Source of the DNA: Desulfovirgula sp.
GTDB lineage: Bacteria; Bacillota; Desulfotomaculia; Desulfotomaculales; Desulfovirgulaceae
Assembly: GCA_020725525.1 (NCBI GenBank)
Contig: DYEX01000158.1
Coordinates: 1-64,000, forward strand
Length of the DNA stretch: 64,000 bases
Direction: 5' to 3'
The translations under genes were made by a program, and so were the position numbers. The notes under the pieces were generated by a model. The model was not told the origin of the DNA. It did not search any database and worked only from the letters and a program-made list of their open reading frames with translations. Position 1 is the stretch's first letter. Each line of letters starts with the position of its first letter. This document shows, piece after piece, positions 1 to 64,000 of the stretch.

Positions 1-371
1 AGGGCAGGGTGCTGGGTAACACCCAGTGGGGGCGACCCCAAGGAAAGTGCCACAGAAATGTAGACCGCCCAGCACTCAGCCCAGCAGTTTAAAAGGGTGC
101 CTCATGACAGGGAATGGACAGATAAGTGCAATGTAAAACACCTACGGCTGTTGGGCTGAGTGCTGGGCAAGGGTGGAACGGTGCGGTAAGAGCGCACCAG
201 CGGCCACGGCGACGGGCCGGCTAGGTAAACCCCACCTGGAGCAAGACCGAATAGGGGGACAATGGAGTGGCCCGCTCCGTCCCCGGGTAAAGGTCGCTAG
301 AGGCGTCAGGCAACTGGCGTCCCAGATAGATGATCACCCAAGACAGAACTCGGCTTACAGGTTTGCTCACA
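1..371 (+). ncRNA. rnpB: RNase P RNA, 3' part (5' end outside window)
   Basis: Catalytic RNA of ribonuclease P, which trims the 5' leader of tRNA precursors. The conserved blocks are present in order: GGAAAGTGCCACAGAAA near 41-58, GGTGCGGTAAGAGCGCACC near 180-198, and the 3' block ending in CAGAACTCGGCTTACAG (344-360). The 5' strand of P1 and the first core block lie before base 1, so the gene is partial. Between ACCGCC (64-69) and AAGGGTGGAACGG the variable P12 arm is enlarged by a 21-bp inverted repeat with a loop of about 60 nt, described separately. The 3' end near 371 is estimated from the P1 strand. A strong terminator follows at once. Confidence 0.93.
67..168. repeat. Inverted-repeat hairpin inserted in the P12 arm of RNase P RNA
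   Basis: Left arm 67-87 and right arm 148-168 pair over 21 positions with a single G-U wobble; the 60-nt loop between them is A/T-richer than the arms. The outer stem coincides with where P12 should close, so the RNA can still fold around it. The terminal 14 bases TGAGTGCTGGGCAA recur in the hairpin upstream of dxr (27783-27799). This suggests a dispersed hairpin element rather than ordinary P12 variation, but two copies are thin evidence. Confidence 0.7.
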
Positions 372-386
372 GCATAACCAATAAGG

Positions 387-421
387 CCGGACTGTTCTTC
401 AAGAACGGTCCGGTTTCGTTA
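387..421 (+). terminator. Intrinsic terminator of rnpB
   Basis: A 13-bp stem (387-399 with 401-413, one G-T pair; the innermost pairs must open to form the loop) is followed by TTTCGTTATTT. It separates rnpB from the convergent glycosyltransferase operon. Confidence 0.88.
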
Positions 422-477
422 TTTCCGCAGCTTTTTCCGGCTTAATATTCCCATGTTAAACCCTGCCAGGAATTTTC

Positions 478-1578
478 CTATTGTGAATCGGGGTTTTCGT
501 TGACCAGCGGGGAAGTGGTGCTTGCCCAGGTCCAGCGGTTGCTGGCATAATAATTCCATGCCGTGGAGGCGAGAATTCCTGCCCCGTTGGCCAGGACGGC
601 CGGGATACGGAGGTAGCAGTGCAGGGCGCTCAGAACGGCTGCATTGATCAACATACCTGCACCGGAACAGAGGTAAAATTTGATCGCCCGACCCAGCAGG
701 TGGTTTTCCTTGGGCTGCGTCCAGGTAAAAACATCGTTGAGCAGGAAATTGCCCCATATGGCCAGGCTGGTCGCCAGCAGGGCGGATAGGACTACATCGA
801 GGTAAAGTAAGCGGGTAAAGAGCAGAAAGAAGAACATGTTCACCCCCACCCCGGTTGTTCCCACCAGGCAAAACTTCCAGAAGCGCAGATCTTCGGGACT
901 GCTTAAAACCAGTCGAGCCAGGTGGCGCAGGTAATTAATCTGTTCCGTCAAACTCATTTTAGAATGATCGCCCCGGCGGCGCTCAAATATGTAGGGGACT
1001 TCCGCCGCCCGGTGGTAACGACCGCGTACCAGCACTTCCATGAGAATCTTCCATCCCAGGGGTGAGAGTTTCACTTCTTCAATTACCTCTTTTTTCAGCA
1101 TAAAAAACCCGCTTAAGGGATCATTGATCGGACGCACCTTTTTCAGGGCCAGGCGGCCAATCAGGCGGGCGGTCAGGGAAATTGCTCTCCTTAAGGGGGT
1201 TAAGCCGCCGTTTTCACCCCCGGGTATAAATCGGGAAGCAATGACCAGGTCGTTTCCCTTTTCGATGCTTTCTAACAGGCGGGGAAGGACCTCCGGCGGG
1301 TGCTGGAGATCCGCGTCCATTACCGCCAGCACGTCGCCCCTGGCCGCTCTGAACCCCTCCACCACGGCCGTGGCCAGACCCCGCTGGTTCTGCCGGTGGA
1401 TGAACCTGACCTGAGGGTTTTCACGGCTTAATTCTTCCAGAACTTTAGTCGTTCCGTCGTTGCTGTCGTCCACGAACAGGATTTCAAATGCTTTTCCTTT
1501 CAGGGACCGGCAAATGCGTTTGGTCAGGGGGATGATATTATGTTCTTCGTTGTAAGTAGGGATGATTACCGTAAGCAA
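478..1578 (-). CDS. GT2 glycosyltransferase fused to a GtrA-like membrane domain (polyprenyl-phosphate sugar synthase type)
   Basis: Probably moves a sugar from a nucleotide donor onto a polyprenyl phosphate carrier at the inner membrane face, as dolichol-phosphate-mannose synthases do. Residues 1 to about 230 are a GT-A fold with FVDDSNDGT near residue 35 and the donor-binding DADLQHPP near residue 88. From about 235 to 350 there are four hydrophobic helices typical of GtrA, which is proposed to flip or anchor lipid-linked sugars. The start is TTG, 9 nt after GGGAGGTAA. It lies 18 nt downstream of a PIG-V-like mannosyltransferase that could use the lipid-linked sugar it makes. The exact sugar cannot be read from the sequence. 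Confidence 0.87.
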   Translation of the reverse strand: MLTVIIPTYNEEHNIIPLTKRICRSLKGKAFEILFVDDSNDGTTKVLEELSRENPQVRFIHRQNQRGLATAVVEGFRAARGDVLAVMDADLQHPPEVLPRLLESIEKGNDLVIASRFIPGGENGGLTPLRRAISLTARLIGRLALKKVRPINDPLSGFFMLKKEVIEEVKLSPLGWKILMEVLVRGRYHRAAEVPYIFERRRGDHSKMSLTEQINYLRHLARLVLSSPEDLRFWKFCLVGTTGVGVNMFFFLLFTRLLYLDVVLSALLATSLAIWGNFLLNDVFTWTQPKENHLLGRAIKFYLCSGAGMLINAAVLSALHCYLRIPAVLANGAGILASTAWNYYASNRWTWASTTSPLVNENPDSQ

Positions 1579-1596
1579 AGGCGTTACCTCCCTGTC

Positions 1597-2694
1597 TTAA
1601 GCGACCCAATACCCGCGGGCAAAAAGCAAGTAGAGAAAGAAGAACAGGGATGAAGTCAGGGCCAGGATGAAATTGTGCCCCCGTTCTTCTTTGACCAGCC
1701 GGGCCAGGGTCAGGTAAATCGGAAATAATACCATCACAAATCGCGGCATGCTCAATAGCGGTGCGTGTGGCGCCGGAGAGAAAAGCGGCACCACAAGCCC
1801 AATAAACGCAAATAAAGTGTAGGATGGGCGTTCTTTACCCAGGGACATGAAGAACAACGCCAACCCCGCCAGAGTAAAGGAGAGGTCCAGCAATTGACGC
1901 CCAAAGCCCCGGTTTTCCCACAGTAGCACCACGGCCTGCTCCAGACTGAACCAGGGCCAGGCAAAGGAGCGGTGCCAGAATTGCTGGGCCTGGACAAAGG
2001 CCAGGGGGTTGCCCAGTTCTGCCTGCAGGAAAATCATGAAAAATAGCAACCCCACAGGGATCAGGGCTAGAAAAAGAATGTCCTTGCTTATTTTCCCTTT
2101 TGTCGCACGCCAGTATTCCCACAGCCCGGGAAAAAGTAAAAAAACCCCCATGTTCCGCGTGGATGCGGCCAGCATGCCGCAAAGGCCGGCCGGAAGCCAC
2201 CGTCCCTGGCGCAAGAAGTAAAAGGTTAACAGCACCAGCAAAAGGTAAAGGGATTCGGTATAAATGGCGGACAGGTAAAAGGCGGTTGGAAATAGGGCCA
2301 GATACCACATGGCCCGCCGGGATGTTTGCGGGTCATAGTCCATGCTGGCCAGCCGGTAAAAAATGGCCAGGATACCGGCCAGGGAAAGATTGGATATAAA
2401 GATGCCGGCCGCTGCCGGATCCACGCCCAGCCGGCTGAGCAGGTGAATGAGCAAGGGGTAAAGGGGGAAGAAGGCAGCGGATTTTGGGTTATAACCCTCC
2501 TGGGCAATTCTCAGGTACCAGCCCGCATCCCAGCGGTTGAGTCCCCGTCCCACAATGGCAAAAAACTGTCCGGGATCGTAATGACCGGGGAAAAAAACAA
2601 CGGCGAAATACCCGGCCAGAACCACCAGCAGTTGATGGGTCAGGTAGGTAATCACTATATCCCAATTAAAAAGAGACAAGCGCCGCCAGAACAT
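1597..2694 (-). CDS. Multi-spanning GT-C mannosyltransferase, PIG-V-like
   Basis: Integral membrane glycosyltransferase of the PIG-V/Mannosyl_trans2 kind, which takes sugar from a polyprenyl-phosphate carrier and adds it to an acceptor outside the membrane. About nine to ten hydrophobic helices are visible. The family signature NRWDAGWYLRIAQEGY sits near residues 55-70, in the first outer loop where the catalytic acid of GT-C enzymes lies. ATG at 2694 was chosen over GTG at 2700 because it is better placed behind GAGGTG. It is first in a two-gene minus-strand operon with the GT2-GtrA enzyme, which plausibly supplies its lipid-linked donor. The acceptor (protein, glycolipid or cell-wall polymer) is unknown. 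Confidence 0.82.
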   Translation of the reverse strand: MFWRRLSLFNWDIVITYLTHQLLVVLAGYFAVVFFPGHYDPGQFFAIVGRGLNRWDAGWYLRIAQEGYNPKSAAFFPLYPLLIHLLSRLGVDPAAAGIFISNLSLAGILAIFYRLASMDYDPQTSRRAMWYLALFPTAFYLSAIYTESLYLLLVLLTFYFLRQGRWLPAGLCGMLAASTRNMGVFLLFPGLWEYWRATKGKISKDILFLALIPVGLLFFMIFLQAELGNPLAFVQAQQFWHRSFAWPWFSLEQAVVLLWENRGFGRQLLDLSFTLAGLALFFMSLGKERPSYTLFAFIGLVVPLFSPAPHAPLLSMPRFVMVLFPIYLTLARLVKEERGHNFILALTSSLFFFLYLLFARGYWVA

Positions 2695-2848
2695 AGCCAC
2701 ACCTCATAAGTTTTACTTTTGAGGCATTATTTATACGCAACGCATGTGGAGACTGTAGAGATCCGGAGCCGATTCGAAGCGAGCCACGATGCAGTCCGGT
2801 GCGGAGCACGGAGTGAGCCTGGACCAGCGCACAGGTCCCTGGGAATCC

Positions 2849-2886
2849 AAAATAAAAAAGCGAGACCTTTAAACCCACGATCTCGC
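2849..2886 (-). terminator. Terminator of the small zinc-ribbon-like gene
   Basis: On the minus strand the stem GCGAGA/TCTCGC (2860-2865 with 2881-2886) is followed by a run of T (plus-strand AAAATAAAAAA, 2849-2859). It lies about 30 nt after the stop of the 68-residue gene. Confidence 0.75.
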
Positions 2887-2915
2887 CCGTATATTATTGA
2901 GTAATTTAACGCCCC

Positions 2916-3122
2916 TTATTCATCCTTGTACTCACGGAGATGGAAGTGGTTGTGTTCGATGGATAGAACATGACGCACGCCGCAGTGGGGGCAGGTGATG
3001 GACTGCTCGTCCAAAAAGCGCATTTCACCAATGTGCCGGCGGCAGCAGGTAACTTCCACGCTGATGATGCGCCCATCGGGAAGCTGATTTACCCGGTAAT
3101 CAAACAGGGCTTTTTTGCTCAC
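2916..3122 (-). CDS. Hypothetical 68-aa protein with a CPHC knuckle
   Basis: I do not recognise a named family. The protein is small and soluble. It has a Cys-Cys-x-x-x-His segment (CCRRHIG) near residue 26 and a CPHCG knuckle near residue 44, followed by several His residues (HNHFH); these could bind one zinc ion. The start is GTG behind GGAGTGATCCTCC. It has its own promoter (3154-3182) and terminator, so it is a single-gene unit divergent from the helicase gene. The function is unknown; the metal-binding reading is inference. Confidence 0.7.
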   Translation of the reverse strand: MSKKALFDYRVNQLPDGRIISVEVTCCRRHIGEMRFLDEQSITCPHCGVRHVLSIEHNHFHLREYKDE

Positions 3123-3153
3123 GGAGGATCACTCCTAAAAAGACATTTTTTTT

Positions 3154-3182
3154 ATTATATCTTGGTTGCGAGGAACAGTAAA
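3154..3182 (-). promoter_or_regulatory. Sigma-A-type promoter for the 68-aa gene
   Basis: Minus strand: TTTACT (3182-3177), a 17-bp spacer, then TATAAT (3159-3154), about 30 nt before the GTG start. It is back to back with the helicase promoter. Confidence 0.72.
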
Positions 3183-3191
3183 TTTAAACGT

Positions 3192-3220
3192 TTTAATTAC
3201 AATAGTTAATGGTGTATAAT
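3192..3220 (+). promoter_or_regulatory. Promoter of the interrupted helicase gene
   Basis: A perfect TATAAT sits at 3215-3220; the -35 region TTTAAT (3192-3197) is weak with 17-bp spacing. It lies downstream of possible in-frame starts near 3209, which argues for translation from TTG at 3263. Confidence 0.6.
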
Positions 3221-3262
3221 GGGCATAGTGAAAGCAAAATAGAAAGAAAGGGCGGTTTAGTC

Positions 3263-4036
3263 TTGGCAAATAAAAAAGAAACCGGTGTCCGGGGGAAACG
3301 CCGGCCCCGGCGCCGCCGGTCAAAGTTCGTTTTACCTGCGGCACCCTTACAACTGGACCCCTTTCAGGAAGAAGCCATAGCCGCGTTGCTGGATGGATAT
3401 ACCGTCCTGGTAGCTGCTCCCACGGGAACCGGTAAGACCCTGATTGCTGAAAAGTTGCTGGAACATATATTAGCCGGGGGTAAAGGGGCGGTATATACAT
3501 CACCCATTAAAGCTTTGTCCAACCAGAAATACCGGGATTTCGGGCAGCTTTTCGGCCCGGAGAGGGTGGGGTTAATTACCGGCGACCTTTCTATTAATGA
3601 AAGGGCTCCCTTACTGGTCATGACCACGGAAATCTTTCGCAACTGGTGCTTTGCCAGCCCCGGGGAACTGGAGCACACCTCCCACGTCATTTTTGACGAA
3701 ATGCACTATCTGGACGATCCGGAGCGGGGTACGGCCTGGGAGGAAAGCATCATCTTTGCCCCGCCCCACATGAAGATTTTAGGTTTATCCGCTACCGTAC
3801 CCAATATACAGGAAATTGCCTCCTGGATGGCCGAGGTGCGGGGAGATGTGGTCAAAGTGATTGAAGAAAGGTGCCGGGCCGTTCCCCTGGAGATCTCCTG
3901 GATTGCGCCCGGGGGCGATATCCTGGATGAGGAAGAGGCCCGCATGGAAATTGCCGAAAGGCAGGAAATTCGCCGCTGGCGCCGTCATTACTGGAACGAT
4001 ATGATGGCTGCCGGGCGGGAGGAATTTGATTTTTAG
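3263..4036 (+). CDS. Ski2/HelY-like DEAD-box helicase, N-terminal part ending at in-frame TAG
   Basis: N-terminal RecA domain of a Ski2-type RNA helicase. It has the Q-motif-like LDPFQEEAI, Walker A APTGTGKT, Walker B DEMH and motif III SAT. The first 30 residues are very basic (RGKRRPRRRRSK). The TTG start at 3263 follows the promoter and a weak AAAGGGCGG site. Translation stops at TAG 4034-4036; the same frame continues without a shift through RWYESLAAIF into the second helicase half (4052-5608). The gene is thus one reading frame split by a single amber codon. As written, this 257-aa piece lacks motifs IV-VI and should not act as a helicase alone. Alternatives are a fresh pseudogene, amber read-through, internal re-initiation or a base error. 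Confidence 0.85.
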   Translation: MANKKETGVRGKRRPRRRRSKFVLPAAPLQLDPFQEEAIAALLDGYTVLVAAPTGTGKTLIAEKLLEHILAGGKGAVYTSPIKALSNQKYRDFGQLFGPERVGLITGDLSINERAPLLVMTTEIFRNWCFASPGELEHTSHVIFDEMHYLDDPERGTAWEESIIFAPPHMKILGLSATVPNIQEIASWMAEVRGDVVKVIEERCRAVPLEISWIAPGGDILDEEEARMEIAERQEIRRWRRHYWNDMMAAGREEFDF

Positions 4037-4051
4037 AGGTGGTATGAATCT

Positions 4052-5608
4052 TTGGCCGCCATATTTTCCAGTCCAACCTGCGTTGAGGTCATTGAAGCTA
4101 TTCAGGACTACCTGCCGGCCCTTTATTTTGCCTTTAGCCGCGGACGGACCGAGTTGCTGGCGGAAGAACTGGGCCGGGAGTGGGATTTTCTTACTTCCGG
4201 GGAGAAGCGTTCCGTCCGGTGGATGATTCAGGAAGCGGAGGAGAATAACCCCGGCCTTTTCGGTCCCCGGCGCCAGAACCTGCGCCGCCTGCTGCTTCAG
4301 GGCATTGGCTACCACCATGCCGGCCTGTCGCCGCTGCTCAAGGATCTGGTGGAAAAACTGTATGAATCCCGGCTGATTTATGTTCTTTTCTGTACGGAAA
4401 CCTTTGCTGTAGGGGTTAACTTTCCCGCTGCCAGTACGGTTTTTGACGCCTGCCGCAAGTGGGACGGCCAGGAGTTCCGTCCCCTTTTAAACCGGGAGTT
4501 TTTCCAGATGGCGGGCCGGGCCGGCCGGCGGGGATATGATCCGGTAGGGCGGGTTTTCGTGCGCATTGACGAGCGTTTCCCCGAACAAACCGGCTTTTAC
4601 CGGGAGGACGAGGTGGAACCGGTCCGGGGCAGGCTCACCATCTCGCCCAATACAGTCCTGAGCCTTTTGCACTGGAAAACCGATGCAGAAATTCGTTGCC
4701 TGCTGGAAAAAAACTTATCCGTCTATCAAAGCAATAAAGAAAGCCGTCAGCTCCGCCAGGAAGTGCACAGGCTGGAAGAAAAGGCGGCGGAACTGGCCCG
4801 GTGTTTTTGCCCCGACCGGGGCCAGCCCTGCTGCGAACTTTACCGGGTCAAACTGCGTAAAGAGCTGAACCAGCTTAAGAAAAGCAAGCACCGCAATCGC
4901 GCGGACAGCAAGCTGCGGCGGCAGGAGATTCAAATCCTGTTGCAAAAGGGACGTAAAAAGTGCCGCTACAAGGTATGCCTGGACGCGGCCAAAAAGGTGC
5001 GCCGGCTGGAAGAAAGAATCCACCTGCTGCACAAGCGTTTGAAGCAACTGGAAAAACACTCCCGGGATTACGTCCGGGATTTTGAGAATGTGTGGGGTCT
5101 CCTGGAAAAACTGGGTTATGTGCAGGGCCGGGAGCTGTTGCCCCGGGGGAAATTCGCCCTTTACGTGCACGTGCAGGAAATACTGGTCACCGAGCTGGTT
5201 TTCTCCGGTATTCTTTTGGAGTCTCCTCCGGTGGAGGTGGCCGCCATCCTGGCCGGGGTGGACTACCAGCCCGGGCGGGATGAACAGGTAATCCCACCAC
5301 CCTTCTCCCTGGAGAGAGTGGAAGAACTGCGCCGCTTTTTGTTCCAGAGCGGGGTTCCGGAGCACTTTTGTCTCTGGTCGCCCCTGCCCGCTGCCCTGGC
5401 GGCGGCCTGGTACGAAGGGGCTACCTTTGACCAGCTTTTGGGCATGACCAACCTGCAGGAAGGGGACATCTTTTCCATCCTGCGCCGGGAAATTGACCTG
5501 CTGCGCCAGATTGAAAGGGCCGCCGGGGAAGACCGCGTCCTGGCCGGCCTGGCCCGGGAACTGCGCCGGCGGCTGGACCGGGACGAGGTGGCCGTAGTTG
5601 GGGTATAA
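4052..5608 (+). CDS. Ski2/HelY-like helicase, C-terminal part after in-frame TAG
   Basis: Same frame as the preceding half, starting just past its TAG. It carries the second RecA domain with GVNFPAASTVFD and motif VI QMAGRAGRRGYD, which in this family closes the ATP site with the Walker motifs of the first half. Further on is a Cys-bearing coiled-coil arm (CFCPDRGQPCCEL near residue 250, KCRYKVC near residue 307) and an all-helical C-terminal domain. AGAGGTGG at 4035-4042 lies 9 nt before TTG 4052, so separate initiation is possible. The coding sequence shows no other damage over 1.5 kb, so the interruption is either recent or tolerated. Confidence 0.85.
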   Translation: MAAIFSSPTCVEVIEAIQDYLPALYFAFSRGRTELLAEELGREWDFLTSGEKRSVRWMIQEAEENNPGLFGPRRQNLRRLLLQGIGYHHAGLSPLLKDLVEKLYESRLIYVLFCTETFAVGVNFPAASTVFDACRKWDGQEFRPLLNREFFQMAGRAGRRGYDPVGRVFVRIDERFPEQTGFYREDEVEPVRGRLTISPNTVLSLLHWKTDAEIRCLLEKNLSVYQSNKESRQLRQEVHRLEEKAAELARCFCPDRGQPCCELYRVKLRKELNQLKKSKHRNRADSKLRRQEIQILLQKGRKKCRYKVCLDAAKKVRRLEERIHLLHKRLKQLEKHSRDYVRDFENVWGLLEKLGYVQGRELLPRGKFALYVHVQEILVTELVFSGILLESPPVEVAAILAGVDYQPGRDEQVIPPPFSLERVEELRRFLFQSGVPEHFCLWSPLPAALAAAWYEGATFDQLLGMTNLQEGDIFSILRREIDLLRQIERAAGEDRVLAGLARELRRRLDRDEVAVVGV

Positions 5609-5628
5609 AAAAGCGGGCTTTCGCCCGC
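5607..5628 (-). terminator. Terminator of the agr-like operon
   Basis: Stem GCGGGC/GCCCGC (5613-5618 with 5623-5628), loop TTTC; on the minus strand it is followed by TTTTTT (plus-strand A run 5607-5612). It lies 130 nt after agrD and overlaps the stop codon of the convergent helicase gene. Confidence 0.8.
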
Positions 5629-5759
5629 ATGCACTATGCTGTTGATAAAGAAGTTATGTACGAAGCTGATGTTTTAAGGGTTATGTCCACAAGAAATTAC
5701 ACACGAGACCACCGCTGGCACTACAGCAGCAGATTTTTCTCTCTAGCTTTGCTTGACCT

Positions 5760-5888
5760 TTACTTACGCAGCTCTTCGGGCACCTCCGGCTGGTACCACG
5801 TAACCCAACTGGCGGGATAAATACCCGTAGCAGCCATTACCATGGCCACAGTAGCTACGACCCCCAAGAGCCAGTGCTTAAGCCGCAT
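5760..5888 (-). CDS. agrD: AgrD-like cyclic peptide autoinducer precursor (42 aa)
   Basis: Propeptide that AgrB would cut and cyclise into a secreted signal. It begins MRLKHWLLGVVATVAMV, a basic then hydrophobic membrane-binding leader. It ends in YQPEVPEELRK, matching the conserved acidic tail PEVPEEL of AgrD-type precursors. The stretch between, TGIYPASWVTW, has no Cys; the Ser would be the ring-closing residue, giving a lactone rather than a thiolactone, as known for a few staphylococcal peptides. AAGGAGG precedes ATG 5888, and the first 11 nt overlap the end of agrB. The exact ring size and N-terminal cut are not readable from the sequence. Confidence 0.85.
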   Translation of the reverse strand: MRLKHWLLGVVATVAMVMAATGIYPASWVTWYQPEVPEELRK

Positions 5889-6528
5889 TGTTCACACCTC
5901 CTTTACCTGGTATGAGTATAGAGTGCAGCCGGCTCAGGAAAACGTCCAGCCATTCTATAAAGCGGTAGCCGGCCGGAGTAACGGTAACGGCTTGAAAAGC
6001 CAGGCCCAGGGCGCTGGCGGCCAGCAGGTCCTCCCGCAGGGAGAGGAGCCAGGCCGCGGCCAGGTAACATAGGGGTACCAGCAGGGAAATTATTTTCAGC
6101 ATTCGGCGGTAGCCTTCCCGGGTGATTGGCTTGGCCGGGGTATCCGCCGGCGCCCAAATTAGGGCAACTATAATGGCGAAAAGTGCCGCAGCCAGGGCCA
6201 TTTCCGTACCAGGGACGTTACTTTCCCCCAGCCAGCGGGCCAGAAAACCCAGGCCTGTGAAGGTGGTTAGAGAGCCGATCAGGCAACGGTAATAGGCGGT
6301 GCAGTGGGCCCCCCCGGCCGCCAGGCGGAAAGCCACACTGGCCAGCACTACCGCGGCAACCTGGGGGAAGATGCCCAGCAGCAGGGGTATAGTTACAAAA
6401 CAAACAAGTTTCACCACTGCGCCCAGGAGCAGCTCCAGGCCGTAGGCCATCACCGCCACCCGCTCCTCCTGCTGCAGTTCTTCGCCCAGCCAGGAGGCAA
6501 TTCTCTGGGCCAGGTTGTGGATCATCAC
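5878..6528 (-). CDS. agrB: AgrB-like autoinducer-processing membrane peptidase
   Basis: Cysteine endopeptidase that removes the acidic tail of the AgrD-like propeptide and helps form the cyclic signal. The motif RLAAGGAHCTAYYRC places His75 and Cys82 with the same seven-residue spacing as the catalytic His77/Cys84 of Staphylococcus aureus AgrB. Five to six hydrophobic helices follow. Length 216 aa is normal for the family. Its start overlaps the stop of the kinase gene (ATGA) and its end overlaps agrD by 11 nt, so all three are translationally coupled in the order kinase-agrB-agrD. Confidence 0.9.
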   Translation of the reverse strand: MMIHNLAQRIASWLGEELQQEERVAVMAYGLELLLGAVVKLVCFVTIPLLLGIFPQVAAVVLASVAFRLAAGGAHCTAYYRCLIGSLTTFTGLGFLARWLGESNVPGTEMALAAALFAIIVALIWAPADTPAKPITREGYRRMLKIISLLVPLCYLAAAWLLSLREDLLAASALGLAFQAVTVTPAGYRFIEWLDVFLSRLHSILIPGKGGVNNAA

Positions 6529-7367
6529 TCTCCACCTGCCTTGGGTAGGGTTACCGTAAAGATGGTGGGCGGGGAGGTTAGCCGCACCTGCCCACCGTGC
6601 TGTTCCACTATCTCCCGTACAATGGCCAGCCCCAGGCCTCTGTTTTCCCCCTTGGTAGAAAAGCCGGGCTCAAAAATCTTTTCCCTTATATCCTCTCTTA
6701 TTTCCGGGCCGGAGTTGCCTACCGAGAGGATATAGCTTTGCTCGTCTTCTCTTATTTCCATCCTGACGTAACGGTCCCTGGTCGCTAAAAACATCACCGC
6801 TTCCATGGCGTTGTCCAGCAGGTTGCCCAGTATCCGGTTCAGGTTGTGGGGGCGCATGGTCAGCTTGCCCAGGTCGCTTTCGACGAGCAGGCCGAAGCTG
6901 ATGTTGCGGTTGGCCGCCAGGGCCGCCTTTTGCTGGATCAGGGCGGCCACCTCGGGCTGCCTCAGCCGCAGGGTTTGGGAAAGAATGCGGATGTCCCCCG
7001 TCACCTCGGCCAGGTACTCCCGGGCGCTTTCCAGCTTGCCCAACTGCAGCATGCCGTACACGGCCTGCAGGTGGCTGATGAAGTCGTGGCGCTGGGCCCG
7101 GATGTTGCGGATCATTTCCTCCAGGTCCTGGATGTGTTTGGCCTGTTGGCGTATTAAGTTGTCCTGTTCTTCTAAAACCAGTGACTTTCGTAATAAAATA
7201 AACCCTAAGACAGTATTACCAAAAATTACTATGTCAACTATTACTATCCAACCCAGTGGAATAGAAGCATTGAAATAAACCAGGTACTGAGTAAAAAGAC
7301 AAATAAGTAATGCCTGGCCCAAACTAAAAACTGCCATTAAATAATTTGGAAATGATAGTGTGCTCAT
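6525..7367 (-). CDS. Membrane sensor histidine kinase, Spo0B/AgrC-like
   Basis: Two N-terminal hydrophobic helices (about residues 9-32 and 40-60) lead into a coiled linker. Then comes the phospho-acceptor motif RHDFISHLQAVYGML with His94, of the Spo0B/AgrC/CitA type. A GHKL ATPase domain follows, with NLLDNAMEA near residue 183 and GLGLAIVREIV near 250. Its place directly before agrBD, and 2 nt after a multi-spanning membrane protein, makes it the likely receptor kinase for the cyclic peptide. Canonical AgrC has six to seven membrane helices in one chain; here the extra helices may come from the separate upstream protein. No response regulator gene is next to it. Confidence 0.86.
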   Translation of the reverse strand: MSTLSFPNYLMAVFSLGQALLICLFTQYLVYFNASIPLGWIVIVDIVIFGNTVLGFILLRKSLVLEEQDNLIRQQAKHIQDLEEMIRNIRAQRHDFISHLQAVYGMLQLGKLESAREYLAEVTGDIRILSQTLRLRQPEVAALIQQKAALAANRNISFGLLVESDLGKLTMRPHNLNRILGNLLDNAMEAVMFLATRDRYVRMEIREDEQSYILSVGNSGPEIREDIREKIFEPGFSTKGENRGLGLAIVREIVEQHGGQVRLTSPPTIFTVTLPKAGGE

Positions 7368-7369
7368 CC

Positions 7370-7870
7370 TTAATCAGACTCCCGGTCTTTTGTTCGGTTA
7401 GAACGGTAAAAGTGTGGTGATCGTAACGAAAACTTTTTTCTTATACACCAAAAGGTCATTAAAGCCAGCACAATTAGTTCCGGGATGGCTAATAAAATAC
7501 GAAGGGTTTTAGATTCCCAAATTTCAGTGATTGTTTTGCCCGTGAAAAACAATAATAAAGGACATAGAAGCATTTCCACTGTTGCTACGATAACAATCCC
7601 TATCATTGCCACACAGATGGCAACAGGAATAGAGGTTTTAAAAAAGATAAGCACAAGAACAGCAACTGCAATTATCCCGATTAAAGTATGTACTCCGTAG
7701 GGTATGGGTAGTTCACGTACGTAATAGGCACACAGTGAAGAAAGTACAGCTGCCGGAATAATCCGCTGCCATTTGAGTTCTATGCCCATAAGGGTTAACC
7801 CCAAAGTCAGGATGATGATACTCTCCGGAATAGACTGAAAAATCAAAGCCAGCAGAGGCATTTGGTCCAT
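7370..7870 (-). CDS. Hypothetical multi-spanning membrane protein of the agr-like operon
   Basis: About five hydrophobic helices, then a basic cytoplasmic tail (IRKKFSLRSPHFYRSNRTKD). I do not recognise a Pfam-level family. It is first in the operon and ends 2 nt before the kinase start. The kinase has only two membrane helices while AgrC receptors usually have six or seven, so this protein could be the missing sensor part. That is inference from gene order. Start ATG 7870 was chosen for its GGAGAG site 8 nt upstream; an in-frame ATG at 7966 would add 32 residues that do not look like protein. Confidence 0.7.
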   Translation of the reverse strand: MDQMPLLALIFQSIPESIIILTLGLTLMGIELKWQRIIPAAVLSSLCAYYVRELPIPYGVHTLIGIIAVAVLVLIFFKTSIPVAICVAMIGIVIVATVEMLLCPLLLFFTGKTITEIWESKTLRILLAIPELIVLALMTFWCIRKKFSLRSPHFYRSNRTKDRESD

Positions 7871-7965
7871 GGTTGTCTCTCCATTTAAGATTGTCGGTAT
7901 AATACTCATCACGGGTTTCAGCCACCCATCCTGCAACTTCCCCGTCCCTGGTGCAATTGCTTCCA

Positions 7966-8004
7966 TTAAAAGCCATTCATTGGCATATATTTCTGCAGAA
8001 ACAA
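7966..8004 (-). CDS. Possible 12-codon leader ORF upstream of the agr-like operon
   Basis: TTG 8004 follows GAAGGAGA at good spacing and opens a 12-residue frame, MFLQKYMPMNGF, whose TAA overlaps the ATG at 7966. It might be a regulatory leader peptide. With so few codons it may equally be chance; the strong Shine-Dalgarno match is the only real support. Confidence 0.3.
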   Translation of the reverse strand: MFLQKYMPMNGF

Positions 8005-8052
8005 AAAATCTCCTTCTTTTCTACAGAAAAATTTTCTAATTTTCTACAGAAA
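7990..8052. repeat. Three copies of a TTTCTRCAGAAA palindrome
   Basis: TTTCTGCAGAAA at 7990-8001 and TTTCTACAGAAA at 8018-8029 and 8041-8052, all within the leader of the agr-like operon. Spacing is 28 and 23 nt, between two and three helical turns. They look like operator sites or RNA hairpins for an unknown regulator. Confidence 0.55.
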
Positions 8053-8072
8053 ATTTCTTTCAGGCTTCCAAG

Positions 8073-8100
8073 GAAAAAAATGCCCTTATTTTCTAAGGGC
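8073..8100 (-). terminator. Intrinsic terminator or attenuator in the agr-like leader
   Basis: On the minus strand the stem GCCCTTA/TAAGGGC (8082-8100) is followed by ATTTTTTT. It sits only about 50-70 nt downstream of a strong minus-strand promoter, so it either ends the acuA transcript or acts as an attenuator. Confidence 0.75.
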
Positions 8101-8153
8101 TCATAAAGGGGAAAGGAGAGGCGGTTTAGCAAATGTGAAATCTTTCACTTATA

Positions 8154-8182
8154 AGTATAAAACACAATATATCCAGTGTCAA
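8154..8182 (-). promoter_or_regulatory. Strong sigma-A promoter reading into the agr-like operon
   Basis: Minus strand TTGACA (8182-8177), 17-bp spacer, TATACT (8159-8154). A 6-bp inverted repeat GTGAAA-tc-TTTCAC (8135-8148) overlaps the predicted start site and may be an operator. Confidence 0.85.
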
Positions 8183-8288
8183 GAAAAAATGCCGGGACAA
8201 GTTCGCCTTGCCGCTGCTTTCCCTTGAGCAGATATATATGGTGTAATATTAACCTCCTGAAAGACCTGAGGAAAAGTGTGCAAAATAC

Positions 8289-8927
8289 CTAATCAACCAG
8301 GGAGTTCCGGTAGGTAAGATCTTCGAAGGCTTTCACATGGGTTTTGCTTGCCCTCTTACCGAAACGCACCATCAGCATGTTGGCCGGGTGTTCCAAAATA
8401 TCCGGATCATCCGTTCCGCGTCGTTTAAAACCTACACTGCCGAAAAGCCGGGTGAGCATGCGCTGGTAACCAAAGACATCCAGCCCGCTTCCCTTGAGAT
8501 CCCAGTGCCAGTAGAATTCGGTGGTGATGACCACGTAATCTTCCAGCATCTCGTTCTTGAAGGCCTGGCGTAACAATTCTTTGGCTATGCCCAGGCGTTG
8601 CCAGCTCCGGCTTACCTCAATGGCTCCCAGTTCCAGCAGCCGGGGGTGCCTGCTCCACCGGGTATATTCACTGGGCTTGTGAAAGAGTACATAGCCAATG
8701 ATTTCTTGCTGGTGCCGGGCAATATACACCAATCCTTCCGGTTGACCGGCAGCAATGAGTAAAGCTTCTTTTTGCCGCGCAGGGTTGCGAAAGTTTCGCA
8801 ATTCCACATTCATCGTAAGGGTGGCAAGGTGGTCTCTGCTGACAGGTCCTTCAATGGTTACCGTGCCCTGGGGTGTAATTAACTGGTTTGTTTCAGGAAT
8901 GCTGACGCTGGCAATTGACATGATCAC
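8289..8927 (-). CDS. acuA: AcuA-like GNAT acetyltransferase
   Basis: GNAT-fold lysine acetyltransferase resembling Bacillus AcuA, which acetylates and switches off acetyl-CoA synthetase. Support: total length 212 aa, the near-N-terminal TIEGPVSRDHLATL, the central RWSRHPRLLELGAIEVSRSW and the acetyl-CoA loop RSWQRLGIAKELL (R-x-x-x-G-I/A) near residue 118. The partner genes acuB/acuC and acsA are not in the window. It stands alone between the agr-like operon and the two-component genes, followed by a terminator about 190 nt away. The substrate is inferred from the family only. Confidence 0.78.
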   Translation of the reverse strand: MIMSIASVSIPETNQLITPQGTVTIEGPVSRDHLATLTMNVELRNFRNPARQKEALLIAAGQPEGLVYIARHQQEIIGYVLFHKPSEYTRWSRHPRLLELGAIEVSRSWQRLGIAKELLRQAFKNEMLEDYVVITTEFYWHWDLKGSGLDVFGYQRMLTRLFGSVGFKRRGTDDPDILEHPANMLMVRFGKRASKTHVKAFEDLTYRNSLVD

Positions 8928-9099
8928 CCACCGATCTTTCTCAAAAATTTTCCTGACCTGGGGAATGCAGCTGAACTCTGGTTATAAAAATATTCTGAAA
9001 AACCCCTGAAAATCCTGCCGGCCGCGAAAACTTTTTTCGCTTGTTTTGAAAAGTCAGTCTAAAGTGGGATGGCTTGAGCCCCGTGTGGCCTTTCTGTAA

Positions 9100-10452
9100 T
9101 TAACTGGTGATAATACCGTATTTTTGTGCCCGGTATAACAGGGCCGAACGGGTAATACCCAGTAACTGGGCGGCACGGGTTTGATTGCCCCCGCTTTTCT
9201 GCAGGGCCTTGACGATCAGCTCCTTTTCCACCTGTTCTAAAGAAATGCCTTCGTCGGGAAAGTGGATCACCAGTTCCTTTTCATTTTGGGGTGTTTGTAG
9301 AAGCTCCTTGGGCAGGTGTTCGGGTAAAATCTCATTGCCCTGGCAAATTATTGCTGCCCGCTCGATCACGTTTTGCAGTTCGCGGATATTTCCCGGCCAG
9401 TGGTAATTGCACAGCAGTTCCATGGCCTCCGGGGAAATTTTGTTTACCAGGTACTTCGGGCGGAATTTTTCTAAGAAGTGGTTTGCTAAAAGGGGAATAT
9501 CCTCCTTTCTTTCCCTTAGTGGCGGTAGATGGATCTGGAACACATTCAGGCGGTAATAGAGATCCTCTCTAAAAAGCCCCTTTTCTATAGCTTCCGTCAG
9601 GTTGCGGTTTGTGGCCGCGATAACCCGTACATCGACATGGATAGTTTCTGTTCCTCCCACCCTTTCGAAGGACATTTCCTGAAGTACCCGCAAGAGCTTG
9701 GCCTGCATGGAAAGGGACATTTCGGCAATCTCATCAAGAAAGATAGTGCCCCGGTCGGCCAGTTCAAAACGGCCCAGTTTACGGGAAGTGGCTCCGGTAA
9801 AGGCCCCCTTTTCATGGCCGAAGAGTTCGCTTTCCAGCAAATGTTCGGGCAGGGCCGCGCAGTTAATGGCAATAAAAGGTCCGTCCCTGCGGGGGCTGTT
9901 CTGGTGAATGGCTACTGCCGCCACTTCTTTACCGGTACCGCTTTCCCCGGTAATTAACACGGTGGCGTTGCTGGCGGCCACCCGTTCGATCAGTTTAACC
10001 ACTTCCTGGATGGCCGGGCTTTTCCCTACCAGTTTACTATACTTTTTGGTTAATTCGGAGCGCAGGAAACTGACCTCGTTGGCCAACTGGGTGATCACCA
10101 GGTTTTGTTTGATCACTATTTTCAATTCGTCCAGATCAAAGGGCTTGGTGATATAGTCGGCGGCCCCGATTTTCATGGCCTCAATAGCCGTTTCGATGGT
10201 ACCGTGGGCGGTGAGAATGATGACCGGTAGTTGAGGTTGCATTTCCCTGGCCTTACGGAGTACCTCCATCCCGTCCATCTCGGGCATTTTTAAATCCAGG
10301 ATTACCAGCGAAGGCTGTCTCTCGCGAATTAACTCCAATCCTTTGAATGCGGAAGTGGTGGTCAGCACATGGTAACCTTCCTGTTGCATGGCCCGTTCCA
10401 GTGCCCAGCAAAGATGTTGTTCATCATCAATGATCAGGATTGTTGGTACCAT
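9100..10452 (-). CDS. Sigma-54-dependent response regulator (NtrC family)
   Basis: Transcription activator for sigma-54 RNA polymerase. Receiver domain at residues 1-120 with acidic pocket DD (9-10) and phospho-acceptor Asp53 in ILDLKMPEMDG. AAA+ domain at about 145-385 with Walker A GESGTGKE, the sigma-54-contacting GAFTGA loop, and Walker B ADRGTIFLDEI. A Fis-type helix-turn-helix lies at the end (GGNQTRAAQLLGITRSALLYR). All parts are intact at 450 aa. It is encoded 3 nt after its kinase. The only clear -24/-12 promoter in the window, with two 16-bp repeated upstream sites, lies just beyond the kinase gene, so it is the likely target. Confidence 0.95.
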   Translation of the reverse strand: MVPTILIIDDEQHLCWALERAMQQEGYHVLTTTSAFKGLELIRERQPSLVILDLKMPEMDGMEVLRKAREMQPQLPVIILTAHGTIETAIEAMKIGAADYITKPFDLDELKIVIKQNLVITQLANEVSFLRSELTKKYSKLVGKSPAIQEVVKLIERVAASNATVLITGESGTGKEVAAVAIHQNSPRRDGPFIAINCAALPEHLLESELFGHEKGAFTGATSRKLGRFELADRGTIFLDEIAEMSLSMQAKLLRVLQEMSFERVGGTETIHVDVRVIAATNRNLTEAIEKGLFREDLYYRLNVFQIHLPPLRERKEDIPLLANHFLEKFRPKYLVNKISPEAMELLCNYHWPGNIRELQNVIERAAIICQGNEILPEHLPKELLQTPQNEKELVIHFPDEGISLEQVEKELIVKALQKSGGNQTRAAQLLGITRSALLYRAQKYGIITS

Positions 10453-10455
10453 GGT

Positions 10456-11985
10456 TTAGGCTTGCCCCCCTGTAGGATCCATTATGGGTAAACGCACGGT
10501 AAAGGTGGCTCCTTTTTCACTGGATGTCACATCAATGTTTCCACCATGGCTGGCGATGATCTGGTGACTGATGGATAATCCCAGTCCGGTTCCGTCTTTC
10601 CGGGTGGTATAAAAGGGATCGAAAATCCGCGAGAGTTCCTCGCTGGCAATCCCTGGACCGGTATCGCTGAACTGAATGTATACGTGGTTGTTGTCAGCGC
10701 AGGTTTTGATGGTCAACCTGCCTCCGTTGGGCATGGCCTGAACGGCATTCAGGATTAGATTGACAAACACCTGTTTAATCCGCTCTCCGTCCACTTCTAT
10801 CAGCGGGATGTTCGGATCCTTTTCTAAACTTAACTGTACTTGATGCTGGCGCAGCAGGGGAGTGGTAAATGTAAGCACTTTTTCGAGCAGAGAATTTACC
10901 GACGCGGGATGGACAAAATTTTTCGTCGGCCGGCCGAAATCCAGTAACTCCTGGATGATTCTGTTCTGCCGGTCGATTTGTTCTTTTATGACTTCGGTAT
11001 ATTGTTTGATGTCTTGTATGCCTTTCAAATCCTGTTCCATGACCTGAATGGTGGTTTTGACTACGGTAATGGGGTTGCGCAGTTCGTGGGCTATGCCGGT
11101 GACCAAACGCCCGAGCGCGGCCAGACGTTCGGAGCGGTGTAGCTGCTCCTCCAGCTTTTCTTTTTCGGCGATGGCGCGGGCCATGCGGTTGATGGCCCGG
11201 GCAATTTGGCCGGCTTCTCCGGGCAGGTCCGGAAGCAGGTGGTTCAAGTCCTTTTCTAAATGGCCCAGCCCTTCCTTAATCTGGTTGACAGACTTAACCA
11301 GATTGTGGACCAGAAACAGGACTCCTCCGGTGCAGGCAAAGAAAACAAAAAGGGTCACGTAGCGGGAAATAAGGCGGAAGTAACGACTCTGGGCAAAGAT
11401 GGGATGGAGCCGTTCATCCACCCAGGCTACAGCCACCAGCTTTCCATCTATCATGACGGGTGTGAGATATTCAAATGTTTCATCATTTAAGCTGGTAGTC
11501 AGCCGGGCCAGGGGACGCTGACTGGCCACTACCGCCATCAGCCCTGAATCAGCCTCATTCAAAATGCGTCTTTCCCTTTCCCGGCTTTCCTGGGGAGAAA
11601 GCTGGCGGTACTCATGTAAAAAACCCTGTACAAAAATTTGTTTGCTTTCCGGCAAATAAAGCCCAAACCTCACGCCGGGAAAGTTGGGCACCAGTGGCCC
11701 GGTGACCTCGGCAAAGCTGGCCTCCAGGTAACTGGCCCGGATTTCCGGGGCCAGATTCACCAGTTTTTCGCCCCGGAGTTTGTTCTGCAGAGTTTCCAGC
11801 AACTCGGGAACAACCTGCTTGTGCAGTAAAGAACCAAGGCGTTCCTCCAGGGAAGAAATCATGGCTTCTTCACTTTTGGTGGCAAAGATGAGGTCGTAGA
11901 GCAGCAATAAAACCGGAATCAGCAGTAATACGACGGTGATGGCCATGATTTGAAAGCGCAAACTGCGCCAGGTGACGCTGCTCAT
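10456..11985 (-). CDS. Membrane histidine kinase paired with the sigma-54 activator
   Basis: Sensor kinase with one N-terminal helix (about residues 12-32), an extracytoplasmic sensor of about 170 residues and a second helix near 220. A HAMP-like linker follows, then HisKA with HELRNPITVV, and an HATPase domain with NLILNAVQAM, DTGPGI and GTGLGLSI. Start ATG 11985 has GAGGGAG upstream; the longer frame from 12027 adds 14 residues without support. It shares an operon with the NtrC-type regulator 3 nt downstream. The outer sensor domain suggests an external ligand; its identity is unknown. Confidence 0.92.
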   Translation of the reverse strand: MSSVTWRSLRFQIMAITVVLLLIPVLLLLYDLIFATKSEEAMISSLEERLGSLLHKQVVPELLETLQNKLRGEKLVNLAPEIRASYLEASFAEVTGPLVPNFPGVRFGLYLPESKQIFVQGFLHEYRQLSPQESRERERRILNEADSGLMAVVASQRPLARLTTSLNDETFEYLTPVMIDGKLVAVAWVDERLHPIFAQSRYFRLISRYVTLFVFFACTGGVLFLVHNLVKSVNQIKEGLGHLEKDLNHLLPDLPGEAGQIARAINRMARAIAEKEKLEEQLHRSERLAALGRLVTGIAHELRNPITVVKTTIQVMEQDLKGIQDIKQYTEVIKEQIDRQNRIIQELLDFGRPTKNFVHPASVNSLLEKVLTFTTPLLRQHQVQLSLEKDPNIPLIEVDGERIKQVFVNLILNAVQAMPNGGRLTIKTCADNNHVYIQFSDTGPGIASEELSRIFDPFYTTRKDGTGLGLSISHQIIASHGGNIDVTSSEKGATFTVRLPIMDPTGGQA

Positions 11986-12035
11986 GCTCTCCCTCTTCTC
12001 CTGTTTAACCGGGGTGACCGATAACAAACACCTGC

Positions 12036-12051
12036 TGTTTGAAAACAGACA
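12036..12051 (+). promoter_or_regulatory. Upstream activator site 1 (TGTTTGAAAACAGACA)
   Basis: 16-bp site that matches site 2 on the other strand at 15 of 16 positions; its core CTGTTTgaAAACAG is a palindrome. It lies about 145 bp upstream of the -24/-12 promoter and is a likely binding site for the adjacent NtrC-type activator. Confidence 0.65.
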
Positions 12052-12113
12052 GCTCCAGGCCTTTTGTAATAACCTTCACAACGCATTTGGAGCTATCTCG
12101 TTAGTTAAAGAAG

Positions 12114-12129
12114 TGTCTGTTTTCAGACA
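12114..12129 (-). promoter_or_regulatory. Upstream activator site 2 (TGTCTGAAAACAGACA)
   Basis: Inverted copy of site 1 inside the perfect 7-bp repeat GTGTCTG-TTTT-CAGACAC (12113-12130). It lies about 60 bp upstream of the -24/-12 promoter, a normal distance for enhancer-bound NtrC-type proteins. Confidence 0.68.
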
Positions 12130-12181
12130 CCAGCCCCCTGTGACCACTGGACGAAACCGGCTTTCTGCGGAAGTGAAGGCC

Positions 12182-12197
12182 TGGTACGGAAAATGCA
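12182..12197 (+). promoter_or_regulatory. Sigma-54 (-24/-12) promoter
   Basis: TGGTACGGAAAATGCA fits TGGCAC-N5-TTGCA with the exact 10-bp gap between GG and GC. It points toward the 229-aa gene and the TauE permease. The adjacent gene encodes a sigma-54 activator, and two matched upstream sites are present. Confidence 0.75.
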
Positions 12198-12378
12198 CAG
12201 GGAGGTTAATAACTTTTTTCACAAGCCTTTGCGTTTATTATAACACAGTGGCTGGGTTAAAGAAACCTCTCCGGGTCTTAAATGCGAGGAGCTTTTGTCG
12301 GCTCACTTGTGCATGGGCTTACAAGCACAAGCCCTTTCGCGAAGTTGGCTTTGGCAAGGTTGGTCAGGTGAGGTGAGG

Positions 12379-13068
12379 ATGTCTAAGACAAAGGGGAGAG
12401 GGTCATGGTGGAGAGTGCAGCTTTTTAATCGCCGCAAGGAGGAGTTCTTGAAAAGCATTGCGCAGCAGCGCACGGAAGATAAGGGAGAAAAGGCCGGCGT
12501 GGTGCGCGAACTGAAAAAGTTTCTGGACTGGTTTGAGCACTGGTTGCAGAGTGAAGAAGTGGCTGAAATTGAACCTGTCTCTCCTGCACCCCAGGAAAAA
12601 ACCTTCGACGAATTTTTGGACGAAGTGCTGGCCGAGACCAAACGCATCCTGGCGGAGCAAAAAATAAACGTGACCTATACCCTGCCCGGGCAAAACCTGG
12701 GCATCAGCGAGTCCTGGAAGTGTGTAAAAGTTTTTGGTAATAACGATATTTATTACCGCATTGGTCGGACCCGGCCGCGGAAGGGACCCTATCAGGGGCG
12801 GGAACTTTTGGTTATCGACCTGGTTATGGACGGCTATAAAAAGCAGGTTTTTCTACCACTTTTGGAACTAAAGGCGGAAATTGAAAAACACCTGGGAGCG
12901 GTCCTGGAAAGGGAGTTGCCCAAGGTGGAGGCAACCGGCAAATACCGGCTGAAAGTAATCCTACCCTACGAAATTGTGCGCAGGGGGGATACCCGACTGG
13001 CGGCGCGTAAATTTGCCAGCTTTATTGCGGTGACCAAACCATTAATTAACCGGTTGGGCATTCAATGA
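12379..13068 (+). CDS. Hypothetical 229-aa protein under the sigma-54 promoter
   Basis: I do not recognise a family. The N-terminus is basic (MSKTKGRGSWWRVQLFNRRKEE); a charged helical stretch follows to about residue 100, with acidic EVLAETKRILAEQ. The C-terminal 120 residues are mixed alpha/beta (YYRIGRTRPRKGPY, ELLVIDLVMDGYKKQVFLPLL). There is no signal peptide or membrane helix, so it is predicted to be cytoplasmic. ATG 12379 follows GGTGAGGTGAGG; the frame upstream to 12295 has no good site. It is the first gene after the -24/-12 promoter and precedes a TauE permease by 187 bp, so a role with that transporter is possible. Confidence 0.75.
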   Translation: MSKTKGRGSWWRVQLFNRRKEEFLKSIAQQRTEDKGEKAGVVRELKKFLDWFEHWLQSEEVAEIEPVSPAPQEKTFDEFLDEVLAETKRILAEQKINVTYTLPGQNLGISESWKCVKVFGNNDIYYRIGRTRPRKGPYQGRELLVIDLVMDGYKKQVFLPLLELKAEIEKHLGAVLERELPKVEATGKYRLKVILPYEIVRRGDTRLAARKFASFIAVTKPLINRLGIQ

Positions 13069-13255
13069 TTGGCTGAAATTTACTGTGGTGATGGGGGGGT
13101 ATCGAGATTACTTGAGGGGGTGGTAAGAAACAAGTGAGCAATCCGAACAATAACGGGAGAGTGGTCCCGGTGGTTGTCTGACTGGTTCCCGGCAATTGCG
13201 TGGAGGGTGCCCGGGAATTTCAGGCATACTAACAACGATACTGGAGGGATAAGGC

Positions 13256-14209
13256 ATGCTTGATTGGATAACTACCTTTATGGGGGGCGGGCTGGCGGCC
13301 AAAGCAACTGCCGCCGTGACCACTGCTCCGGCGGCGGTGAATGCGGCTGCCGGGACGCCGGGAATGCCCTGGTGGGTGTGGCCCCTGCTCCTGTTCATTA
13401 CCACTTTCGTGCTGGGCATTGTGGCCGTGCTGGGGGGCGTAGGTGGCGGTGTTTTGTTTGTACCCATCGTGGGCAGCTTTTTCCCCTTTAATCTGGACTT
13501 TGTCCGTGGGGCGGGCCTGTTAGTTGCCCTGGCCGGGGCGCTGGCGGCGGGACCGGGGCTTTTAAAGCTTAACCTGGCCAATCTGCGCCTTGCCCTGCCG
13601 GTGGCCTTAATCGCTTCCACCTTCAGCATGGTGGGGGCCTTTATCGGGCTGGCCTTACCTAATAACGTGGTGCAGACCGCTCTGGGGATTACCATCGTGA
13701 TGATTGCCGTTTTGTTCGTGGTTTCAAAAAACACGGAATTTCCCCAGGTGGGCGGAAGTGATAGGCTGGCCCGCTATCTAAAAATAGGTGGCACCTATTA
13801 CGAACGTTCTTCGGGTAAAACCGTAGACTGGTCGGTATGGCGCACACCACAGGGCTTCCTTTTGTTTATTGCCATCGGGATCATGGCCGGTATGTTCGGT
13901 TTGGGTGCCGGATGGGCGAATGTACCGGTGTTGAACCTGCTCATGGGGGCGCCTCTTAAAGTGGCGGTGGGCACCAGCAAGTTCCTCCTCTCCATTACTG
14001 ATACCTCGGCGGCCTGGGTGTACCTGAACCAGGGTGCGGTGCTGCCCGTGATCGCCGTGCCATCTATCATAGGCATCATGTTGGGCTCCTTTGTCGGAGT
14101 ACGGTTGCTGGCTACGGCCAAGCCTAAGGCCGTGAAATACCTGGTGATCGTATTGCTCCTGGCTGCGGGGCTGCGTTCGCTGCTCAAGGGTCTGGGGATC
14201 TGGAACTAG
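13256..14209 (+). CDS. TauE/SafE-family anion permease
   Basis: Membrane exporter of the TauE/SafE (COG0730) family; known members move sulfite, sulfoacetate or related organic anions. Eight or so hydrophobic helices fall in two halves, with the family glycine motifs GVGGGVLFVPIV near residue 61 and GLGAGWANVPVLNLL near 219. An insert of about 45 hydrophilic residues (SDRLARYLKIGGTYYERSSGK) separates the halves. ATG 13256 has GGAGGGATAAGG upstream. The gene ends 25 nt before a DUF1634-like partner, an arrangement seen elsewhere for this family. The substrate is not known; sulfur anions are a guess from family and likely host. Confidence 0.88.
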   Translation: MLDWITTFMGGGLAAKATAAVTTAPAAVNAAAGTPGMPWWVWPLLLFITTFVLGIVAVLGGVGGGVLFVPIVGSFFPFNLDFVRGAGLLVALAGALAAGPGLLKLNLANLRLALPVALIASTFSMVGAFIGLALPNNVVQTALGITIVMIAVLFVVSKNTEFPQVGGSDRLARYLKIGGTYYERSSGKTVDWSVWRTPQGFLLFIAIGIMAGMFGLGAGWANVPVLNLLMGAPLKVAVGTSKFLLSITDTSAAWVYLNQGAVLPVIAVPSIIGIMLGSFVGVRLLATAKPKAVKYLVIVLLLAAGLRSLLKGLGIWN

Positions 14210-14234
14210 GTTCAAAATATAAGGAGGGAGAAAT

Positions 14235-14717
14235 ATGGCCAGACCACAAGCGGAAATGTTGAAAACTTCCGTGCCCAGGGAGGTGCCCGTTGAAGCACCG
14301 GCGGCACCACGGGTGGAGGTGGCGCCGGAACAGGTGGCCTACGCTAACGTGCTCCTGTACGGATCCTGGGCGGGGATTGCCCTGTTGCTCCTGACCAATA
14401 TTATTTACTTCACCGGACTGGTTAAACCATACATTGAACCGGCCATGCTTCCCCAGTACTGGGGAATGAAGGCAAGCGAGTTTGTCCAGGTGGCGCACAT
14501 GCCCACCGGATGGAACTGGCTGAAGATGCTCGGTTACGCTGATTTCCTGAACTTTGTCGGCATGGCGCTCCTGGCCTCCCTGACCATCGTGGGGTACCTG
14601 ATTCTGTTGCCCGCCTATCTGAGTAAGAAGGACGTACCCTATACATTTATTGTCCTTACGGAAGTGGTGGTGCTGGTCCTGGCCGCTTCGGGCATTCTGG
14701 CTGTGGGCGGACATTGA
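14235..14717 (+). CDS. DUF1634-like membrane protein, partner of TauE permease
   Basis: 160-aa protein with a hydrophilic Pro/Val-rich N-terminus of about 35 residues and three hydrophobic helices (near 40-62, 97-125, 135-157). The composition, the position 25 nt behind a TauE/SafE gene and the size fit the DUF1634 family, often paired with such permeases; I see no sharper motif. ATG 14235 follows AAGGAGGGAG closely. It is likely a small accessory subunit of the permease. It ends the sigma-54-driven unit; a weak terminator follows. Confidence 0.7.
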   Translation: MARPQAEMLKTSVPREVPVEAPAAPRVEVAPEQVAYANVLLYGSWAGIALLLLTNIIYFTGLVKPYIEPAMLPQYWGMKASEFVQVAHMPTGWNWLKMLGYADFLNFVGMALLASLTIVGYLILLPAYLSKKDVPYTFIVLTEVVVLVLAASGILAVGGH

Positions 14718-14742
14718 AAGACACTACGTGTGAAAAGCATTC

Positions 14743-14797
14743 GGCGGCCCTGCTACCGGGTGTAGTTATGGCCTCGTGAGCATTGGGGCCGCCTTTC
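14743..14797 (+). terminator. Weak long-loop terminator after the TauE-DUF1634 unit
   Basis: Stem GGCGGCCC (14743-14750) with GGGGCCGCC (14785-14793), then TTTCCTGG. The loop is long and the T tract short, so efficiency is doubtful. It separates two convergent units. Confidence 0.42.
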
Positions 14798-14837
14798 CTG
14801 GATTTGCTTTGTGATCAATACCGCAAAGTCGATAATG

Positions 14838-15161
14838 TTAGCGAATGAAATAATTCACAAGACCGTACAGGCAAAGGACGGTGGGGATGGTCAAAGTGAG
14901 CACGGGCAAGATGAGTTGCCAGCGGTTAAACCGGGCATCTTTTTCTGCCCGCACGGCGCGGGAAATTTCAATTTCCGCGAAGGAATGGCTCAACTTTTTT
15001 TCCCACGTTCCAAAAGGGGGCAGCCCCGGATGATCTGGTAGAGGCGAATTCCGGAGGGGTTCGTAAAGGTAGATGATGTTATGCCGGTGATGGTAGCCGG
15101 CGGGTAGCCTGGCGGACCGTTTTTTAGCCCGGTATTGATTGCCATTAACCGGCCAGGACAT
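14838..15161 (-). CDS. Hypothetical 107-aa protein with C-terminal membrane helix
   Basis: No family recognised. About 78 hydrophilic, His/Pro-rich residues are followed by one membrane helix (LILPVLTLTIPTVLCLYGLV). ATG 15161 follows GGGAGGCGAGGG. It lies 27 nt after the second TauE-type permease on the same strand, so it is probably its small partner, as the DUF1634-like gene is for the first permease. The lack of similarity in sequence between the two partners means this is only positional inference. Confidence 0.6.
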   Translation of the reverse strand: MSWPVNGNQYRAKKRSARLPAGYHHRHNIIYLYEPLRNSPLPDHPGLPPFGTWEKKLSHSFAEIEISRAVRAEKDARFNRWQLILPVLTLTIPTVLCLYGLVNYFIR

Positions 15162-15188
15162 CGCCCTCGCCTCCCTTCCTTAGTAACT

Positions 15189-16178
15189 TTATAGACTTTT
15201 AAAGCTTTGTGGCACGTTGCTGCGGGATAAAGCTTCATTCCAGCGCGCCTGGTAAAGGGTGATTAAGGTTAAGCCCAGCATGGTGACCAGGGCTGACCCA
15301 AACATGAGAGCGGTGGTATAAAGGGAGGCCAGGCCGGCCGCCCGGCTGCCAATCAAAACCGCGGCGGAGCTTAGCCCCCACCAGGCCAGGAAAATGCTTT
15401 TTTCCGGATTCTGGGGTTTGTACCGTTCGAGACGCCGCGCGTAAAGGTAACCGGTTAAATAGCCCGTGCAGAGACTGCCGAAAGTGAGCTCCGCTCCGGA
15501 AAAGGTGAACAGGTCGGAAAGGAAGATCACGGCAGCGAAGGCTCCCACCAGGTACAGGGTGAAAAAAGCGGTGGCGCGGGCCTGCTGGCGGGATAAACCC
15601 ATCAGGTACATCAGAAGTGGTTCCAGTACGGCCCGGGTGTTTAATCCGGCCAGGCCTGTGCAAAGGCCGATGGCTCCACTAACCAGGCTTACCCGGCCTA
15701 TGGTGATGAACCTTGGGGATGTCAGTCCCGGTGCCGTGAGGGGATACTTCCAGAACAGGCCTCCTGGAGGGAGTGGATTTTCATCCTCGTAGCCGAATTG
15801 GTGGTAGTGGCGATAACGGCTGGCAGCAATGAGAGCAGTGATCACGAAAATAGTGCTGAACAAAAAAATCAGGACTGCAGAACCTCCCGGCAGGACATTA
15901 AGCCGGGAGAGGAACTGCTTGCCGGTCACGATAAAGGGTAGGGATAATATCGCGATGGTCATGCCCACTCTTTTGTAGGCATGCCGGGTTATTTGCGGGT
16001 GGTATAATACCTTAAGATTACTGGCCGCGTTGAGGAAAATACCGCCGCCGACGGCGGCCGGTAAGGGCAGGCCGCTGGTGATCAGCGGGGGGATGATAAG
16101 CAGCTGGTAAGCGGGACCGCCAAAGCGGTACAGAAATCCTCCCGCAAAGCCGATCAGGAAGAAGACTGCCGGGATCAT
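15189..16178 (-). CDS. Second TauE/SafE-family permease
   Basis: 329-aa membrane protein with about eight hydrophobic helices and the family's two-half layout: LIGFAGGFLYRFGGPAYQLLIIPPLI at the start and GLCTGLAGLNTRAVLEPLLMYLMG near residue 180. It differs strongly from the first TauE protein at 13256, so it is not a recent duplicate. It has its own promoter (16261-16289) and a 75-nt leader; a 107-aa single-helix protein follows in the same operon. The transported anion is unknown. Confidence 0.82.
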   Translation of the reverse strand: MIPAVFFLIGFAGGFLYRFGGPAYQLLIIPPLITSGLPLPAAVGGGIFLNAASNLKVLYHPQITRHAYKRVGMTIAILSLPFIVTGKQFLSRLNVLPGGSAVLIFLFSTIFVITALIAASRYRHYHQFGYEDENPLPPGGLFWKYPLTAPGLTSPRFITIGRVSLVSGAIGLCTGLAGLNTRAVLEPLLMYLMGLSRQQARATAFFTLYLVGAFAAVIFLSDLFTFSGAELTFGSLCTGYLTGYLYARRLERYKPQNPEKSIFLAWWGLSSAAVLIGSRAAGLASLYTTALMFGSALVTMLGLTLITLYQARWNEALSRSNVPQSFKSL

Positions 16179-16260
16179 GTCATTACCCCCGGGTTGATGG
16201 CCAGGCTAAAAAATGACCAGGGCTGTGCATGTGATAACTAGCACATAACCTGTTGCTGGT

Positions 16261-16289
16261 ATAATAACATAAATACTTTTGTAGTGCAA
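16261..16289 (-). promoter_or_regulatory. Promoter of the second TauE-type operon
   Basis: Minus strand TTGCAC (16289-16284), 17-bp spacer, TATTAT (16266-16261). The rest of the 16.18-16.57 kb gap holds no gene that I can support; I see no clear plus-strand promoter for the oxidoreductase, only its AAGGAGG site. Confidence 0.7.
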
Positions 16290-16571
16290 GGGGGTAATAG
16301 GCTAAATTCGTGACATAATGTACAATATCGGAGGGCGGTTCACCGTCCACTCTCCTGTGGATGGTTTTAATAACTATGGCCGCAGACAAAATATCTGGGG
16401 AGTGATGATCTATGCCCGCGCCCAACCTGGGCCGGGGCAACTGATATACGGCCTCCCGCATTTTTCAGGATGTTATGAAGGAATTAAACCGCTGATAACG
16501 AATCTTACCGGTAATGTACTGAATTTTACTGCAGAAGAATAACCCGTTTTGTTCCAGAAGGAGGTTTTATA

Positions 16572-18608
16572 ATGAACACGCCGTTGCCGCCCTGCAGCAC
16601 CAATTGTCCGGTACATACCGATGTACCGGGTTACCTGGCCGCCATAGCGAGAGGGGATTATGAAAGGGCCGCCAAAATCATCCGGGCCAATAACCCTTTT
16701 GCCTCGGTATGTGGCTGGGTTTGTCCCCATCCCTGCGAAGACCATTGCCGGCGGGGACAGGTGGATGCCCCCCTGGCGGTACGGGCGTTGAAGAGGTTTG
16801 CCCTGGAAAAGGTCGGGCAACAAAATTCTTCGCCTGATCCTCCAGTTGGGCGGTCTCTTCCTTACCGGGTGGCCGTAGTGGGAGCGGGTCCGGCGGGGCT
16901 GACTGCAGCCTGGGATCTGGCCAGATCCGGCTATACCGTGACGGTATTCGAGCGGCAGCCCGAGGCGGGGGGACACTTTTACTCTTCCCTACCCACCTAT
17001 CGCCTGCCCCGTCAGGTAGTGAGGCAGGATGTGGGCCGCATCGCCGCCGCCGGCGTAGAAATACGTACCGGGGTGGAGATTGGAAGGGATATCACTTTAT
17101 CTGACCTGCACAGGGAGTATGATGCGGTAATCCTGGCCGTGGGCCTGTCTAAAAGCCGTGGTTTAAACCTTCCCGGGTTTGATCATTCCGATGTGTTGCT
17201 GGCCCTCCCTTTCCTGCAGGGGGCCAACCTGGGTCACCCGGTGAACATTAAAAAACGGGTAATTGTGATTGGAGGCGGGGATGTGGCCATGGATGTGGCC
17301 CGGACCGCCGTACGTCTGGGGGCTCAGGAGGTACGGGTGGTTTGTCTGGAATTTCGGGAGATTATGCCTGCCCACGCATGGGAAGTGGCGGAGGCCCTGG
17401 AGGAAGGGATCGAGCTCTGGCCGGGGTGGGGCCCTGTCCGGGTGCTGGTGGAGGAAGGACACATACGCGGTTTGGAAGTTAGAGGGGTTCAATCCGTTTT
17501 TGATGAGCGGGGTTGTTTTAACCCCACCTTTGATGAAACCAGGCTCTCTTTTGTTCCCGGTGATATGATTATTCAGGCAATTGGACAGTGTGCCGATCTA
17601 TCATGCCTGTCCGACAGCGCGGTGGCGGTGAATGAACGGGGCCAGCTTATCGTGAACCAGGATACCCTGGCTACCAGTGTGCCCGGAGTCTTTGCCTGCG
17701 GGGAGGTGGCCTGTGGTCCCGGTCCCGCCGTTGCAGCCGTGGCCAGCGGCCACCGGGTTGCTGCAACCGTGCGGGCTTACCTGGAGGGAGTTTCTCTTCC
17801 GGCGGACCGGACGGCCACCATTGGCCCGTTGCCGGACCGGGTACTCACCCGTTTGCCGTCCTTACCCAGGCAGGAAGTGCCCGTGCTCCCGGCCAGGCAA
17901 CGCCAGCATTCCTTTGTCCTGCAGGAACTACCATTTCCCCAGGTGCAGGCCCTGCGCGAAGCGGAACGCTGTCTGCGCTGTGGTTTGGGGGCGGAGGTGC
18001 TTAAGGAACGCTGTGCCGCCTGCCTGACCTGCTTGCGGGTTTGCCCCTACGGTGTGCCGGTAGTTGAAGGACGGGCAAGCATAGCCGTAGAGGCCTGTCA
18101 GGGTTGTGGCATATGTGCTGCGGCCTGTCCGGCCGGGGCTATTGTGATTAAAGGGTTGCCGGGAGAAGAAGTGGAGTCAATTTTAGAGGGAGAAAAAGGG
18201 CCGGCTATCAAGGTAGATTCCCTCACTGACCCCCCTCTTGCCGTCTTTGTTTGCCAGCGGGCCTATTTTCAGGGCCTGGCACCGGAACTGGTTACGGCGA
18301 CACCAGGGCTGGGACAGGTCCGGCTGGTTTCCCTGCCCACAGCCGGTGCCCTGGATCCCCGCTGGTTGCTCAAAGCGCTGGAGGAGGGGGCTCTGGGTGT
18401 GGCGGTGATTACATGTGGGGATAATAACTGCCGTCATGCCGGTGGGGCTGCCCGGGTAGAAAAACAGCTAAAGCGTTTCCGGGAACTTTTCGCGGAAATG
18501 GGCTACGAGCCGTTCCGTTTGCAGTGGCATTCTCTGGGTGCCAGTGGTGATCCTCTGGCCTGGCTCAGTGAATTTGGCCGGGGCCTTGTGCGGGCAAATA
18601 AATCCTGA
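16572..18608 (+). CDS. GltD-like FAD/NAD(P) oxidoreductase with 2[4Fe-4S] and MvhD-like C-terminal domain
   Basis: Multidomain cytoplasmic electron-transfer protein. Residues 1-80 form the Cys-rich Fe-S domain of GltD/NfnB-type proteins (CSTNCPVH, CGWVCPHPCEDHC). FAD binding VVGAGPAGLTAAWDL lies near 97, NAD(P) binding VIVIGGGDVAMDVA near 233 and the FAD-closing FACGEVACGPGPAV near 375. Two 4Fe-4S motifs (CAACLTCLRVCPYG, CQGCGICAAACPAG) lie near 480-520, and an MvhD-like domain covers about 550-665. In MvhD the first cluster ligands are usually C-x-x-C; here one reads CQRAY, so this domain may lack its cluster. Such fusions often pass electrons to Hdr-type complexes; none is adjacent. The last 44 nt overlap the convergent kinase gene. 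Confidence 0.88.
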   Translation: MNTPLPPCSTNCPVHTDVPGYLAAIARGDYERAAKIIRANNPFASVCGWVCPHPCEDHCRRGQVDAPLAVRALKRFALEKVGQQNSSPDPPVGRSLPYRVAVVGAGPAGLTAAWDLARSGYTVTVFERQPEAGGHFYSSLPTYRLPRQVVRQDVGRIAAAGVEIRTGVEIGRDITLSDLHREYDAVILAVGLSKSRGLNLPGFDHSDVLLALPFLQGANLGHPVNIKKRVIVIGGGDVAMDVARTAVRLGAQEVRVVCLEFREIMPAHAWEVAEALEEGIELWPGWGPVRVLVEEGHIRGLEVRGVQSVFDERGCFNPTFDETRLSFVPGDMIIQAIGQCADLSCLSDSAVAVNERGQLIVNQDTLATSVPGVFACGEVACGPGPAVAAVASGHRVAATVRAYLEGVSLPADRTATIGPLPDRVLTRLPSLPRQEVPVLPARQRQHSFVLQELPFPQVQALREAERCLRCGLGAEVLKERCAACLTCLRVCPYGVPVVEGRASIAVEACQGCGICAAACPAGAIVIKGLPGEEVESILEGEKGPAIKVDSLTDPPLAVFVCQRAYFQGLAPELVTATPGLGQVRLVSLPTAGALDPRWLLKALEEGALGVAVITCGDNNCRHAGGAARVEKQLKRFRELFAEMGYEPFRLQWHSLGASGDPLAWLSEFGRGLVRANKS

Positions 18609-20238
18609 ATTCGCTGCCGGCTTCTTCTTCACTGCTTACCTCAATCCTTCCGCCGTGGTTCTCGATGATGCGGTAGGAAATGGTTAGTCCCAGGCCGGTT
18701 CCGGCACCCTTGGTGGTGAAAAAGGGTGTGCCCAGCCTGGATAATACCTCCCTGGACATACCGTGACCCGTATCCCGTACCACCAGCATGATTTCATTGG
18801 ATTCGGCCAGCCAGCGGGATGTCAAGGTAAGTATTCTCTGTGGCCGTTCTTCCATTGCCTGCAGGGCGTTATGTATTAAATGCAGCAGTACCTGTTTGAG
18901 CTGGTCCGGTTGGGCAATGATGGAGGGTAATTCCGGAGCAAGATCCCGGACCAGCTCCACCTCGGTCAACAGGCACTGGCTTTCCACAAAAGGCAAGAGT
19001 TCATTGATCAGGTGGTTCAGGTCCACCTTTTCCCCGTGGGCCGGGTGGGGGCGGGCCAGCAGGAGAAAGTTTCTGATGATTTCATTGGTACGATCCACTT
19101 CCTGGATGATTACATCCAGGTATTCTTTATTTCTGGCGTCTTTCAGGCGTTCACTCAGGAGCTGCGCAAATCCTTTTATGGAAGTAAGGGGGTTGCGCAA
19201 TTCGTGGGCCATGCCGGCGGCCATCTGGCCTACCACAACCAGCTTTTCCTGGTTGTGCTGGAGTTCCCGCTGGCGGTGCAGTTCAGTAATATCGTGAAAG
19301 ATTGTAACCGCACCACTGATCCGGCCGTGCCTGTCCCGCAGGACATCGGCGCTGGCCAGCAGGCAGAAATCCTTGCCGTTAAATTTATGCTGTACCTCCA
19401 GCGGTCCCACGGCTTCACCCCTTTCTAAAGCCTGGACGGTAACCATTTTTTTTCTGTCCAGGTGAGGGAAAATTTCCCACACGGGATGGCCCATGGCCCT
19501 GGCTCCCATCACTCCGGTTATCTGTTCTGCTGCCCGGTTGAACATGATCACCCGCCCGGCGGCGTCTACAACGATTACACCCCCCACCATGCGCTCTAAA
19601 ATGGCATCGGAGGTTTGTTTTAAGAGTTCGTACTTTACCTCAGTACTGATGTCCTGGATATAAATAATGGTTCCCTCCCGGCTATTGCCCTGCATGAAGG
19701 GGCTGGTTTCCAGGGCGAGGTGGATCTGTTCGCCGTTTTTAGCGATGATCTGGATTTCCCGCCACAGCAGGGGGGATCCGGGGTCTTCAGCAGGGGGACG
19801 GCTGGTTACCTTTTTTGCTTGCAGCAAATGTTGTACCTCCGCTAAATTCTTCCCTGCTATTTCTTCCCGCGTGTATCCCACCAGCCTTTCCCATGCCCGG
19901 TTGATATAGTTGACCCGATGTTCGTTATCAACGATCATAATGGCCATGGGGATGTTATCGAGAATAGCGTTGGTACAGTGTTGCTTCTGGCTTTTTGTTA
20001 TGCTTTCTTCCAGGGATGTTCGCCAGTTTCGCTTCATCAGGTTGTATTTGTACAGGCCAAAGGGTAGCACTACTGCGGTTAAAAGCAACAGGGTATGCCC
20101 CAGGACTACACTCAAAATTACTGCCTGTCCGGTATCCTGCCCGCCGGCAATTATCATATTAATATGAAAGTTCAAAGAGTAAAGCAAAATGACCAGGGTA
20201 ACGGCTGTCAAGACAAGGGGCCAGTTTCGCGCAAACAA
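18565..20238 (-). CDS. PAS-domain sensor histidine kinase
   Basis: Two N-terminal membrane helices (about 9-30 and 40-65) enclose a short outer loop. Two PAS domains follow (ILDNIPMAIMIVDNEHRVNY near 95 and ILERMVGGVIVVDAAGRVIM near 215). HisKA has MAHELRNPLTSIKGFAQLL, and the HATPase domain has HLIHNALQAM, DTGHGM and GTGLGLTI. The architecture resembles sporulation-type kinases and NtrB-like sensors of Clostridia. TTG 20238 is preceded by AAGGGTG. It has no response regulator partner beside it, so it is an orphan kinase, perhaps feeding Spo0A; that is inference. Confidence 0.9.
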   Translation of the reverse strand: MFARNWPLVLTAVTLVILLYSLNFHINMIIAGGQDTGQAVILSVVLGHTLLLLTAVVLPFGLYKYNLMKRNWRTSLEESITKSQKQHCTNAILDNIPMAIMIVDNEHRVNYINRAWERLVGYTREEIAGKNLAEVQHLLQAKKVTSRPPAEDPGSPLLWREIQIIAKNGEQIHLALETSPFMQGNSREGTIIYIQDISTEVKYELLKQTSDAILERMVGGVIVVDAAGRVIMFNRAAEQITGVMGARAMGHPVWEIFPHLDRKKMVTVQALERGEAVGPLEVQHKFNGKDFCLLASADVLRDRHGRISGAVTIFHDITELHRQRELQHNQEKLVVVGQMAAGMAHELRNPLTSIKGFAQLLSERLKDARNKEYLDVIIQEVDRTNEIIRNFLLLARPHPAHGEKVDLNHLINELLPFVESQCLLTEVELVRDLAPELPSIIAQPDQLKQVLLHLIHNALQAMEERPQRILTLTSRWLAESNEIMLVVRDTGHGMSREVLSRLGTPFFTTKGAGTGLGLTISYRIIENHGGRIEVSSEEEAGSEFRIYLPAQGPGQIH

Positions 20239-20371
20239 AATGTATTCACCCTTATGTAATAGCTTTTCAAAACCTAATTAATTCAACGTTTAGAACCATT
20301 TTCCTGCCCGGGATGACAAACTTTTCCTTAAAAATTAAAAAAGAACTGTTATTTTCTTTTTTTGTTACCTG

Positions 20372-20380
20372 TGTTATACT
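20372..20380 (+). promoter_or_regulatory. Extended -10 promoter of bpsA
   Basis: TGTTATACT (TGn-TATACT) lies within the small inverted repeat CCTGT-gttatact-ACAGG (20369-20386), about 40 nt before the TTG start. No convincing -35 element is seen. The repeat could be an operator. Confidence 0.55.
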
Positions 20381-20421
20381 ACAGGTTCGGTGGTAATTAA
20401 TTAACCGGCGGAGGTGGGATT

Positions 20422-21453
20422 TTGAACAGGACACAGAAACAGATTTTCCGTGCCCTGATGGCAAAATCCAGCACTTTCTGGCAATTAATCAGGGAACAGG
20501 ATGGACACCTGGCCCATTTTACCCGGGTATTGGAAGAAATGATGGCACAGGGTTTAATTCGCTGTGAAGATAATTATATTTACCTTACTGATAAGGGGAA
20601 AAAAGTGGCCGATGAACAGGGTTTATTCCCTCTGCAACCGCTGACCTGTCCCACCTGTGCAGGGAAAACCGTTACTCTCCAGGGCAGGTTTTTTCAAGTA
20701 CTGGAAGAGTTTAAGGATATTGCCCGTCAAAGGCCACCGGCTATTGCTGAATTTGATCAAGGGTATGTGGATACAATGAGCACCGTAGCCCGGGTAGCCA
20801 TCATGTATGAGCGGGGCGATCTGGAAAACCAGGATATTTTTCTTTTGGGCGATGACGATTTAACCAGCATTGCCATCGCCCTTACCGGTATGGCCAGGCG
20901 CATAACCGTTTTAGAGGTGGACGACCGGCTGGTTGAGTTTATTGATGCTCTGGCCAGGCAAAGAGGTTGGACCAATCTTTCTGTACAAAAGTATGATGTC
21001 CGCCAACCCCTTCCCCGGGAGTTACAGGGTCAGTATGACACTTTTTTGATTGATCCCGTGGAAACACTGCCGGGCATCAGCCTGTTTTTATCGCGCTGTG
21101 TTCTGTCTTTACGGGGCAAGGGTAGTGCCGGTTATTTCGGTTTAACTCACCTGGAAGCTTCCAGGGATAAATGGTATGCCATTCAAAAGTTAATCCTGGA
21201 GATGAATTTTGTAATTACGGATATTATCCACGATTTTCAGGAGTATGAACTGGAAAGAGAAGGGTTTGTGACCAAAAACTATCCCCTTGTTAACCAGGCC
21301 TTCGGCCGGCCGCCCGTACCGGATATTAACTGGTATACCTCGAACTTTTTTCGGTTGGAAGCTGTAGGAAAGCCGCGGGTTCCGGAAAACGGAAAAATTC
21401 CCGTCGGTCGAGAGTTATATTTTGATGATGAAGCTTATGCTACTTTGCCCTAG
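20422..21453 (+). CDS. bpsA: Branched-chain polyamine synthase (N4-bis(aminopropyl)spermidine synthase, DUF43)
   Basis: Adds aminopropyl groups from decarboxylated S-adenosylmethionine to spermidine to make the branched polyamines that thermophiles use to protect nucleic acids and ribosomes. A winged-helix domain is at residues 1-68, a CPTC knuckle near 76 and the family's catalytic GDDD motif at 143-146 (LLGDDDLTSIA), within a Rossmann-type fold. Length 343 aa is normal. TTG 20422 follows GGAGGTGGG. It has its own promoter; the rpsB operon promoter follows. This gene is the best hint in the window that the host is thermophilic. Confidence 0.88.
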   Translation: MNRTQKQIFRALMAKSSTFWQLIREQDGHLAHFTRVLEEMMAQGLIRCEDNYIYLTDKGKKVADEQGLFPLQPLTCPTCAGKTVTLQGRFFQVLEEFKDIARQRPPAIAEFDQGYVDTMSTVARVAIMYERGDLENQDIFLLGDDDLTSIAIALTGMARRITVLEVDDRLVEFIDALARQRGWTNLSVQKYDVRQPLPRELQGQYDTFLIDPVETLPGISLFLSRCVLSLRGKGSAGYFGLTHLEASRDKWYAIQKLILEMNFVITDIIHDFQEYELEREGFVTKNYPLVNQAFGRPPVPDINWYTSNFFRLEAVGKPRVPENGKIPVGRELYFDDEAYATLP

Positions 21454-21462
21454 TGCTCTACC

Positions 21463-21491
21463 TTGCATACGCGGATAGTTTGTGTTAGAAT
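21463..21491 (+). promoter_or_regulatory. Promoter of the rpsB-tsf operon
   Basis: TTGCAT (21463-21468), 17-bp spacer, TAGAAT (21486-21491). It lies about 120 nt before the rpsB start, leaving a structured leader. Confidence 0.75.
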
Positions 21492-21499
21492 ACATGCTG

Positions 21500-21600
21500 G
21501 TGTGGATTACACACGCCGCCGGATTTCTACAGGGGTGCCCCGTCAGGGGTTTTGTAGAAAGATGAGGGTGGCGGAGGATACAAAACCAGCAGGGGAGGAG
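21500..21600 (+). promoter_or_regulatory. Structured rpsB leader RNA (possible S2 autoregulation site)
   Basis: TTTCTACAGGGG and TTTTGTAGAAA (21526-21560) form a stem whose loop holds GTGCCCCGTCA. Outer GCCGCC/GGTGGCGG segments can pair around it. A compact nested hairpin just before a ribosomal protein gene suggests an S2-binding leader; the family match was not testable here. Confidence 0.45.
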
Positions 21601-21610
21601 GTGTGTTTGG

Positions 21611-22315
21611 GTGGCGATCATTTCCATGAAGCAACTCCTGGAGGCCGGGGTGCATTTCGGGCACCAGACCCGGCGGTGGAATCCCAAAATGGCTCCTTAT
21701 ATTTTTACCGACCGGAACGGTATTTATATTATTGATTTGCAAAAAACCGTTCGTAAGATAGAAGAAGCCTATAACTTTGTGCGGAATCTTGCCGCCGACG
21801 GGGGGACCATTCTTTTTGTGGGTACTAAAAAGCAGGCCCAGGAGTCGGTGAAGGAAGAAGCCGAACGGTGCGGGATGTTTTACGTGAACCAGCGCTGGCT
21901 TGGCGGCATGTTGACCAATTTCCAGACCATTCGCCGGCGCATCGAACGCCTGCATGAACTGGAGCGTATGGAGGCTGACGGGACTCTGGCCGTCCTGCCG
22001 AAGAAGGAAGTGGCCGAGCTCTTGCATGAAAAGGAAAGGCTGCAGAAGTTTCTCGGCGGCATTAAGAATATGCGCAAATTACCTGATGCCCTTTTTATCA
22101 TTGATCCCCGCAAGGAGCGCATTGCGGTGGCCGAGGCCCGTAAGCTCAGGATACCGATTGTGGCCATTGTGGATACCAACTGCGATCCCGACGAAATCGA
22201 TTATGTAATTCCCGGAAACGACGATGCTATAAGGGCAGTCCGCTTGCTCACCAGCAAAATTGCCGATGCCGTTTTAGAGGGGCGGCAGGGTGAGCAGGTT
22301 GCGGCAGCGCAATAA
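21611..22315 (+). CDS. rpsB: Ribosomal protein S2
   Basis: Small-subunit protein S2, needed for late 30S assembly and mRNA docking. It begins [27 protein letters not shown], the classic S2 start. It contains [29 protein letters not shown] and ends with [22 protein letters not shown], all conserved. It is 234 aa, as in Bacillus. GTG 21611 follows GGGAGGAGGTG. It is the first gene of rpsB-tsf-pyrH-frr, and a partial terminator sits between it and tsf, which would lower tsf expression. Confidence 0.98.
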
Positions 22316-22330
22316 TGGTAGAGGTTTGGT

Positions 22331-22378
22331 GGGGGCCCCGCAAGAAGTATTACTTACGGGGAACCCCTGCTTTTTTCT
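22331..22378 (+). terminator. Nested hairpin terminator or attenuator between rpsB and tsf
   Basis: Inner stem CCCCG/CGGGG (22336-22340 with 22357-22361), outer GGGG/CCCC, then TGCTTTTTTC. Because tsf follows in the same operon, it probably tunes the S2 to EF-Ts ratio rather than ending all transcripts. Confidence 0.65.
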
Positions 22379-22463
22379 ATATCTCCTTGTTTAGTGAGAT
22401 TACATAATGGAGATAATACTTTAGAGGAAAAACCTGGGATAAAAAGGAGGCAGGACAAAAACT

Positions 22464-24482
<2,019 letters not shown>

Positions 24483-24489
24483 TACGGTC

Positions 24490-24705
24490 ATGGTCAAGAG
24501 TGAGCAAATACCGGATGTGCTGGCTTTAGAGGCAGAAGAAGCGCTCTTAATCTGTGCCAGGTTGGGCTGGCAGGTTCAGGTGGAAACAACAGCTTCTCCC
24601 CGGGGTAACCCCAGGGGGCCACAGCGCGTGGTTCGCTTCACCGTCATTGCCCCCAAAACGGGTGTATTGACGGTGGCGCGGGAAGATGTGGGAAAGGAGG
24701 TGTAG
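24490..24705 (+). CDS. Hypothetical 71-aa protein between frr and ferredoxin
   Basis: Short soluble protein starting 8 nt after frr; the pattern ALEAEEALLICARLGWQVQVETTASPRG...QRVVRFTVI suggests one helix plus a beta sheet of three strands. It resembles PASTA-like small domains in outline (helix with 'A...L...GW.V' then strands), but this is a guess. It ends 3 nt before the ferredoxin start, so the two are coupled. No known function. Confidence 0.65.
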   Translation: MVKSEQIPDVLALEAEEALLICARLGWQVQVETTASPRGNPRGPQRVVRFTVIAPKTGVLTVAREDVGKEV

Positions 24706-24876
<171 letters not shown>

Positions 24877-24883
24877 TGGATCA

Positions 24884-24912
24884 AACCCCCTCTTCCGGAG
24901 GGGGTTGTTTTA
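24884..24912 (+). terminator. Terminator after the ferredoxin gene
   Basis: 8-bp stem AACCCCCT/AGGGGGTT (24884-24891 with 24899-24906) followed by GTTTTAG. It separates the rpsB-frr unit from uppS. Confidence 0.82.
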
Positions 24913-24962
24913 GTAAATATAGTTGTAATATCTAAAAGGTCAGGTAAGAGGGGGAGGGCCCT

Positions 24963-25787
24963 TTGCTCAAAAACCTGGTGCGCGTTTTGCGGAACGGCGG
25001 AAAGAGGAATACTTGTACGAAGGAAGAAAGGCTATTGGCGCAACTTGATTTAAGCCGTTTGCCCCGCCATGTGGCCATTATTATGGATGGTAACGGTCGC
25101 TGGGCACAAAAAAGGGGCTTGCCCAGAACCTGTGGTCACCGGGCCGGTGTAGAATCACTGCGGGATACGGTGCGTGCCTGTGCCGAGCTGGGTATAGGTT
25201 ATCTTACCGTTTACGCCTTTTCCACGGAAAACTGGAAACGCCCCAGGGATGAAGTGGATGTGCTGATGAATCTGCTGGTGGAATACCTGCACAAGGAAAT
25301 AGAAGAATTGTGCGCCAATGATATCCGCCTTCATCCCATTGGTCGTCTTCAGGACCTGCCTCCTCACGTCAAAAAGGCCCTGGATATGGCCATCTCCCGC
25401 ACCAGGAATAACCAGCGAATGGTGCTCAACCTGGCCTTGAATTACGGTGGACGGATCGAGCTGGTGGATGCCGTGCGGTCTATAGTACGTGAAGCATTGG
25501 CCGGAAATCTTTCGCCGGAGCAAATTACCGAATCCACCATTGCCGGCCATCTCTATACCGCCGGTCAGCCGGATCCAGATCTGTTAATTCGACCTTCCGG
25601 TGATTACCGTGTGAGCAACTTTCTGCTGTGGCAGCTTTCTTACACCGAATTCTGGATGACCACCGTGATGTGGCCCGATTTTCGACGTGTGCACCTTTTG
25701 CAGGCCCTGGTGGATTTTCAACGACGGGAGCGGCGATTCGGTGGCCTCATTAGAGGTGAAAAAAAGTGCTCAGGCACAGAATCTTAA
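24963..25787 (+). CDS. uppS: Undecaprenyl diphosphate synthase
   Basis: cis-Prenyltransferase that adds isopentenyl units to farnesyl diphosphate to make the C55 carrier for cell wall synthesis. It shows the catalytic Asp in VAIIMDGNGRWA, GHRAGVESLR, the TVYAFSTENWKRP block and the C-terminal DLLIRPSGDYRVSNFLLWQLSYTE region (given here only in part). TTG 24963 follows GAGGGGGAGGG. The N-terminus is 30 residues longer than usual. Its end overlaps cdsA by 22 nt, the standard order in Firmicutes. Confidence 0.96.
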   Translation: MLKNLVRVLRNGGKRNTCTKEERLLAQLDLSRLPRHVAIIMDGNGRWAQKRGLPRTCGHRAGVESLRDTVRACAELGIGYLTVYAFSTENWKRPRDEVDVLMNLLVEYLHKEIEELCANDIRLHPIGRLQDLPPHVKKALDMAISRTRNNQRMVLNLALNYGGRIELVDAVRSIVREALAGNLSPEQITESTIAGHLYTAGQPDPDLLIRPSGDYRVSNFLLWQLSYTEFWMTTVMWPDFRRVHLLQALVDFQRRERRFGGLIRGEKKCSGTES

Positions 25788-26554
25788 GTGCACTGGTGGG
25801 CATTCCGCTCTTGATTGCTGCCGTGTGGCATGGGAACCTGTCCCTTTTAGTGATCACCGGACTACTAATGGTGCTGGCCGCGGTGGAAATAGTTACTCTT
25901 TTTCAGCGCTTAAATTTATACCCCCTTCACGGGCTGGCTGTAGGAGGGAGTCTTTTCCTGCTTTTAAATGCATATTTATACAGGGATGCCGCTCTGGGGG
26001 GAGCAGTGGCACTTATACTCTTTATCATTCTGGGGGTCATGGTATTCCTTTATCCGGCTTTCTCTCCAGTGGAGGGAGCCGTGACTCTACTGGCTATCCT
26101 TTATGTAGGATTATTTAGTTATATCTACTTGTTGCGATTGTTACCCGACGGCTGGATATGGCTAACCTTTACACTGGTGGGCACCTGGTCCAGTGACACT
26201 GTTGCTTATTTTATCGGTAAAAAGTGGGGAAGGCGCCAGCTGGCTCCCGCGTTGAGCCCGGGCAAGACCGTGGAAGGTGCCATAGGAGGTCTGGCGGGTA
26301 GCCTGCTGGCGGCAGCAGCTTTTATAATCATTTACCCTTTTCTTCCCGATGGTCCCCTGTTGCTTTTAGGTCTGCTTTTGGGGCTGGCGGCCCTGCTCGG
26401 GGACCTGGTGGAGTCGGTTTTTAAGCGACAGGCGGGGGTAAAGGATGCCGGGGATATCATTCCCGGCCACGGAGGGATTCTCGATCGTTTTGATAGTATG
26501 CTCTTTACTGCTCCCTTAGTATACTACTATGTGGGTATGTTTATAATAAGCTGA
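25766..26554 (+). CDS. cdsA: Phosphatidate cytidylyltransferase
   Basis: Membrane enzyme that turns phosphatidic acid and CTP into CDP-diacylglycerol, the precursor of phosphatidylglycerol and others. About seven to eight hydrophobic helices are present. The C-terminal signature GDLVESVFKRQAGVKDAGD...PGHGGILDRFDS is intact. 262 aa is a normal length. GTG 25766 lies within the 3' end of uppS. Confidence 0.95.
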   Translation: MLRHRILSALVGIPLLIAAVWHGNLSLLVITGLLMVLAAVEIVTLFQRLNLYPLHGLAVGGSLFLLLNAYLYRDAALGGAVALILFIILGVMVFLYPAFSPVEGAVTLLAILYVGLFSYIYLLRLLPDGWIWLTFTLVGTWSSDTVAYFIGKKWGRRQLAPALSPGKTVEGAIGGLAGSLLAAAAFIIIYPFLPDGPLLLLGLLLGLAALLGDLVESVFKRQAGVKDAGDIIPGHGGILDRFDSMLFTAPLVYYYVGMFIIS

Positions 26555-26564
26555 GGTGACACGG

Positions 26565-27638
26565 GTGCCCAGGTCTTTGCGGGTAGCTATCCTGATCACT
26601 ACTGTTTTATTATTTTATCTGGCGTGGAAATACGTCGTTCCAGAATTACTGGTCATTTTAAAATTCATATTAACCGTACTTACTCCTTTTATTTTAGCCG
26701 CCATTATTGCCGTACTCATTGAGCCTATGGTACGCTTTCTTCACCAGCGTTGTCGCGTCAACCGTTCTCTTTCTGTAGGCCTGTCCATGCTGGTGGTCAT
26801 CGGTGGGGCAGGCGCATTGTTAACCATGCTGGTGCTGCGCCTGGCGGTTGAGCTTTCCGAACTGTCAGTGCGCCTTCCCCAGTACATGGGACCCCTGCAG
26901 GAAGAGGTCACCCGGTTGGTGGAACGGGGTAAAATCTTTTATTTTCAGCTACCGCCGCTGGTTACCGGGCGTATTCAGGAAAATATGGGTACTATTACTG
27001 GCTGGTTATCTCATGTGGCGGGTTCTTTGGCTGGTTTCCTGTTGCATTTAATTACCTCCCTGCCCAATGCGATAGCAATCATTGTGGTCGGTCTTATAGC
27101 CACCTACTTCATCAGCCGGGATTACCAGTTGATCATGCAATTGTGGTTGAAAACGGCTCCGGAGCCCTGGGGCCAGCGGGTGGTGGAAGTATGCCGTCAG
27201 GTACTGGGAGCTTCCCTGGGTTATCTGCGGGCCCAGTCTTTTTTGGTGACCCTGACCACCATCCAGAGTATTGTGGGGTTGTATTTGATTGGAGCTAAAT
27301 ATTCCCTGACTATTGGCCTACTGATTGGACTTTTTGATATTATCCCGGTGCTGGGACCGGCAGCGATTTATATACCCTGGGCCATCTGGTCATTTATTAC
27401 CGGTCAAATTTCTTTTGGCATCAAGCTGGTTTTGCTTTACCTTTTGGTCTGGGGAGTAAGGCAGACTTTGGAGGCCCGGGTGGTGGCGGCCAACCTGGGG
27501 TTGCATCCCCTGGCCGTGCTGGTGGCCATGTATGTGGGGTTGAAGGCCATCGGGGTACTGGGGCTGGTGCTGGGTCCCCTGACTCTCATCGCCCTGCAGG
27601 CCGCCCTGGGCACCATCAAGCCCGTGAATCACAGGTGA
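26565..27638 (+). CDS. AI-2E/PerM-family membrane permease
   Basis: Multi-spanning protein of the AI-2 exporter (UPF0118) family, with seven to eight helices. The first pair is followed by a helical soluble loop (residues 95-140), then the conserved C-terminal helices with GLFDIIPVLGPAAIYIPWA and LEARVVAANLGLHPLAVLVAMYVG. Family members include sporulation protein YtvI and Na+/H+ antiporters, so the substrate is not clear. GTG 26565 behind GAGGTG is preferred over GTG 26556, which lies in the ribosome site. It sits between cdsA and dxr, separated from dxr by a repeat-bearing gap. Confidence 0.85.
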   Translation: MPRSLRVAILITTVLLFYLAWKYVVPELLVILKFILTVLTPFILAAIIAVLIEPMVRFLHQRCRVNRSLSVGLSMLVVIGGAGALLTMLVLRLAVELSELSVRLPQYMGPLQEEVTRLVERGKIFYFQLPPLVTGRIQENMGTITGWLSHVAGSLAGFLLHLITSLPNAIAIIVVGLIATYFISRDYQLIMQLWLKTAPEPWGQRVVEVCRQVLGASLGYLRAQSFLVTLTTIQSIVGLYLIGAKYSLTIGLLIGLFDIIPVLGPAAIYIPWAIWSFITGQISFGIKLVLLYLLVWGVRQTLEARVVAANLGLHPLAVLVAMYVGLKAIGVLGLVLGPLTLIALQAALGTIKPVNHR

Positions 27639-27690
27639 ACACCCATGACGCTTTCAGCGCCACCAGCAGAGGATGAAAATGGCCGCCCAG

Positions 27691-27799
27691 CCCAGAACTC
27701 ACTGCAATCAAAGTTATTTGGTGTGGATGATTGCCAACCCAGCACTCACTGCGACTTCAATCCCTACGCAGGTACCTGGACACAGTGAGTGCTGGGCAA
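27691..27799. repeat. Direct and inverted repeat element upstream of dxr
   Basis: CCCAGCACTCACTG (27738-27751) and its exact reverse complement CAGTGAGTGCTGGG (27783-27796) form a hairpin with a 31-nt loop. A third copy, CCCAGAACTCACTG (27691-27704), precedes it in direct orientation with one change. The right edge TGAGTGCTGGGCAA is shared with the hairpin in RNase P RNA. It breaks an otherwise tight gene cluster. Confidence 0.68.
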
Positions 27800-27843
27800 A
27801 CGGCAGGCAGGTGCTATTTTCAGGACAGGAGACGGATGTTAAC

Positions 27844-28995
27844 ATGAGAGAGATTGTGATCCTCGGCAGTACTGGTTCCATAGGCCGGCAGGCCCTGGAC
27901 GTGATCAGGCGGTTTCCCGACAAAATGCGTATTGCCGGCCTGGCCGCCGGCAGGAACTGGCCCCTTTTGGTCGAACAAATACGGGAATTTCACCCGCGGG
28001 CAGTGGCCCTGGCCGGGGAGGAGGAGGCCCGGGAACTGGAACATCATCTGGTCCCAGGCGAGTTGCCCGAGATTTTCTGTGGTTCCGAGGGCCTGGTGGC
28101 AGTGGCCACTTCCATCGATAGCGGGGTTGTTTTAAACGCCCTAACGGGAACCATGGGACTGGTTCCTACGGTGGCGGCACTACAAAAGGGCCTGGATATT
28201 GCCCTGGCCAATAAGGAAACACTGGTAGCCGCCGGTGAGCTGGTGATGGCGCTGGCCCGGGAAAAGGGGGCCAAAATTTTACCGGTGGACAGTGAGCACT
28301 CGGCCATCTGGCAATGTCTTGTCGGTCAGCCCCAAAACAGGGTGGGGAAGATCATCCTCACGGCCTCGGGAGGTCCCTTCCACAAAGAACCTGCCGATCT
28401 ATCCCGGGTCACCGTAGCACAGGCCCTGGCCCATCCCAACTGGCGTATGGGCAAGAAGATTACCATAGATTCGGCTACCCTGATGAATAAGGGGCTGGAA
28501 GTGCTGGAGGCGCACTGGCTTTTTGCCGTGGATTATGATCAAATAGAAGTGGTGGTACACCCCCAGAGTATTATTCATTCGATGGTGGAGTTTGTGGATG
28601 GTTCTGTCATGGCCCAGCTGGGATTGCCGGACATGCGTTTGCCCATCCAGTACGCCCTGTCTTATCCCGATCGCTGGCCCAATGAATTGCCCCGGGTGAA
28701 CTGGTTTGCTCTGGGCGGCCTTACCTTTGAGCCGCCGGATACCGAACGCTTCCCCTGTCTGGCTCTGGCCTATGCTGCCGGTCGCGCCGGTGGGACCATG
28801 CCGGCAGTGCTCAATGCCGCCAATGAGATCGCCGTAGAGGCTTTTCTGGCCGGGGGTATCGGTTTTACCAGGATCCAGCAGATTGTGGCCGGAGTGATGG
28901 AGGAGCATGAGGTTGTTTCCAGGCCCGTTTTAGAGGAAATTCTGGCTGCCGATCAATGGGCCCGGCAAAAAGCGCTGGAAAAAGCAAGAGGGTGA
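27844..28995 (+). CDS. dxr: 1-deoxy-D-xylulose 5-phosphate reductoisomerase
   Basis: Second step of the MEP isoprenoid pathway: makes 2-C-methylerythritol 4-phosphate with NADPH. The NADPH loop ILGSTGSIGRQALDVI opens the protein. Metal and substrate motifs DSEHSAIWQCL and MGKKITIDSATLMNKGLEV are complete. ATG 27844 gives 383 aa, the normal length; the open frame extends upstream to 27673 through the repeat element but without family similarity. It is followed 5 nt later by rseP, and ispG of the same pathway comes next. Confidence 0.97.
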   Translation: MREIVILGSTGSIGRQALDVIRRFPDKMRIAGLAAGRNWPLLVEQIREFHPRAVALAGEEEARELEHHLVPGELPEIFCGSEGLVAVATSIDSGVVLNALTGTMGLVPTVAALQKGLDIALANKETLVAAGELVMALAREKGAKILPVDSEHSAIWQCLVGQPQNRVGKIILTASGGPFHKEPADLSRVTVAQALAHPNWRMGKKITIDSATLMNKGLEVLEAHWLFAVDYDQIEVVVHPQSIIHSMVEFVDGSVMAQLGLPDMRLPIQYALSYPDRWPNELPRVNWFALGGLTFEPPDTERFPCLALAYAAGRAGGTMPAVLNAANEIAVEAFLAGGIGFTRIQQIVAGVMEEHEVVSRPVLEEILAADQWARQKALEKARG

Positions 28996-29000
28996 TGGTG

Positions 29001-30020
29001 ATGCAAACATTCTGGGCCTCCATTCTGGTCTTCGGGCTGCTTATTATTTTCCACGAACTGGGCCATTTCTTTCTAGCCAAGCGAGTAGGTATCAGGGTGT
29101 ATGAGTTCAGCGTGGGGTTCGGTCCGAAGCTGTTGAGCATTCCCCGGGGGGAAACAACCTACAACCTGCGCCTGTTTCCCCTGGGTGGTTTTGTGCGTAT
29201 GGCGGGGATGGATCCAGCGGAGGAAGTGGAGGATGAGGAAAGGAGTTTTAAGAGAAAAACCGTAGGCCAGCGGGCTGCCGTTATTGCGGCCGGTCCTTTG
29301 ATGAATTTCTTTCTGGCTGCTCTTTTGCTGATGATTATTTTCATGTTCCAGGGCTTTCCTACTCCTACCACAACCATCGGCAAACTGGTTCCCGATCAAC
29401 CGGCAGAAAGGGCGGGGTTAAAGCCCGGTGATACGGTGATCGCCATTAATGATCAGCCGGTGACAAGGTGGGAAGAAATCAGCCATCTGGTAAATAACCA
29501 TCCGGGGCAGCCCCTGACCGTGACGGTGTTGCGGGAAGGAGAAAAAATAAAATTTAGCCTGGTTACAGCCGTTGATGCCGACGGACTGGGTAAAATTGGC
29601 ATTTACCCCCACCAGGAACTGCGCCGTCTCAGTTTGTTTGCCGCCCTGTCCCGGGGAGTGGAGTATACCGTACGTATTAGCGGATTGATCCTGGCCTTCA
29701 TCGGTAAGATGATCGCGGGCCAGGCCCCCGCCGAGGTGGGCGGGCCAGTGCGCATCGTCCAGGAAATTCATACCGCCGTCCAGCTGGGGTTCTTTTACCT
29801 CCTGCAGCTGGCTGCCTTTTTAAGCATTAACCTGGGCCTGTTCAACCTTTTACCCATTCCCGCCCTGGACGGCAGCAGGTTGCTTTTCCTGGCGCTGGAA
29901 GGGTTAAGGGGTCGGCCCGTGGACCCGGCCAAGGAAAACTTTGTGCACCTGGTGGGTTTTGGCCTGTTGTTGCTTTTAATCATGGTAATCACATATAAAG
30001 ATATATTGGGATTGTTGTAA
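29001..30020 (+). CDS. rseP: Site-2 metalloprotease RseP/RasP
   Basis: Intramembrane zinc protease that cuts anti-sigma factors and remnant signal peptides. The zinc motif HELGH is at residues 18-22 in helix 1. One PDZ domain follows (about 110-190, [21 protein letters not shown]), and the third ligand motif [14 protein letters not shown] is near 285. It has four membrane helices and 339 aa, like Bacillus RasP. ATG 29001 is preceded by GAGGGTGATGG. It is coupled to dxr. Confidence 0.95.
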
Positions 30021-30033
30021 CGGGGGGAGGTCC

Positions 30034-31095
30034 GTGCAGCGCAGGAAAACCCGTCCCGTCTATCTGGGCGGGGTGCAGGTAGGGGGAGATGCGCCGGTTT
30101 CGGTGCAATCCATGACCAACACCGATACCCGGGATGTGCAGGCCACACTGGCCCAGATCAAAAGACTGGTCCGGGCTGGTTGTGAAATTGTGCGGGTGGC
30201 GGTACCAGATCAGCAGGCGGCCCGGGCATTAAAAGAAATCAAGGCCCGGTGTCCGATACCGCTGGTTGCCGATATTCATTTTGACTACCGCCTGGCCCTG
30301 GCCGCTCTGGAAAGCGGTGTGGACGGGCTGCGGATTAATCCGGGTAATATCGGCGGCCGGGAGCGGGTGGCCGCCGTAGTGGATGCCGCCCGCAGGAAAA
30401 AGGTCCCTATCCGCATTGGGGTTAACGCCGGTTCCCTGGAAAAGGATCTGCTGGCGAAATACGGTGGTCCAACCCCCCGTGCCATGGTGGAAAGTGCCTT
30501 GAGACACATCAGGCTGCTTGAAGAACTGGACTACCGGGAGATCAAGGTGTCCTTAAAGGCATCCAATGTGCCGGTGATGATTGAGGCCTACCGGTTGCTG
30601 TCCCGGGAAGTGGATTATCCCTTTCACGTAGGGGTTACCGAAGCGGGTACCGTCCGTTCGGGAACGATCAAATCAGCGGTCGGGATCGGGGCGCTGCTGG
30701 CCCAGGGAATTGGTGATACCATCCGGGTGTCCCTTACCGGTGATCCGGTGGAGGAGGTCCGGGTGGGTTACGAAATTTTAAAGGCCCTGGGCCTGCGCCG
30801 CCGGGGAATCGAGCTGATCTCCTGTCCCACCTGCGGGCGTACGTGCATCGACCTGGAGCGTATTGCCCGGGAGGTTGAGGAGCGTCTTTCCTGGGTGGAC
30901 AAACCTTTAACCATCGCCGTCATGGGGTGCGCGGTAAACGGTCCCGGGGAGGCCAGCCACGCCGATGTGGGTATTGCCGGTGGAAAGGGTTTCGGGCTTC
31001 TCTTCCGGGGCGGCCAAATTATCGGGCGGGTCCCTGAAGCGGACCTGGTGGACGCCCTGGTGCGGGAAGTGGAAACAATTTTATCGGAGAAATGA
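30034..31095 (+). CDS. ispG: 4-hydroxy-3-methylbut-2-enyl diphosphate synthase (flavodoxin/ferredoxin-dependent)
   Basis: [4Fe-4S] enzyme of the MEP pathway converting methylerythritol cyclodiphosphate to HMBPP. A TIM-barrel half ([16 protein letters not shown] onward) is followed by the Fe-S domain with [11 protein letters not shown] and [11 protein letters not shown], giving the three cluster cysteines. 353 aa. GTG 30034 follows GGGGGGAGG. With dxr upstream in the same operon, two of the seven pathway steps are encoded here. Confidence 0.97.
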
Positions 31096-31117
31096 AAGTT
31101 AAGGGGGATTTACATTA

Positions 31118-32833
31118 GTGCGTGTCAGTCAGTTGCTTGTGCCTACTTTGCGGGAAGTACCGGCTGAAGCAGAGGTAATCAGCCACCAGTTGTTGCTGCG
31201 GGCTGGGTTTATCCGCAAGGCGGCAGCGGGGGTGTATACCTTTTTGCCCCTGGCCTGGCGGGTGATCAAAAAGATCGAGCAAATCATCCGGGAAGAGATG
31301 GATCGCCAGGGCGGCCAGGAAATCTTGATGCCCATTATCCAGCCGGCAGAACTCTGGCAGGAGTCCGGCCGTTGGGACGTATACGGCCCGGAACTGTTCA
31401 GGCTGAAGGACCGGCACGGGCGGGATTTCTGCCTCGGCCCTACCCATGAAGAAATTGTCACCGTCCTGGTGCGGCAGGAGGTCAGCTCCTACCGCCAGTT
31501 GCCCCTCCTGCTTTACCAGATCCAGAACAAATACCGGGATGAGCGGCGTCCCCGCTTTGGCCTGTTGCGGGGCAGGGAATTCATCATGAAGGATCTTTAT
31601 TCCTTCGACCGGGACGAAGCGGGGTTAGACCAGAGCTATCAAAAAATGTACGAGGCCTATACCAGGGTGTTCACCCGCTGCGGATTGAAGTTTCGCCCGG
31701 TGGAAGCCGATTCCGGCGCCATTGGCGGCAACGATACCCACGAATTTATGGTGCTGGCTGAGTCCGGGGAGGCTTTAGTGGTCTTTTGCCCGGATGAATC
31801 ATGCGGCTATGCGGCTAACGTGGAGCGGGCCGCCACCACGGTGCAGGATGCGGGTACCCGCGAGGAATTGCCGCGGCCCCTGGAAGAAGTGCACACCCCC
31901 GGTATGCACACGGTGGAACAGGTAACCGGTTTCCTGGGGGTGGATGCCCGCCGCCTGATCAAAACCCTGCTCTATCAGACGGAAAAGGGAGTGGTGGCGG
32001 CCCTGGTGCGGGGCGACCGGGAGGTAAACGAGGTTAAGCTGCAAAAGGTCCTGGACGTGTTGCGCCTGGAGCTGGCGGATGGGGCCACCGTGGAAAGGAT
32101 AACCGGGGCTGTGGTAGGCTACGCCGGGCCAGTAGGCCTGCAAGATGTCCGGCTGGTGGCCGATGAAGAGGTCATGTTGCTGGTTAATGCCGTCACCGGG
32201 GCCAACCGGGATGACACTCACCTGATCAATGTAAATCCGGGTCGTGATTTTGTTCCCCACGTGGTGGCCGATATTCGCCAGGTGCGGGCCGGAGATCCCT
32301 GCCCCTACTGCGGTGCACCCCTCGAAGAAACCCGGGGGATCGAGGTAGGGCAGATCTTCAAGCTGGGAGACAAATACAGCCGGGTTTTGGGGGCCACCTA
32401 CCTGGACGAGCATGGTCAGAGCCGGCCTATGATCATGGGTTGTTACGGCATCGGTGTCACCCGGACCATGGCGGCAGCTGTCGAGCAGAACCACGATGAA
32501 AACGGGATCATCTGGCCGGTGTCCATTGCCCCCTTCCATGTGGTGGTGGTACCGGTGAACCACAAGGATGAACGGCAGTTTAATCTGGCTGAACAGGTTT
32601 ACCGGGAATTGCTGGACAATGGGGTAGAAGTGGCCCTGGATGATCGTCCCGAACGGGCCGGGGTAAAGTTTAAGGATGCGGACCTGATTGGTTACCCCCT
32701 GCGCATTACTGTTGGTAACCAGGCAGTGCAAACCAACGAGCTGGAGGTGCGCTACCGGGCTACTGGGGAAACCCGGATGGTTCCGCGTGAGCGGATTACC
32801 GGGCATGTCCGGGAGTATATTGCTCTGGCTTAG
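31118..32833 (+). CDS. proS: Prolyl-tRNA synthetase (bacterial type with editing domain)
   Basis: Charges tRNA-Pro. Class II motifs are present: motif 2 [19 protein letters not shown], motif 3 [13 protein letters not shown]. The editing INS domain lies between (about 225-400, [29 protein letters not shown]). The C-terminal anticodon domain contains [17 protein letters not shown]. 571 aa is the standard bacterial form. GTG 31118 follows AAGGGGGA. It ends the dxr-rseP-ispG-proS run; the order matches many Firmicutes. Confidence 0.97.
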
Positions 32834-32844
32834 AGGGGATGGTT

Positions 32845-34014
32845 ATGGCTATCCTGGAACGGGTGGTCATTTTATCGGTGTCCGCCGGCACCGGCCATAT
32901 GCGGGCAGCTCAAGCCTTAAAAGAAGCAATTCAACAGGTCAATCCGGCAGCGGAAGTCGTTATCCTGGATACCTTCCGTTATACCAGTCCTTTTCTGGAA
33001 AAGGTGATTTTGGGCACCTATATGGAAATGCTCAAAGTCACCCCGGTGGTCTATGGCTATCTATACCGCCAGGTGGAACGGGGTCAACCTCTTTCGGGGT
33101 TTGCCAAGCAGGAATTCAACCGCATACTCAATAAACTGACTGCTCCCAAACTGGTGAAATTTTTGGAACAAGCTCGCCCCCAGCTGGTGGTTTGTACTCA
33201 TCCTTTTCCCGTAGGCATCCTGGACCGGCTGAAAAGCCAGGGACTTTTTCGGGTACCGGTTATGGCTACCATTACCGATTTTACCGTACACCCTTTTTGG
33301 GTGTTTCCGGAGGTAGATACTTATGTGGTGGCCAGTGAAGATTTAAGAGAACCCTTTGCGGAGTTTGGGATTCCCCTGCAACGGGTGTACGCTACGGGGA
33401 TCCCCATCGACCCCGCCTTTGCCCTGCCGGTGGATCGTTCGAGCATCCAGAAAAAGCTGAACCTGGATCCTTTCCGGCCCACCGTGCTGGTAATGGGAGG
33501 CGGTCTGGGAATGGGCCCTCTGGTCGAGGCAGTGCACTACCTGGGCAACGGCCCAGTATCGTGTCAGTTGCTGGTGGTTGCGGGACGCAATGAACAACTG
33601 CGACAGCGGCTTTCCCGGTTGGCTGAGTCCAATCGCCATCCCACCAGGGTGTTCGGCTTTGTCCAGAATATCCACGAGCTTATGTCGGTGGCCCATCTTA
33701 TGGTGGGTAAGGCCGGCGGGTTGAGTTGTGCCGAAGCCCTGGCCAAAGGTATACCCATATTTATTGTGGATCCTTTGCCTGGCCAGGAGGAACGCAATAC
33801 CGAGTATCTCTGTCGAGCCGGTGCGGCGCTGCAGGTGGACAGGGTCCAGGATCTGGGCCTGGAGATCCTGGCCTGTCTTCTGGATAAAGGACGTCTTTGG
33901 GACATGTCGGCGGCGGCTGCTCGTCTTGGCAGGCCCCATGCGGCCCGGGAGGCGGTGGAACTGATGCAAAAGATGTTAGAGCAAAACGTTTTACCCGAAG
34001 CCCGGGAACGGTAG
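32845..34014 (+). CDS. GT28-type glycolipid synthase (MGDG synthase/UgtP-like)
   Basis: Glycosyltransferase of the MGDG synthase/processive diacylglycerol glucosyltransferase family, acting at the cytoplasmic membrane face. The N-terminus has VILSVSAGTGHMRAAQALKEA, the family signature; the C-terminal donor domain has GKAGGLSCAEALAKGIPIFIVDPLPGQEE (shown in part) near 300. The membrane contact comes from basic and aromatic loops rather than helices. ATG 32845 has a better-placed GAGGGG than ATG 32839. It could make glucosyl- or galactosyl-diacylglycerol; the sugar is not certain. Confidence 0.87.
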   Translation: MAILERVVILSVSAGTGHMRAAQALKEAIQQVNPAAEVVILDTFRYTSPFLEKVILGTYMEMLKVTPVVYGYLYRQVERGQPLSGFAKQEFNRILNKLTAPKLVKFLEQARPQLVVCTHPFPVGILDRLKSQGLFRVPVMATITDFTVHPFWVFPEVDTYVVASEDLREPFAEFGIPLQRVYATGIPIDPAFALPVDRSSIQKKLNLDPFRPTVLVMGGGLGMGPLVEAVHYLGNGPVSCQLLVVAGRNEQLRQRLSRLAESNRHPTRVFGFVQNIHELMSVAHLMVGKAGGLSCAEALAKGIPIFIVDPLPGQEERNTEYLCRAGAALQVDRVQDLGLEILACLLDKGRLWDMSAAAARLGRPHAAREAVELMQKMLEQNVLPEARER

Positions 34015-34048
34015 GGGCATGTCTGGTGGTGGCGGGGGGATGGATATT

Positions 34049-34723
34049 ATGTTGACGGAAAAGGAAATCATCTTACGTTTGGTTCTGGCAGTTATCCTGG
34101 GGGGAATGATCGGCCTGGAACGGGAAAGGCTTTACGTTTCCGTCCGCACTTATTCGGCCGGTTTTCGTACCCATATTCTGGTCTGTGTAGGTTCGGCCCT
34201 GGCCATGGTGGTGTCCGAAGGCCTTCATTTCCAGTACAAGGGTGATGCGGCCCGGGTGGCCGCCCAGGTGGTCAGCGGTATTGGTTTTCTGGGTGCCGGA
34301 GCCATCCTGCGGGAAGGACCCCTGGTGCGCGGGCTGACCACCGCCGCCAGCTTGTGGGTGGTGGCCTGTGTGGGCCTGGCCGCCGGAGGGGGTTTTTATC
34401 TGGCAGCTACTCTGGGCACTGTCCTGGTTCTTTTTGCCCTGGTCATTTTGGGAGCCATTGAAGATTATGTGCGCAAACGTCGCCATCAGGATGTGTTGAA
34501 CATTGTGGTGGGTAATGCCCCCGAGGATATTCAAAGGGTGGGGGCGTTTCTGGATGAAGTTGGCCTGGCCGTGAAAAACATTGAAGTCCAGAAGATGGCT
34601 GAAGGGGACCGCCAGTTGCTGGAAGTAACCATTCAGTTCCGCCCCAATGTAAATCGGGTTCTGGTTTTGAACCAGCTGGCATCCCTGCCCGGGGTGTACC
34701 GGGTGGAACACCGGCACAGTTAA
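34049..34723 (+). CDS. MgtC/SapB-family membrane protein with ACT-like tail
   Basis: Membrane protein with four to five helices and the MgtC signatures ILGGMIGLERE near residue 15, TYSAGFRTHILVCVGSAL and GIGFLGAGAIL...GLTTAASLWV. The soluble C-terminal 80 residues (VVGNAPEDIQRVGAFLDEVGLAVKNIEV) look like an ACT-type ligand domain. MgtC proteins act in low-magnesium adaptation and can modulate the F-ATPase or a P-type pump. Starts at 34040 or 34049 are both possible. It ends the run before the rimP promoter. Confidence 0.85.
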   Translation: MLTEKEIILRLVLAVILGGMIGLERERLYVSVRTYSAGFRTHILVCVGSALAMVVSEGLHFQYKGDAARVAAQVVSGIGFLGAGAILREGPLVRGLTTAASLWVVACVGLAAGGGFYLAATLGTVLVLFALVILGAIEDYVRKRRHQDVLNIVVGNAPEDIQRVGAFLDEVGLAVKNIEVQKMAEGDRQLLEVTIQFRPNVNRVLVLNQLASLPGVYRVEHRHS

Positions 34724-34728
34724 AGCCC

Positions 34729-34757
34729 TTGCCAGCCCGTATTTTCTGTGGTATACT
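34729..34757 (+). promoter_or_regulatory. Promoter of the rimP-nusA-infB operon
   Basis: TTGCCA (34729-34734), 17-bp spacer, TATACT (34752-34757). A leader of about 105 nt follows, carrying the perfect hairpin AGTGGGT-AAC-ACCCACT (34799-34815). Confidence 0.78.
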
Positions 34758-34869
34758 TTGATGTGGTTTATGTTCCGTGGCCTTTAGTCAGCAACAGGAG
34801 TGGGTAACACCCACTCTTTCGTCTTATAATATACAGATACAATCTCAATCGCCAGGAGGGGGAAAGGCC

Positions 34870-35337
34870 GTGGGTAAGAACAAGGTAGTGGCAGCAGTAG
34901 AGGAACTGGCCACACCGCTGGTAACCGGCTTGGGGTTAGAGCTGGTAGATGTGGAATATGTGAGGGAAGGGGGACGCTGGTACTTGCGGATTTTTATTGA
35001 TAAGCCCGGGGGAGTGACGCTGGATGATTGCCAGGCGGTATCCGAAAGCCTGGACCCGCTTTTAGATGAAATGGATCCCATTCCCCACTCCTATCACCTG
35101 GAAGTGTCTTCCCCCGGCATCGAACGGCCATTAAAGAAGCCTGCTGATTTTGAGCGTTTCTCTGGCCGCCGGGTGCAGGTGACCACCTTTACCCCGCAGG
35201 ACGGGCAAAAGAAATTTACCGGCCGCCTGGAGGGTTTACGGAACGAAATGGTGGTACTTACCCTGGATGATGGTCGGGAGCGATACATTCCCCTTCCCCA
35301 GGTGGCATCGGCGCGTCTAAAAGCGAGTTGGCTCTAG
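34870..35337 (+). CDS. rimP: Ribosome maturation factor RimP
   Basis: Needed for 30S subunit maturation. Two domains: the N-terminal part with GLELVDVEYVREGGRWYLRIFIDKPGGVTLDDC (motif shown in part) and a C-terminal SH3-like part ending in IPLPQVASARLKASWL. Conserved SPGIERPLKKPADFERFSG marks the domain junction. GTG 34870 gives 155 aa, the normal size; the AGGAGG site is about 12 nt upstream. It is the first gene of the conserved rimP-nusA-ylxR-ylxQ-infB-rbfA operon. Confidence 0.95.
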   Translation: MGKNKVVAAVEELATPLVTGLGLELVDVEYVREGGRWYLRIFIDKPGGVTLDDCQAVSESLDPLLDEMDPIPHSYHLEVSSPGIERPLKKPADFERFSGRRVQVTTFTPQDGQKKFTGRLEGLRNEMVVLTLDDGRERYIPLPQVASARLKASWL

Positions 35338-35349
35338 GAGGCAGGCGAG

Positions 35350-36435
35350 ATGAACACTGAAATTCTGACAGCCGTGAAGGAATTGGAAAAAGAGAAAGGT
35401 ATTTCGGCGGAGGTGCTTTTTGAGGCCCTCGAAGCGGCCTTGCTTTCCGCTTACCGGCGCAACTTTGGTTCCCTGCAAAATGCCCGGGTGATTATTGACC
35501 GCCAGACAGGGGATTTCAAAGTTTATTCCCAGCGGACGGTAGTGGAGGAAGTTACCGATCCCCGCCTGGAGATTTCGCTGGAGGAGGCCCGGAAGATTGA
35601 CCCCCGCTACCAGGTGGGTGATGTAATTGAAAAAGAGGTCACACCCCGCAATTTCGGCCGGATAGCTGCCCAGACGGCCAAACAGGTGGTGGTCCAGCGT
35701 ATCCGGGAAGCCGAGCGCAATATCGTTTACGAGGAATTTGCCAGCCGGGAAGGGGACATCGTCACCGGCATCGTGCAGCGAGTGGAACAAAAAAATGTGT
35801 ATATCAGCCTGGGCAGGACGGAAGCCATTTTAACTCCGCCGGAACAGATGCCCGGGGAAGAATACCGTCCCGGAAACCGGATCAAGACCTATGTGGTGGA
35901 AGTACGCAAGACTACCAAGGGGCCGCAGATACTGGTTTCCCGTACCCATCCCGGCCTGTTGAAAAGGCTTTTGGAGCTGGAAGTACCGGAGCTCCAGGAA
36001 GGGTTGGTGGAGTTAAAGGCCGTTGCCCGGGAAGCCGGTTACCGATCTAAAATTGCCGTTTATTCAAGGGAAGAAAAATTGGATCCGGTGGGAGCATGTG
36101 TCGGCCCCAAAGGCATGCGTATCCAGGCCATTGTTAACGAGCTTAACGGGGAAAAAATCGATGTAATCAAATGGAACCCCGATCCTTCTAAATTTGTGGC
36201 CGCGGCTTTAAGCCCGGCCAAAGTGGTGGCCGTGGAGATCTGGGAAGAAGAAAAAATTGCCCGGGTGATTGTGCCTGATTACCAGCTTTCCCTGGCTATT
36301 GGCAAAGAGGGTCAAAATGCCCGTTTGGCGGCCAAGCTTACCGGGTGGAAGATCGATATCAAAAGCGAGTCCCAGATGCAGGAAATTTATGCTCAGGAGT
36401 ACAGCGAGTACTATGGAGATGACAGCGTTCTTTAG
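35350..36435 (+). CDS. nusA: Transcription termination/antitermination factor NusA
   Basis: RNA polymerase partner that modulates pausing, termination and antitermination. The N-terminal polymerase-binding domain spans 1-125. The S1 domain follows (EGDIVTGIVQRVEQKNVYISLG near 135), then two KH domains (VGACVGPKGMRIQAIVNELNGEKIDVI and LAIGKEGQNARLAAKLTGWKIDI, each in part). At 361 aa it lacks the acidic repeats of enteric NusA, as is usual for Firmicutes. Coupled to rimP (12 nt). Confidence 0.97.
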   Translation: MNTEILTAVKELEKEKGISAEVLFEALEAALLSAYRRNFGSLQNARVIIDRQTGDFKVYSQRTVVEEVTDPRLEISLEEARKIDPRYQVGDVIEKEVTPRNFGRIAAQTAKQVVVQRIREAERNIVYEEFASREGDIVTGIVQRVEQKNVYISLGRTEAILTPPEQMPGEEYRPGNRIKTYVVEVRKTTKGPQILVSRTHPGLLKRLLELEVPELQEGLVELKAVAREAGYRSKIAVYSREEKLDPVGACVGPKGMRIQAIVNELNGEKIDVIKWNPDPSKFVAAALSPAKVVAVEIWEEEKIARVIVPDYQLSLAIGKEGQNARLAAKLTGWKIDIKSESQMQEIYAQEYSEYYGDDSVL

Positions 36436-36483
36436 CATGAAAACGCTGTGTTAAAATCGTGGGCGTTAGGGAAGGTGATCCAG

Positions 36484-36750
36484 TTGCCCAGGATAAAAAA
36501 AGTGCCTCTGCGGATGTGCGTGGGCTGCCAGGAGATGAAGCCGAAAAAGGAATTAATCCGGGTGGTGCGTACCCCGCAGGACACCGTTGAGATTGATCCC
36601 ACGGGCAAGCGTTCCGGACGCGGAGCCTATATTTGCCCCCGGCTGGAGTGTTTGCAAAAAGCCATTAAAGCCAAACGTTTGGAGAAGGCATTGCAGCGAT
36701 CCATTGCCCCGGAAATTATTCAATCCCTGACCGAGGGATTGAAGGAATAA
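36484..36750 (+). CDS. ylxR: YlxR-family protein (RnpM, RNase P modulator)
   Basis: Small basic protein of the YlxR/RnpM family. The conserved core is KKVPLRMCVGCQEMKPKKEL, then DPTGKRSGRGAYICPRLECLQKA. B. subtilis RnpM binds RNase P RNA and lowers its activity. TTG 36484 follows GGGAAGG and gives the usual MPRIKK start; GTG 36475 is an alternative. Its stop overlaps the start of ylxQ. The presence of both ylxR and an unusual RNase P RNA in one window is a coincidence of interest. Confidence 0.92.
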   Translation: MPRIKKVPLRMCVGCQEMKPKKELIRVVRTPQDTVEIDPTGKRSGRGAYICPRLECLQKAIKAKRLEKALQRSIAPEIIQSLTEGLKE

Positions 36751-37064
36751 TGGGCGGGGGAGTAACGCAGATGCTTTTTCTCGCCCGGCGTGCCGGGCGC
36801 GTTGTTGGGGGGGATAGGGCGGTACGTGCGGCCATCCAGCGGGGTCACGCCAGACTGGTACTGCTGGCTACCAATGCTTCCGGGCGTACCAAAAGGACGT
36901 TTTTGTTCCTGACCCGTTCTACGGGGGTTCCCGTGGCTACCTGGGGATTCAAGGAGGAATTGGGCCGGATCTTAAACCGGTCAACCTGTGCCGTTATGGC
37001 TATTACCGATGAACACTTTTCTCAAGGCATTTTAAAATATTTGGAAAGGGGAGATTGTGGCTAG
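36750..37064 (+). CDS. ylxQ: YlxQ, L7Ae-type ribosomal RNA-binding protein
   Basis: Small L7Ae/L30e-fold protein that probably binds kink-turn RNA. Pattern: FLARRAGRVVGGDRAVRAAIQRGHARLVLLATNAS (in part) at the start and VPVATWGFKEELGRILNRSTCAVMAI later, matching the YlxQ line of the nusA-infB operon. ATG 36750 overlaps the ylxR stop (TAATG). 104 aa. Its cellular role in Bacteria is not settled. Confidence 0.9.
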   Translation: MGGGVTQMLFLARRAGRVVGGDRAVRAAIQRGHARLVLLATNASGRTKRTFLFLTRSTGVPVATWGFKEELGRILNRSTCAVMAITDEHFSQGILKYLERGDCG

Positions 37065-37066
37065 TC

Positions 37067-37142
37067 GTTAGTTGTTGGTCGTTGGTGGTTGGTGGCGACT
37101 GGTAGCTGCAGCTGACGACTGATGACTAACCACCAGCCACCC
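37067..37142. repeat. Low-complexity GTTGGT/GACTGATGACT inverted repeat between ylxQ and infB
   Basis: Stretches of GTTGTTGGTCGTTGGTGG followed by GACTGATGACTAACCACC with a central AGCTGCAGCT palindrome (37106-37115). GGTGGTTGGTGG (37085-37096) pairs with CCACCAGCCACC (37129-37140) with one mismatch. It splits a tight operon without removing it. Confidence 0.6.
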
Positions 37143-37159
37143 AATCTGGAGGTGTTTGC

Positions 37160-39658
37160 ATGGTCAAAAAACGAGTCCACGAACTGGCCAGAGAACTGAA
37201 CATAGAAAGTAAGGAGCTGATGCAAAAGCTTAGCCATATGGGTATTACGGTGAAGTCGCCCCTCTCCACCCTGCAGGATGCAGAGGTGAACCGGGTGCTG
37301 TCAGAGTTAAAAGGCGGGAATGTTCAAGCCCAGGCTCAGGCCCAGGCCCCGGCTAAGGCAGATAAGCCCAAAGAAAATAAGAACAGCAACAAAAAACGGA
37401 ACGCGGAACGCCCCCGGCAGCAACAGGAGGGGCGACGTTTTGACCGCGGGCCGGGGCTGGTGGATAGGGTGCCCTCCCGTCCCCCGGACCGGCGTTTTCA
37501 GGAGCGCCCGTTGAAGGTAGAGCCGCCCCAACCTAAGGCCCAGGTCCAGCAGCCGGCCAACAAGGTGCAGCAGCCGGCCAACCGGGTCAAGGGGCCTGCG
37601 GAAAAGAAAACGGCCCAGGCCCTTCCCCAGGCTGAAACACCGGGACGCCAGCCGGGGCGGACACGTCCCGAACAGTTAAAGGTACCCAAAGTTCCCCAGG
37701 AAATTAAAGCGGTTTCCGAAAAAGTACGGTCAGATAAAACCCGGGGAGAACGGAAACAGGAAAAACAACATGCCATACGGGCAAGGGATAGAAAAGAGCT
37801 CCTGGACGAAAGTTTGGTCGACCGTAAGTTACGGCACCTGGCCAGCCAGAAAAAGAAAGCAGTGCCCGGGGAACCGGAACCCAAACCCGTGGTGGAGAAG
37901 AAGTCCATTGTTATTGGCGAATCCATTACGGTAAAAGAACTGGCTGAAAAAATGAAGAAGAGCCCGGCAGAAGTCATTAAAAAACTAATGATGCTGGGTG
38001 TCATGGCCACCATCAACCAGGAAATTGATGCCGATACCGCCACTATTCTGGCCCAGGAATTTGGCTTTGAAGTGGAAGTTAAGGTAGAACAGGATGCCGA
38101 GGCTCTCTACATGCAGGAACCGGAAGATGATCCCGCCGAACTGCAGCCGCGGCCCTGTGTGGTCACGGTTATGGGCCACGTGGACCATGGTAAAACTTCA
38201 TTACTGGATGCCATTCGCCACACCAATGTGACGGCTACGGAAGCCGGTGGGATTACCCAGCATATTGGTGCTTACCAGGTGGAGCACAATAATAAAAAGA
38301 TTACCTTCCTCGACACCCCGGGTCATGAGGCTTTTACCGCCATGCGTGCCCGGGGAGCGAAGATTACGGATATCGCCATTTTAGTGGTGGCGGCGGACGA
38401 CGGGGTCATGCCCCAAACCGTGGAAGCCATCAACCATGCCAAAGCCGCCGGCGTGCCCATTATTGTGGCCATCAATAAGATAGACCGGCCCGATGCCAAG
38501 CCCGACCGGGTGAAACAGCAGCTCACCGAGTACGGGCTGGTTGCTGAGGAGTGGGGCGGCGATACGGTGATGGTACCCGTAAGCGCCAAGACCGGTCAGG
38601 GTCTGGAAGATCTCCTGGAGATGATTCTTTTGGTGGCCGAGATGGCCGAACTCAAGGCCAATCCCAATCGTCCTGCCAGGGGAACAGTGATCGAGGCTGA
38701 ACTGGACAAGGGGCGGGGCCCGGTGGCCACGGTGCTGGTCCAAAACGGTACACTCTCGGTGGGCGACAACCTGGTGGCGGGTACGACCTGGGCGCGGGTG
38801 CGGGCCATGATGGACTATAAAGGCCGGCGGGTGAAAAAGGCAGGTCCCTCCACGCCGGTGGAAGTCCTTGGCTTTTCGGAAGTACCCCAGGCCGGCGACC
38901 AGTTCTTTGTCGTTCCCGATGAAAAGACTGCCCGTCAAATAGCCGAAAAACGAGCCAGTCGCAAACGGGAAGAGGAATTCAAGTCCGCCTTACCCCGGGT
39001 TTCTCTGGACGACCTCTTCAAGCAAATTCAGGAAGGCCAGGTTAAGGAACTGCGGGTTATCATCAAGGCCGACGTGCAGGGTTCGGCAGAGGCGTTAAAA
39101 CAGGCCCTGGAGCGTCTATCCACTGAAGAAGTGAAGGTAAATATCATCCACCAGGGGGTGGGAGCGATCACCGAAACAGACATCATGCTGGCTTCGGCTT
39201 CCAATGCCATCATCATCGGCTTTAACGTGCGTCCCGATGTTAACGCCCGGCGGGTGGCCGAAAGGGAAAAGGTGGATATCCGCCTCTACCGGGTAATTTA
39301 TGATGCCATCGAAGATGTCAAGGCGGCCATGAGCGGCCTCCTGGAACCCGAGTACCGGGAAGTGGTCCTTGGCCGGGCCGAAGTACGGAAGATCTTTAAG
39401 ATTTCCAGGGTAGGTACCATTGCCGGTTGTTACGTGACCGATGGCAAAATTGTACGGGATGCTGGCGTAAGGGTCATTCGGGATGGTGTGGTCGTTTATG
39501 AAGGTAAACTGGATTCCCTGAAGCGGTTTAAGGATGATGTCCGGGAAGTGGTCCAGGGCTATGAATGCGGCCTGGCTCTGGAGAAGTATAATGAAATCAG
39601 GGAGGGTGACATTATCGAAGCCTTCACTACTGAAGCGGTAAAAAGAGAACTGGCCTAG
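37160..39658 (+). CDS. infB: Translation initiation factor IF-2
   Basis: GTPase that brings initiator tRNA to the 30S subunit. An IF2_N domain opens the protein ([20 protein letters not shown]), then about 200 residues of Lys/Gln/Pro/Ala-rich linker and a second IF2_N at about 255. The G domain shows [29 protein letters not shown] and [11 protein letters not shown]. Domains II-IV run to 832 aa. GTG/ATG choice is clear: ATG 37160 with GGAGGTG upstream. The linker contains a short repeat ([14 protein letters not shown]). Confidence 0.97.
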
Positions 39659-39684
39659 CCAGGGTGTAACGGGAGGTACGCATT

Positions 39685-40044
39685 ATGCCCTATCGTCCGG
39701 AACGGTTGGCCGAAATCATTAAACAGGAAGTCTCAGACATGCTGCGCAATGAGCTCAAGGATCCGCGCATTGGTTTTGTTACCATTACCGAAGTGGAGGT
39801 TTCGTCTGACCTGCGCCATGCAAAAATCTTTTTCAGTGTCCTGGGTCCGGAAGAGGAAGCTAAAGCCTCTCTTGAGGCCTTAAACCGTGCCCGGGGCTAC
39901 GTGCGCAGTGAACTGGGGCGGCGGATCCGTTTAAGATATACGCCGGAAATCTACTTTACGCTGGATCATTCCATCCAGCGGGGTATCCGGGTGATGGAGT
40001 TGCTGCATGAGGTAAAAGAGCGGGGTGCCGTGACTGATGACTAG
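39685..40044 (+). CDS. rbfA: Ribosome-binding factor A
   Basis: KH-like 30S maturation factor acting on the 5' end of 16S rRNA. Markers: [38 protein letters not shown] (in part), [31 protein letters not shown]. 119 aa. ATG 39685 follows GGGAGGTA. It overlaps nrnA by 8 nt. Confidence 0.96.
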
Positions 40045-41008
40045 CCTGGCTGAAATAGCCGAATGCCTGAAAAAGAGCGGGCGGGTGGTTTTAAGCGGGC
40101 ACATTATGCCCGACGGGGACTGTCTGGGGTCGGTGGCGGCACTCGGCCTGGGTCTATTAAATCTGGGCAAGGATGTTACCCTGGCCAGTCCCGATCCCCT
40201 GCCCGAGCTATACCGTTTTCTTCCGGGGGCAGACCGCTTCCTCATTGGAGAGCAGGCCTTGAGAGGGGATTATGATACCTTTGTGGTTCTGGATTGCTCC
40301 GTGCCTGACCGTCTGGGGTCGTTGAAGGAGTTGCTCAGCCGCAATTTGGTGGTATGTATCATTGACCACCATGTGGGCAGCCAGCATTTTGGTCACCATG
40401 TCTATGTGGATCCGAATGCGGCGGCCACCGGTGAAATTATTCAGGATCTTCTGGATTTGCTGCAGGTCCCCCCTCAGGTGGATATAGCCAGCTGCCTTTA
40501 TACGGCCATCGTTACCGATACCGGTTCCTTTCGTTACCAGAATACTACCCCCCTTACCCACCGCCGGGTGGCCAGGCTGATGGAGGAAGGAATTGACGCC
40601 ACCCGGCTGAATGCGCTGTTGTATGAGCAGAAATCCCTGCTGCACCTTCGGGTTTTACAGGCAGCCCTGCAGACCCTGGATCTTGCTCCCTGTGGACGGG
40701 TAGCCTGGATGAGCGTTAGCCGCGAAACACTGGACAGTCTGGGAGCACAGGAGGAGCATACCGATGGGCTCATCGACTATGTACGTTCCCTGCGAGGGGT
40801 GGAGGTGGCCCTGTTGTTCCGGGAAATTGTTCCCGGCCGCTGGAAGGTGGGCTTACGTTCCCGGGGTCGCGTGAATGTACAACGTGTGGCCTCTCACTTT
40901 AACGGCGGGGGCCATCTCCGGGCTGCAGGAGCGGTGGTGGAAGGAGAAGGGGGGGAGGTCATCAAAAGGGTGGTAGGGGTGGTCCTGAAAGCGTTGCAGG
41001 GGGAATAA
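40037..41008 (+). CDS. nrnA: DHH/DHHA1 oligoribonuclease NrnA-like
   Basis: Bifunctional oligoribonuclease/pAp phosphatase that clears short RNA and recycles 3'-phosphoadenosine 5'-phosphate. The metal site residues are in [25 protein letters not shown] and [13 protein letters not shown]; the DHHA1 domain ends with [19 protein letters not shown]. 323 aa is usual. ATG 40037 overlaps the rbfA stop region (ATGACTAG). Located between rbfA and truB as in many Clostridia. Confidence 0.93.
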
Positions 41009-41012
41009 TCTG

Positions 41013-41936
41013 ATGGATGGTATTCTTAATATTTTGAAGCCGCCGGGGATGACCTCTCATGATGTGGTGGCCTTTGTACGGCGCCTCGTTGGTGGTCGGA
41101 AGACAGGTCATACCGGCACCCTTGATCCGGGGGCGGCGGGGGTGCTGGTAATCTGTGTGGGGCGGGCCACCCGGATAATCCAGTTTCTTCCCGGAGACAA
41201 GGAATACCGGGCGGAAATTACCTTTGGCCTGGCTACTTCTACCGGTGATGCCTTTGGGGAAGTGGTCTACAGGCACGATGCAACCACATTAACCAGAGGG
41301 ACAGTAGAAGAAGCATTGCAGGACTTTGTGGGAGAAATTCTGCAGGTTCCGCCCATGACTTCTGCTATTCGTTATCAGGGTAAAAAGCTTTATGAACTGG
41401 CCCGGCAGGGTGTGGAGGTGGAACGACGGCCCCGACGGGTAAACATTTATTCCCTTCGCTTAGTGCGCATGGATCGCCTGGGCACACCCCATCCCCGGGT
41501 TCTGGTAGATGTGGCTTGCTCGGCCGGAACGTACATACGTACATTGTGTACCGATTTGGGAGAGCGGCTGGGATGCGGTGCATATATGAGTTTTCTTTTG
41601 CGCACCAGGGTCGGCGGCTTTCCCGTCACTCAGGCTCTCACCCTGGAAGAAGTGGAGGACCTGGCCCGGCAGGGCAGGCTTTTTAGCAAGCTGGTCAAAC
41701 TGGACCGGGCATTGGAACACCTGCCCTGCGTATATGTACGACAGGGGGCGGTGGATCGGGTTAAGTCCGGCAATCCTTTGTACTGGCCGGGTGTAGCCGC
41801 AGCACCCGATTTTTTGCAGGAGGGCCAGCTGGTTAGATTGTGCAGCGACCAGGCTCTGTTAGCTGTGGCCAGGGCTGTAGCCGATCCAACACGTCCGGGG
41901 TGCCATCAATTTAAACCTGTAAGGATATTGATTTAA
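41013..41936 (+). CDS. truB: tRNA pseudouridine-55 synthase
   Basis: Makes pseudouridine 55 in the tRNA T loop. The catalytic Asp is in KTGHTGTLDPGAAGVLVI near residue 40; YRAEITFGLATSTGDAFGEV and the RLVRMDR...VACSAGTYIRTLCTDLG motif are intact. 307 aa with a PUA-like tail. ATG 41013 lies 4 nt after nrnA. Confidence 0.96.
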   Translation: MDGILNILKPPGMTSHDVVAFVRRLVGGRKTGHTGTLDPGAAGVLVICVGRATRIIQFLPGDKEYRAEITFGLATSTGDAFGEVVYRHDATTLTRGTVEEALQDFVGEILQVPPMTSAIRYQGKKLYELARQGVEVERRPRRVNIYSLRLVRMDRLGTPHPRVLVDVACSAGTYIRTLCTDLGERLGCGAYMSFLLRTRVGGFPVTQALTLEEVEDLARQGRLFSKLVKLDRALEHLPCVYVRQGAVDRVKSGNPLYWPGVAAAPDFLQEGQLVRLCSDQALLAVARAVADPTRPGCHQFKPVRILI

Positions 41937-41973
41937 TACATATTTATTGTTTAGCCAGGGGGCTTGATGGATT

Positions 41974-42909
41974 GTGAAAGTTTACGAAACATGGGAAGAA
42001 CTACCAAGCCAATACTCAAACTTGATGGTCGGCCTGGGGAACTTCGATGGTGTACACCTGGGACACCGGGAGTTAATTTGCAAAATGGTGGCCGCAGCCC
42101 GGGAGAGGAAAGCCACGCCGGCAGTTTTTACTTTTTATCCCCATCCCCTGGCGGTATTAGATCCGGAACATGCCCCCCCTTTGCTGCTTACTCCCCGCGC
42201 CAAGGAGAGGATCATGTGCCGCCTGGGCGTGGAGGTTTTACTGCGGGTTCCCTTTACTGCCGGGTTTGCCCGGATTGGACCACGGGAATTTATTGAAGAC
42301 GTATTATACCGGGGATTGGGTGCCAAAGCTATTTTTGTAGGTTATAACTATACCTTTGGTTACCGGGGGGAGGGAACCCCGGAACTTTTAAAGGAATACA
42401 GCCACCGGTACGGGTTCGAGGTACATGTAGTACCTCCGGTGACGGTGGAAGGTCAGGTGGTTAGCAGTACTCTCATCCGCCATTTGTTACTGGCCGGAGA
42501 AGTCACCAGGGCAGCCAGATTCATGGGTTACTATCCTTTTGTGGAAGGCCAGGTGGTGACCGGGGACCGGCGGGGAGCAATTTTAGGCTTTCCCACCGCC
42601 AACATAAATCCAGAGGAGGGGCTATTGATACCGGCCAACGGGGTTTACTCCGTGGAGGTAGAGGTGGATGGCGATCGCTTCCTGGGCGTGGCCAATATTG
42701 GTACCAAACCCACCTTTAACAGTAAAAATGCCCGTCCCAACATCGAGGTCCACCTGCTTGATTTTCAGGGGGATCTTTACGGGCGCTGGATTCTCGTTCG
42801 TTTCAGGCGCCGCCTGCGGGAGGAGAGGCGGTTTGCCTCTGTGGCTGAGCTGGTAGCCCAGATCCAGAAAGACATCCACCAGGCCAGGGTGGAATATGGC
42901 CGGGAATAA
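41974..42909 (+). CDS. ribF: Bifunctional riboflavin kinase/FAD synthetase
   Basis: Converts riboflavin to FMN and FMN to FAD. The N-terminal nucleotidyltransferase domain has VGLGNFDGVHLGHREL and TFYPHPLAVL; the C-terminal kinase domain has GAILGFPTANINPEEGLLIPANGVYSVEV (in part) and GVANIGTKPTFN. 311 aa. GTG 41974 is supported by MKVYETWEELP. The next gene follows after a gap with its own promoter. Confidence 0.96.
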   Translation: MKVYETWEELPSQYSNLMVGLGNFDGVHLGHRELICKMVAAARERKATPAVFTFYPHPLAVLDPEHAPPLLLTPRAKERIMCRLGVEVLLRVPFTAGFARIGPREFIEDVLYRGLGAKAIFVGYNYTFGYRGEGTPELLKEYSHRYGFEVHVVPPVTVEGQVVSSTLIRHLLLAGEVTRAARFMGYYPFVEGQVVTGDRRGAILGFPTANINPEEGLLIPANGVYSVEVEVDGDRFLGVANIGTKPTFNSKNARPNIEVHLLDFQGDLYGRWILVRFRRRLREERRFASVAELVAQIQKDIHQARVEYGRE

Positions 42910-42923
42910 AAGTCATATAAATA

Positions 42924-42961
42924 CAAGTAAAGTTTACTTCTTCCCGGGATTATGCTAAAAT
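42924..42961 (+). promoter_or_regulatory. Promoter with overlapping palindrome before the 75-aa gene
   Basis: TTTACT (42933-42938), 17-bp spacer, TAAAAT (42956-42961). The -35 box lies in the palindrome AAGTAAAGTTTACTT (42925-42939), an operator candidate. Confidence 0.62.
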
Positions 42962-43005
42962 AAAACCTGTTAAGCCTCCCGCATGTGGGGAAGGGGGACG
43001 CCTAA

Positions 43006-43233
43006 ATGGGGGTTCCCAGGTTGGATTCTCCTGATGAAGAGATTAAACAATGGCTTAATCACATTGCCCTGATCTGCTTAAGCGAGGAATTTCAGGAGTT
43101 AAAAAAAGAGCTGGAGCAGATTTATCGCCAGTATAAAGTAGAAAATTGTGCGCTCGTGGCCTTTGTTGACGCATTATACGCCTTTATCGCGCAGGAAGAG
43201 GATACTCGGGCTTGCCAGGCCGGAGTCTTCTAA
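43006..43233 (+). CDS. Hypothetical 75-aa protein
   Basis: No family recognised. Acidic, mostly helical small protein (SPDEEIKQWLNHIALICLSEEFQELKKELEQIY, in part) with two Cys. ATG 43006 lies 10 nt after GGAAGGGGG. It precedes the DUF4258-like gene by 15 nt and has its own promoter with a palindrome. The two may be co-transcribed; an antitoxin-like role would fit the layout but has no sequence proof. Confidence 0.6.
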   Translation: MGVPRLDSPDEEIKQWLNHIALICLSEEFQELKKELEQIYRQYKVENCALVAFVDALYAFIAQEEDTRACQAGVF

Positions 43234-43248
43234 AGCACGGTTTGGGCC

Positions 43249-43470
43249 ATGCGGATTATTATTACCGAACACGCCAAAAAGCGCCTCAAGGATTTGCGGC
43301 AGGAAGGTATTACCATAGCCGATATTACGGCTGCTGCCAGTAACATTCCCGGCCGCATACCCACGGCAACCCGCTTTCGCGGTTTTTTTGCCCGGTCGGG
43401 CCGGGTTTTTGATATTGTAGCCAAAGACATTCCAGGCGGACGCCTGGTGATTACTGTAATCGGGAAATAG
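43249..43470 (+). CDS. DUF4258-like small basic protein
   Basis: 73-aa basic protein starting MRIIITEHAKKRLKDLRQEGITIADI, similar in pattern to DUF4258/RelE-fold small proteins ('T.HA..R...RGI...DI'), and ending RVFDIVAKDIPGGRLVITVIGK, like the strand pair of that fold. Members include possible RNase toxins and regulators of unknown role. It follows a 75-aa acidic protein, so a toxin-antitoxin pair is a weak possibility. ATG 43249 has no strong ribosome site. Confidence 0.55.
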   Translation: MRIIITEHAKKRLKDLRQEGITIADITAAASNIPGRIPTATRFRGFFARSGRVFDIVAKDIPGGRLVITVIGK

Positions 43471-43487
43471 TTTTCCCGTGAACTGTT

Positions 43488-43545
43488 GGCTAGGGAACTC
43501 GTTTCTCCGGCGGTTAGCTTGGCCAGCAGCGATTATCAGTTAAGG
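43488..43545 (+). promoter_or_regulatory. Possible S15 leader hairpin upstream of rpsO
   Basis: CTGTTGGC (43482-43489) pairs with GCCAGCAG (43522-43529), and TAGGGAACTC/TTTCTCC lies inside. rpsO mRNAs often carry leaders bound by S15; no covariation check was possible, so this is tentative. Confidence 0.3.
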
Positions 43546-43561
43546 AGGAGGTGACATCTCG

Positions 43562-43831
43562 GTGGCATTAACGTCTGAAAAGAAACAGGCTCTAATTGCC
43601 GAACACAGGCTGCATGAAACCGATACAGGGTCTCCGGAAGTGCAGATTGCCATCCTTACCGAACGGATCAACAGCCTGACGGAGCACCTGCGGATTCATA
43701 AGAAGGATCATCATTCCCGGCGCGGTCTGTTAAAAATGGTTGGCCAGAGGCGGGCCTTGCTCAATTACTTGAAAGAAAGAAATTTCGACCGCTACCGGGC
43801 ACTCATTGAAAAACTGGGCCTGCGGAAGTAA
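43562..43831 (+). CDS. rpsO: Ribosomal protein S15
   Basis: Primary 16S rRNA-binding protein of the platform. 89 aa with [28 protein letters not shown] (in part), [20 protein letters not shown] and [13 protein letters not shown], all conserved. GTG 43562 is 9 nt after AAGGAGGAGG. A strong terminator follows; pnp is next, as in most Bacteria. Confidence 0.98.
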
Positions 43832-43833
43832 AG

Positions 43834-43863
43834 AAGGGCGGGGTAGTTGAACCCGCCCTTTTC
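43834..43863 (+). terminator. Terminator after rpsO
   Basis: Stem AGGGCGGG/CCCGCCCT with loop GTAGTTGAA, followed by TTTTCC; 3 nt after the stop. Confidence 0.85.
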
Positions 43864-43894
43864 CAGTCCCAAAACAAGCAATAGTATTTTTTAT

Positions 43895-43922
43895 TTGGCT
43901 GGCAGGAAATAATATCTACTAT
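43895..43922 (+). promoter_or_regulatory. Possible pnp promoter
   Basis: TTGGCT (43895-43900), 16-bp spacer, TACTAT (43917-43922), about 60 nt before pnp. It follows the rpsO terminator, so pnp needs its own promoter; the match is moderate. Confidence 0.45.
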
Positions 43923-43983
43923 GTAGAAGAACCATCATTTATGAAAATTTAGGCAGGTAAAACAGGAGGTTTGGAGACTGTAA

Positions 43984-46182
43984 ATGGTAGAGAGGCCTAT
44001 TTTAATTAAAGAAATGGAAATAGGCGGGCGCAGCCTGAAGCTGGAAACAGGTCGGGTTGCCGGACAGGCCGGTGGGGCGGTGCTGGTACGTTACGGTGAT
44101 ACGGTGGTACTGGTGACGGCAACCATGTCCAAAACTGTCCGGGAGGGGATTGATTTCTTCCCCCTCACCGTGGATTACGAGGAAAGGTTATATGCCGTGG
44201 GCAAAATACCCGGCGGTTTCATCAAGCGTGAGGGTCGCCCCAGCGAAAAGGCCATTCTTTCCGGACGGTTGATTGACCGGCCCATCCGGCCCCTGTTCCC
44301 CAAGGGCTGTCGCAATGAGGTGCAGGTGGTGGCCACCATTTTATCCGTAGATCAGGATAACGCTCCCGAGATTGCCGCTATGGTGGGAGCATCGGCAGCC
44401 CTGCACATCAGTGAAATTCCTTTTCAAGGTCCCATTGGCGGCGTGATTGTGGGGCTGGTGGATGGGGAATATGTAATCAACCCCACTCTGGCCCAGGCAG
44501 AAAAAAGTTTAATGCACCTGGTAGTGGCCGGGACCCGTGAGGCAGTGATGATGGTGGAAGCCGGCGCCAGGGAAGTGCCCGAAGATCAGATATTAGGGGG
44601 AATTGTCTTTGGACACGAGAAAGTGAAAGAGATAGTGGAGTTCATCGAGAATTTCCGGGAAGAAGCCCTGGCCCTCGGCCTGGCTAAAGAGAAGGTTACC
44701 CCCGTCCTGGCCCAGGTTGATCCCCAGGTAGAAGAAGCGGTTAGCGGGCCGGCCACTGAGGAATTGACGGCGGCTGTGCGGCAGTGCATTGAGCGGCGAC
44801 TGGACAAACAGGCCCGGGAAGCCTTCCTGGATGAAGTGAAGGCTAAACTGGTGGGATCCTTCCAGGAAACCTTCCCCGAGCAGGAGCAATCCATCCTTGC
44901 CGTCATTGAGGCGGTAGAGAAAAAGATCGTGCGCCGTTTTATCCTGGAGGAGGGAGTTCGCATTGACGGGCGGGCTTTGGATGAAATACGGCCCATCAGT
45001 GTAGAGGCAGGGATTCTGCCCCGCACCCATGGCTCAGGACTTTTCACCCGGGGGCAGACGCAGGTGCTTTCTGTGGTCACCCTGGGCGCCATTTCCGATG
45101 AACAGATTTTAGACGATCTGGGTATTGAGGAAGCCAAACGGTTTATGCACCACTATAACTTCCCTCCCTACAGCACTGGGGAAACACGGCCCATGCGTTC
45201 CCCCGGCCGGCGGGAAATCGGTCACGGCGCCCTGGCCGAGCGGGCTTTAGAACCGGTAATTCCCGGGGAGGATACTTTCCCCTACACCATCCGCCTGGTT
45301 TCCGAGGTTCTTTCTTCCAACGGTTCCACGTCCATGGGGAGCGTGTGCGGCAGTTGCGTGGCTTTGATGGATGCCGGCATTCCCATTAAAGCGCCGGTGG
45401 CCGGTGTGGCTATGGGACTGGTTAAGGAGGAGGATAAGGTAGCCATCCTCACTGATATTCAGGGTATTGAAGACCATCTGGGTGATATGGATTTCAAGGT
45501 GGCCGGAACGGCCAGGGGAATTACCGCCCTGCAGATGGACATCAAAATTCCCGGCATAAATGCGGATATTCTCGAAAAAGCGCTGGCCCAGGCCCGCGAG
45601 GGACGCCTGTATATTTTAAACAAGATCCTGGAGGTTATTCCTGCCCCCAGACCGGAATTATCACCCTATGCGCCCCGCATTATTCACACGACTATAGACC
45701 CTGACAAGATCCGGGAAGTCATCGGTCCGGGCGGCAAGGTGATCAAGAAAATTATCGATGAAACGGGTGTAGAAATCGATATTGAAGACGACGGCCGGGT
45801 GTATATTGCAGCCGTAGATCCCGCGGCGGCCAGGCGGGCCCTGGAGATCATTGAAAACATCACCAGAGATGTGGTGGTCGGAGAGATTTACACCGGTAAA
45901 GTAACCAGGGTCACCGACTTTGGTGCTTTTGTAGAAGTGGTACCGGGCGTATTTGGTATGCCGGGCAAAGAGGGACTGGTGCATATTTCCCATCTGGCCC
46001 ACCACCGGGTGAACAGGGTGGAAGATGTGGTGAAAGAGGGAGATACTATTGTGGTGAAAGCCATCGGGTTCGACAACCAGGGGCGTTTGAAGCTTTCCCG
46101 CAAGGAAGCCCTTCCCCCGGAACCTAAGGAAGCACCCCCTCATCACCGGCGTTCCAACCGTGCCCGGCAGGGCCGCCACTAA
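43984..46182 (+). CDS. pnp: Polynucleotide phosphorylase
   Basis: 3'-5' phosphorolytic RNase of the degradosome-like complex. Two RNase PH domains (1-225 and about 310-550, with [29 protein letters not shown] in part), a helical linker, a KH domain ([19 protein letters not shown]) and an S1 domain ([20 protein letters not shown]). Full length 732 aa. ATG 43984 follows ACAGGAGGTTTGG. Ends with a basic His-rich tail. Confidence 0.97.
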
Positions 46183-46200
46183 CGAAAAAAACTTTATTAC

Positions 46201-46250
46201 AAAACTCCCCTACCATGGTTTACCTCGTGGAGGGGTTTTATTATTGTTTT
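46201..46250 (+). terminator. Terminator after pnp
   Basis: AAAACTCCCC...GGGGTTTT hairpin followed by ATTATTGTTTTTTC, 20 nt after the pnp stop. Confidence 0.8.
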
Positions 46251-46390
46251 TTCTGGCGGGGAGTGGTTCATTGCTGTAGCGATACAAACCGGGGCAATGT
46301 GGAGCCGTCACGGCGTTGATTTTGGGGAAAAAAGACAGCCATATTAAACCTTTTCCCGGCATAACAATGTGGTGATTAAACGGGGAAAGG

Positions 46391-47131
46391 GTGGCCGGGG
46401 TGCGCGTCTATTTTTTTAGTCGCCATCGGGTACTACGGAGCTTGCTGCTGGTAATGCTGGTTTTTTCCCTCCTCGCCTGGGGGTACTGGTATAACCATTC
46501 TTTGCAGGCCTTACCGGCGGTGCAACCGCAACCCATTTACCAGGGTAGCAGCCGGGAGAAGGAAATTGCCCTGACCATAAATGTGTTTTGGGGCGAAGAG
46601 TACCTGCCGCAGATGCTGGAGATATTTGCAAGGGAAAAAGTTCCGGCTACGTTTTTTATTGGAGGGCGGTGGGCGGAGCAGTTTCCAGTGTTGACCCGGA
46701 AAATCCATCAGCAGGGCCATGAAATCGGCAGTCACGGCTATACCCACCCCCACCCGGATCAGCTTTCCGTAAGTGGTAATCTAAAGGACATCCGCCGGGC
46801 GGAAGAGGTGCTGGTGAAGATAACTGGTGATCGTCCGAAATTATTTGCTCCCCCTTATGGTGAACACGGCCCGACGGTGCTCCAGGCAGCCAGGGAAGCG
46901 GGGTACCGGACCATCCTGTGGAGTGTGGATACCGTGGACTGGCAGCGTCCCGAACCGCAAATGATCAGCAACCGGGTGCTGGAAAAGGCCCACAACGGGG
47001 CTATTGTGCTCATGCACCCCACTGCCCCTACTGTGGAAGCATTGCCGGTAATTATACAAGAATTAAAATCTCGAGGCTACCGGTTGGTAACCGTGTCCCA
47101 GTTGCTGCGCCACCTGGAGGATGATAAGTAG
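46391..47131 (+). CDS. ylxY: YlxY-like polysaccharide deacetylase family protein
   Basis: Membrane-anchored NodB-homology protein. One N-terminal helix (about 15-33) is followed by the deacetylase fold: zinc His pair in SHGYTHPH, motif 3 FAPPYGEHG, motif 4 WSVDTVDW and motif 5 VLMHP. The first motif, normally TFDDGP, reads LTINVFWGEEY, so the catalytic base and one metal ligand are missing. B. subtilis YlxY has the same place between pnp and mlpA and its role is uncertain. GTG 46391 was kept. It may be an inactive glycan-binding member. Confidence 0.85.
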   Translation: MAGVRVYFFSRHRVLRSLLLVMLVFSLLAWGYWYNHSLQALPAVQPQPIYQGSSREKEIALTINVFWGEEYLPQMLEIFAREKVPATFFIGGRWAEQFPVLTRKIHQQGHEIGSHGYTHPHPDQLSVSGNLKDIRRAEEVLVKITGDRPKLFAPPYGEHGPTVLQAAREAGYRTILWSVDTVDWQRPEPQMISNRVLEKAHNGAIVLMHPTAPTVEALPVIIQELKSRGYRLVTVSQLLRHLEDDK

Positions 47132-47282
47132 CCTGGTTGCCGGCGCTTCGCAAGTCGTTCGCTCCGGACAGCGCCGCATCCTCTTCATAAGGGGTTTTAC
47201 TGAACATTTACACAAAACATAAACTGTTCTCAAACCGGGAAGCTTAGAGCCTGGAGAGACCAGATTTAGAGGTGAAAAAGCC

Positions 47283-48542
47283 ATGCTTTCCCGGTTACTT
47301 TTTTCTTTGTTCTTGTTGGGGACTCTTTACGGATTTAGCACTCCCGTTGTGCTGGCAGCTCCTCCAGTCTCAAAGGGTAGCCATGTTCAACCCGTTCTTC
47401 CTGTACTGCTAAATCTGGGAGAATTGCCCGATTCCTCCTTTTCCGGCCAGGAGCCTCCCCGGGTGACTGCGGACGCTGCCGTGCTTATGGAAGCCTCGAC
47501 CGGACAGGTTCTGTTTGCTAAAAATGCCCACCAGCAACGCCCACCGGCCAGTACTACCAAGATTCTTACTGCCCTTTTGGCGATCGAAGGAGGTCGGCTG
47601 GAACAGGTGGTTACAGTCAGCTCCCGGGCGGCGACGGTAGGGGAGAGCAGTATGCACCTTTTCCCCGGCCAGCGTCTTACTCTGGAGCAACTCCTGTACG
47701 GGGCCCTATTGCGTTCGGGAAATGATGCCTGTGTAGCCATTGCCGAACATATAGCCGGAAGCGAAGAGAATTTTGTCTGGCTCATGAACCAGAAGTCCAG
47801 GGAGTTGGGTGCCCGCAATACTCATTTCTGTAATCCCCATGGTCTGCCTGCCCGGGGCCATCTATCTTCAGCTTATGACCTGGCCCTGCTGACCAGGTAT
47901 GCCCTGAAGAACCCCACTTTTCGAGCCCTGGTATCTACCCGCTACCGTGGTTTTGTAAACCCTCCCTGGAGGGAGTATCACCTGCAAAATACCAATCGCT
48001 TGCTCTGGAGTTATCAGGGGGCGGACGGTGTAAAAACCGGCACCACCAGTGAAGCGGGCATGTGTCTTGTTGCCTCGGCCAGCCGTGGAGGCCGGCAGTT
48101 AATCAGTGTGGTCTTGCACAGTGACGATCGATATGGCGATACCATGGTCCTTTTGGATTACGGGTTTACCTGCTTTAAAAACACTGCTGTGGTGGAGGCA
48201 GGCCAGACTTGCAGGCGTATTCCGGTAACTGGCGGTGTTGTTTCCTCAGTACCTCTGGTGAGTGACCGCACCATTGAAGTAACTGTTCCGGTACATCGCC
48301 CCCCGGCGCTGGTAAAGCGGTTTAATGTGCAGACTGACTTGACCGCACCGCTTCCCAGGGCCTTACCGGCGGGTAGTATAGAGGTTTGGGTGGATGGTGA
48401 ACCGGTGGCCAAAGCGCGCCTTTTAACCGGCCGTTCCGTGGAAAGGCTGCCCGTTTATCGATTGTGGTGGAAAAACCTACTGATAGGGATGACCGCCACC
48501 GAAATAGTTTATGTATTAGCATTAAAGGATTTTTGCCCCTGA
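47283..48542 (+). CDS. D-alanyl-D-alanine carboxypeptidase (DacF-like penicillin-binding protein)
   Basis: Low-molecular-weight PBP that trims D-Ala from peptidoglycan peptides outside the membrane. Signal peptide at 1-26 (LLFSLFLLGTLYGFSTPVVLAA); catalytic SxxK is S90-T-T-K93, SGN at SGNDACV near 150, KTG at GVKTGTTSEAG near 245. A C-terminal beta domain and a final hydrophobic helix (LLIGMTATEIVYVLAL) follow, as in sporulation DacF. ATG 47283 has AGAGGTG upstream. Between ylxY and mlpA, probably a cell-wall/spore cortex role. Confidence 0.93.
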   Translation: MLSRLLFSLFLLGTLYGFSTPVVLAAPPVSKGSHVQPVLPVLLNLGELPDSSFSGQEPPRVTADAAVLMEASTGQVLFAKNAHQQRPPASTTKILTALLAIEGGRLEQVVTVSSRAATVGESSMHLFPGQRLTLEQLLYGALLRSGNDACVAIAEHIAGSEENFVWLMNQKSRELGARNTHFCNPHGLPARGHLSSAYDLALLTRYALKNPTFRALVSTRYRGFVNPPWREYHLQNTNRLLWSYQGADGVKTGTTSEAGMCLVASASRGGRQLISVVLHSDDRYGDTMVLLDYGFTCFKNTAVVEAGQTCRRIPVTGGVVSSVPLVSDRTIEVTVPVHRPPALVKRFNVQTDLTAPLPRALPAGSIEVWVDGEPVAKARLLTGRSVERLPVYRLWWKNLLIGMTATEIVYVLALKDFCP

Positions 48543-48605
48543 TGGCGAAGAGAGATAGGCGTGATTTGCGTGAGCCATCCAAGTCGATGTTGGGGGTGCA
48601 AATGG

Positions 48606-49871
48606 TTGTATCAGACTGTCAGGCTGGAAAACGGAGTTACCATCCTCACCGAAGATATTCCCCATGTGCGATCGGTGGTGGTGGGAATATGGGTCAATGT
48701 GGGTTCCCGGGACGAAAGCCCGGCTGTAGCGGGCATTTCCCATTTTATTGAACATCTGATGTTCAAGGGCACCGAACGCCGCACAGCCCGGGACATTGCC
48801 GAGGCCCTGGACGCCGTAGGGGGGCAGTTGAACGCCTTTACCACCAAAGAATACACGTGTTATTACGCCCGGGTTCTTGATGAGCATTTTGACCTGGCCC
48901 TGGATATTTTACAGGACATGTTATTCCACTCCCGCTTTGCCGCCGGAGATATTGATCGGGAGCGGAATGTGATTCTGGAAGAAATAAAGATGTACGAAGA
49001 TGCTCCGGACGAGCTGGTCCATGATGTTTTTGCTACCACCATCTGGCAAGGGCATGACCTGGGACGTCCGGTTATCGGTACCGCAGAGGTGATCCGCCGG
49101 CTTACCCGGGAAGAAATTCTTAACTATTACCAGCGGCATTACCAGCCCCAGAACCTGGTGGTGGCTGTGGCGGGGAATATTGAACAAGCCCGGGTAGTGG
49201 AGAAGCTGCGTCCCATTTTTGATCCCCTAAAGGGAGAGCAGGTGACCCGCCAGCTGGTGCGTCCCGTGCCGCAACGCCAGGTAACCTGCCGGACCAAGGA
49301 CACGGAGCAGGTTCACCTGTGTGTTGGTGTGCCGGGACTACCCCTGAATCACGAACGGATTTATGTGTTCCAGGTGGTCAACACCATCCTTGGCGGGGGT
49401 ATCAGTTCCCGTCTATTTCAGGAAATAAGAGAACAGCGGGGACTGGTTTATTCCATTTATTCCTACCACAGTTCCTATCACGATGCGGGCTTATTTTGTA
49501 TTTATGCCGGTTTAAGCAAAGAAAATGTGCCGGCGGTAATGGATCTGATCTTTAAGGAAGTCAGGGATATCCAGCACAACGGGGTTAAGGCAGAAGAACT
49601 GCACCGGGCCAAGGAGCAGATTATCGGTAATCTCTGGTTGAGCCTGGAAAGTGTAAGCACCCGGATGAGCAGGCTGGCCAAATCCCAGCTCTACCTGGGT
49701 AAGGTGGTGCCGCCGGAGGAAGTGGTTGACCGGGTAAAACAGGTCACCGTGGAAGATGTGCAGGAACTGGCCCGCGAAATGCTAAACCCCGAGTCCTTTG
49801 CCATTGCCACTGTGGGTCCCTGGGATGACTGCAGTGCTCTGGAAGCGGCAGTAAGACTGGTTGTTTGTTAG
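48606..49871 (+). CDS. mlpA: M16-family zinc peptidase (MlpA/YmxG)
   Basis: Inverzincin-type peptidase similar to mitochondrial processing peptidase beta. Zinc motif HFIEH at residues 46-50 with the distal Glu in NVILEEIKMYED near 122; the C-terminal domain includes GGGISSRLFQEIREQRGLVYSIYSYHS in part. TTG 48606 after GGGGGTG gives MYQTVRLENGVTI, the usual start. 421 aa. Conserved position after ylxY; B. subtilis MlpA affects extracellular protease expression. Confidence 0.94.
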   Translation: MYQTVRLENGVTILTEDIPHVRSVVVGIWVNVGSRDESPAVAGISHFIEHLMFKGTERRTARDIAEALDAVGGQLNAFTTKEYTCYYARVLDEHFDLALDILQDMLFHSRFAAGDIDRERNVILEEIKMYEDAPDELVHDVFATTIWQGHDLGRPVIGTAEVIRRLTREEILNYYQRHYQPQNLVVAVAGNIEQARVVEKLRPIFDPLKGEQVTRQLVRPVPQRQVTCRTKDTEQVHLCVGVPGLPLNHERIYVFQVVNTILGGGISSRLFQEIREQRGLVYSIYSYHSSYHDAGLFCIYAGLSKENVPAVMDLIFKEVRDIQHNGVKAEELHRAKEQIIGNLWLSLESVSTRMSRLAKSQLYLGKVVPPEEVVDRVKQVTVEDVQELAREMLNPESFAIATVGPWDDCSALEAAVRLVVC

Positions 49872-49943
49872 AGCTTTCTCGAACTGCCCGCTGTTCTAAA
49901 ACCTGTCCCACTCCCATATAATGCTAACGGGGGGTGGGATAAA

Positions 49944-50273
49944 ATGTTAGTACTGTTCGTTTTGCTTCTGGCCATTTTGCTCATTCTTTCTTTAAGGGAA
50001 AGAATGCGTATGGTTAACTTCAGGAATAAAGCGTGGGATGTAAGTGAAATCAGCACACCCTCTCCCCTTTCCCAGGCTCTGGCCGGTCTGGTGGGCACGG
50101 CGGGAGGGATCTACCTTTCCCTGGTTTTGTTGTTTACTTTTCTAGGCTTGCAGCTGCCTGAGCGGGTTCACCTGGGGGAATTGCAGATGGAACCCCTGGC
50201 GGCGATATCCATCGCCCTGGCGATTGTGCAACCTTTCCTTCTCAAACTGTTTCAATTAAAACGTAAGATTTAA
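49944..50273 (+). CDS. Hypothetical 109-aa membrane protein
   Basis: No family recognised. An N-terminal hydrophobic helix (MLVLFVLLLAILLILSL) is followed by a basic stretch and two more helices (ALAGLVGTAGGIYLSLVLLF, ISIALAIVQPFLLKLF). ATG 49944 lies after GGGGGGTGGG. The upstream hairpin TCCCACTCCC/GGGGGTGGGA (49907-49939) could hide that ribosome site. It ends 20 nt before the ymxH gene. Its function is unknown. Confidence 0.7.
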   Translation: MLVLFVLLLAILLILSLRERMRMVNFRNKAWDVSEISTPSPLSQALAGLVGTAGGIYLSLVLLFTFLGLQLPERVHLGELQMEPLAAISIALAIVQPFLLKLFQLKRKI

Positions 50274-50293
50274 CAAAAGGGGTGAGCGAAAAA

Positions 50294-50563
50294 ATGCGCT
50301 TAACCGAACTGGCCGGTAAGGAAATTGTAAATATCTACGACGGTGCCCGTTTGGGGGTGGTGGGAGAAAGCGATGTGGCCATTGATGCCGAGACCGGACA
50401 GGTACAATCCATTATTCTGCCCCGTCGGGGCAATCCTATTAGTTTTTGGTTTGACCGCCAGCAACTGATCATTCCCTGGGAGGCGGTGCGCAAGATCGGC
50501 ACGGAGGTTATTATTGTGGATCTGGACCAGACTAACCTTAACTTACGCCGGTATTCACTGTAA
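50294..50563 (+). CDS. ymxH: YlmC/YmxH-family PRC-barrel protein
   Basis: Single PRC-barrel-type beta domain of the YlmC/YmxH sporulation-associated family. MRLTELAGKEIVNIYDGARLG opens the barrel; SIILPRRGNPISFWF and IPWEAVRKIGTEVIIV follow. 89 aa. ATG 50294 has AAGGGGTG at the right distance; GTG 50282 lies inside the site. Same position as ymxH between mlpA and the dpa genes in B. subtilis. Function not established. Confidence 0.88.
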   Translation: MRLTELAGKEIVNIYDGARLGVVGESDVAIDAETGQVQSIILPRRGNPISFWFDRQQLIIPWEAVRKIGTEVIIVDLDQTNLNLRRYSL

Positions 50564-50813
50564 GAAAAAACCGTGCTTCTGACACGCGCGGTTTCACATA
50601 GCGGTATGGTGAAGTCCATTTGCCGTCTGGACTTTTTTGTTTTTTACAGGTGGCCCGGCAATGCACGCTGGCATAAAGTGGTAAGATTATTGTCCGTAAT
50701 CTCAAGCAGGGATGAAAGACCATCTTGTAGAAAGGAAAATAAGGCATGGTATCCTTCCATAAAGAAGAATCGGGTGACTTGCCCACGTTATTATGCAGGT
50801 TAACCATTTTATC

Positions 50814-50843
50814 TTGACAACGGTCGGGTAATGTGGTTTAAAT
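50814..50843 (+). promoter_or_regulatory. Promoter upstream of dapB
   Basis: TTGACA (50814-50819), 17-18 bp spacer, TTTAAA/TTAAAT (50837-50843). The 50.56-50.93 kb gap also holds a weak hairpin AAACCG/CGGTTT near 50570-50593 and a leader hairpin at 50882-50907; no gene is seen in it. Confidence 0.65.
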
Positions 50844-50858
50844 TTAACAAAATAAACA

Positions 50859-50907
50859 GGAGGGAGGAAACTGGTTTTGCCGGGATAGGGGGCAAACATC
50901 CTATCCC
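50859..50907 (+). promoter_or_regulatory. dapB leader: strong SD with minimal ORF and hairpin
   Basis: AGGAGGGAGG (50859-50868) is followed by TTG CCG GGA TAG (50877-50888) and the 8-bp hairpin GGGATAGG/CCTATCCC (50882-50907). dapB itself starts 25 nt later with a poor ribosome site, which suggests leader-mediated control. Tentative. Confidence 0.35.
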
Positions 50908-50932
50908 CAAAAGCGTAGAACCGGGTTAAGCG

Positions 50933-51733
50933 TTGATCAGGGTAGTAGTTACAGGTGCGTGCGGCCGGATGGGCCGGGAAGTGTTGAAGGCAGTGTGGCA
51001 GGCCGAAGATATGGATTTAGTGGGCGCGGTGGATGTGCGGGGAGAAGGCCAGGACGTGGGACCCCTGTGGGGCGCTCCGGAAGTGGGGGTAACCCTGCAG
51101 GCGGACCTGAAAAAAGTGCTGGTGGAAACCCGTCCCGACGTAATGGTCGATTTTACAACCCCCGACGTGGTGGTTGAAAATATAAAAACGGCCCTTCAGC
51201 ACCGGGTGCGTCCGGTGGTGGGTACCACCGGCATAAGTTCCAGGGAACTGGAAGAAATCCGTGCCCTGGCAGAAGGGTTAATGCTGGGTTGCGTTATCGC
51301 CCCCAATTTTGCCATCGGGGCAGTGTTAATGATGCGCTTTGCCGCTGAAGCGGCCAGGTACCTGCCCCATGTGGAAATTATCGAGTTGCACCACGATCAA
51401 AAGCTGGATGCCCCTTCGGGTACGGCCATCAAGACCGCCGAGTTGGTGGCAGCCGCGCGGGGAGATTTTCGCCAGGGCTTGCCCACGGAGGTAGAAAAGA
51501 TACCCGGTGCCCGTGGCGGCTCCTTTGACGGCGGCATCCGTATCCACAGTGTTCGCCTGCCGGGGTTGGTGGCCCATCAGGAGGTCATCTTCGGTGGCCT
51601 GGGGCAAACCTTGAGCATCCGGCATGACTCTATTTCCCGGGAATCCTTTATGCCCGGTGTGCTGGTAGCCATTCGCCGGGTGATGCATCTGGAAGGAGTG
51701 GTTTACGGACTGGAGAACCTGCTTTTCGAATAA
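50933..51733 (+). CDS. dapB: 4-hydroxy-tetrahydrodipicolinate reductase
   Basis: Reduces HTPA to tetrahydrodipicolinate for lysine and meso-diaminopimelate. N-terminal NAD(P) loop VVVTGACGRMGREV, substrate motif ELHHDQKLDAPSGTA and IHSVRLPGLVAHQEVIFG are intact; 266 aa. TTG 50933 is forced by the in-frame TAA at 50927. In B. subtilis dapB lies elsewhere; here it joins dpaAB, asd, dapG and dapA, so both branches after HTPA are together. Confidence 0.96.
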   Translation: MIRVVVTGACGRMGREVLKAVWQAEDMDLVGAVDVRGEGQDVGPLWGAPEVGVTLQADLKKVLVETRPDVMVDFTTPDVVVENIKTALQHRVRPVVGTTGISSRELEEIRALAEGLMLGCVIAPNFAIGAVLMMRFAAEAARYLPHVEIIELHHDQKLDAPSGTAIKTAELVAAARGDFRQGLPTEVEKIPGARGGSFDGGIRIHSVRLPGLVAHQEVIFGGLGQTLSIRHDSISRESFMPGVLVAIRRVMHLEGVVYGLENLLFE

Positions 51734-51810
51734 AGTCATGACAAGCACCTCCCCTTTCAGCCCCTCATATATTGGTGGTAAATACGAGAAGCCCAAGGAG
51801 GATGCCGGCC

Positions 51811-52695
51811 ATGCAGCCAGATCTGCAAGGGGTGACATTGGCCGTACTTGGCGGTGATGCCAGGGAAAAGATCCTGGTTGAACGGCTGGCGGTATTAGGG
51901 GCACACCTGAAAGTGGTAGGACTGCCAGTTGAGGGGAAGAATATAACTCCCTGTGGGGATATCGCCCAGGGATTGGCTGGAGCTGATGCTTTGATTTTGC
52001 CGGTACCCGGAATCGACGACCAGGGTCGTATTCATGCGGCGTACCTGGACCGGCCGCTGGTTCTTTCGGAGGAACTTCTGGCCTTGCTTGTACCTGGTTC
52101 GCCGGTGCTGGTGGGCGTGGCCAGGCCAAAACTCAAAGAAATCACTGCCCGGGCAAACCTCCGCCTGATTGAGCTAATGGATATAGACGAAATAGCCATT
52201 TTAAATTCCATTCCTTCCGCTGAAGGAGCCATTCAGGTGGCCATGGAGAAGTTGCCCATTACCATTCACGGTAGCTACTCCGTAGTGCTGGGGTTTGGGC
52301 GCACCGGTATCACCCTGGCCCGCATGTTGCACGCCCTGGGTGCCCGTACCGTGGTGGTGGCTCGTAATCCCGCCCAGCGGGCCAGGGCCTTTGAGATGGG
52401 TTTGGGTACTGCCGATCTACCGGAACTTGCTTTTGTAGTAGCAGAGGCAGACGTTATTTTCAATACCATACCTGCCCTGGTGTTAGATGAGCAGGTTCTT
52501 TTATGGGTGCGGCCCGGCACTTTAATTCTGGACCTGGCTTCTTCCCCTGGCGGCACCGACTTTGAGGCTGCCCGGCGACTTGGTATTACGGCTCTTTTGC
52601 TTCCGGGTTTGCCCGGCAGGGTGGCACCACAAGCTGCCGGCGAAATCCTGGCCCGGGTTGTTCCCCGGCTGCTGGCCGAACAGCTGGCCCTCTAG
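51811..52695 (+). CDS. dpaA: Dipicolinate synthase subunit A
   Basis: Dehydrogenase-like subunit of the enzyme that makes dipicolinic acid for the spore core (SpoVFA). N-terminal domain AVLGGDAREKILVERLAVLGA and NAD-binding VLGFGRTGITLARMLHALGA near residue 158 are present; 294 aa. ATG 51811 is placed 9 nt after AAGGAGG; ATG 51802 is too close. It precedes dpaB by 28 nt. In sporulating cells it would be expressed in the mother cell; no sigma-K site was looked for with confidence. Confidence 0.94.
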   Translation: MQPDLQGVTLAVLGGDAREKILVERLAVLGAHLKVVGLPVEGKNITPCGDIAQGLAGADALILPVPGIDDQGRIHAAYLDRPLVLSEELLALLVPGSPVLVGVARPKLKEITARANLRLIELMDIDEIAILNSIPSAEGAIQVAMEKLPITIHGSYSVVLGFGRTGITLARMLHALGARTVVVARNPAQRARAFEMGLGTADLPELAFVVAEADVIFNTIPALVLDEQVLLWVRPGTLILDLASSPGGTDFEAARRLGITALLLPGLPGRVAPQAAGEILARVVPRLLAEQLAL

Positions 52696-52723
52696 CCCTG
52701 GCTCTCTAGCGGAGGTGCTCGTC

Positions 52724-53311
52724 ATGCGCTTGAAAGATGTACGGGTGGGTTTTGCCGTTACCGGTTCCCACTGTACCCTGGATGAAGTTATGGTCCAGGT
52801 CGAGAACCTGGTCAGGGAAGGTGCTATTGTTTATCCCATCGTCAGTGCGGTGGTAGATGGCACCGATACCAAATATGGTCCCGCGCAAAAATGGAAGGAT
52901 CTTCTAGGAAAAATTACTGGTCATGCACCCATAAACAGTATTATAGGAGCAGAACCCATCGGGCCGGGCAAGCTTTTAGATGTGCTGGTGGTAGCACCCT
53001 GCACGGGTAATACCCTCGCCAAGCTGGCCAACGGTATTACCGACGGTCCGGTACTGATGGCCGTCAAGGCTCACCTGCGCAACCTGCGTCCGCTGGTTCT
53101 GGCCATTTCCACCAACGACGGATTAAGTATGAACGCCAAGAACCTTGGTTTGCTTTTAAATACCAAAAATGTCTACCTGGTGCCTTTTGGTCAAGATAAT
53201 CCGGTGGAGAAACCCAACTCCCTGAAGGCGAAGATGGACCTGATTATTGATACCATTCTGTTTGCCCTGGAGGGAAAGCAGATACAGCCTGTGCTCGTGA
53301 ATGTGTCGTGA
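52724..53311 (+). CDS. dpaB: Dipicolinate synthase subunit B
   Basis: Flavoprotein-like partner of DpaA (SpoVFB), HFCD-type fold. GFAVTGSHCTLDEVMVQVENLV begins the protein (in part), VVAPCTGNTLAKLANGITDGPVLMA lies centrally, and 195 aa is normal. ATG 52724 follows GCGGAGGTG. The open frame upstream to 52562 overlaps dpaA and is not coding. A terminator follows. Confidence 0.94.
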   Translation: MRLKDVRVGFAVTGSHCTLDEVMVQVENLVREGAIVYPIVSAVVDGTDTKYGPAQKWKDLLGKITGHAPINSIIGAEPIGPGKLLDVLVVAPCTGNTLAKLANGITDGPVLMAVKAHLRNLRPLVLAISTNDGLSMNAKNLGLLLNTKNVYLVPFGQDNPVEKPNSLKAKMDLIIDTILFALEGKQIQPVLVNVS

Positions 53312-53352
53312 TCACTGGTTACGGGGGAGCCAAAGAAAGTTTTTTCACATGA

Positions 53353-53385
53353 GGCCCGTACCTAAATTGATCGGGCCAGTTTTTT
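53353..53385 (+). terminator. Terminator after dpaB
   Basis: GGCCCG/CGGGCC stem (53353-53358 with 53372-53377), then AGTTTTTTG; 40 nt after dpaB. Confidence 0.8.
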
Positions 53386-53470
53386 GATCTTGAAGGGGAC
53401 GTGCCATTTAATGGTGTCAACCCGATTAGATAATTTTCCGGTTATTGTTTCTGAAAGGAGGAATTTATCT

Positions 53471-54487
53471 TTGTATAATGTTGTGGTGGTTGGTGCCGCC
53501 GGCGCGGTGGGGCAGGAAATCTTAAAGGTGCTGGAAGAAAGAAACTTTCCCGTGGGAGAACTGAAACTGTGCGCCACCAGCCGTTCGGCCGGCAAGCAAA
53601 TGGTCTTCCGGGGGAGGACTTACACGGTGGAGGAAACCAGCGTTAATTCCTTTGCCGGTATGGACATCGCCCTTTTTGCCGGCGGGGCGGCCAGCAAAGA
53701 GTTCGGTCCGGCAGCAGTAGAACAGGGCTGCGTAGTGATCGACAATAGCAGCAACTTCCGGCTGGATCCCCAGGTTCCCCTGGTGGTACCCGAGGTGAAC
53801 CCGGAAGACGTCAAGTGGCATAAGGGGATTATCGCCAACCCCAACTGTTCCACCATTATTATGGTGGTTCCTTTAAAGGCAATTAAGGATGCGGCGGGAA
53901 TAAGGCGGGTGGTGGTTTCCACCTATCAGGCCGTCTCGGGTGCCGGTATAGAGGCCATTGAAGAACTAACCGCCCAAACCCGGGCAGTGCTGGATGGCGG
54001 TGACTACCCACCGAAAGTTTTTCCCTATCAGATAGCCTTTAATCTCATTCCCCACATTGATGTATTCCAGGAGATGGACTATACTAAAGAAGAGTGGAAG
54101 ATGGTAAAGGAAACCCGGAAGATTCTCCATGACGACCAGCTGGCCATTACTGCCACTACCGTGCGGGTTCCGGTTTACCGCAGTCATTCCGAATCGGTAA
54201 ATGTGGAAACCATAGAAAAGCTGACCGCTCAGAAGGCCAGGGAGGTGCTGGCCGGTTTTCCCGGTATAGTGGTCCTGGATGACCCGGCCCAAAAAGAATA
54301 TCCCATGCCCCTTTTCTGTTCCCACCGGGACGAGGTCTTTGTAGGCCGCATTCGGGAGGATAACTCGGTAGAGCGGGGCTTAAACCTCTGGGTAGTGGCA
54401 GACCAGCTGCGCAAGGGTGCGGCCACCAATGCGGTGCAAATTGCCGAGTTGCTGATCAAATACCGTTGTCTGCGGGGGAGGCAGTAG
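53471..54487 (+). CDS. asd: Aspartate-semialdehyde dehydrogenase
   Basis: Reduces aspartyl phosphate to the semialdehyde. NADP loop VVVVGAAGAVGQEILKVLEE; catalytic Cys in IANPNCSTIIMVV near residue 125; EAIEELTAQT and the substrate-binding HSESVNVETIEKLT are present. TTG 53471 behind GAAAGGAGG gives 338 aa, as expected. It ends directly before dapG (0 nt gap). Confidence 0.96.
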   Translation: MYNVVVVGAAGAVGQEILKVLEERNFPVGELKLCATSRSAGKQMVFRGRTYTVEETSVNSFAGMDIALFAGGAASKEFGPAAVEQGCVVIDNSSNFRLDPQVPLVVPEVNPEDVKWHKGIIANPNCSTIIMVVPLKAIKDAAGIRRVVVSTYQAVSGAGIEAIEELTAQTRAVLDGGDYPPKVFPYQIAFNLIPHIDVFQEMDYTKEEWKMVKETRKILHDDQLAITATTVRVPVYRSHSESVNVETIEKLTAQKAREVLAGFPGIVVLDDPAQKEYPMPLFCSHRDEVFVGRIREDNSVERGLNLWVVADQLRKGAATNAVQIAELLIKYRCLRGRQ

Positions 54488-55714
54488 ATGAAGTTTTTGG
54501 TGCAAAAGTTTGGCGGCACATCCGTAGCCACGCCGCAGGGCCGGGAGATGGTGGCGGCCAAGGTTGTGGCGGCGAAGGAAGAGGGTTATATGCCGGTAGT
54601 GGTGGTTTCCGCCATGGGGCGTAGTGGAGATCCTTATGCTACGGATACCCTGATCAATTTGGTCAAGCAGGTCAACCGGAATGTATCTCCCCGGGAGATG
54701 GATTTGCTGATGTCCTGTGGTGAGATTATTTCCGGTGTAGTCATGGTTGCTACTCTGGAAAAAATGGGTCATCCGGCAGTCTTTCTTACCGGTGCTCAGG
54801 CCGGGATTATTACTGATAACAACTTTAGCGAGGCACGAATTCTGCGGGTTAAGCCTGAAGCGGTTTTAAAGTATGCCCGTGATGGTAAGATAGTGGTGGT
54901 GGCCGGGTTCCAGGGGATTAGCGAGGAGGGTGAGATTACCACCCTGGGCCGGGGAGGCAGTGATACCACTGCTGCAGCCCTGGGAGTGGCCCTCAATGCC
55001 GAATATGTTGATATTTATACCGATGTGGATGGCATTATGACTGCCGATCCCCGCATCGTAAGCGATGCTGTAGCCAGAGAGATGGTTACCTACGACGAAA
55101 TTTGTCAGCTGGCCCATGAAGGAGCCAAAGTTGTACATCCCCGGGCGGTGGAAATTGTCATGCAAAAGAATATTCCCCTGCGGGTGAAATCTACTTTTAG
55201 CGATGCCCCTGGTACACTGGTGACCAGTTCCGGTGAAGTATACAAAGGAACCATTGACATAACCAGGGATCGGACTATTACTGGCATTACCCAGATCCCC
55301 AATGTGGTGCAGTTTAAAATAAATACAGATGAGGGCCCGGAAGGTTTGAAGCAGCAGCGCCGGTTGTTTAAAGGACTGGCTCTGGCAGGAATTAGTCTCG
55401 ATTTTATTAACGTCTATCCCGGCCAGGTGGTGTTTACCGTCAGGGAGGATATGGCCGAGAAGGCCGCCCAGGTGCTGGAGAACACAGGCTTTGTAGCGGA
55501 AATCATACGGGGTTGTGCCAAGGTGGCGGCGGTGGGAGCTGGTATGACCGGTGTTCCAGGGGTGATGGCTTCAATAGTGGATGCCCTGTCGAAAGAAAAT
55601 ATTCCCATTTTGCAGTCCAGCGATTCCCACACTACCATCTGGGTACTGGTCAGGCAGGAGGATATGGAAAAGGCTGTACGGGCACTGCATCGTCAGTTTA
55701 TCAGTGGTGCGTAG
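54488..55714 (+). CDS. dapG: Aspartate kinase (DapG-type)
   Basis: Phosphorylates aspartate to start lysine, threonine and diaminopimelate synthesis. Kinase domain with VQKFGGTSVA, VAGFQGISEEGEITTLGRGGSDTTA (in part) and two C-terminal ACT domains (ITGITQIPNVVQFKI, VAAVGAGMTGVPGVMASIVDAL in part). 408 aa. In B. subtilis DapG is the diaminopimelate-sensitive isoenzyme in the same place; the feedback ligand here is inferred. Start ATG follows GGGGGAGGCAG. Confidence 0.95.
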   Translation: MKFLVQKFGGTSVATPQGREMVAAKVVAAKEEGYMPVVVVSAMGRSGDPYATDTLINLVKQVNRNVSPREMDLLMSCGEIISGVVMVATLEKMGHPAVFLTGAQAGIITDNNFSEARILRVKPEAVLKYARDGKIVVVAGFQGISEEGEITTLGRGGSDTTAAALGVALNAEYVDIYTDVDGIMTADPRIVSDAVAREMVTYDEICQLAHEGAKVVHPRAVEIVMQKNIPLRVKSTFSDAPGTLVTSSGEVYKGTIDITRDRTITGITQIPNVVQFKINTDEGPEGLKQQRRLFKGLALAGISLDFINVYPGQVVFTVREDMAEKAAQVLENTGFVAEIIRGCAKVAAVGAGMTGVPGVMASIVDALSKENIPILQSSDSHTTIWVLVRQEDMEKAVRALHRQFISGA

Positions 55715-55766
55715 GTAGTGGGTAAAGTAAAAACGCCTTAATTACGGAAGAAGGAAGGTGAAGATT

Positions 55767-56651
55767 TTGGCCGTTGATTTTGGGCGTGTGCTCACCGCCA
55801 TGGTAACGCCCTTTGGTAAGGATCTGGCGGTGGACTTCCAGCAAGCCAGAAAGCTGGCCCGTTATCTGGTGCAATCCGGCTCCGATGGCCTGGTAGTGTG
55901 TGGTACTACCGGTGAATCTCCCACCCTGACCAGGGACGAGAAGATCGAGCTCTTTCGGGTGGTAGTGGAGGAGGTTGGGGGGCAGGCTACGGTAATTGCC
56001 GGAACCGGGAGCTATAATACTGCCGAGAGCGTCACCCTCACCCAGATGGCTGAAAAGGTCGGCGTGGACGGCGTAATGCTCGTAGCCCCTTACTACAACA
56101 AGCCGTCCCAGGACGGGTTATATGAGCATTTTAAGGCTATTGCCAGCAGTACTAATCTGCCGGTGATGCTCTATAACATTCCCGGCCGGACAGGGGTCAA
56201 TGTTCTTCCAGCGACGGTCGCACGGTTAGCCCAGCTCGAGAATATTGTGGCCATAAAAGAGGCATCCGGTAGCCTGGACCAGGTTAGTGAATTGCGCCGG
56301 TCTCTGCCCGATGATTTTGCCATTTACAGCGGCGATGATTCCCTGACCCTGCCCATGATGGCTTTAGGGGCTAAAGGTGTGGTCAGTGTTTGCTCCCATG
56401 TAGTCGGGCCGCGGATTAAAGAAATGGTCAATGCTTTTACAGCCGGAAATACAACCCTGGCCACTCAAATTCATCTGGAGCTTTTCCCTGTTTTCAAGAC
56501 CATGTTTATCACCACCAACCCGGTGCCCGTTAAAGCTGCCCTCAATTTGCTCGGCTATCAGGTAGGGGCGCCCCGTTTGCCCCTGGTGGAAGCCACTCCG
56601 CAGGAAAAAGAAACCATTAAAAATGTGCTGGCCAGCTTGAAGATAATTTAG
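55767..56651 (+). CDS. dapA: 4-hydroxy-tetrahydrodipicolinate synthase
   Basis: Condenses pyruvate with aspartate semialdehyde. TIM barrel with [12 protein letters not shown], the Tyr of [11 protein letters not shown] and the Schiff-base Lys in [13 protein letters not shown]. 294 aa. TTG 55767 is correctly spaced from AAGGAAGG; GTG 55758 lies in the site. Its product goes to DapB (lysine/DAP) or DpaAB (dipicolinate), all encoded within 6 kb. A strong terminator follows. Confidence 0.96.
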
Positions 56652-56741
56652 CAGCAGGTCTGCAGTGCAGCGCTCCGGCGCGCTGTGGGGAACCAATGAG
56701 GAAAGCGCCGGTAACGACACCCGTAAGGTGAACGACGCAGT

Positions 56742-56772
56742 AAAAATGGGGGATATTATTCCCCATTTTTTA
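56742..56772 (+). terminator. Terminator after dapA
   Basis: AAAAATGGGG/CCCCATTTTT stem with loop GATATTATT-like, followed by TTATCG. It closes the dap run. Confidence 0.85.
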
Positions 56773-56834
56773 TCGTGTTTATCCGGCAGGGCTTCTGGCA
56801 ATTATTTTTATTAGGGCCCGGACGGCAGCAACCC

Positions 56835-56863
56835 TTGTATAGCGGGAGGGAATCCAGTATAAT
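56835..56863 (+). promoter_or_regulatory. Promoter of the RNase J gene
   Basis: TTGTAT (56835-56840), 17-bp spacer, perfect TATAAT (56858-56863). About 120 nt of leader precede the start. The 56.65-56.98 kb gap holds only this promoter and the dapA terminator. Confidence 0.75.
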
Positions 56864-56981
56864 TAGCATCGGGATTGTTTAGGTTTACGTTGACAACGGA
56901 ATATTTTCCCCGCCTTCTCCTGTTTTTTCTCACCGGAACCGTTTGTTAATGTTTTTGAAAAACAGGTTAGGAGGTGCTTAT

Positions 56982-58646
56982 TTGGCCAAGGAACCAAAAC
57001 TGGCTCTGATCCCTCTCGGGGGGCTGGGTGAGATCGGAAAAAACATGATGGCGGTGAGATTCGGGGAAAATATTCTGGTTATAGACTGCGGCTTAATGTT
57101 TCCGGAGGAGGAGATGTTGGGGATCGATGTGGTGATCCCCGATATAACTTATCTTCTGGAAAATAAAGATGCCGTACGCGGTATAGTGCTTACCCACGGA
57201 CACGAAGATCACATCGGTGCCCTGCCTTATGTACTGAAACAGTTGAACGTACCCATTTATGGAACCAGGCTCACCCTGGGTTTGCTCCAGGGCAAGTTAA
57301 AGGAGCAAGGGGTGGCTGGCGAGGCCAACCTGCAGGTGGTTAAGCCCCGGGATACAGTGATGATCGGTCCTTTTAAGGTGGAATTTATCCGGGTATCCCA
57401 CAGTATTCCCGATGCGGTAGCTGTGGCCATACACACGCCGGTAGGGGTTGTTGTACACACCGGAGACTTTAAAATTGATCAGACTCCCGTGGACGGAGAG
57501 GTTACCGATTTTTATCGTTTGGCCCAACTGGGAGAACGGGGTGTGCTGGTGTTATTGTCCGACAGCACCAATGTGGAACGACCGGGTTATACCATGTCGG
57601 AACGGATGGTTGGGAGCACCTTTGATGAAACCTTCCGGCAGGCCAGGGATCGCATTATTGTAGCCACCTTTGCTTCTAATATACACCGCCTGCAGCAGGC
57701 CATTACCACCGCCCACCGCTATGATCGCAAGGTAGCGGTGATTGGCCGCAGTATGATCAACGTGATCAACATAGCCCACGAACTGGGTTATGTGCATATT
57801 CCCGAGGGAACCCTGGTAGAACTGGAAGAGGCCAGTCGTCTACCTAAAAATAAAGTGGTTTTTCTGTGTACCGGCAGCCAGGGTGAACCCATGTCGGCCC
57901 TTACCAGGATGGCCCTGGGTGACCACCGGCAGGTGGAAATTCTCCCCGGTGATACCATCATTATTTCCGCCACTCCCATTCCGGGTAACGAAAAATTGGT
58001 GGCGCGGATTATCGATCAGCTTTTCAAGCAGGGTGCCCATGTCATCTATGAGGCAGTTTCGGGCATTCATGTGAGCGGTCACCCCAGCCAGGAAGAGCTT
58101 AAACTGATGATCAACCTGGTGAAGCCCCGGTTTTTCGTACCGGTGCACGGTGAGTATCGCATGTTAATCAAACATGCGGAACTGGCCCGCAGTATGGGTA
58201 TTCCGGCGGAAAATATTTTTGTGGCCGAAAACGGTCAGGTGCTGGAATTTACCCGTCGTTCCGGGCGTATTGCCGGGCGGGTAACAGCCGGGCGGGTGCT
58301 GGTGGATGGCCTGGGCGTAGGTGATGTGGGTAACATTGTACTGCGGGACCGCAGGCAGCTGTCCCAGGATGGGATCCTGATTGTGGTGGTAACCATCAAT
58401 CGCGAATTAGGCCAGGTTATGGCCGGACCCGATATTGTTTCCAGAGGTTTCGTTTATGTGCGGGAGTCCGAACAACTGATGGAAGAAGCCCGGCAAAGGG
58501 TCAAGGAGGCTCTGGAAAAATGTAACGATCGGGGTCTTTCGGAATGGGCAGCTATTAAAGCACAGGTGAGAGACGTGTTGGGGAAGTTCCTCTATGAAAA
58601 AACAAGGAGAAGGCCCATGATTTTACCCATCATCATGGAAGTATAA
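56982..58646 (+). CDS. rnj: Ribonuclease J
   Basis: Metallo-beta-lactamase/beta-CASP RNase with 5'-3' exo- and endonuclease activity in mRNA decay and rRNA maturation. Zinc motif THGHEDHIGALP at residues 71-82, GDFKIDQTPVDG, beta-CASP GSQGEPMSALTRMALGDH in part, and HVSGHPSQEEL. A C-terminal domain completes 554 aa. TTG 56982 follows TAGGAGGTG; the ATG at 56943 has no such site. Syntenic with rnjB (ymfA) of B. subtilis. Confidence 0.95.
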   Translation: MAKEPKLALIPLGGLGEIGKNMMAVRFGENILVIDCGLMFPEEEMLGIDVVIPDITYLLENKDAVRGIVLTHGHEDHIGALPYVLKQLNVPIYGTRLTLGLLQGKLKEQGVAGEANLQVVKPRDTVMIGPFKVEFIRVSHSIPDAVAVAIHTPVGVVVHTGDFKIDQTPVDGEVTDFYRLAQLGERGVLVLLSDSTNVERPGYTMSERMVGSTFDETFRQARDRIIVATFASNIHRLQQAITTAHRYDRKVAVIGRSMINVINIAHELGYVHIPEGTLVELEEASRLPKNKVVFLCTGSQGEPMSALTRMALGDHRQVEILPGDTIIISATPIPGNEKLVARIIDQLFKQGAHVIYEAVSGIHVSGHPSQEELKLMINLVKPRFFVPVHGEYRMLIKHAELARSMGIPAENIFVAENGQVLEFTRRSGRIAGRVTAGRVLVDGLGVGDVGNIVLRDRRQLSQDGILIVVVTINRELGQVMAGPDIVSRGFVYVRESEQLMEEARQRVKEALEKCNDRGLSEWAAIKAQVRDVLGKFLYEKTRRRPMILPIIMEV

Positions 58647-58663
58647 TCACCGAATCGTAAAGG

Positions 58664-58703
58664 GCCGGAAAGCCGTGGAACAAAGGCTTCCGGCTTAATT
58701 ATT
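58664..58703 (+). terminator. Terminator after RNase J gene
   Basis: GCCGGAAAGCC (58664-58674) pairs with GGCTTCCGGC (58685-58694) with one bulge, then TTAATTATTT. Confidence 0.75.
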
Positions 58704-58840
58704 TACATGGGCGGGGCCTGCCGTGGATTATCACGCGGGGTTTTCGTCCGGTAGTATGGATGTTCTGTGTAGCTCTTATATTTTATTCGTAGCATAACCA
58801 TACTAGAAAAGAGAAAAAACTAACGAGAGGATGGATAAGC

Positions 58841-59659
58841 GTGCCTGGTGATCAGAATATATGGGGTCACGAGGGAGAGTATCCCTGCACGCCCCCGGAA
58901 AAACCCCCCACGGAGCCCGGTAAAAACCCCCAGCGGGAACCCGGCTCGCCTGCAACTCCCCAAACACCCCACCGGGTGCAAGGGCGGACTAGGGAAAGCA
59001 TGGAATCCATCAAAGAGTTGGGAGCCAGTCCTGTACCGGAAGTAAAAAGTAACATTCACTGTTTGACTATTGTTGGCCAGATTGAAGGGCACCTGGTGTT
59101 GCCTCCACAAAATAAGGCCACAAAGTATGAACATATCATCCCCCAGCTGGTGGCCCTGGAGCAGAGCCCGGACGTGGAAGGGGTGCTGGTGGTCCTGAAT
59201 ACGGTTGGGGGAGATGTTGAGGCTGGTCTGGCGATTGCAGAAATGATTGCCAGCCTGTCCAAGCCCACAGTATCCATTGTTCTGGGCGGAGGACACAGCA
59301 TCGGGGTGCCCATAGCGGTAGCGGCCCAGTACAGTTTTATTGCTGAAACGGCCAGCATGACCATCCATCCCATTCGCTTAAATGGTCTGGTTATCGGAGT
59401 ACCCCAAACCTACGAGTATCTGGACAAAATGCAGGACCGGGTGGTTCGTTTTGTCACCCAGCATTCCCGCATCAGTGAAGCCTCTTTTCGCGATTTGATG
59501 TTTCGCACAGGGGAACTGGCCCGGGATATTGGAACCGTTCTCATTGGAAGGGAAGCGGTGGAAAAAGGACTGATCGATGAGGTAGGAGGAGTGGGGCGGG
59601 CGGTAAATAAACTCAAGTCCATGATTGAAGATTGGAAAAAAGGAGTGCCGTTGCAGTGA
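58841..59659 (+). CDS. tepA: TepA/ClpP-like translocation-enhancing serine peptidase
   Basis: ClpP-fold cytoplasmic peptidase of the TepA (YmfB) family, tied to signal-peptide degradation or sporulation. The first 50 residues are Pro-rich and unordered ([15 protein letters not shown]). The ClpP domain has [16 protein letters not shown], nucleophile Ser in [12 protein letters not shown] and the His in [11 protein letters not shown]. 272 aa. GTG 58841. Its stop overlaps the ylzJ start. Position matches B. subtilis. Confidence 0.93.
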
Positions 59660-59880
59660 TTCTTTATACCCCCATGCAGCTGGAACTGGTTTTGGAGGGC
59701 CTGGAACAAATGAAACACGTCTCCACTAGAAAGGTGGATGTTGATGGTGTACCCGTTCTGATTCAGGATACCGGTCCGGGCGAAGGCATGGTGGTACGCA
59801 TTTTAAGTACTGATCCCCGGGATTATCTCAGGACCGATCTTTATCCCGGCGCAGTGGTAGAGCTGTTTAAATGCACCTAG
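59656..59880 (+). CDS. ylzJ: YlzJ-like protein
   Basis: 74-aa beta-rich protein of the YlzJ family: [18 protein letters not shown] then [28 protein letters not shown] 59656 overlaps the tepA stop (GTGA), so the two are coupled, as in Bacillus. The function is unknown; its constant pairing with tepA suggests a linked role. In Bacillus spoIIIE follows, but not here. Confidence 0.88.
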
Positions 59881-59941
59881 CAGGCTGGCATTCGCTACCG
59901 GCCGGGGTGGTTTTTTCACCGGTCGCGTATGCCGGCCTGTA
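59881..59941 (+). repeat. Long imperfect hairpin after ylzJ
   Basis: CAGGCTGGCAT-tcgctACCGG (59881-59901) pairs with CCGGTcgcgtATGCCGGCCTG (59919-59939) over about 18 bp, with a T-rich loop GGTTTTTTCA. It may act as a terminator or be a dispersed repeat. Confidence 0.5.
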
Positions 59942-60091
59942 ATGTATGGGGAGGCGGACCTTTGGTTCGCTTCCCTTTTACTACCCCGAAAAATGGCTGC
60001 TTGCTTGCCACTTTTACCACTCTGCTGGTGTCGCTAAAAGCGGCATGAGCGTCTTAAGAAATCTTGCGAGTCAATCTCTTAAACGTATATC

Positions 60092-60121
60092 TGGCCAGAT
60101 AATTAACTATTATGTTATAAT
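60092..60121 (+). promoter_or_regulatory. Possible uppP promoter
   Basis: Perfect TATAAT at 60116-60121 with TGGCCA at 60092-60097 (18-bp spacing), about 50 nt before the start. Confidence 0.55.
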
Positions 60122-60172
60122 GATAAAGTTAGTGTTAGAACCCGAAAGCCGTAGTTGTATGAGGTGATTATG

Positions 60173-60961
60173 ATGAGCGTGTTGCAGGCCGTGATCCTGG
60201 GGGCAGTACAGGGAGTAGGGGAGTTTTTGCCCATTTCCAGTTCCGCCCACCTGGTGCTTGTTCCCTGGTTAATGGGCTGGCATTATGCGGGATTGACCTT
60301 TGACGTGGCCCTCCATATGGGTACTCTGGTGGCCGTGATAGCTTTTTTCTGGAAGGATTGGTTAATTCTGCTGCATGACGGTTTGCTGCGGCGCCGTACC
60401 ACCGAAGGCCGTTTGTTCTGGTATTTAGTGGTCGCCACCGTTCCCGGTGCAGCCATTGGTTACATGTTTGAGGAACAGGCGGAAACAATTTTCCGGGAGC
60501 CTCTGGTCATCGGGATCATGCTCATAGTCATGGGGGTAATCCTTTACCTGGCTGATACCCGGGCTCCCGCTTATAAGCGATTGGAAGAGGTTGGCCTGGG
60601 GGAAAGTCTCTGGATCGGCCTGTCCCAGGCTTTAGCAATCATCCCGGGAGTTTCCCGCTCGGGCATCACCATGGCCGTGGGGCGCATGGCCGGCCTGGAT
60701 CGGGAAACGGCAGCCCGCTTTTCCTTTCTCATGTCTACGCCTATCATTTTCGGTGCTGGAGTAATGCAGTTGCCCAAATTAACTCCCGCCGACCTCAACC
60801 TTCCATTTTTAGTTGGTGTGGCTGTTTCGGCGGTGGTAGGTTTCCTTTCCATTAAATTTCTTTTGCGTTTTCTAACCCGCCATAGTTTCGGCATTTTTAT
60901 CTGGTACCGCCTGATCCTGGGGGCAACGGTAATAGTCCTGGCCCTTGCCGGAATCAGGTAA
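60173..60961 (+). CDS. uppP: Undecaprenyl-diphosphatase
   Basis: Membrane phosphatase that recycles the C55 carrier and gives bacitracin tolerance (BacA family). Motifs VQGVGEFLPISSSAHLVL and PGVSRSGITMAVG plus seven to eight helices; 262 aa. ATG 60173 is the better spaced of two adjacent ATGs behind GAGGTG. Together with uppS upstream it covers synthesis and recycling of the carrier. Confidence 0.95.
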   Translation: MSVLQAVILGAVQGVGEFLPISSSAHLVLVPWLMGWHYAGLTFDVALHMGTLVAVIAFFWKDWLILLHDGLLRRRTTEGRLFWYLVVATVPGAAIGYMFEEQAETIFREPLVIGIMLIVMGVILYLADTRAPAYKRLEEVGLGESLWIGLSQALAIIPGVSRSGITMAVGRMAGLDRETAARFSFLMSTPIIFGAGVMQLPKLTPADLNLPFLVGVAVSAVVGFLSIKFLLRFLTRHSFGIFIWYRLILGATVIVLALAGIR

Positions 60962-60982
60962 AAATGGGGTAGGGATAAAATC

Positions 60983-61714
60983 ATGGCCGAATTTAAACCG
61001 GTAAAAACTAAACGCACTTCTGAAAGCATTTTGGAACAGATCAAGAAGCTGATCATTGAAGGCCAGCTGGCACCGGGTGATAAACTGCTTACCGAAAGAG
61101 AGCTTTCTGAACGGTTGCAGGTGAGCCGGGCCTCGGTGAGGGAGGCTCTTTCCGCCTTGAACCTGGCCGGCATTCTGGAAATCAGGCATGGAGAAGGGAT
61201 TTATGTCAAGCGGCCCGGGCCGAACGCCGTTATTGAACCCCTGACCTTTATTTTGCTCCTGGAAAAGGACAAACTGCAAAATATCCTGGAGGTGCGCAAG
61301 GCCCTGGAAGTGGAAGCCGCCGGCCTGGCTGCCGAAAGATGCACTCCCGGACTGTTGCAGGAACTGAAGGCAGTGGTGGAAGAGATGGAAGAAGATCTCC
61401 CCGCAGGAGAGAAAGCCGAGCAGCTGGATTTGCGCTTTCACCTTACTCTGGCTCAGGCCAGCCAGAACCCCCTGTTGAGCCGGTTGATGAACACCGTTCA
61501 GGAGACTATCAGTCAGACTTTGCGGGTGACCCGGGCCCTGTGGCTTTCCGCCACTTCCGGTACCACCCGGCGGCTATTTGAAGAGCACCGCGACATCTAC
61601 CTGGCCGTGGCCGCGCGGGATAGATCCCGGGCCAGGGAATTGATGTACCAGCACCTTTGGAAAGTGGAAGTGGAGCTGGCACGGGTCAACCTGAACAATT
61701 GTAAACAGAATTGA
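60983..61714 (+). CDS. GntR/FadR-family regulator (lactate-operon type)
   Basis: Winged-helix GntR domain (TERELSERLQVSRASVREALSAL near residues 34-55) followed by an all-helical FCD ligand domain with conserved metal/ligand positions (DLRFHLTLAQASQNPLL, EHRDIYLAVAARDRSRA). 243 aa. ATG 60983 after GGGGTAGGG. The downstream lactate permease and remnants of a lactate dehydrogenase operon suggest it sensed lactate (LldR/LctA-like). A candidate operator of the right form lies at 61953-61963. A perfect terminator follows. Confidence 0.88.
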   Translation: MAEFKPVKTKRTSESILEQIKKLIIEGQLAPGDKLLTERELSERLQVSRASVREALSALNLAGILEIRHGEGIYVKRPGPNAVIEPLTFILLLEKDKLQNILEVRKALEVEAAGLAAERCTPGLLQELKAVVEEMEEDLPAGEKAEQLDLRFHLTLAQASQNPLLSRLMNTVQETISQTLRVTRALWLSATSGTTRRLFEEHRDIYLAVAARDRSRARELMYQHLWKVEVELARVNLNNCKQN

Positions 61715-61872
61715 TCTCAAATCCCGGCAGGCCTGTGTTTCATACGGTCTGGGGCGCCTTCCGGGCGAGGGACCCCGCCGGGCTAGTTGTATGAGAGTAT
61801 CTAAGCTGTAGATAAAAGCCTTTTTTGACAGGTTCCCCTTGCGGAGGATTTTGCAAAAATTTAGTTCAATAA

Positions 61873-61899
61873 TTTTTCCCTTAAGGGAAACTTTTTTTG
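61873..61899 (+). terminator. Terminator after the GntR regulator gene
   Basis: Palindrome TTTCCCTTAAGGGAAA (61875-61890) followed by CTTTTTTT. Confidence 0.85.
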
Positions 61900-61936
61900 C
61901 GAAAATTACGTTTTCCAGAAGGATTTTATTATCCAG

Positions 61937-61963
61937 TATAGAATGACTACAATGGTCAGGCCA
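61937..61963 (+). promoter_or_regulatory. Promoter -10 region and FadR-type operator of the decayed lactate operon
   Basis: TATAGAAT (61937-61944) is a likely -10; TGGTCAGGCCA (61953-61963) just after it resembles the TGGTNNNACCA operators of FadR/LldR regulators and would block the start site. The -35 is not clear. The 61.71-62.08 kb gap otherwise holds the regulator's terminator. Confidence 0.55.
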
Positions 61964-62076
61964 CCAACAGATAGGATAGCCCGAATACCTCTTGAACTGC
62001 CTTTTATGTTTTGTTTTGATGACCTCCTTTACTTTCTGAGGTCAGACAACCTGGATATAAGATCAGGAGGTGTGCC

Positions 62077-62205
62077 ATGAAGATTGTTGTTCTCATCAAA
62101 CAGGTGCCGGGAACAGATAATGTAAAAATGGATCCGGGAACTGGAACCATGATCCGATCCGGCAAGGTAAATATCGGATTACCACCAGGGTTATCGATAA
62201 ACTAA
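62077..62205 (+). pseudogene. Truncated etfB (electron transfer flavoprotein beta) remnant
   Basis: AGGAGGTG then ATG 62077 opens MKIVVLIKQVPGTDNVKMDP, the canonical N-terminus of EtfB from electron-confurcating lactate dehydrogenase and related complexes. After about residue 29 (IRSG) similarity stops; 13 unrelated codons lead to TAA at 62203. Full EtfB is about 260 aa. The ribosome site and first 29 codons are intact, so the loss is a deletion that removed the rest and all of etfA. Confidence 0.85.
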
Positions 62206-62487
62206 AGTCAAATCATGAAACTGACCAACAGGAAACTGGTGCCGGTTACTCCCCGGGGGCAGGAACCGGTCTGCCGGTGTTATGCCGAAGCCCTGCGCAT
62301 GATCAGCCCGGTTTACTGTATGGAAGATATTGTCGTTCCGGTCAGTCAAATTCCCAGGGCACTGGAGGTCGCGATTTTTAAAAACAGGTTACGGGAGCAG
62401 GAAATTTTGTTTATGGCGCGAAATATAGATTCTGGTGGTCAGGCCATCCATTCCCATACTGGCTTAGACTTCATATTACCAAAATAA
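62171..62487 (+). pseudogene. Scrambled glcD-type lactate dehydrogenase (FAD oxidase) remnant
   Basis: Pieces of a GlcD/LctD-like FAD-linked oxidase. One frame reads YRITTRVIDKLKSN from about 62171. The frame from 62215 reads MKLTNRKLVPVTPRG, the FAD-domain start; the next words AGTGL appear one frame over, so one G is missing in CCCCGGGGG near 62253. Then CMEDIVVPVSQIPRALE matches the C-terminal part, so the middle is deleted. The tail is not alignable. A family protein is about 460 aa; only about 100 codons remain. Confidence 0.72.
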
Positions 62488-62597
62488 GAGGGTGGTGAGA
62501 GTTAAAAAGGACTGATAATTTACATGTATCACTTCAAGTCGAGTTTTCGGACTAATCACTTTCTTGTAAAACTTATTAATTAAGGAGGAATTATGCC

Positions 62598-64000
62598 ATG
62601 ACGTGGACACAGGCAATCAACCCCCTGGGCAACCTGGGTCTTTCGGCTCTGGTAGACGCCCTGCCGATCATCTTCCTGTTCTGTGCCCTGGCCATATGGC
62701 GGATGAAAGGTTACATTGCCGGTCTGGTTACCCTTGCTCTGGCCATTGTGATAGCCATCGGAGTTCACGGCATGCCCGTGAATATGACCTTGTTGTCTGC
62801 CGTTTACGGTGTGATGATGGGGCTTTTCCCCATTGGCTGGATTGTGGTTACGGCAGTTTTCCTGTACAACCTGACGGTGAAAACAGGCCAGTTTGAAATC
62901 ATCAAGGATTCTATTGCTTCCATTACTGAAGACCGCCGCCTGCAGGCCCTTTTAATTGCCTTTTCCTTCGGTGCTTTCCTGGAAGGGGCCGCCGGTTTCG
63001 GTGCCCCCGTGGCCATTACAGCGGCCATGCTGGCCGGTCTTGGTTTCAACCCCCTTTATGCCGCCGGTATTTGCCTGATTGCCAACACCGCCCCGGTAGC
63101 CTTCGGCGGTCTCGGTATTCCCATCATTACTGCCGGTGCGGTAACCGGTATCGATGCCATGACCATCAGCCAGATGGTTGGCCGCCAGGTGTCCTTCCTC
63201 TCGGTTTTTGTACCTTTCTGGCTGGTCTTCATTATGGCTGGGTGGAAGGGGGCCGTGGAGGTTCTCCCGGCAATCCTGGTCAGCGGCATATCCTGTGCCC
63301 TGGCCCAGTGGTTTTCTTCGAACTATATGACGCCCATGTTGCCGGGCATCCTGTCCTCCCTGGTTTCCATCGTTGCCCTGGTGTTCTTGCTCCGGGTGTG
63401 GAAGCCGAAAAAGATCTGGCGTTTTGCCGATGAATCTCAAGCCACCCTCAAGGTGAGAAGGCATTCCGCCGGAGCGGTGCTCAAGGCCTGGTCTCCCTTT
63501 ATCGTGTTGACGGTGCTGATCAGTGACTGGGGTCTGAAGCCGGTCAAGGCGGTCCTGGATACGGTATCCATTAAAATTGTATTCAGTGGCCTGGATCAGG
63601 CCATCATTGCTGGCGGTAAGCCCATGAGTGTGGTGTACAACTTCAACTGGCTCTCTGCCGGTGGAACGGCCATTTTGATTGCGGCTATCATCAGCGCCAT
63701 AATCATGCGGATCAGCCCCGGCCAGTTTCTGGAGGTTTTTGGTAAAACATTGAAAGACTTGCGCTTTGCTTTGCTGACTATCGTTTCCGTACTGGGCTTT
63801 GCCTTTGTGGCCAACTGGTCCGGCATGACCCCCACCCTGGGGAAAGCCTTCACCGTAACCGGCACCTTCTTCCCCTTCATGGCCCCCATCCTGGGCTGGC
63901 TGGGAGTGGTGATTACCGGTAGCGATACTTCCTCCAACGCCCTGTTCTGCAAGATGCAGCAGATTACCGCCGAACAAATCGGGGTAAACCCGGTACTTAC
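62598..64000 (+). CDS. lctP: L-lactate permease (LctP/LldP family), C-terminus outside window
   Basis: Lactate:proton symporter with twelve to fourteen helices. Recognisable parts: FSFGAFLEGAAGFGAPVAITAAML, NTAPVAFGGLGIPIITAGAVTG, and near the window edge GVVITGSDTSSNALFCKMQQ, all LctP-family (in part). 467 codons are visible and open to the edge; the family has about 540-560. ATG 62598 follows TTAAGGAGGAA. It appears intact, although the lactate-oxidising genes in front of it are broken, so it may still import lactate for an enzyme encoded elsewhere. Confidence 0.93.
   Translation, partial: MTWTQAINPLGNLGLSALVDALPIIFLFCALAIWRMKGYIAGLVTLALAIVIAIGVHGMPVNMTLLSAVYGVMMGLFPIGWIVVTAVFLYNLTVKTGQFEIIKDSIASITEDRRLQALLIAFSFGAFLEGAAGFGAPVAITAAMLAGLGFNPLYAAGICLIANTAPVAFGGLGIPIITAGAVTGIDAMTISQMVGRQVSFLSVFVPFWLVFIMAGWKGAVEVLPAILVSGISCALAQWFSSNYMTPMLPGILSSLVSIVALVFLLRVWKPKKIWRFADESQATLKVRRHSAGAVLKAWSPFIVLTVLISDWGLKPVKAVLDTVSIKIVFSGLDQAIIAGGKPMSVVYNFNWLSAGGTAILIAAIISAIIMRISPGQFLEVFGKTLKDLRFALLTIVSVLGFAFVANWSGMTPTLGKAFTVTGTFFPFMAPILGWLGVVITGSDTSSNALFCKMQQITAEQIGVNPVL

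Follow-up and report, generated by a model that had tools for sequence, protein, structure and literature searches.

A Ski2/Mtr4-like helicase encoded by two adjacent genes, divided between the RecA domains, in the class Desulfotomaculia

The ATP site of SF2 helicases is shared between the two RecA domains, and to our knowledge the motors of these enzymes are as a rule single chains in which the two domains are tethered. The SF2 RNA helicases of the Ski2/Mtr4 type (Dob1, FRH) are all made as one chain, with the order RecA1, RecA2, winged helix, helical bundle/DSHCT. The helicase described here follows the same order but is specified by two genes. It lies in a stretch of 64,000 nucleotides from Desulfovirgula sp., referred to below as the window. 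Like it, a helicase gene divided in two is found in Nanoarchaeum equitans and Nst1, whose split proteins are reported to include reverse gyrase and a "large helicase-related protein", NEQ003-409 (PMC3655853, PMC1175954).

Translation of the window showed positions 3263-5608 to be one frame with a single internal stop, the TAG at 4034-4036, and no other damage across the 2.3 kb. The original prediction had pointed to this lone in-frame TAG and had seen Walker motifs ahead of it and motif VI behind it; both observations were borne out. The elements of the locus are as follows, the names Walker A, motif II and motif VI being those that we take to apply to the conserved blocks.

3263-4036, plus strand: gene of the N-terminal subunit, 257 aa, RecA1 (DEAD/DExH), start TTG, stop TAG at 4034-4036
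3416-3439, plus strand: Walker A/motif I, APTGTGKT, almost wholly invariant in alignment A2 (29 rows)
3695-3706, plus strand: motif II (DExH), DEMH, with D, E and H invariant in alignment A2
4034-4036, plus strand: TAG that ends the N-terminal subunit, within the variable RecA1-RecA2 linker
4037-4042, plus strand: AGGTGG, the Shine-Dalgarno-like site of the second gene, separated by 9 nt from the TTG at 4052
4052-5608, plus strand: gene of the C-terminal subunit, 518 aa, start TTG, stop TAA
4505-4534, plus strand: motif VI, QMAGRAGRRG, almost wholly invariant in alignment A1 (28 rows)
4808-4978, plus strand: four cysteines of the C subunit (C253, C261, C304 and C309) in a coiled insertion, invariant in alignment A1 (28 rows)
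5147-5590, plus strand: DSHCT domain (PF08148, 2.9e-18)

In two relatives (G002 and G004) the open part of the frame begins only near the position matching the TTG at 3263. Pfam searches placed a DEAD domain (1.8e-26) upstream of the TAG, and Helicase_C (4.2e-7) together with DSHCT downstream of it. The C subunit contains RecA2, the winged helix and helical bundle with DSHCT, and the Cys4 insertion. The four cysteines could form a metal (zinc) site; similar ones are present in some single-chain relatives and absent from others. This coiled insertion, which is shorter, presumably replaces the arch domain of the eukaryotic enzymes. The AGGTGG sequence would pair with the 16S tail at a duplex energy of -9.8 kcal/mol. 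A ribosome site with a TTG had been announced 9 nt past the stop: site and start do exist, but 15 nt lie between the stop and the TTG, and 9 nt is the distance of the TTG from AGGTGG. No terminator-like site was found on the plus strand between the two genes, nor a second intact helicase copy in the organism's own genome, where the downstream half matches only itself.

To examine the fold, the two chains were joined and modelled as one with AlphaFold (TAG read as Q, 30 sequences). The model had a pLDDT of 88.4 and a pTM of 0.84, values that concern the fold and not the association of separate chains. In a Foldseek comparison of this model with the PDB, ranks 1 to 34 were taken by Mtr4, FRH and Ski2 structures, with Hjm/Hel308 appearing from rank 35; the best PDB matches of the joined sequence were SKI2W (2e-88) and Dob1/Mtr4 (5e-87), FRH also being among the closest. 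Model confidence falls to about 70 in two blocks, residues 251-270, around the cut. This dip, taken with the fold, therefore places the cut in the connection between RecA1 and RecA2, so that Walker A and the DExH motif belong to the first chain and motif VI to the second. A tolerant linker between the RecA domains was where the original prediction had located the TAG, and both the linker comparison and the model agree. The protein has the features of a Ski2/Mtr4-like helicase: a DExH-type RecA1 with Walker A, a RecA2 with motif VI, a DSHCT domain and, in the joined-chain model, a fold nearer to Mtr4/Ski2 than to Hel308/Pol theta. Its domains are spread over two genes instead of residing on one polypeptide, in a family that is defined by domains and fold.

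The class to which the window belongs comprises sulfate-reducing and syntrophic bacteria (Desulfofundulus, Desulfotomaculum and kin). A helicase match was obtained in 47 of 60 related genomes and in 90 of 113 genomes of the class. Reading the locus at the DNA level in 89 of these 90 (all but G092) revealed 79 helicases split at the same place between the RecA domains, 8 single chains and 2 incomplete loci. Near the cut, 77 of the 79 split loci have a start for the second chain; the remaining two (G082 and G096), both fragmentary, were counted as split all the same. In all but one of the 77 (G008), this start lies 15-25 residues before a conserved LPALYF motif. Shine-Dalgarno energies of -5 kcal/mol or better accompany 76 of the 77 chosen starts versus 24.5% of 1880 internal start codons, the score of the chosen starts being inflated relative to this control because the best of several candidates was taken. 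Within the family, AGGTG is kept in all eight aligned members, amid flanking bases with indels. Half-by-half comparisons involving seven family members (13 in total, leaving aside the C half of G007, where the compared stretch crosses a stop) gave dN/dS values of 0.075-0.117 in both halves, which indicates that both are under strong purifying selection.

Cultured holders of the split form include Desulfofundulus thermosubterraneus, D. australicus and D. thermobenzoicus, Desulfotomaculum copahuensis, Desulfocucumis palustris, Sporotomaculum syntrophicum, Desulfotruncus alcoholivorax and arcticus, Desulfoscipio geothermicus, Desulforadius tongensis, Desulforamulus aeronauticus and Pelotomaculum terephthalicicum. 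The helicase of Pelotomaculum propionicicum is a single chain of about 1220 aa. A scan of named genomes, which overlaps the class and phylum surveys so that the two sets of counts are not independent, yielded 80 loci. The 52 with at least 50% identity in the C half comprise 45 split forms, 6 single chains and 1 incomplete locus; of the other 28, 25 are single chains, 1 is incomplete and 2 (L214 and L215) seemed split. These last two were rejected as splits outside the class, the apparent breaks being runs of N in the records and not stops. Two families of the class (f7 and f17) lack the helicase in every listed genome (E 1e-30); therefore, the helicase is dispensable in part of the class. Very divergent split helicases, whose two halves show about 50% and 29% identity, were seen in other class families (G016, locus L042; G011, locus L039). 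Too divergent to be placed, they possibly represent a second subfamily.

We consider it very probable that the locus is a bicistronic operon whose product is an obligate two-subunit Ski2-like RNA helicase, and that the split arose by one ancestral fission, later reversed by two re-fusions. A true two-subunit helicase was among the readings offered by the original prediction, and it is the one upheld, since the class has maintained the split, the second gene is preceded by a ribosome site of its own and purifying selection acts on both halves.

The history of the split was sought outside the class and in trees. In a scan of the phylum, 69 of 299 genomes gave a match; 60 of these lie outside the class. 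Reading 21 of the outside loci at the DNA level showed a single chain in every case; the other 39 outside genomes were judged from the match table alone, where two (G354 and G369) are uninformative and one (G224) has its break within the C-terminal part, not between the RecA domains. On a tree of 104 loci, the split and single-chain labels need a minimum of three changes, and the starred branches force three; the same number was obtained with 103 loci, after removal of the long-branch G016 (G006, G011, G064, G082, G096 and G103 are absent from both trees). All 82 rows from the class fall on one side of a branch with a support of 100, and grouping the split rows as one clade was rejected (p-AU 2.7e-56). 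Three changes combined with single-chain outgroups suggest one fission and two re-fusions, the latter in G020 and in a Pelotomaculum-related clade. One ancient fission in the ancestor of the class, followed by these two re-fusions, would thus fit the tree. In 75 split loci the N chain extends by a median of 43 aa beyond a (V/I)PL motif, and the C chain contributes about 18 aa ahead of LPALYF; as the linker between the two motifs measures 52-61 aa in single-chain forms, it was cut rather than removed. The single-chain forms nested within the class might also be taken to mean that many independent fissions struck one weak point, with no ancestral fission and no re-fusion. We regard this as unlikely: several breaks at the same site would be needed within one clade, and the tree wants only three changes.

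Other readings do away with the second subunit as a separate product. Programmed frameshifting or ribosome hopping might join the two frames in most relatives, many of which show short distances and overlaps between them. The second start lies between -86 and +244 nt from the end of the first stop (median +7 over the 77 loci), and the second gene overlaps the first in 22 loci, by exactly 4 nt in 5 of these. However, with a spacing that runs from overlap up to 244 nt, the shift needed would be 0, +1 or +2 depending on the relative, even inside one genus: among the 79 split pairs the second gene is in frame 0, +1 and +2 relative to the first in 15, 36 and 28 cases, respectively (an uneven distribution, although evenness is no fair expectation for related loci). 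Nor could a fixed slippery site be detected by eye in the family alignment. Such a mechanism is thus most improbable.

Still less can be said for programmed read-through, or decoding of the amber codon as pyrrolysine, as a means of making one long protein. Both sides of the TAG are in the same frame in the window, and pyrrolysine systems were mentioned in the original prediction as occurring in some relatives. Frame 0 is found in 15 of the 79 split pairs, so the in-frame halves of the window are not special, and 64 of the 79 pairs are out of frame. The in-frame amber is not conserved in orthologues: the first stop can be TAG, TAA or TGA, all nine combinations of frame and stop codon were found, and 9 of the 15 frame-0 pairs have two or more in-frame stops between the halves. 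Small indels separate the first stop from the second start among eight aligned family members; these would destroy a read-through product in four of the five congeners while leaving a separate second gene untouched. No PylS above the cut-off was found in the genome (best score 28.7 bits versus 178.15), whereas a control search put 1 of 14 genomes over it. Among the 32 Rfam tRNAs read with ARAGORN, the anticodon CTA does not occur; this list is incomplete, several standard tRNAs being absent from it. Given the variable frames and the lack of a PylS above the cut-off, read-through was rejected. Equally hard to credit is a fresh nonsense mutation or sequencing error that made a recent pseudogene in one genome: it would suit a single in-frame TAG with no further damage in 2.3 kb, but all five congeners examined (G001-G005) are split, in differing frames of which only that of G003 is frame 0, 79 of the 89 class loci are split too, both halves have a dN/dS of about 0.1 and the ribosome site is kept. 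Thus, the TAG at 4034-4036 is a conserved gene boundary, neither damage nor recoding.

In the two-subunit helicase, the first gene would provide the RecA1 domain with the P-loop and DExH motif, and the second, with translation starting at a separate ribosome site just past the first stop, the RecA2, winged helix and helical-bundle/DSHCT domains. Both chains would be made side by side from one mRNA, if the genes are co-transcribed, and would assemble into an Mtr4-like ring. With the ATP site lying between the RecA domains, neither chain is expected to work alone, and the heterodimer would be obligate. Its substrate is presumably RNA, unwound in the 3'-5' direction.

The RecA1 chain is longer in several sister families, by an upstream extension of about 450-550 aa with HTH_17 (helix-turn-helix) domains. 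In 16 of 60 related genomes a region of about 500 aa precedes the RecA1 chain in the same frame, and Pfam identified HTH_17 in three examples from relatives (L084:971-3358, L085:1105-3588 and L088:1154-4816); among the 60 relatives scanned, none from the window's own family has the extension. More speculatively, and as an idea that we put forward as possible rather than probable, a class-wide obligate heterodimer of the Ski2/Mtr4 type would have a single ATP site completed only when the chains meet, so that the divided motor may be regulated by assembly, and the RecA1 extension could bring the ATPase half to a target separately from the RNA-gripping half.

On its downstream side the helicase locus is adjoined by an agr-type quorum-sensing cassette on the minus strand (5760-7367), with an AgrD autoinducer peptide (TIGR04223, 5e-14), an AgrB-like protein and a sensor kinase. 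Beside the cassette, at 5628-5613, lies a terminator-like hairpin. By eye, the AgrD peptide has no cysteine.

A natural split between RecA domains, kept across a class and apparently re-fused twice, offers material on the role of the tether in ATP hydrolysis and unwinding, and on how a gene fission becomes fixed. It also carries a warning for annotation: such an in-frame stop can readily be mistaken for a pseudogene or for read-through, and only relatives reveal the gene boundary. Literature searches among open-licence papers found no published description of this split. As a variant, a Ski2/Mtr4-like helicase in two-subunit form, divided between its RecA domains across a bacterial class, is novel. 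The single-chain homologues of other Bacillota (e.g., those of Limnochordia, L211, L216 and L220) are 34-44% identical in the C half and have a linker of the same position and length; unlike the pair in the window, they form one open frame of about 640-835 aa. In the split reverse gyrase the halves are reported to be non-contiguous and the helicase to be divided from the topoisomerase (PMC1175954); by contrast, the halves in the window are adjacent, and the cut, found class-wide, falls between the RecA domains of one motor.

Follow-up and report, generated by a model that had tools for sequence, protein, structure and literature searches.

A putative sigma-54-dependent two-component switch for a TauE/SafE permease operon in Desulfovirgula

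Permeases of the TauE/SafE (TSUP) family are abundant in sulfate reducers and lack assigned substrates in these organisms (PMC5840216, PMC4641369). In Desulfovibrio vulgaris, the NtrC-type regulators DVU0110 and DVUA0057 are described in excerpts of PMC4641369 as binding upstream of the sigma-54 operon DVU0132-DVU0133, which encodes a TSUP permease. For the Clostridiales, excerpts of PMC6615313 describe fifteen groups of enhancer-binding proteins with TGT and ACA half-sites that are 10-12 bp apart. The set includes XhpR (hyp-memP; Desulfotomaculum and others). A literature search returned no paper that joins sigma-54, TauE and sulfate reducers as terms.

The DNA analysed here is a stretch of 64,000 nucleotides from Desulfovirgula sp. 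(the window), in which a sensor kinase and an NtrC-type regulator are encoded divergently from a putative permease operon. The locus is likely a sigma-54 two-component switch that is dedicated to a single operon, and in its own genome the regulon probably comprises no other operon. Such a switch, with its defined boxes and sensor and its conserved partner, would provide a direct handle on TSUP permeases. The sensor allows ligand screening, the result of which should point to the transported compound, and the family of the first operon gene (p229) represents a conserved, testable annotation gap in sulfate-reducing Firmicutes.

Control region and its conservation

The locus is composed of the following features.

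9100..10452, minus strand: NtrC-type response regulator, 450 aa, assigned by Pfam domains and orthologues
10456..11985, minus strand: membrane sensor histidine kinase, 509 aa, assigned by Pfam, model and orthologue starts
12015..12030, no strand given: TGACCGATAACAAACA, probably a third and weaker activator box, which differs from the motif at two positions and lies 21 bp upstream of box 1
12036..12051, plus strand as read: activator box 1 TGTTTGAAAACAGACA, conserved, unique in the genome
12114..12129: activator box 2, TGTCTGTTTTCAGACA on the plus strand and TGTCTGAAAACAGACA on the minus strand, conserved, unique in the genome
12182..12197, plus strand: predicted sigma-54 promoter TGGTACGGAAAATGCA (GG 12183-12184, GC 12195-12196), conserved in the genus and order
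12379..13068, plus strand: p229, the first gene of the operon (229 aa), without a match in Pfam or NCBIfam, characterized by its relatives and a model
13256..14209, plus strand: TauE/SafE (TSUP) permease, 317 aa, PF01925, 121 bits (cut-off 32.6)
14235..14717, plus strand: DUF1634-like membrane protein, 160 aa, PF07843, 14.9 bits (cut-off 27.5)

The regulator consists of a receiver domain (Response_reg), an AAA+ domain with GAFTGA and Walker A motifs (Sigma54_activat, 256 bits in Pfam) and a Fis-type HTH domain (HTH_8), which is the composition of a sigma-54-dependent NtrC-family response regulator. Its orthologues exhibit 70-95% identity and adjoin the same genes. The kinase combines an extracellular Cache-like sensor (approximately residues 36-200) with HAMP, HisKA and HATPase_c domains. 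Neither reading frame is interrupted and both encode the expected domains, in agreement with the earlier note, which had described a divergently encoded kinase and an intact GAFTGA activator. The genome also contains rpoN (PF04552, E 1e-62), whose absence the same note had named as fatal to its proposal. The closest NCBIfam equivalogs of the pair, AtoSC and ZraSR, share its domain plan but differ in sensor and targets. An AtoSC or ZraSR identity was ruled out by scores below the equivalog cut-offs (AtoS, 401 versus 646 bits; AtoC, 537 versus 714). The kinase starts at ATG 11985, the same ATG that is used by its orthologues, and the activator boxes therefore lie outside the kinase gene.

Boxes 1 and 2 are found at the positions first proposed for them and are the only sites in the window with fewer than three mismatches to the motif; shuffled sequences give 0.54 matches at three or fewer mismatches. 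In the 3.24-Mb genome, TGTNTGNWWNCANACA occurs twice, only at boxes 1 and 2. The chance expectation is approximately half a site per genome by our own arithmetic, and two sites within 80 bp are therefore very unlikely to have arisen by chance. A third genome match, obtained with a looser box pattern (C69:16539), was not counted, as no sigma-54-type promoter is located beside it. Box 2 is read on the minus strand, consistent with the inverted orientation originally noted, but each box forms an inverted repeat of its own (TGTYTG-N4-CAGACA) and the orientation therefore means little. The unconstrained centre of the box is almost wholly A or T in the related loci. The two enhancer sites of the earlier note both stand, but there are probably three boxes, not two. 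Box pairs with a separation of 21-22 bp recur 23 times in the related loci, and the element at 12015-12030 stands at this distance from box 1. The third box is kept in six Desulfofundulus genomes, with hardly any variation across the genus in its right half.

Box 2 begins 68 bp ahead of the promoter element. The exact GG-N10-GC spacing claimed for this element is borne out, and within the window TGGYACGN5TGCW is matched perfectly by TGGTACGGAAAATGCA alone. A near-consensus GG-N10-GC element, upstream activator sites and rpoN are together the sequence hallmarks of a sigma-54-dependent promoter, from which a transcript start at about position 12208 is predicted. A consensus scan of the leader revealed no convincing sigma-70 promoter. 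Downstream of the predicted start, two segments (12205-12247, TTTATAACTTTTTTCACAAGCC...TATTATA; and 12309-12330, TGTGCATGGGSTTACAAGCACA) are nearly invariant in the six Desulfofundulus genomes. An Rfam search of the leader returned only an irrelevant weak match to a human lncRNA, and the leader folds no better than shuffled sequences (z -1.5); therefore, no RNA element is claimed for it.

The boxes and promoter are kept between the kinase start and p229 in the six Desulfofundulus genomes. For a broader comparison, a 450-bp region ahead of the kinase gene was searched at 58 loci, using 30 rounds of dinucleotide-preserving shuffles as a control. At least two boxes precede a sigma-54 promoter in 35 of the 58 upstream regions, compared with none in the 30 shuffled sets. 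The earlier note had suggested looking in relatives for the two boxes ahead of TauE genes, and this check is strongly positive across many genera. Short motifs can arise randomly, and weaker promoter-like sites are observed elsewhere in the window, as would be expected if the boxes and promoter were chance matches. However, the 0 in 30 shuffled sets versus 35 loci, the genome-wide uniqueness of the boxes and their conserved spacing leave this explanation virtually no probability, and it was ruled out on the basis of the shuffle control. In most loci, the promoter-nearest box starts ~56, 67-70, 77-78 or 88-90 bp upstream of the promoter, in steps of approximately one helical turn. The clustering at 10.5 bp was matched by random spacings in 0.6% of trials (p 0.006; 17 points at the genus level).

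The layout is missing from four loci with a full regulator (L154, L161, L164 and L175) and from the control loci in which same-sensor kinases are accompanied by short receiver-only regulators (L150-L152, L169-L171, L173 and L174). One of these, L150, is located in the window's own genome (C188), where a second kinase with the same sensor adjoins another TSUP permease and a receiver-only regulator; boxes and sigma-54 promoter are both absent.

The divergent kinase and regulator and the same target genes are conserved across genera. The regulator and kinase are divergent from p229-TSUP-DUF1634 in Desulfofundulus and Desulfovirgula and from TSUP-DUF1634-p229 in several other genera. A paralogous set contains TSUP, p229, a PAS-added kinase, a regulator and CBS-domain proteins in varying orientations. 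A CBS-domain gene is found downstream in several genera, in some of them with its own boxes and sigma-54 promoter. Among the paralogous p229/TSUP loci, L062, L065 and L067 adjoin an acetyl-CoA synthetase-like gene. The neighbour at L058 and L060 is instead acyl-CoA carboxylase-like and has a sigma-54-like promoter of its own. The comparative sequence data strongly back the sigma-54 circuit that the earlier note had described as complete: its boxes, promoter, rpoN, kinase and activator are all found, and the layout is conserved in relatives.

Kinase sensor and permease

The N-terminus of the kinase was modelled as a Cache-like domain (pLDDT 82.6). In the model, this domain adopts a PAS-like fold between two transmembrane helices, following a long N-terminal helix, and the model and fold matches place it in the Cache type. 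The fold matches include WalK (5is1; Z 11.5, rmsd 3.2 over 126) and Tlp3 (4xmq; Z 11.3, rmsd 2.7 over 120), and the closest folds include pyruvate-, formate-, carboxylate- and citrate-binding domains. The sensor has no Pfam sequence match, and PDB sequence searches with the sensor, the permease and p229 returned nothing useful.

The target genes named in the earlier note are largely upheld. The TauE/SafE permease clears the curated PF01925 cut-off and the 229-aa protein lacks a family, but the third gene scores below the PF07843 cut-off and is DUF1634-like only. This gene follows the permease in 17 of the 34 loci that contain p229. The three genes presumably form one transcript, although a second promoter could lie in the 187 nt that separate p229 from the permease gene. 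The window's own genome has seven TSUP genes. Convergent to the operon are a second, distant TSUP permease (15189-16178, minus strand) and a small protein (14838-15161, minus strand) for which a single membrane helix is predicted. Relatives of this small protein are located near p229 in 16 of the 34 loci. Elsewhere in the window (5878-7966, minus strand), an AgrB-family protein (PF04647, 125.5 bits) adjoins a SpoOB-type/GHKL kinase and a 198-aa protein without assignment, a possible peptide-signalling cluster.

The substrate of the permease is about as likely to be a sulfur oxyanion as a short carboxylate. The first reading, to which we give somewhat less than an even chance, is that the permease carries sulfite, thiosulfate or a sulfonate out of or into cells that respire sulfate and that the kinase senses the same compound outside the cell. 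The family is named after the sulfite exporter TauE, a constitutively expressed Archaeoglobus TauE homologue has been proposed for sulfite import (PMC3949148), and the window's own genome has dsrA. Moreover, the sensor is found in 52 of the 113 genomes of the class, and dsrA is present in 51 of these 52 versus 25 of the 61 without the sensor, but this association follows phylogeny and is confounded by shared ancestry. The operon contains no sulfur-metabolism gene, which argues against a role in sulfur oxyanion transport, as does the lack of substrate assignments for TSUP proteins in sulfate reducers (PMC5840216).

The second reading, a tentative one, is that the permease transports acetate, propionate, formate or similar short organic acids, which the kinase senses. 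The ligands of the closest sensor folds point in this direction, but many ligand classes are bound by Cache domains. The acetyl-CoA synthetase-like (L062, L065) and acyl-CoA carboxylase-like (L058, L060) neighbours of paralogous p229 loci also fit organic acids, although these genes belong to the paralogous set and not to this operon. In addition, excerpts of PMC4641369 describe Desulfovibrio PSE-family transporters that are co-regulated with lactate genes.

The p229 family

The earlier note had placed the first gene in no recognised family. Pfam and NCBIfam searches likewise gave no match to p229, but the gene is not a stray one; it accompanies TSUP permeases and NtrC-type systems as a conserved partner. 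Its closest named matches are from Desulfofundulus thermosubterraneus (88% identity) and Desulfofundulus australicus (78%), and by these matches the genome is placed in Desulfofundulus. The family is found only in Desulfotomaculia-type genomes: in 20 of 60 relatives, at 34 loci of a public genome scan and in 5 of 398 genomes sampled from the phylum, each of the 5 belonging to the window's own order. Some matches carry the MAG labels Actinobacteria, Armatimonadetes or Deltaproteobacteria, which are probably wrong; their contigs fit the own order. Near the start of the gene (12379-12420), the window differs from five relatives by an 18-nt insertion and an 8-nt deletion, and the in-frame start therefore moves to ATG 12379 with the body of the protein intact.

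Within 6 kb of p229, a TSUP gene and an NtrC-type regulator are each found in 31 of the 34 public genome loci, and a CBS-pair protein is found in 21. Given the seven TSUP genes of the own genome, the chance of such p229-TSUP proximity is ~3% by our own arithmetic. A p229 paralogue is also located beside a second NtrC-type system. That p229 is an independent cytoplasmic protein, merely sharing the regulator with the permease, is a minority reading of some weight: the gene order varies, one p229 gene (L093) adjoins a kinase and regulator with no TSUP gene in reach, and another (L095) has neither a TSUP gene nor a kinase and regulator. Its frequent proximity to TSUP genes, including those of the paralogous set with a different permease subtype, argues against independence, although co-occurrence does not itself show contact.

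The p229 model (pLDDT 86.1) is composed of a helical hairpin and an α/β domain. Residues 73-228 match SycT (Z 9.1), Spa15 (Z 9.0) and YbjN (Z 7.3) with rmsd values of 3.1-4.4 Å and 7-15% identity; Z values of 7-9 are barely above those of unrelated models, and the modelled structure weakly resembles the type III chaperone/YbjN fold. An hhalign comparison with DUF4268 is colinear and weak (P 8e-5, probability 61%); in searches with this family (PF14088), the window p229 has no match and one relative has an E value of 0.018. p229 differs from class I type III secretion chaperones/YbjN and from DUF4268 in its extra N-terminal helical hairpin and its gene context. Matches in helices alone, to kinase dimerisation helices and to MscS-type channels, were not counted, as such helix arrangements are common.

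The p229 family is undescribed and is a new element of the locus. A bolder and rather unlikely proposal is that p229 founds a regulatory family whose members link TSUP permeases with their sensor kinases in sulfate-reducing Firmicutes. Here, p229 would be a binding-fold adaptor that reports the transporter state to the two-component system, or that gates the transporter, in two parallel sigma-54 modules.

Proposed mechanism and comparison with known systems

In the proposed mechanism, an extracellular small molecule, probably an anion given the modelled sensor fold, would bind the Cache-like domain of the kinase, which would then phosphorylate the NtrC-type regulator. The domain composition, conserved boxes and helical-turn spacing suggest that a regulator oligomer assembles on two or three boxes (12015, 12036 and 12114) and, through looping, reaches the sigma-54 promoter at 12182-12197 and opens it. 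The p229 - TSUP permease - DUF1634-like operon would then be made, presumably by co-transcription. Judging by its family, the permease most likely transports a small anion, for example sulfite, a sulfonate or a short carboxylate. Based on its co-occurrence and binding-type fold, p229 most likely acts as a soluble partner protein, bound either to the permease or to its kinase.

This class of circuit is already known from sigma-54 control of TSUP genes in Desulfovibrio (excerpts of PMC4641369) and from TGT/ACA sites in Clostridiales (excerpts of PMC6615313); this regulon and p229 are absent from the descriptions in those excerpts. The boxes of the window, TGT-N10-ACA, are of the same type as the Clostridiales motifs excerpted from PMC6615313. 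In contrast, approximately 90% of the Clostridiales activators covered there are one-component proteins, whereas the window encodes a two-component system, and the same excerpts describe no TauE/TSUP regulon, with XhpR left out of the comparison. As far as the excerpted descriptions in PMC4641369 extend, the DVU0110/DVUA0057 regulons resemble the window in the NtrC-type control of a sigma-54 TSUP operon in a sulfate reducer. They differ in that the host is Desulfovibrio and not a Firmicute, that two regulators act on one target and that no p229 is mentioned in those excerpts.
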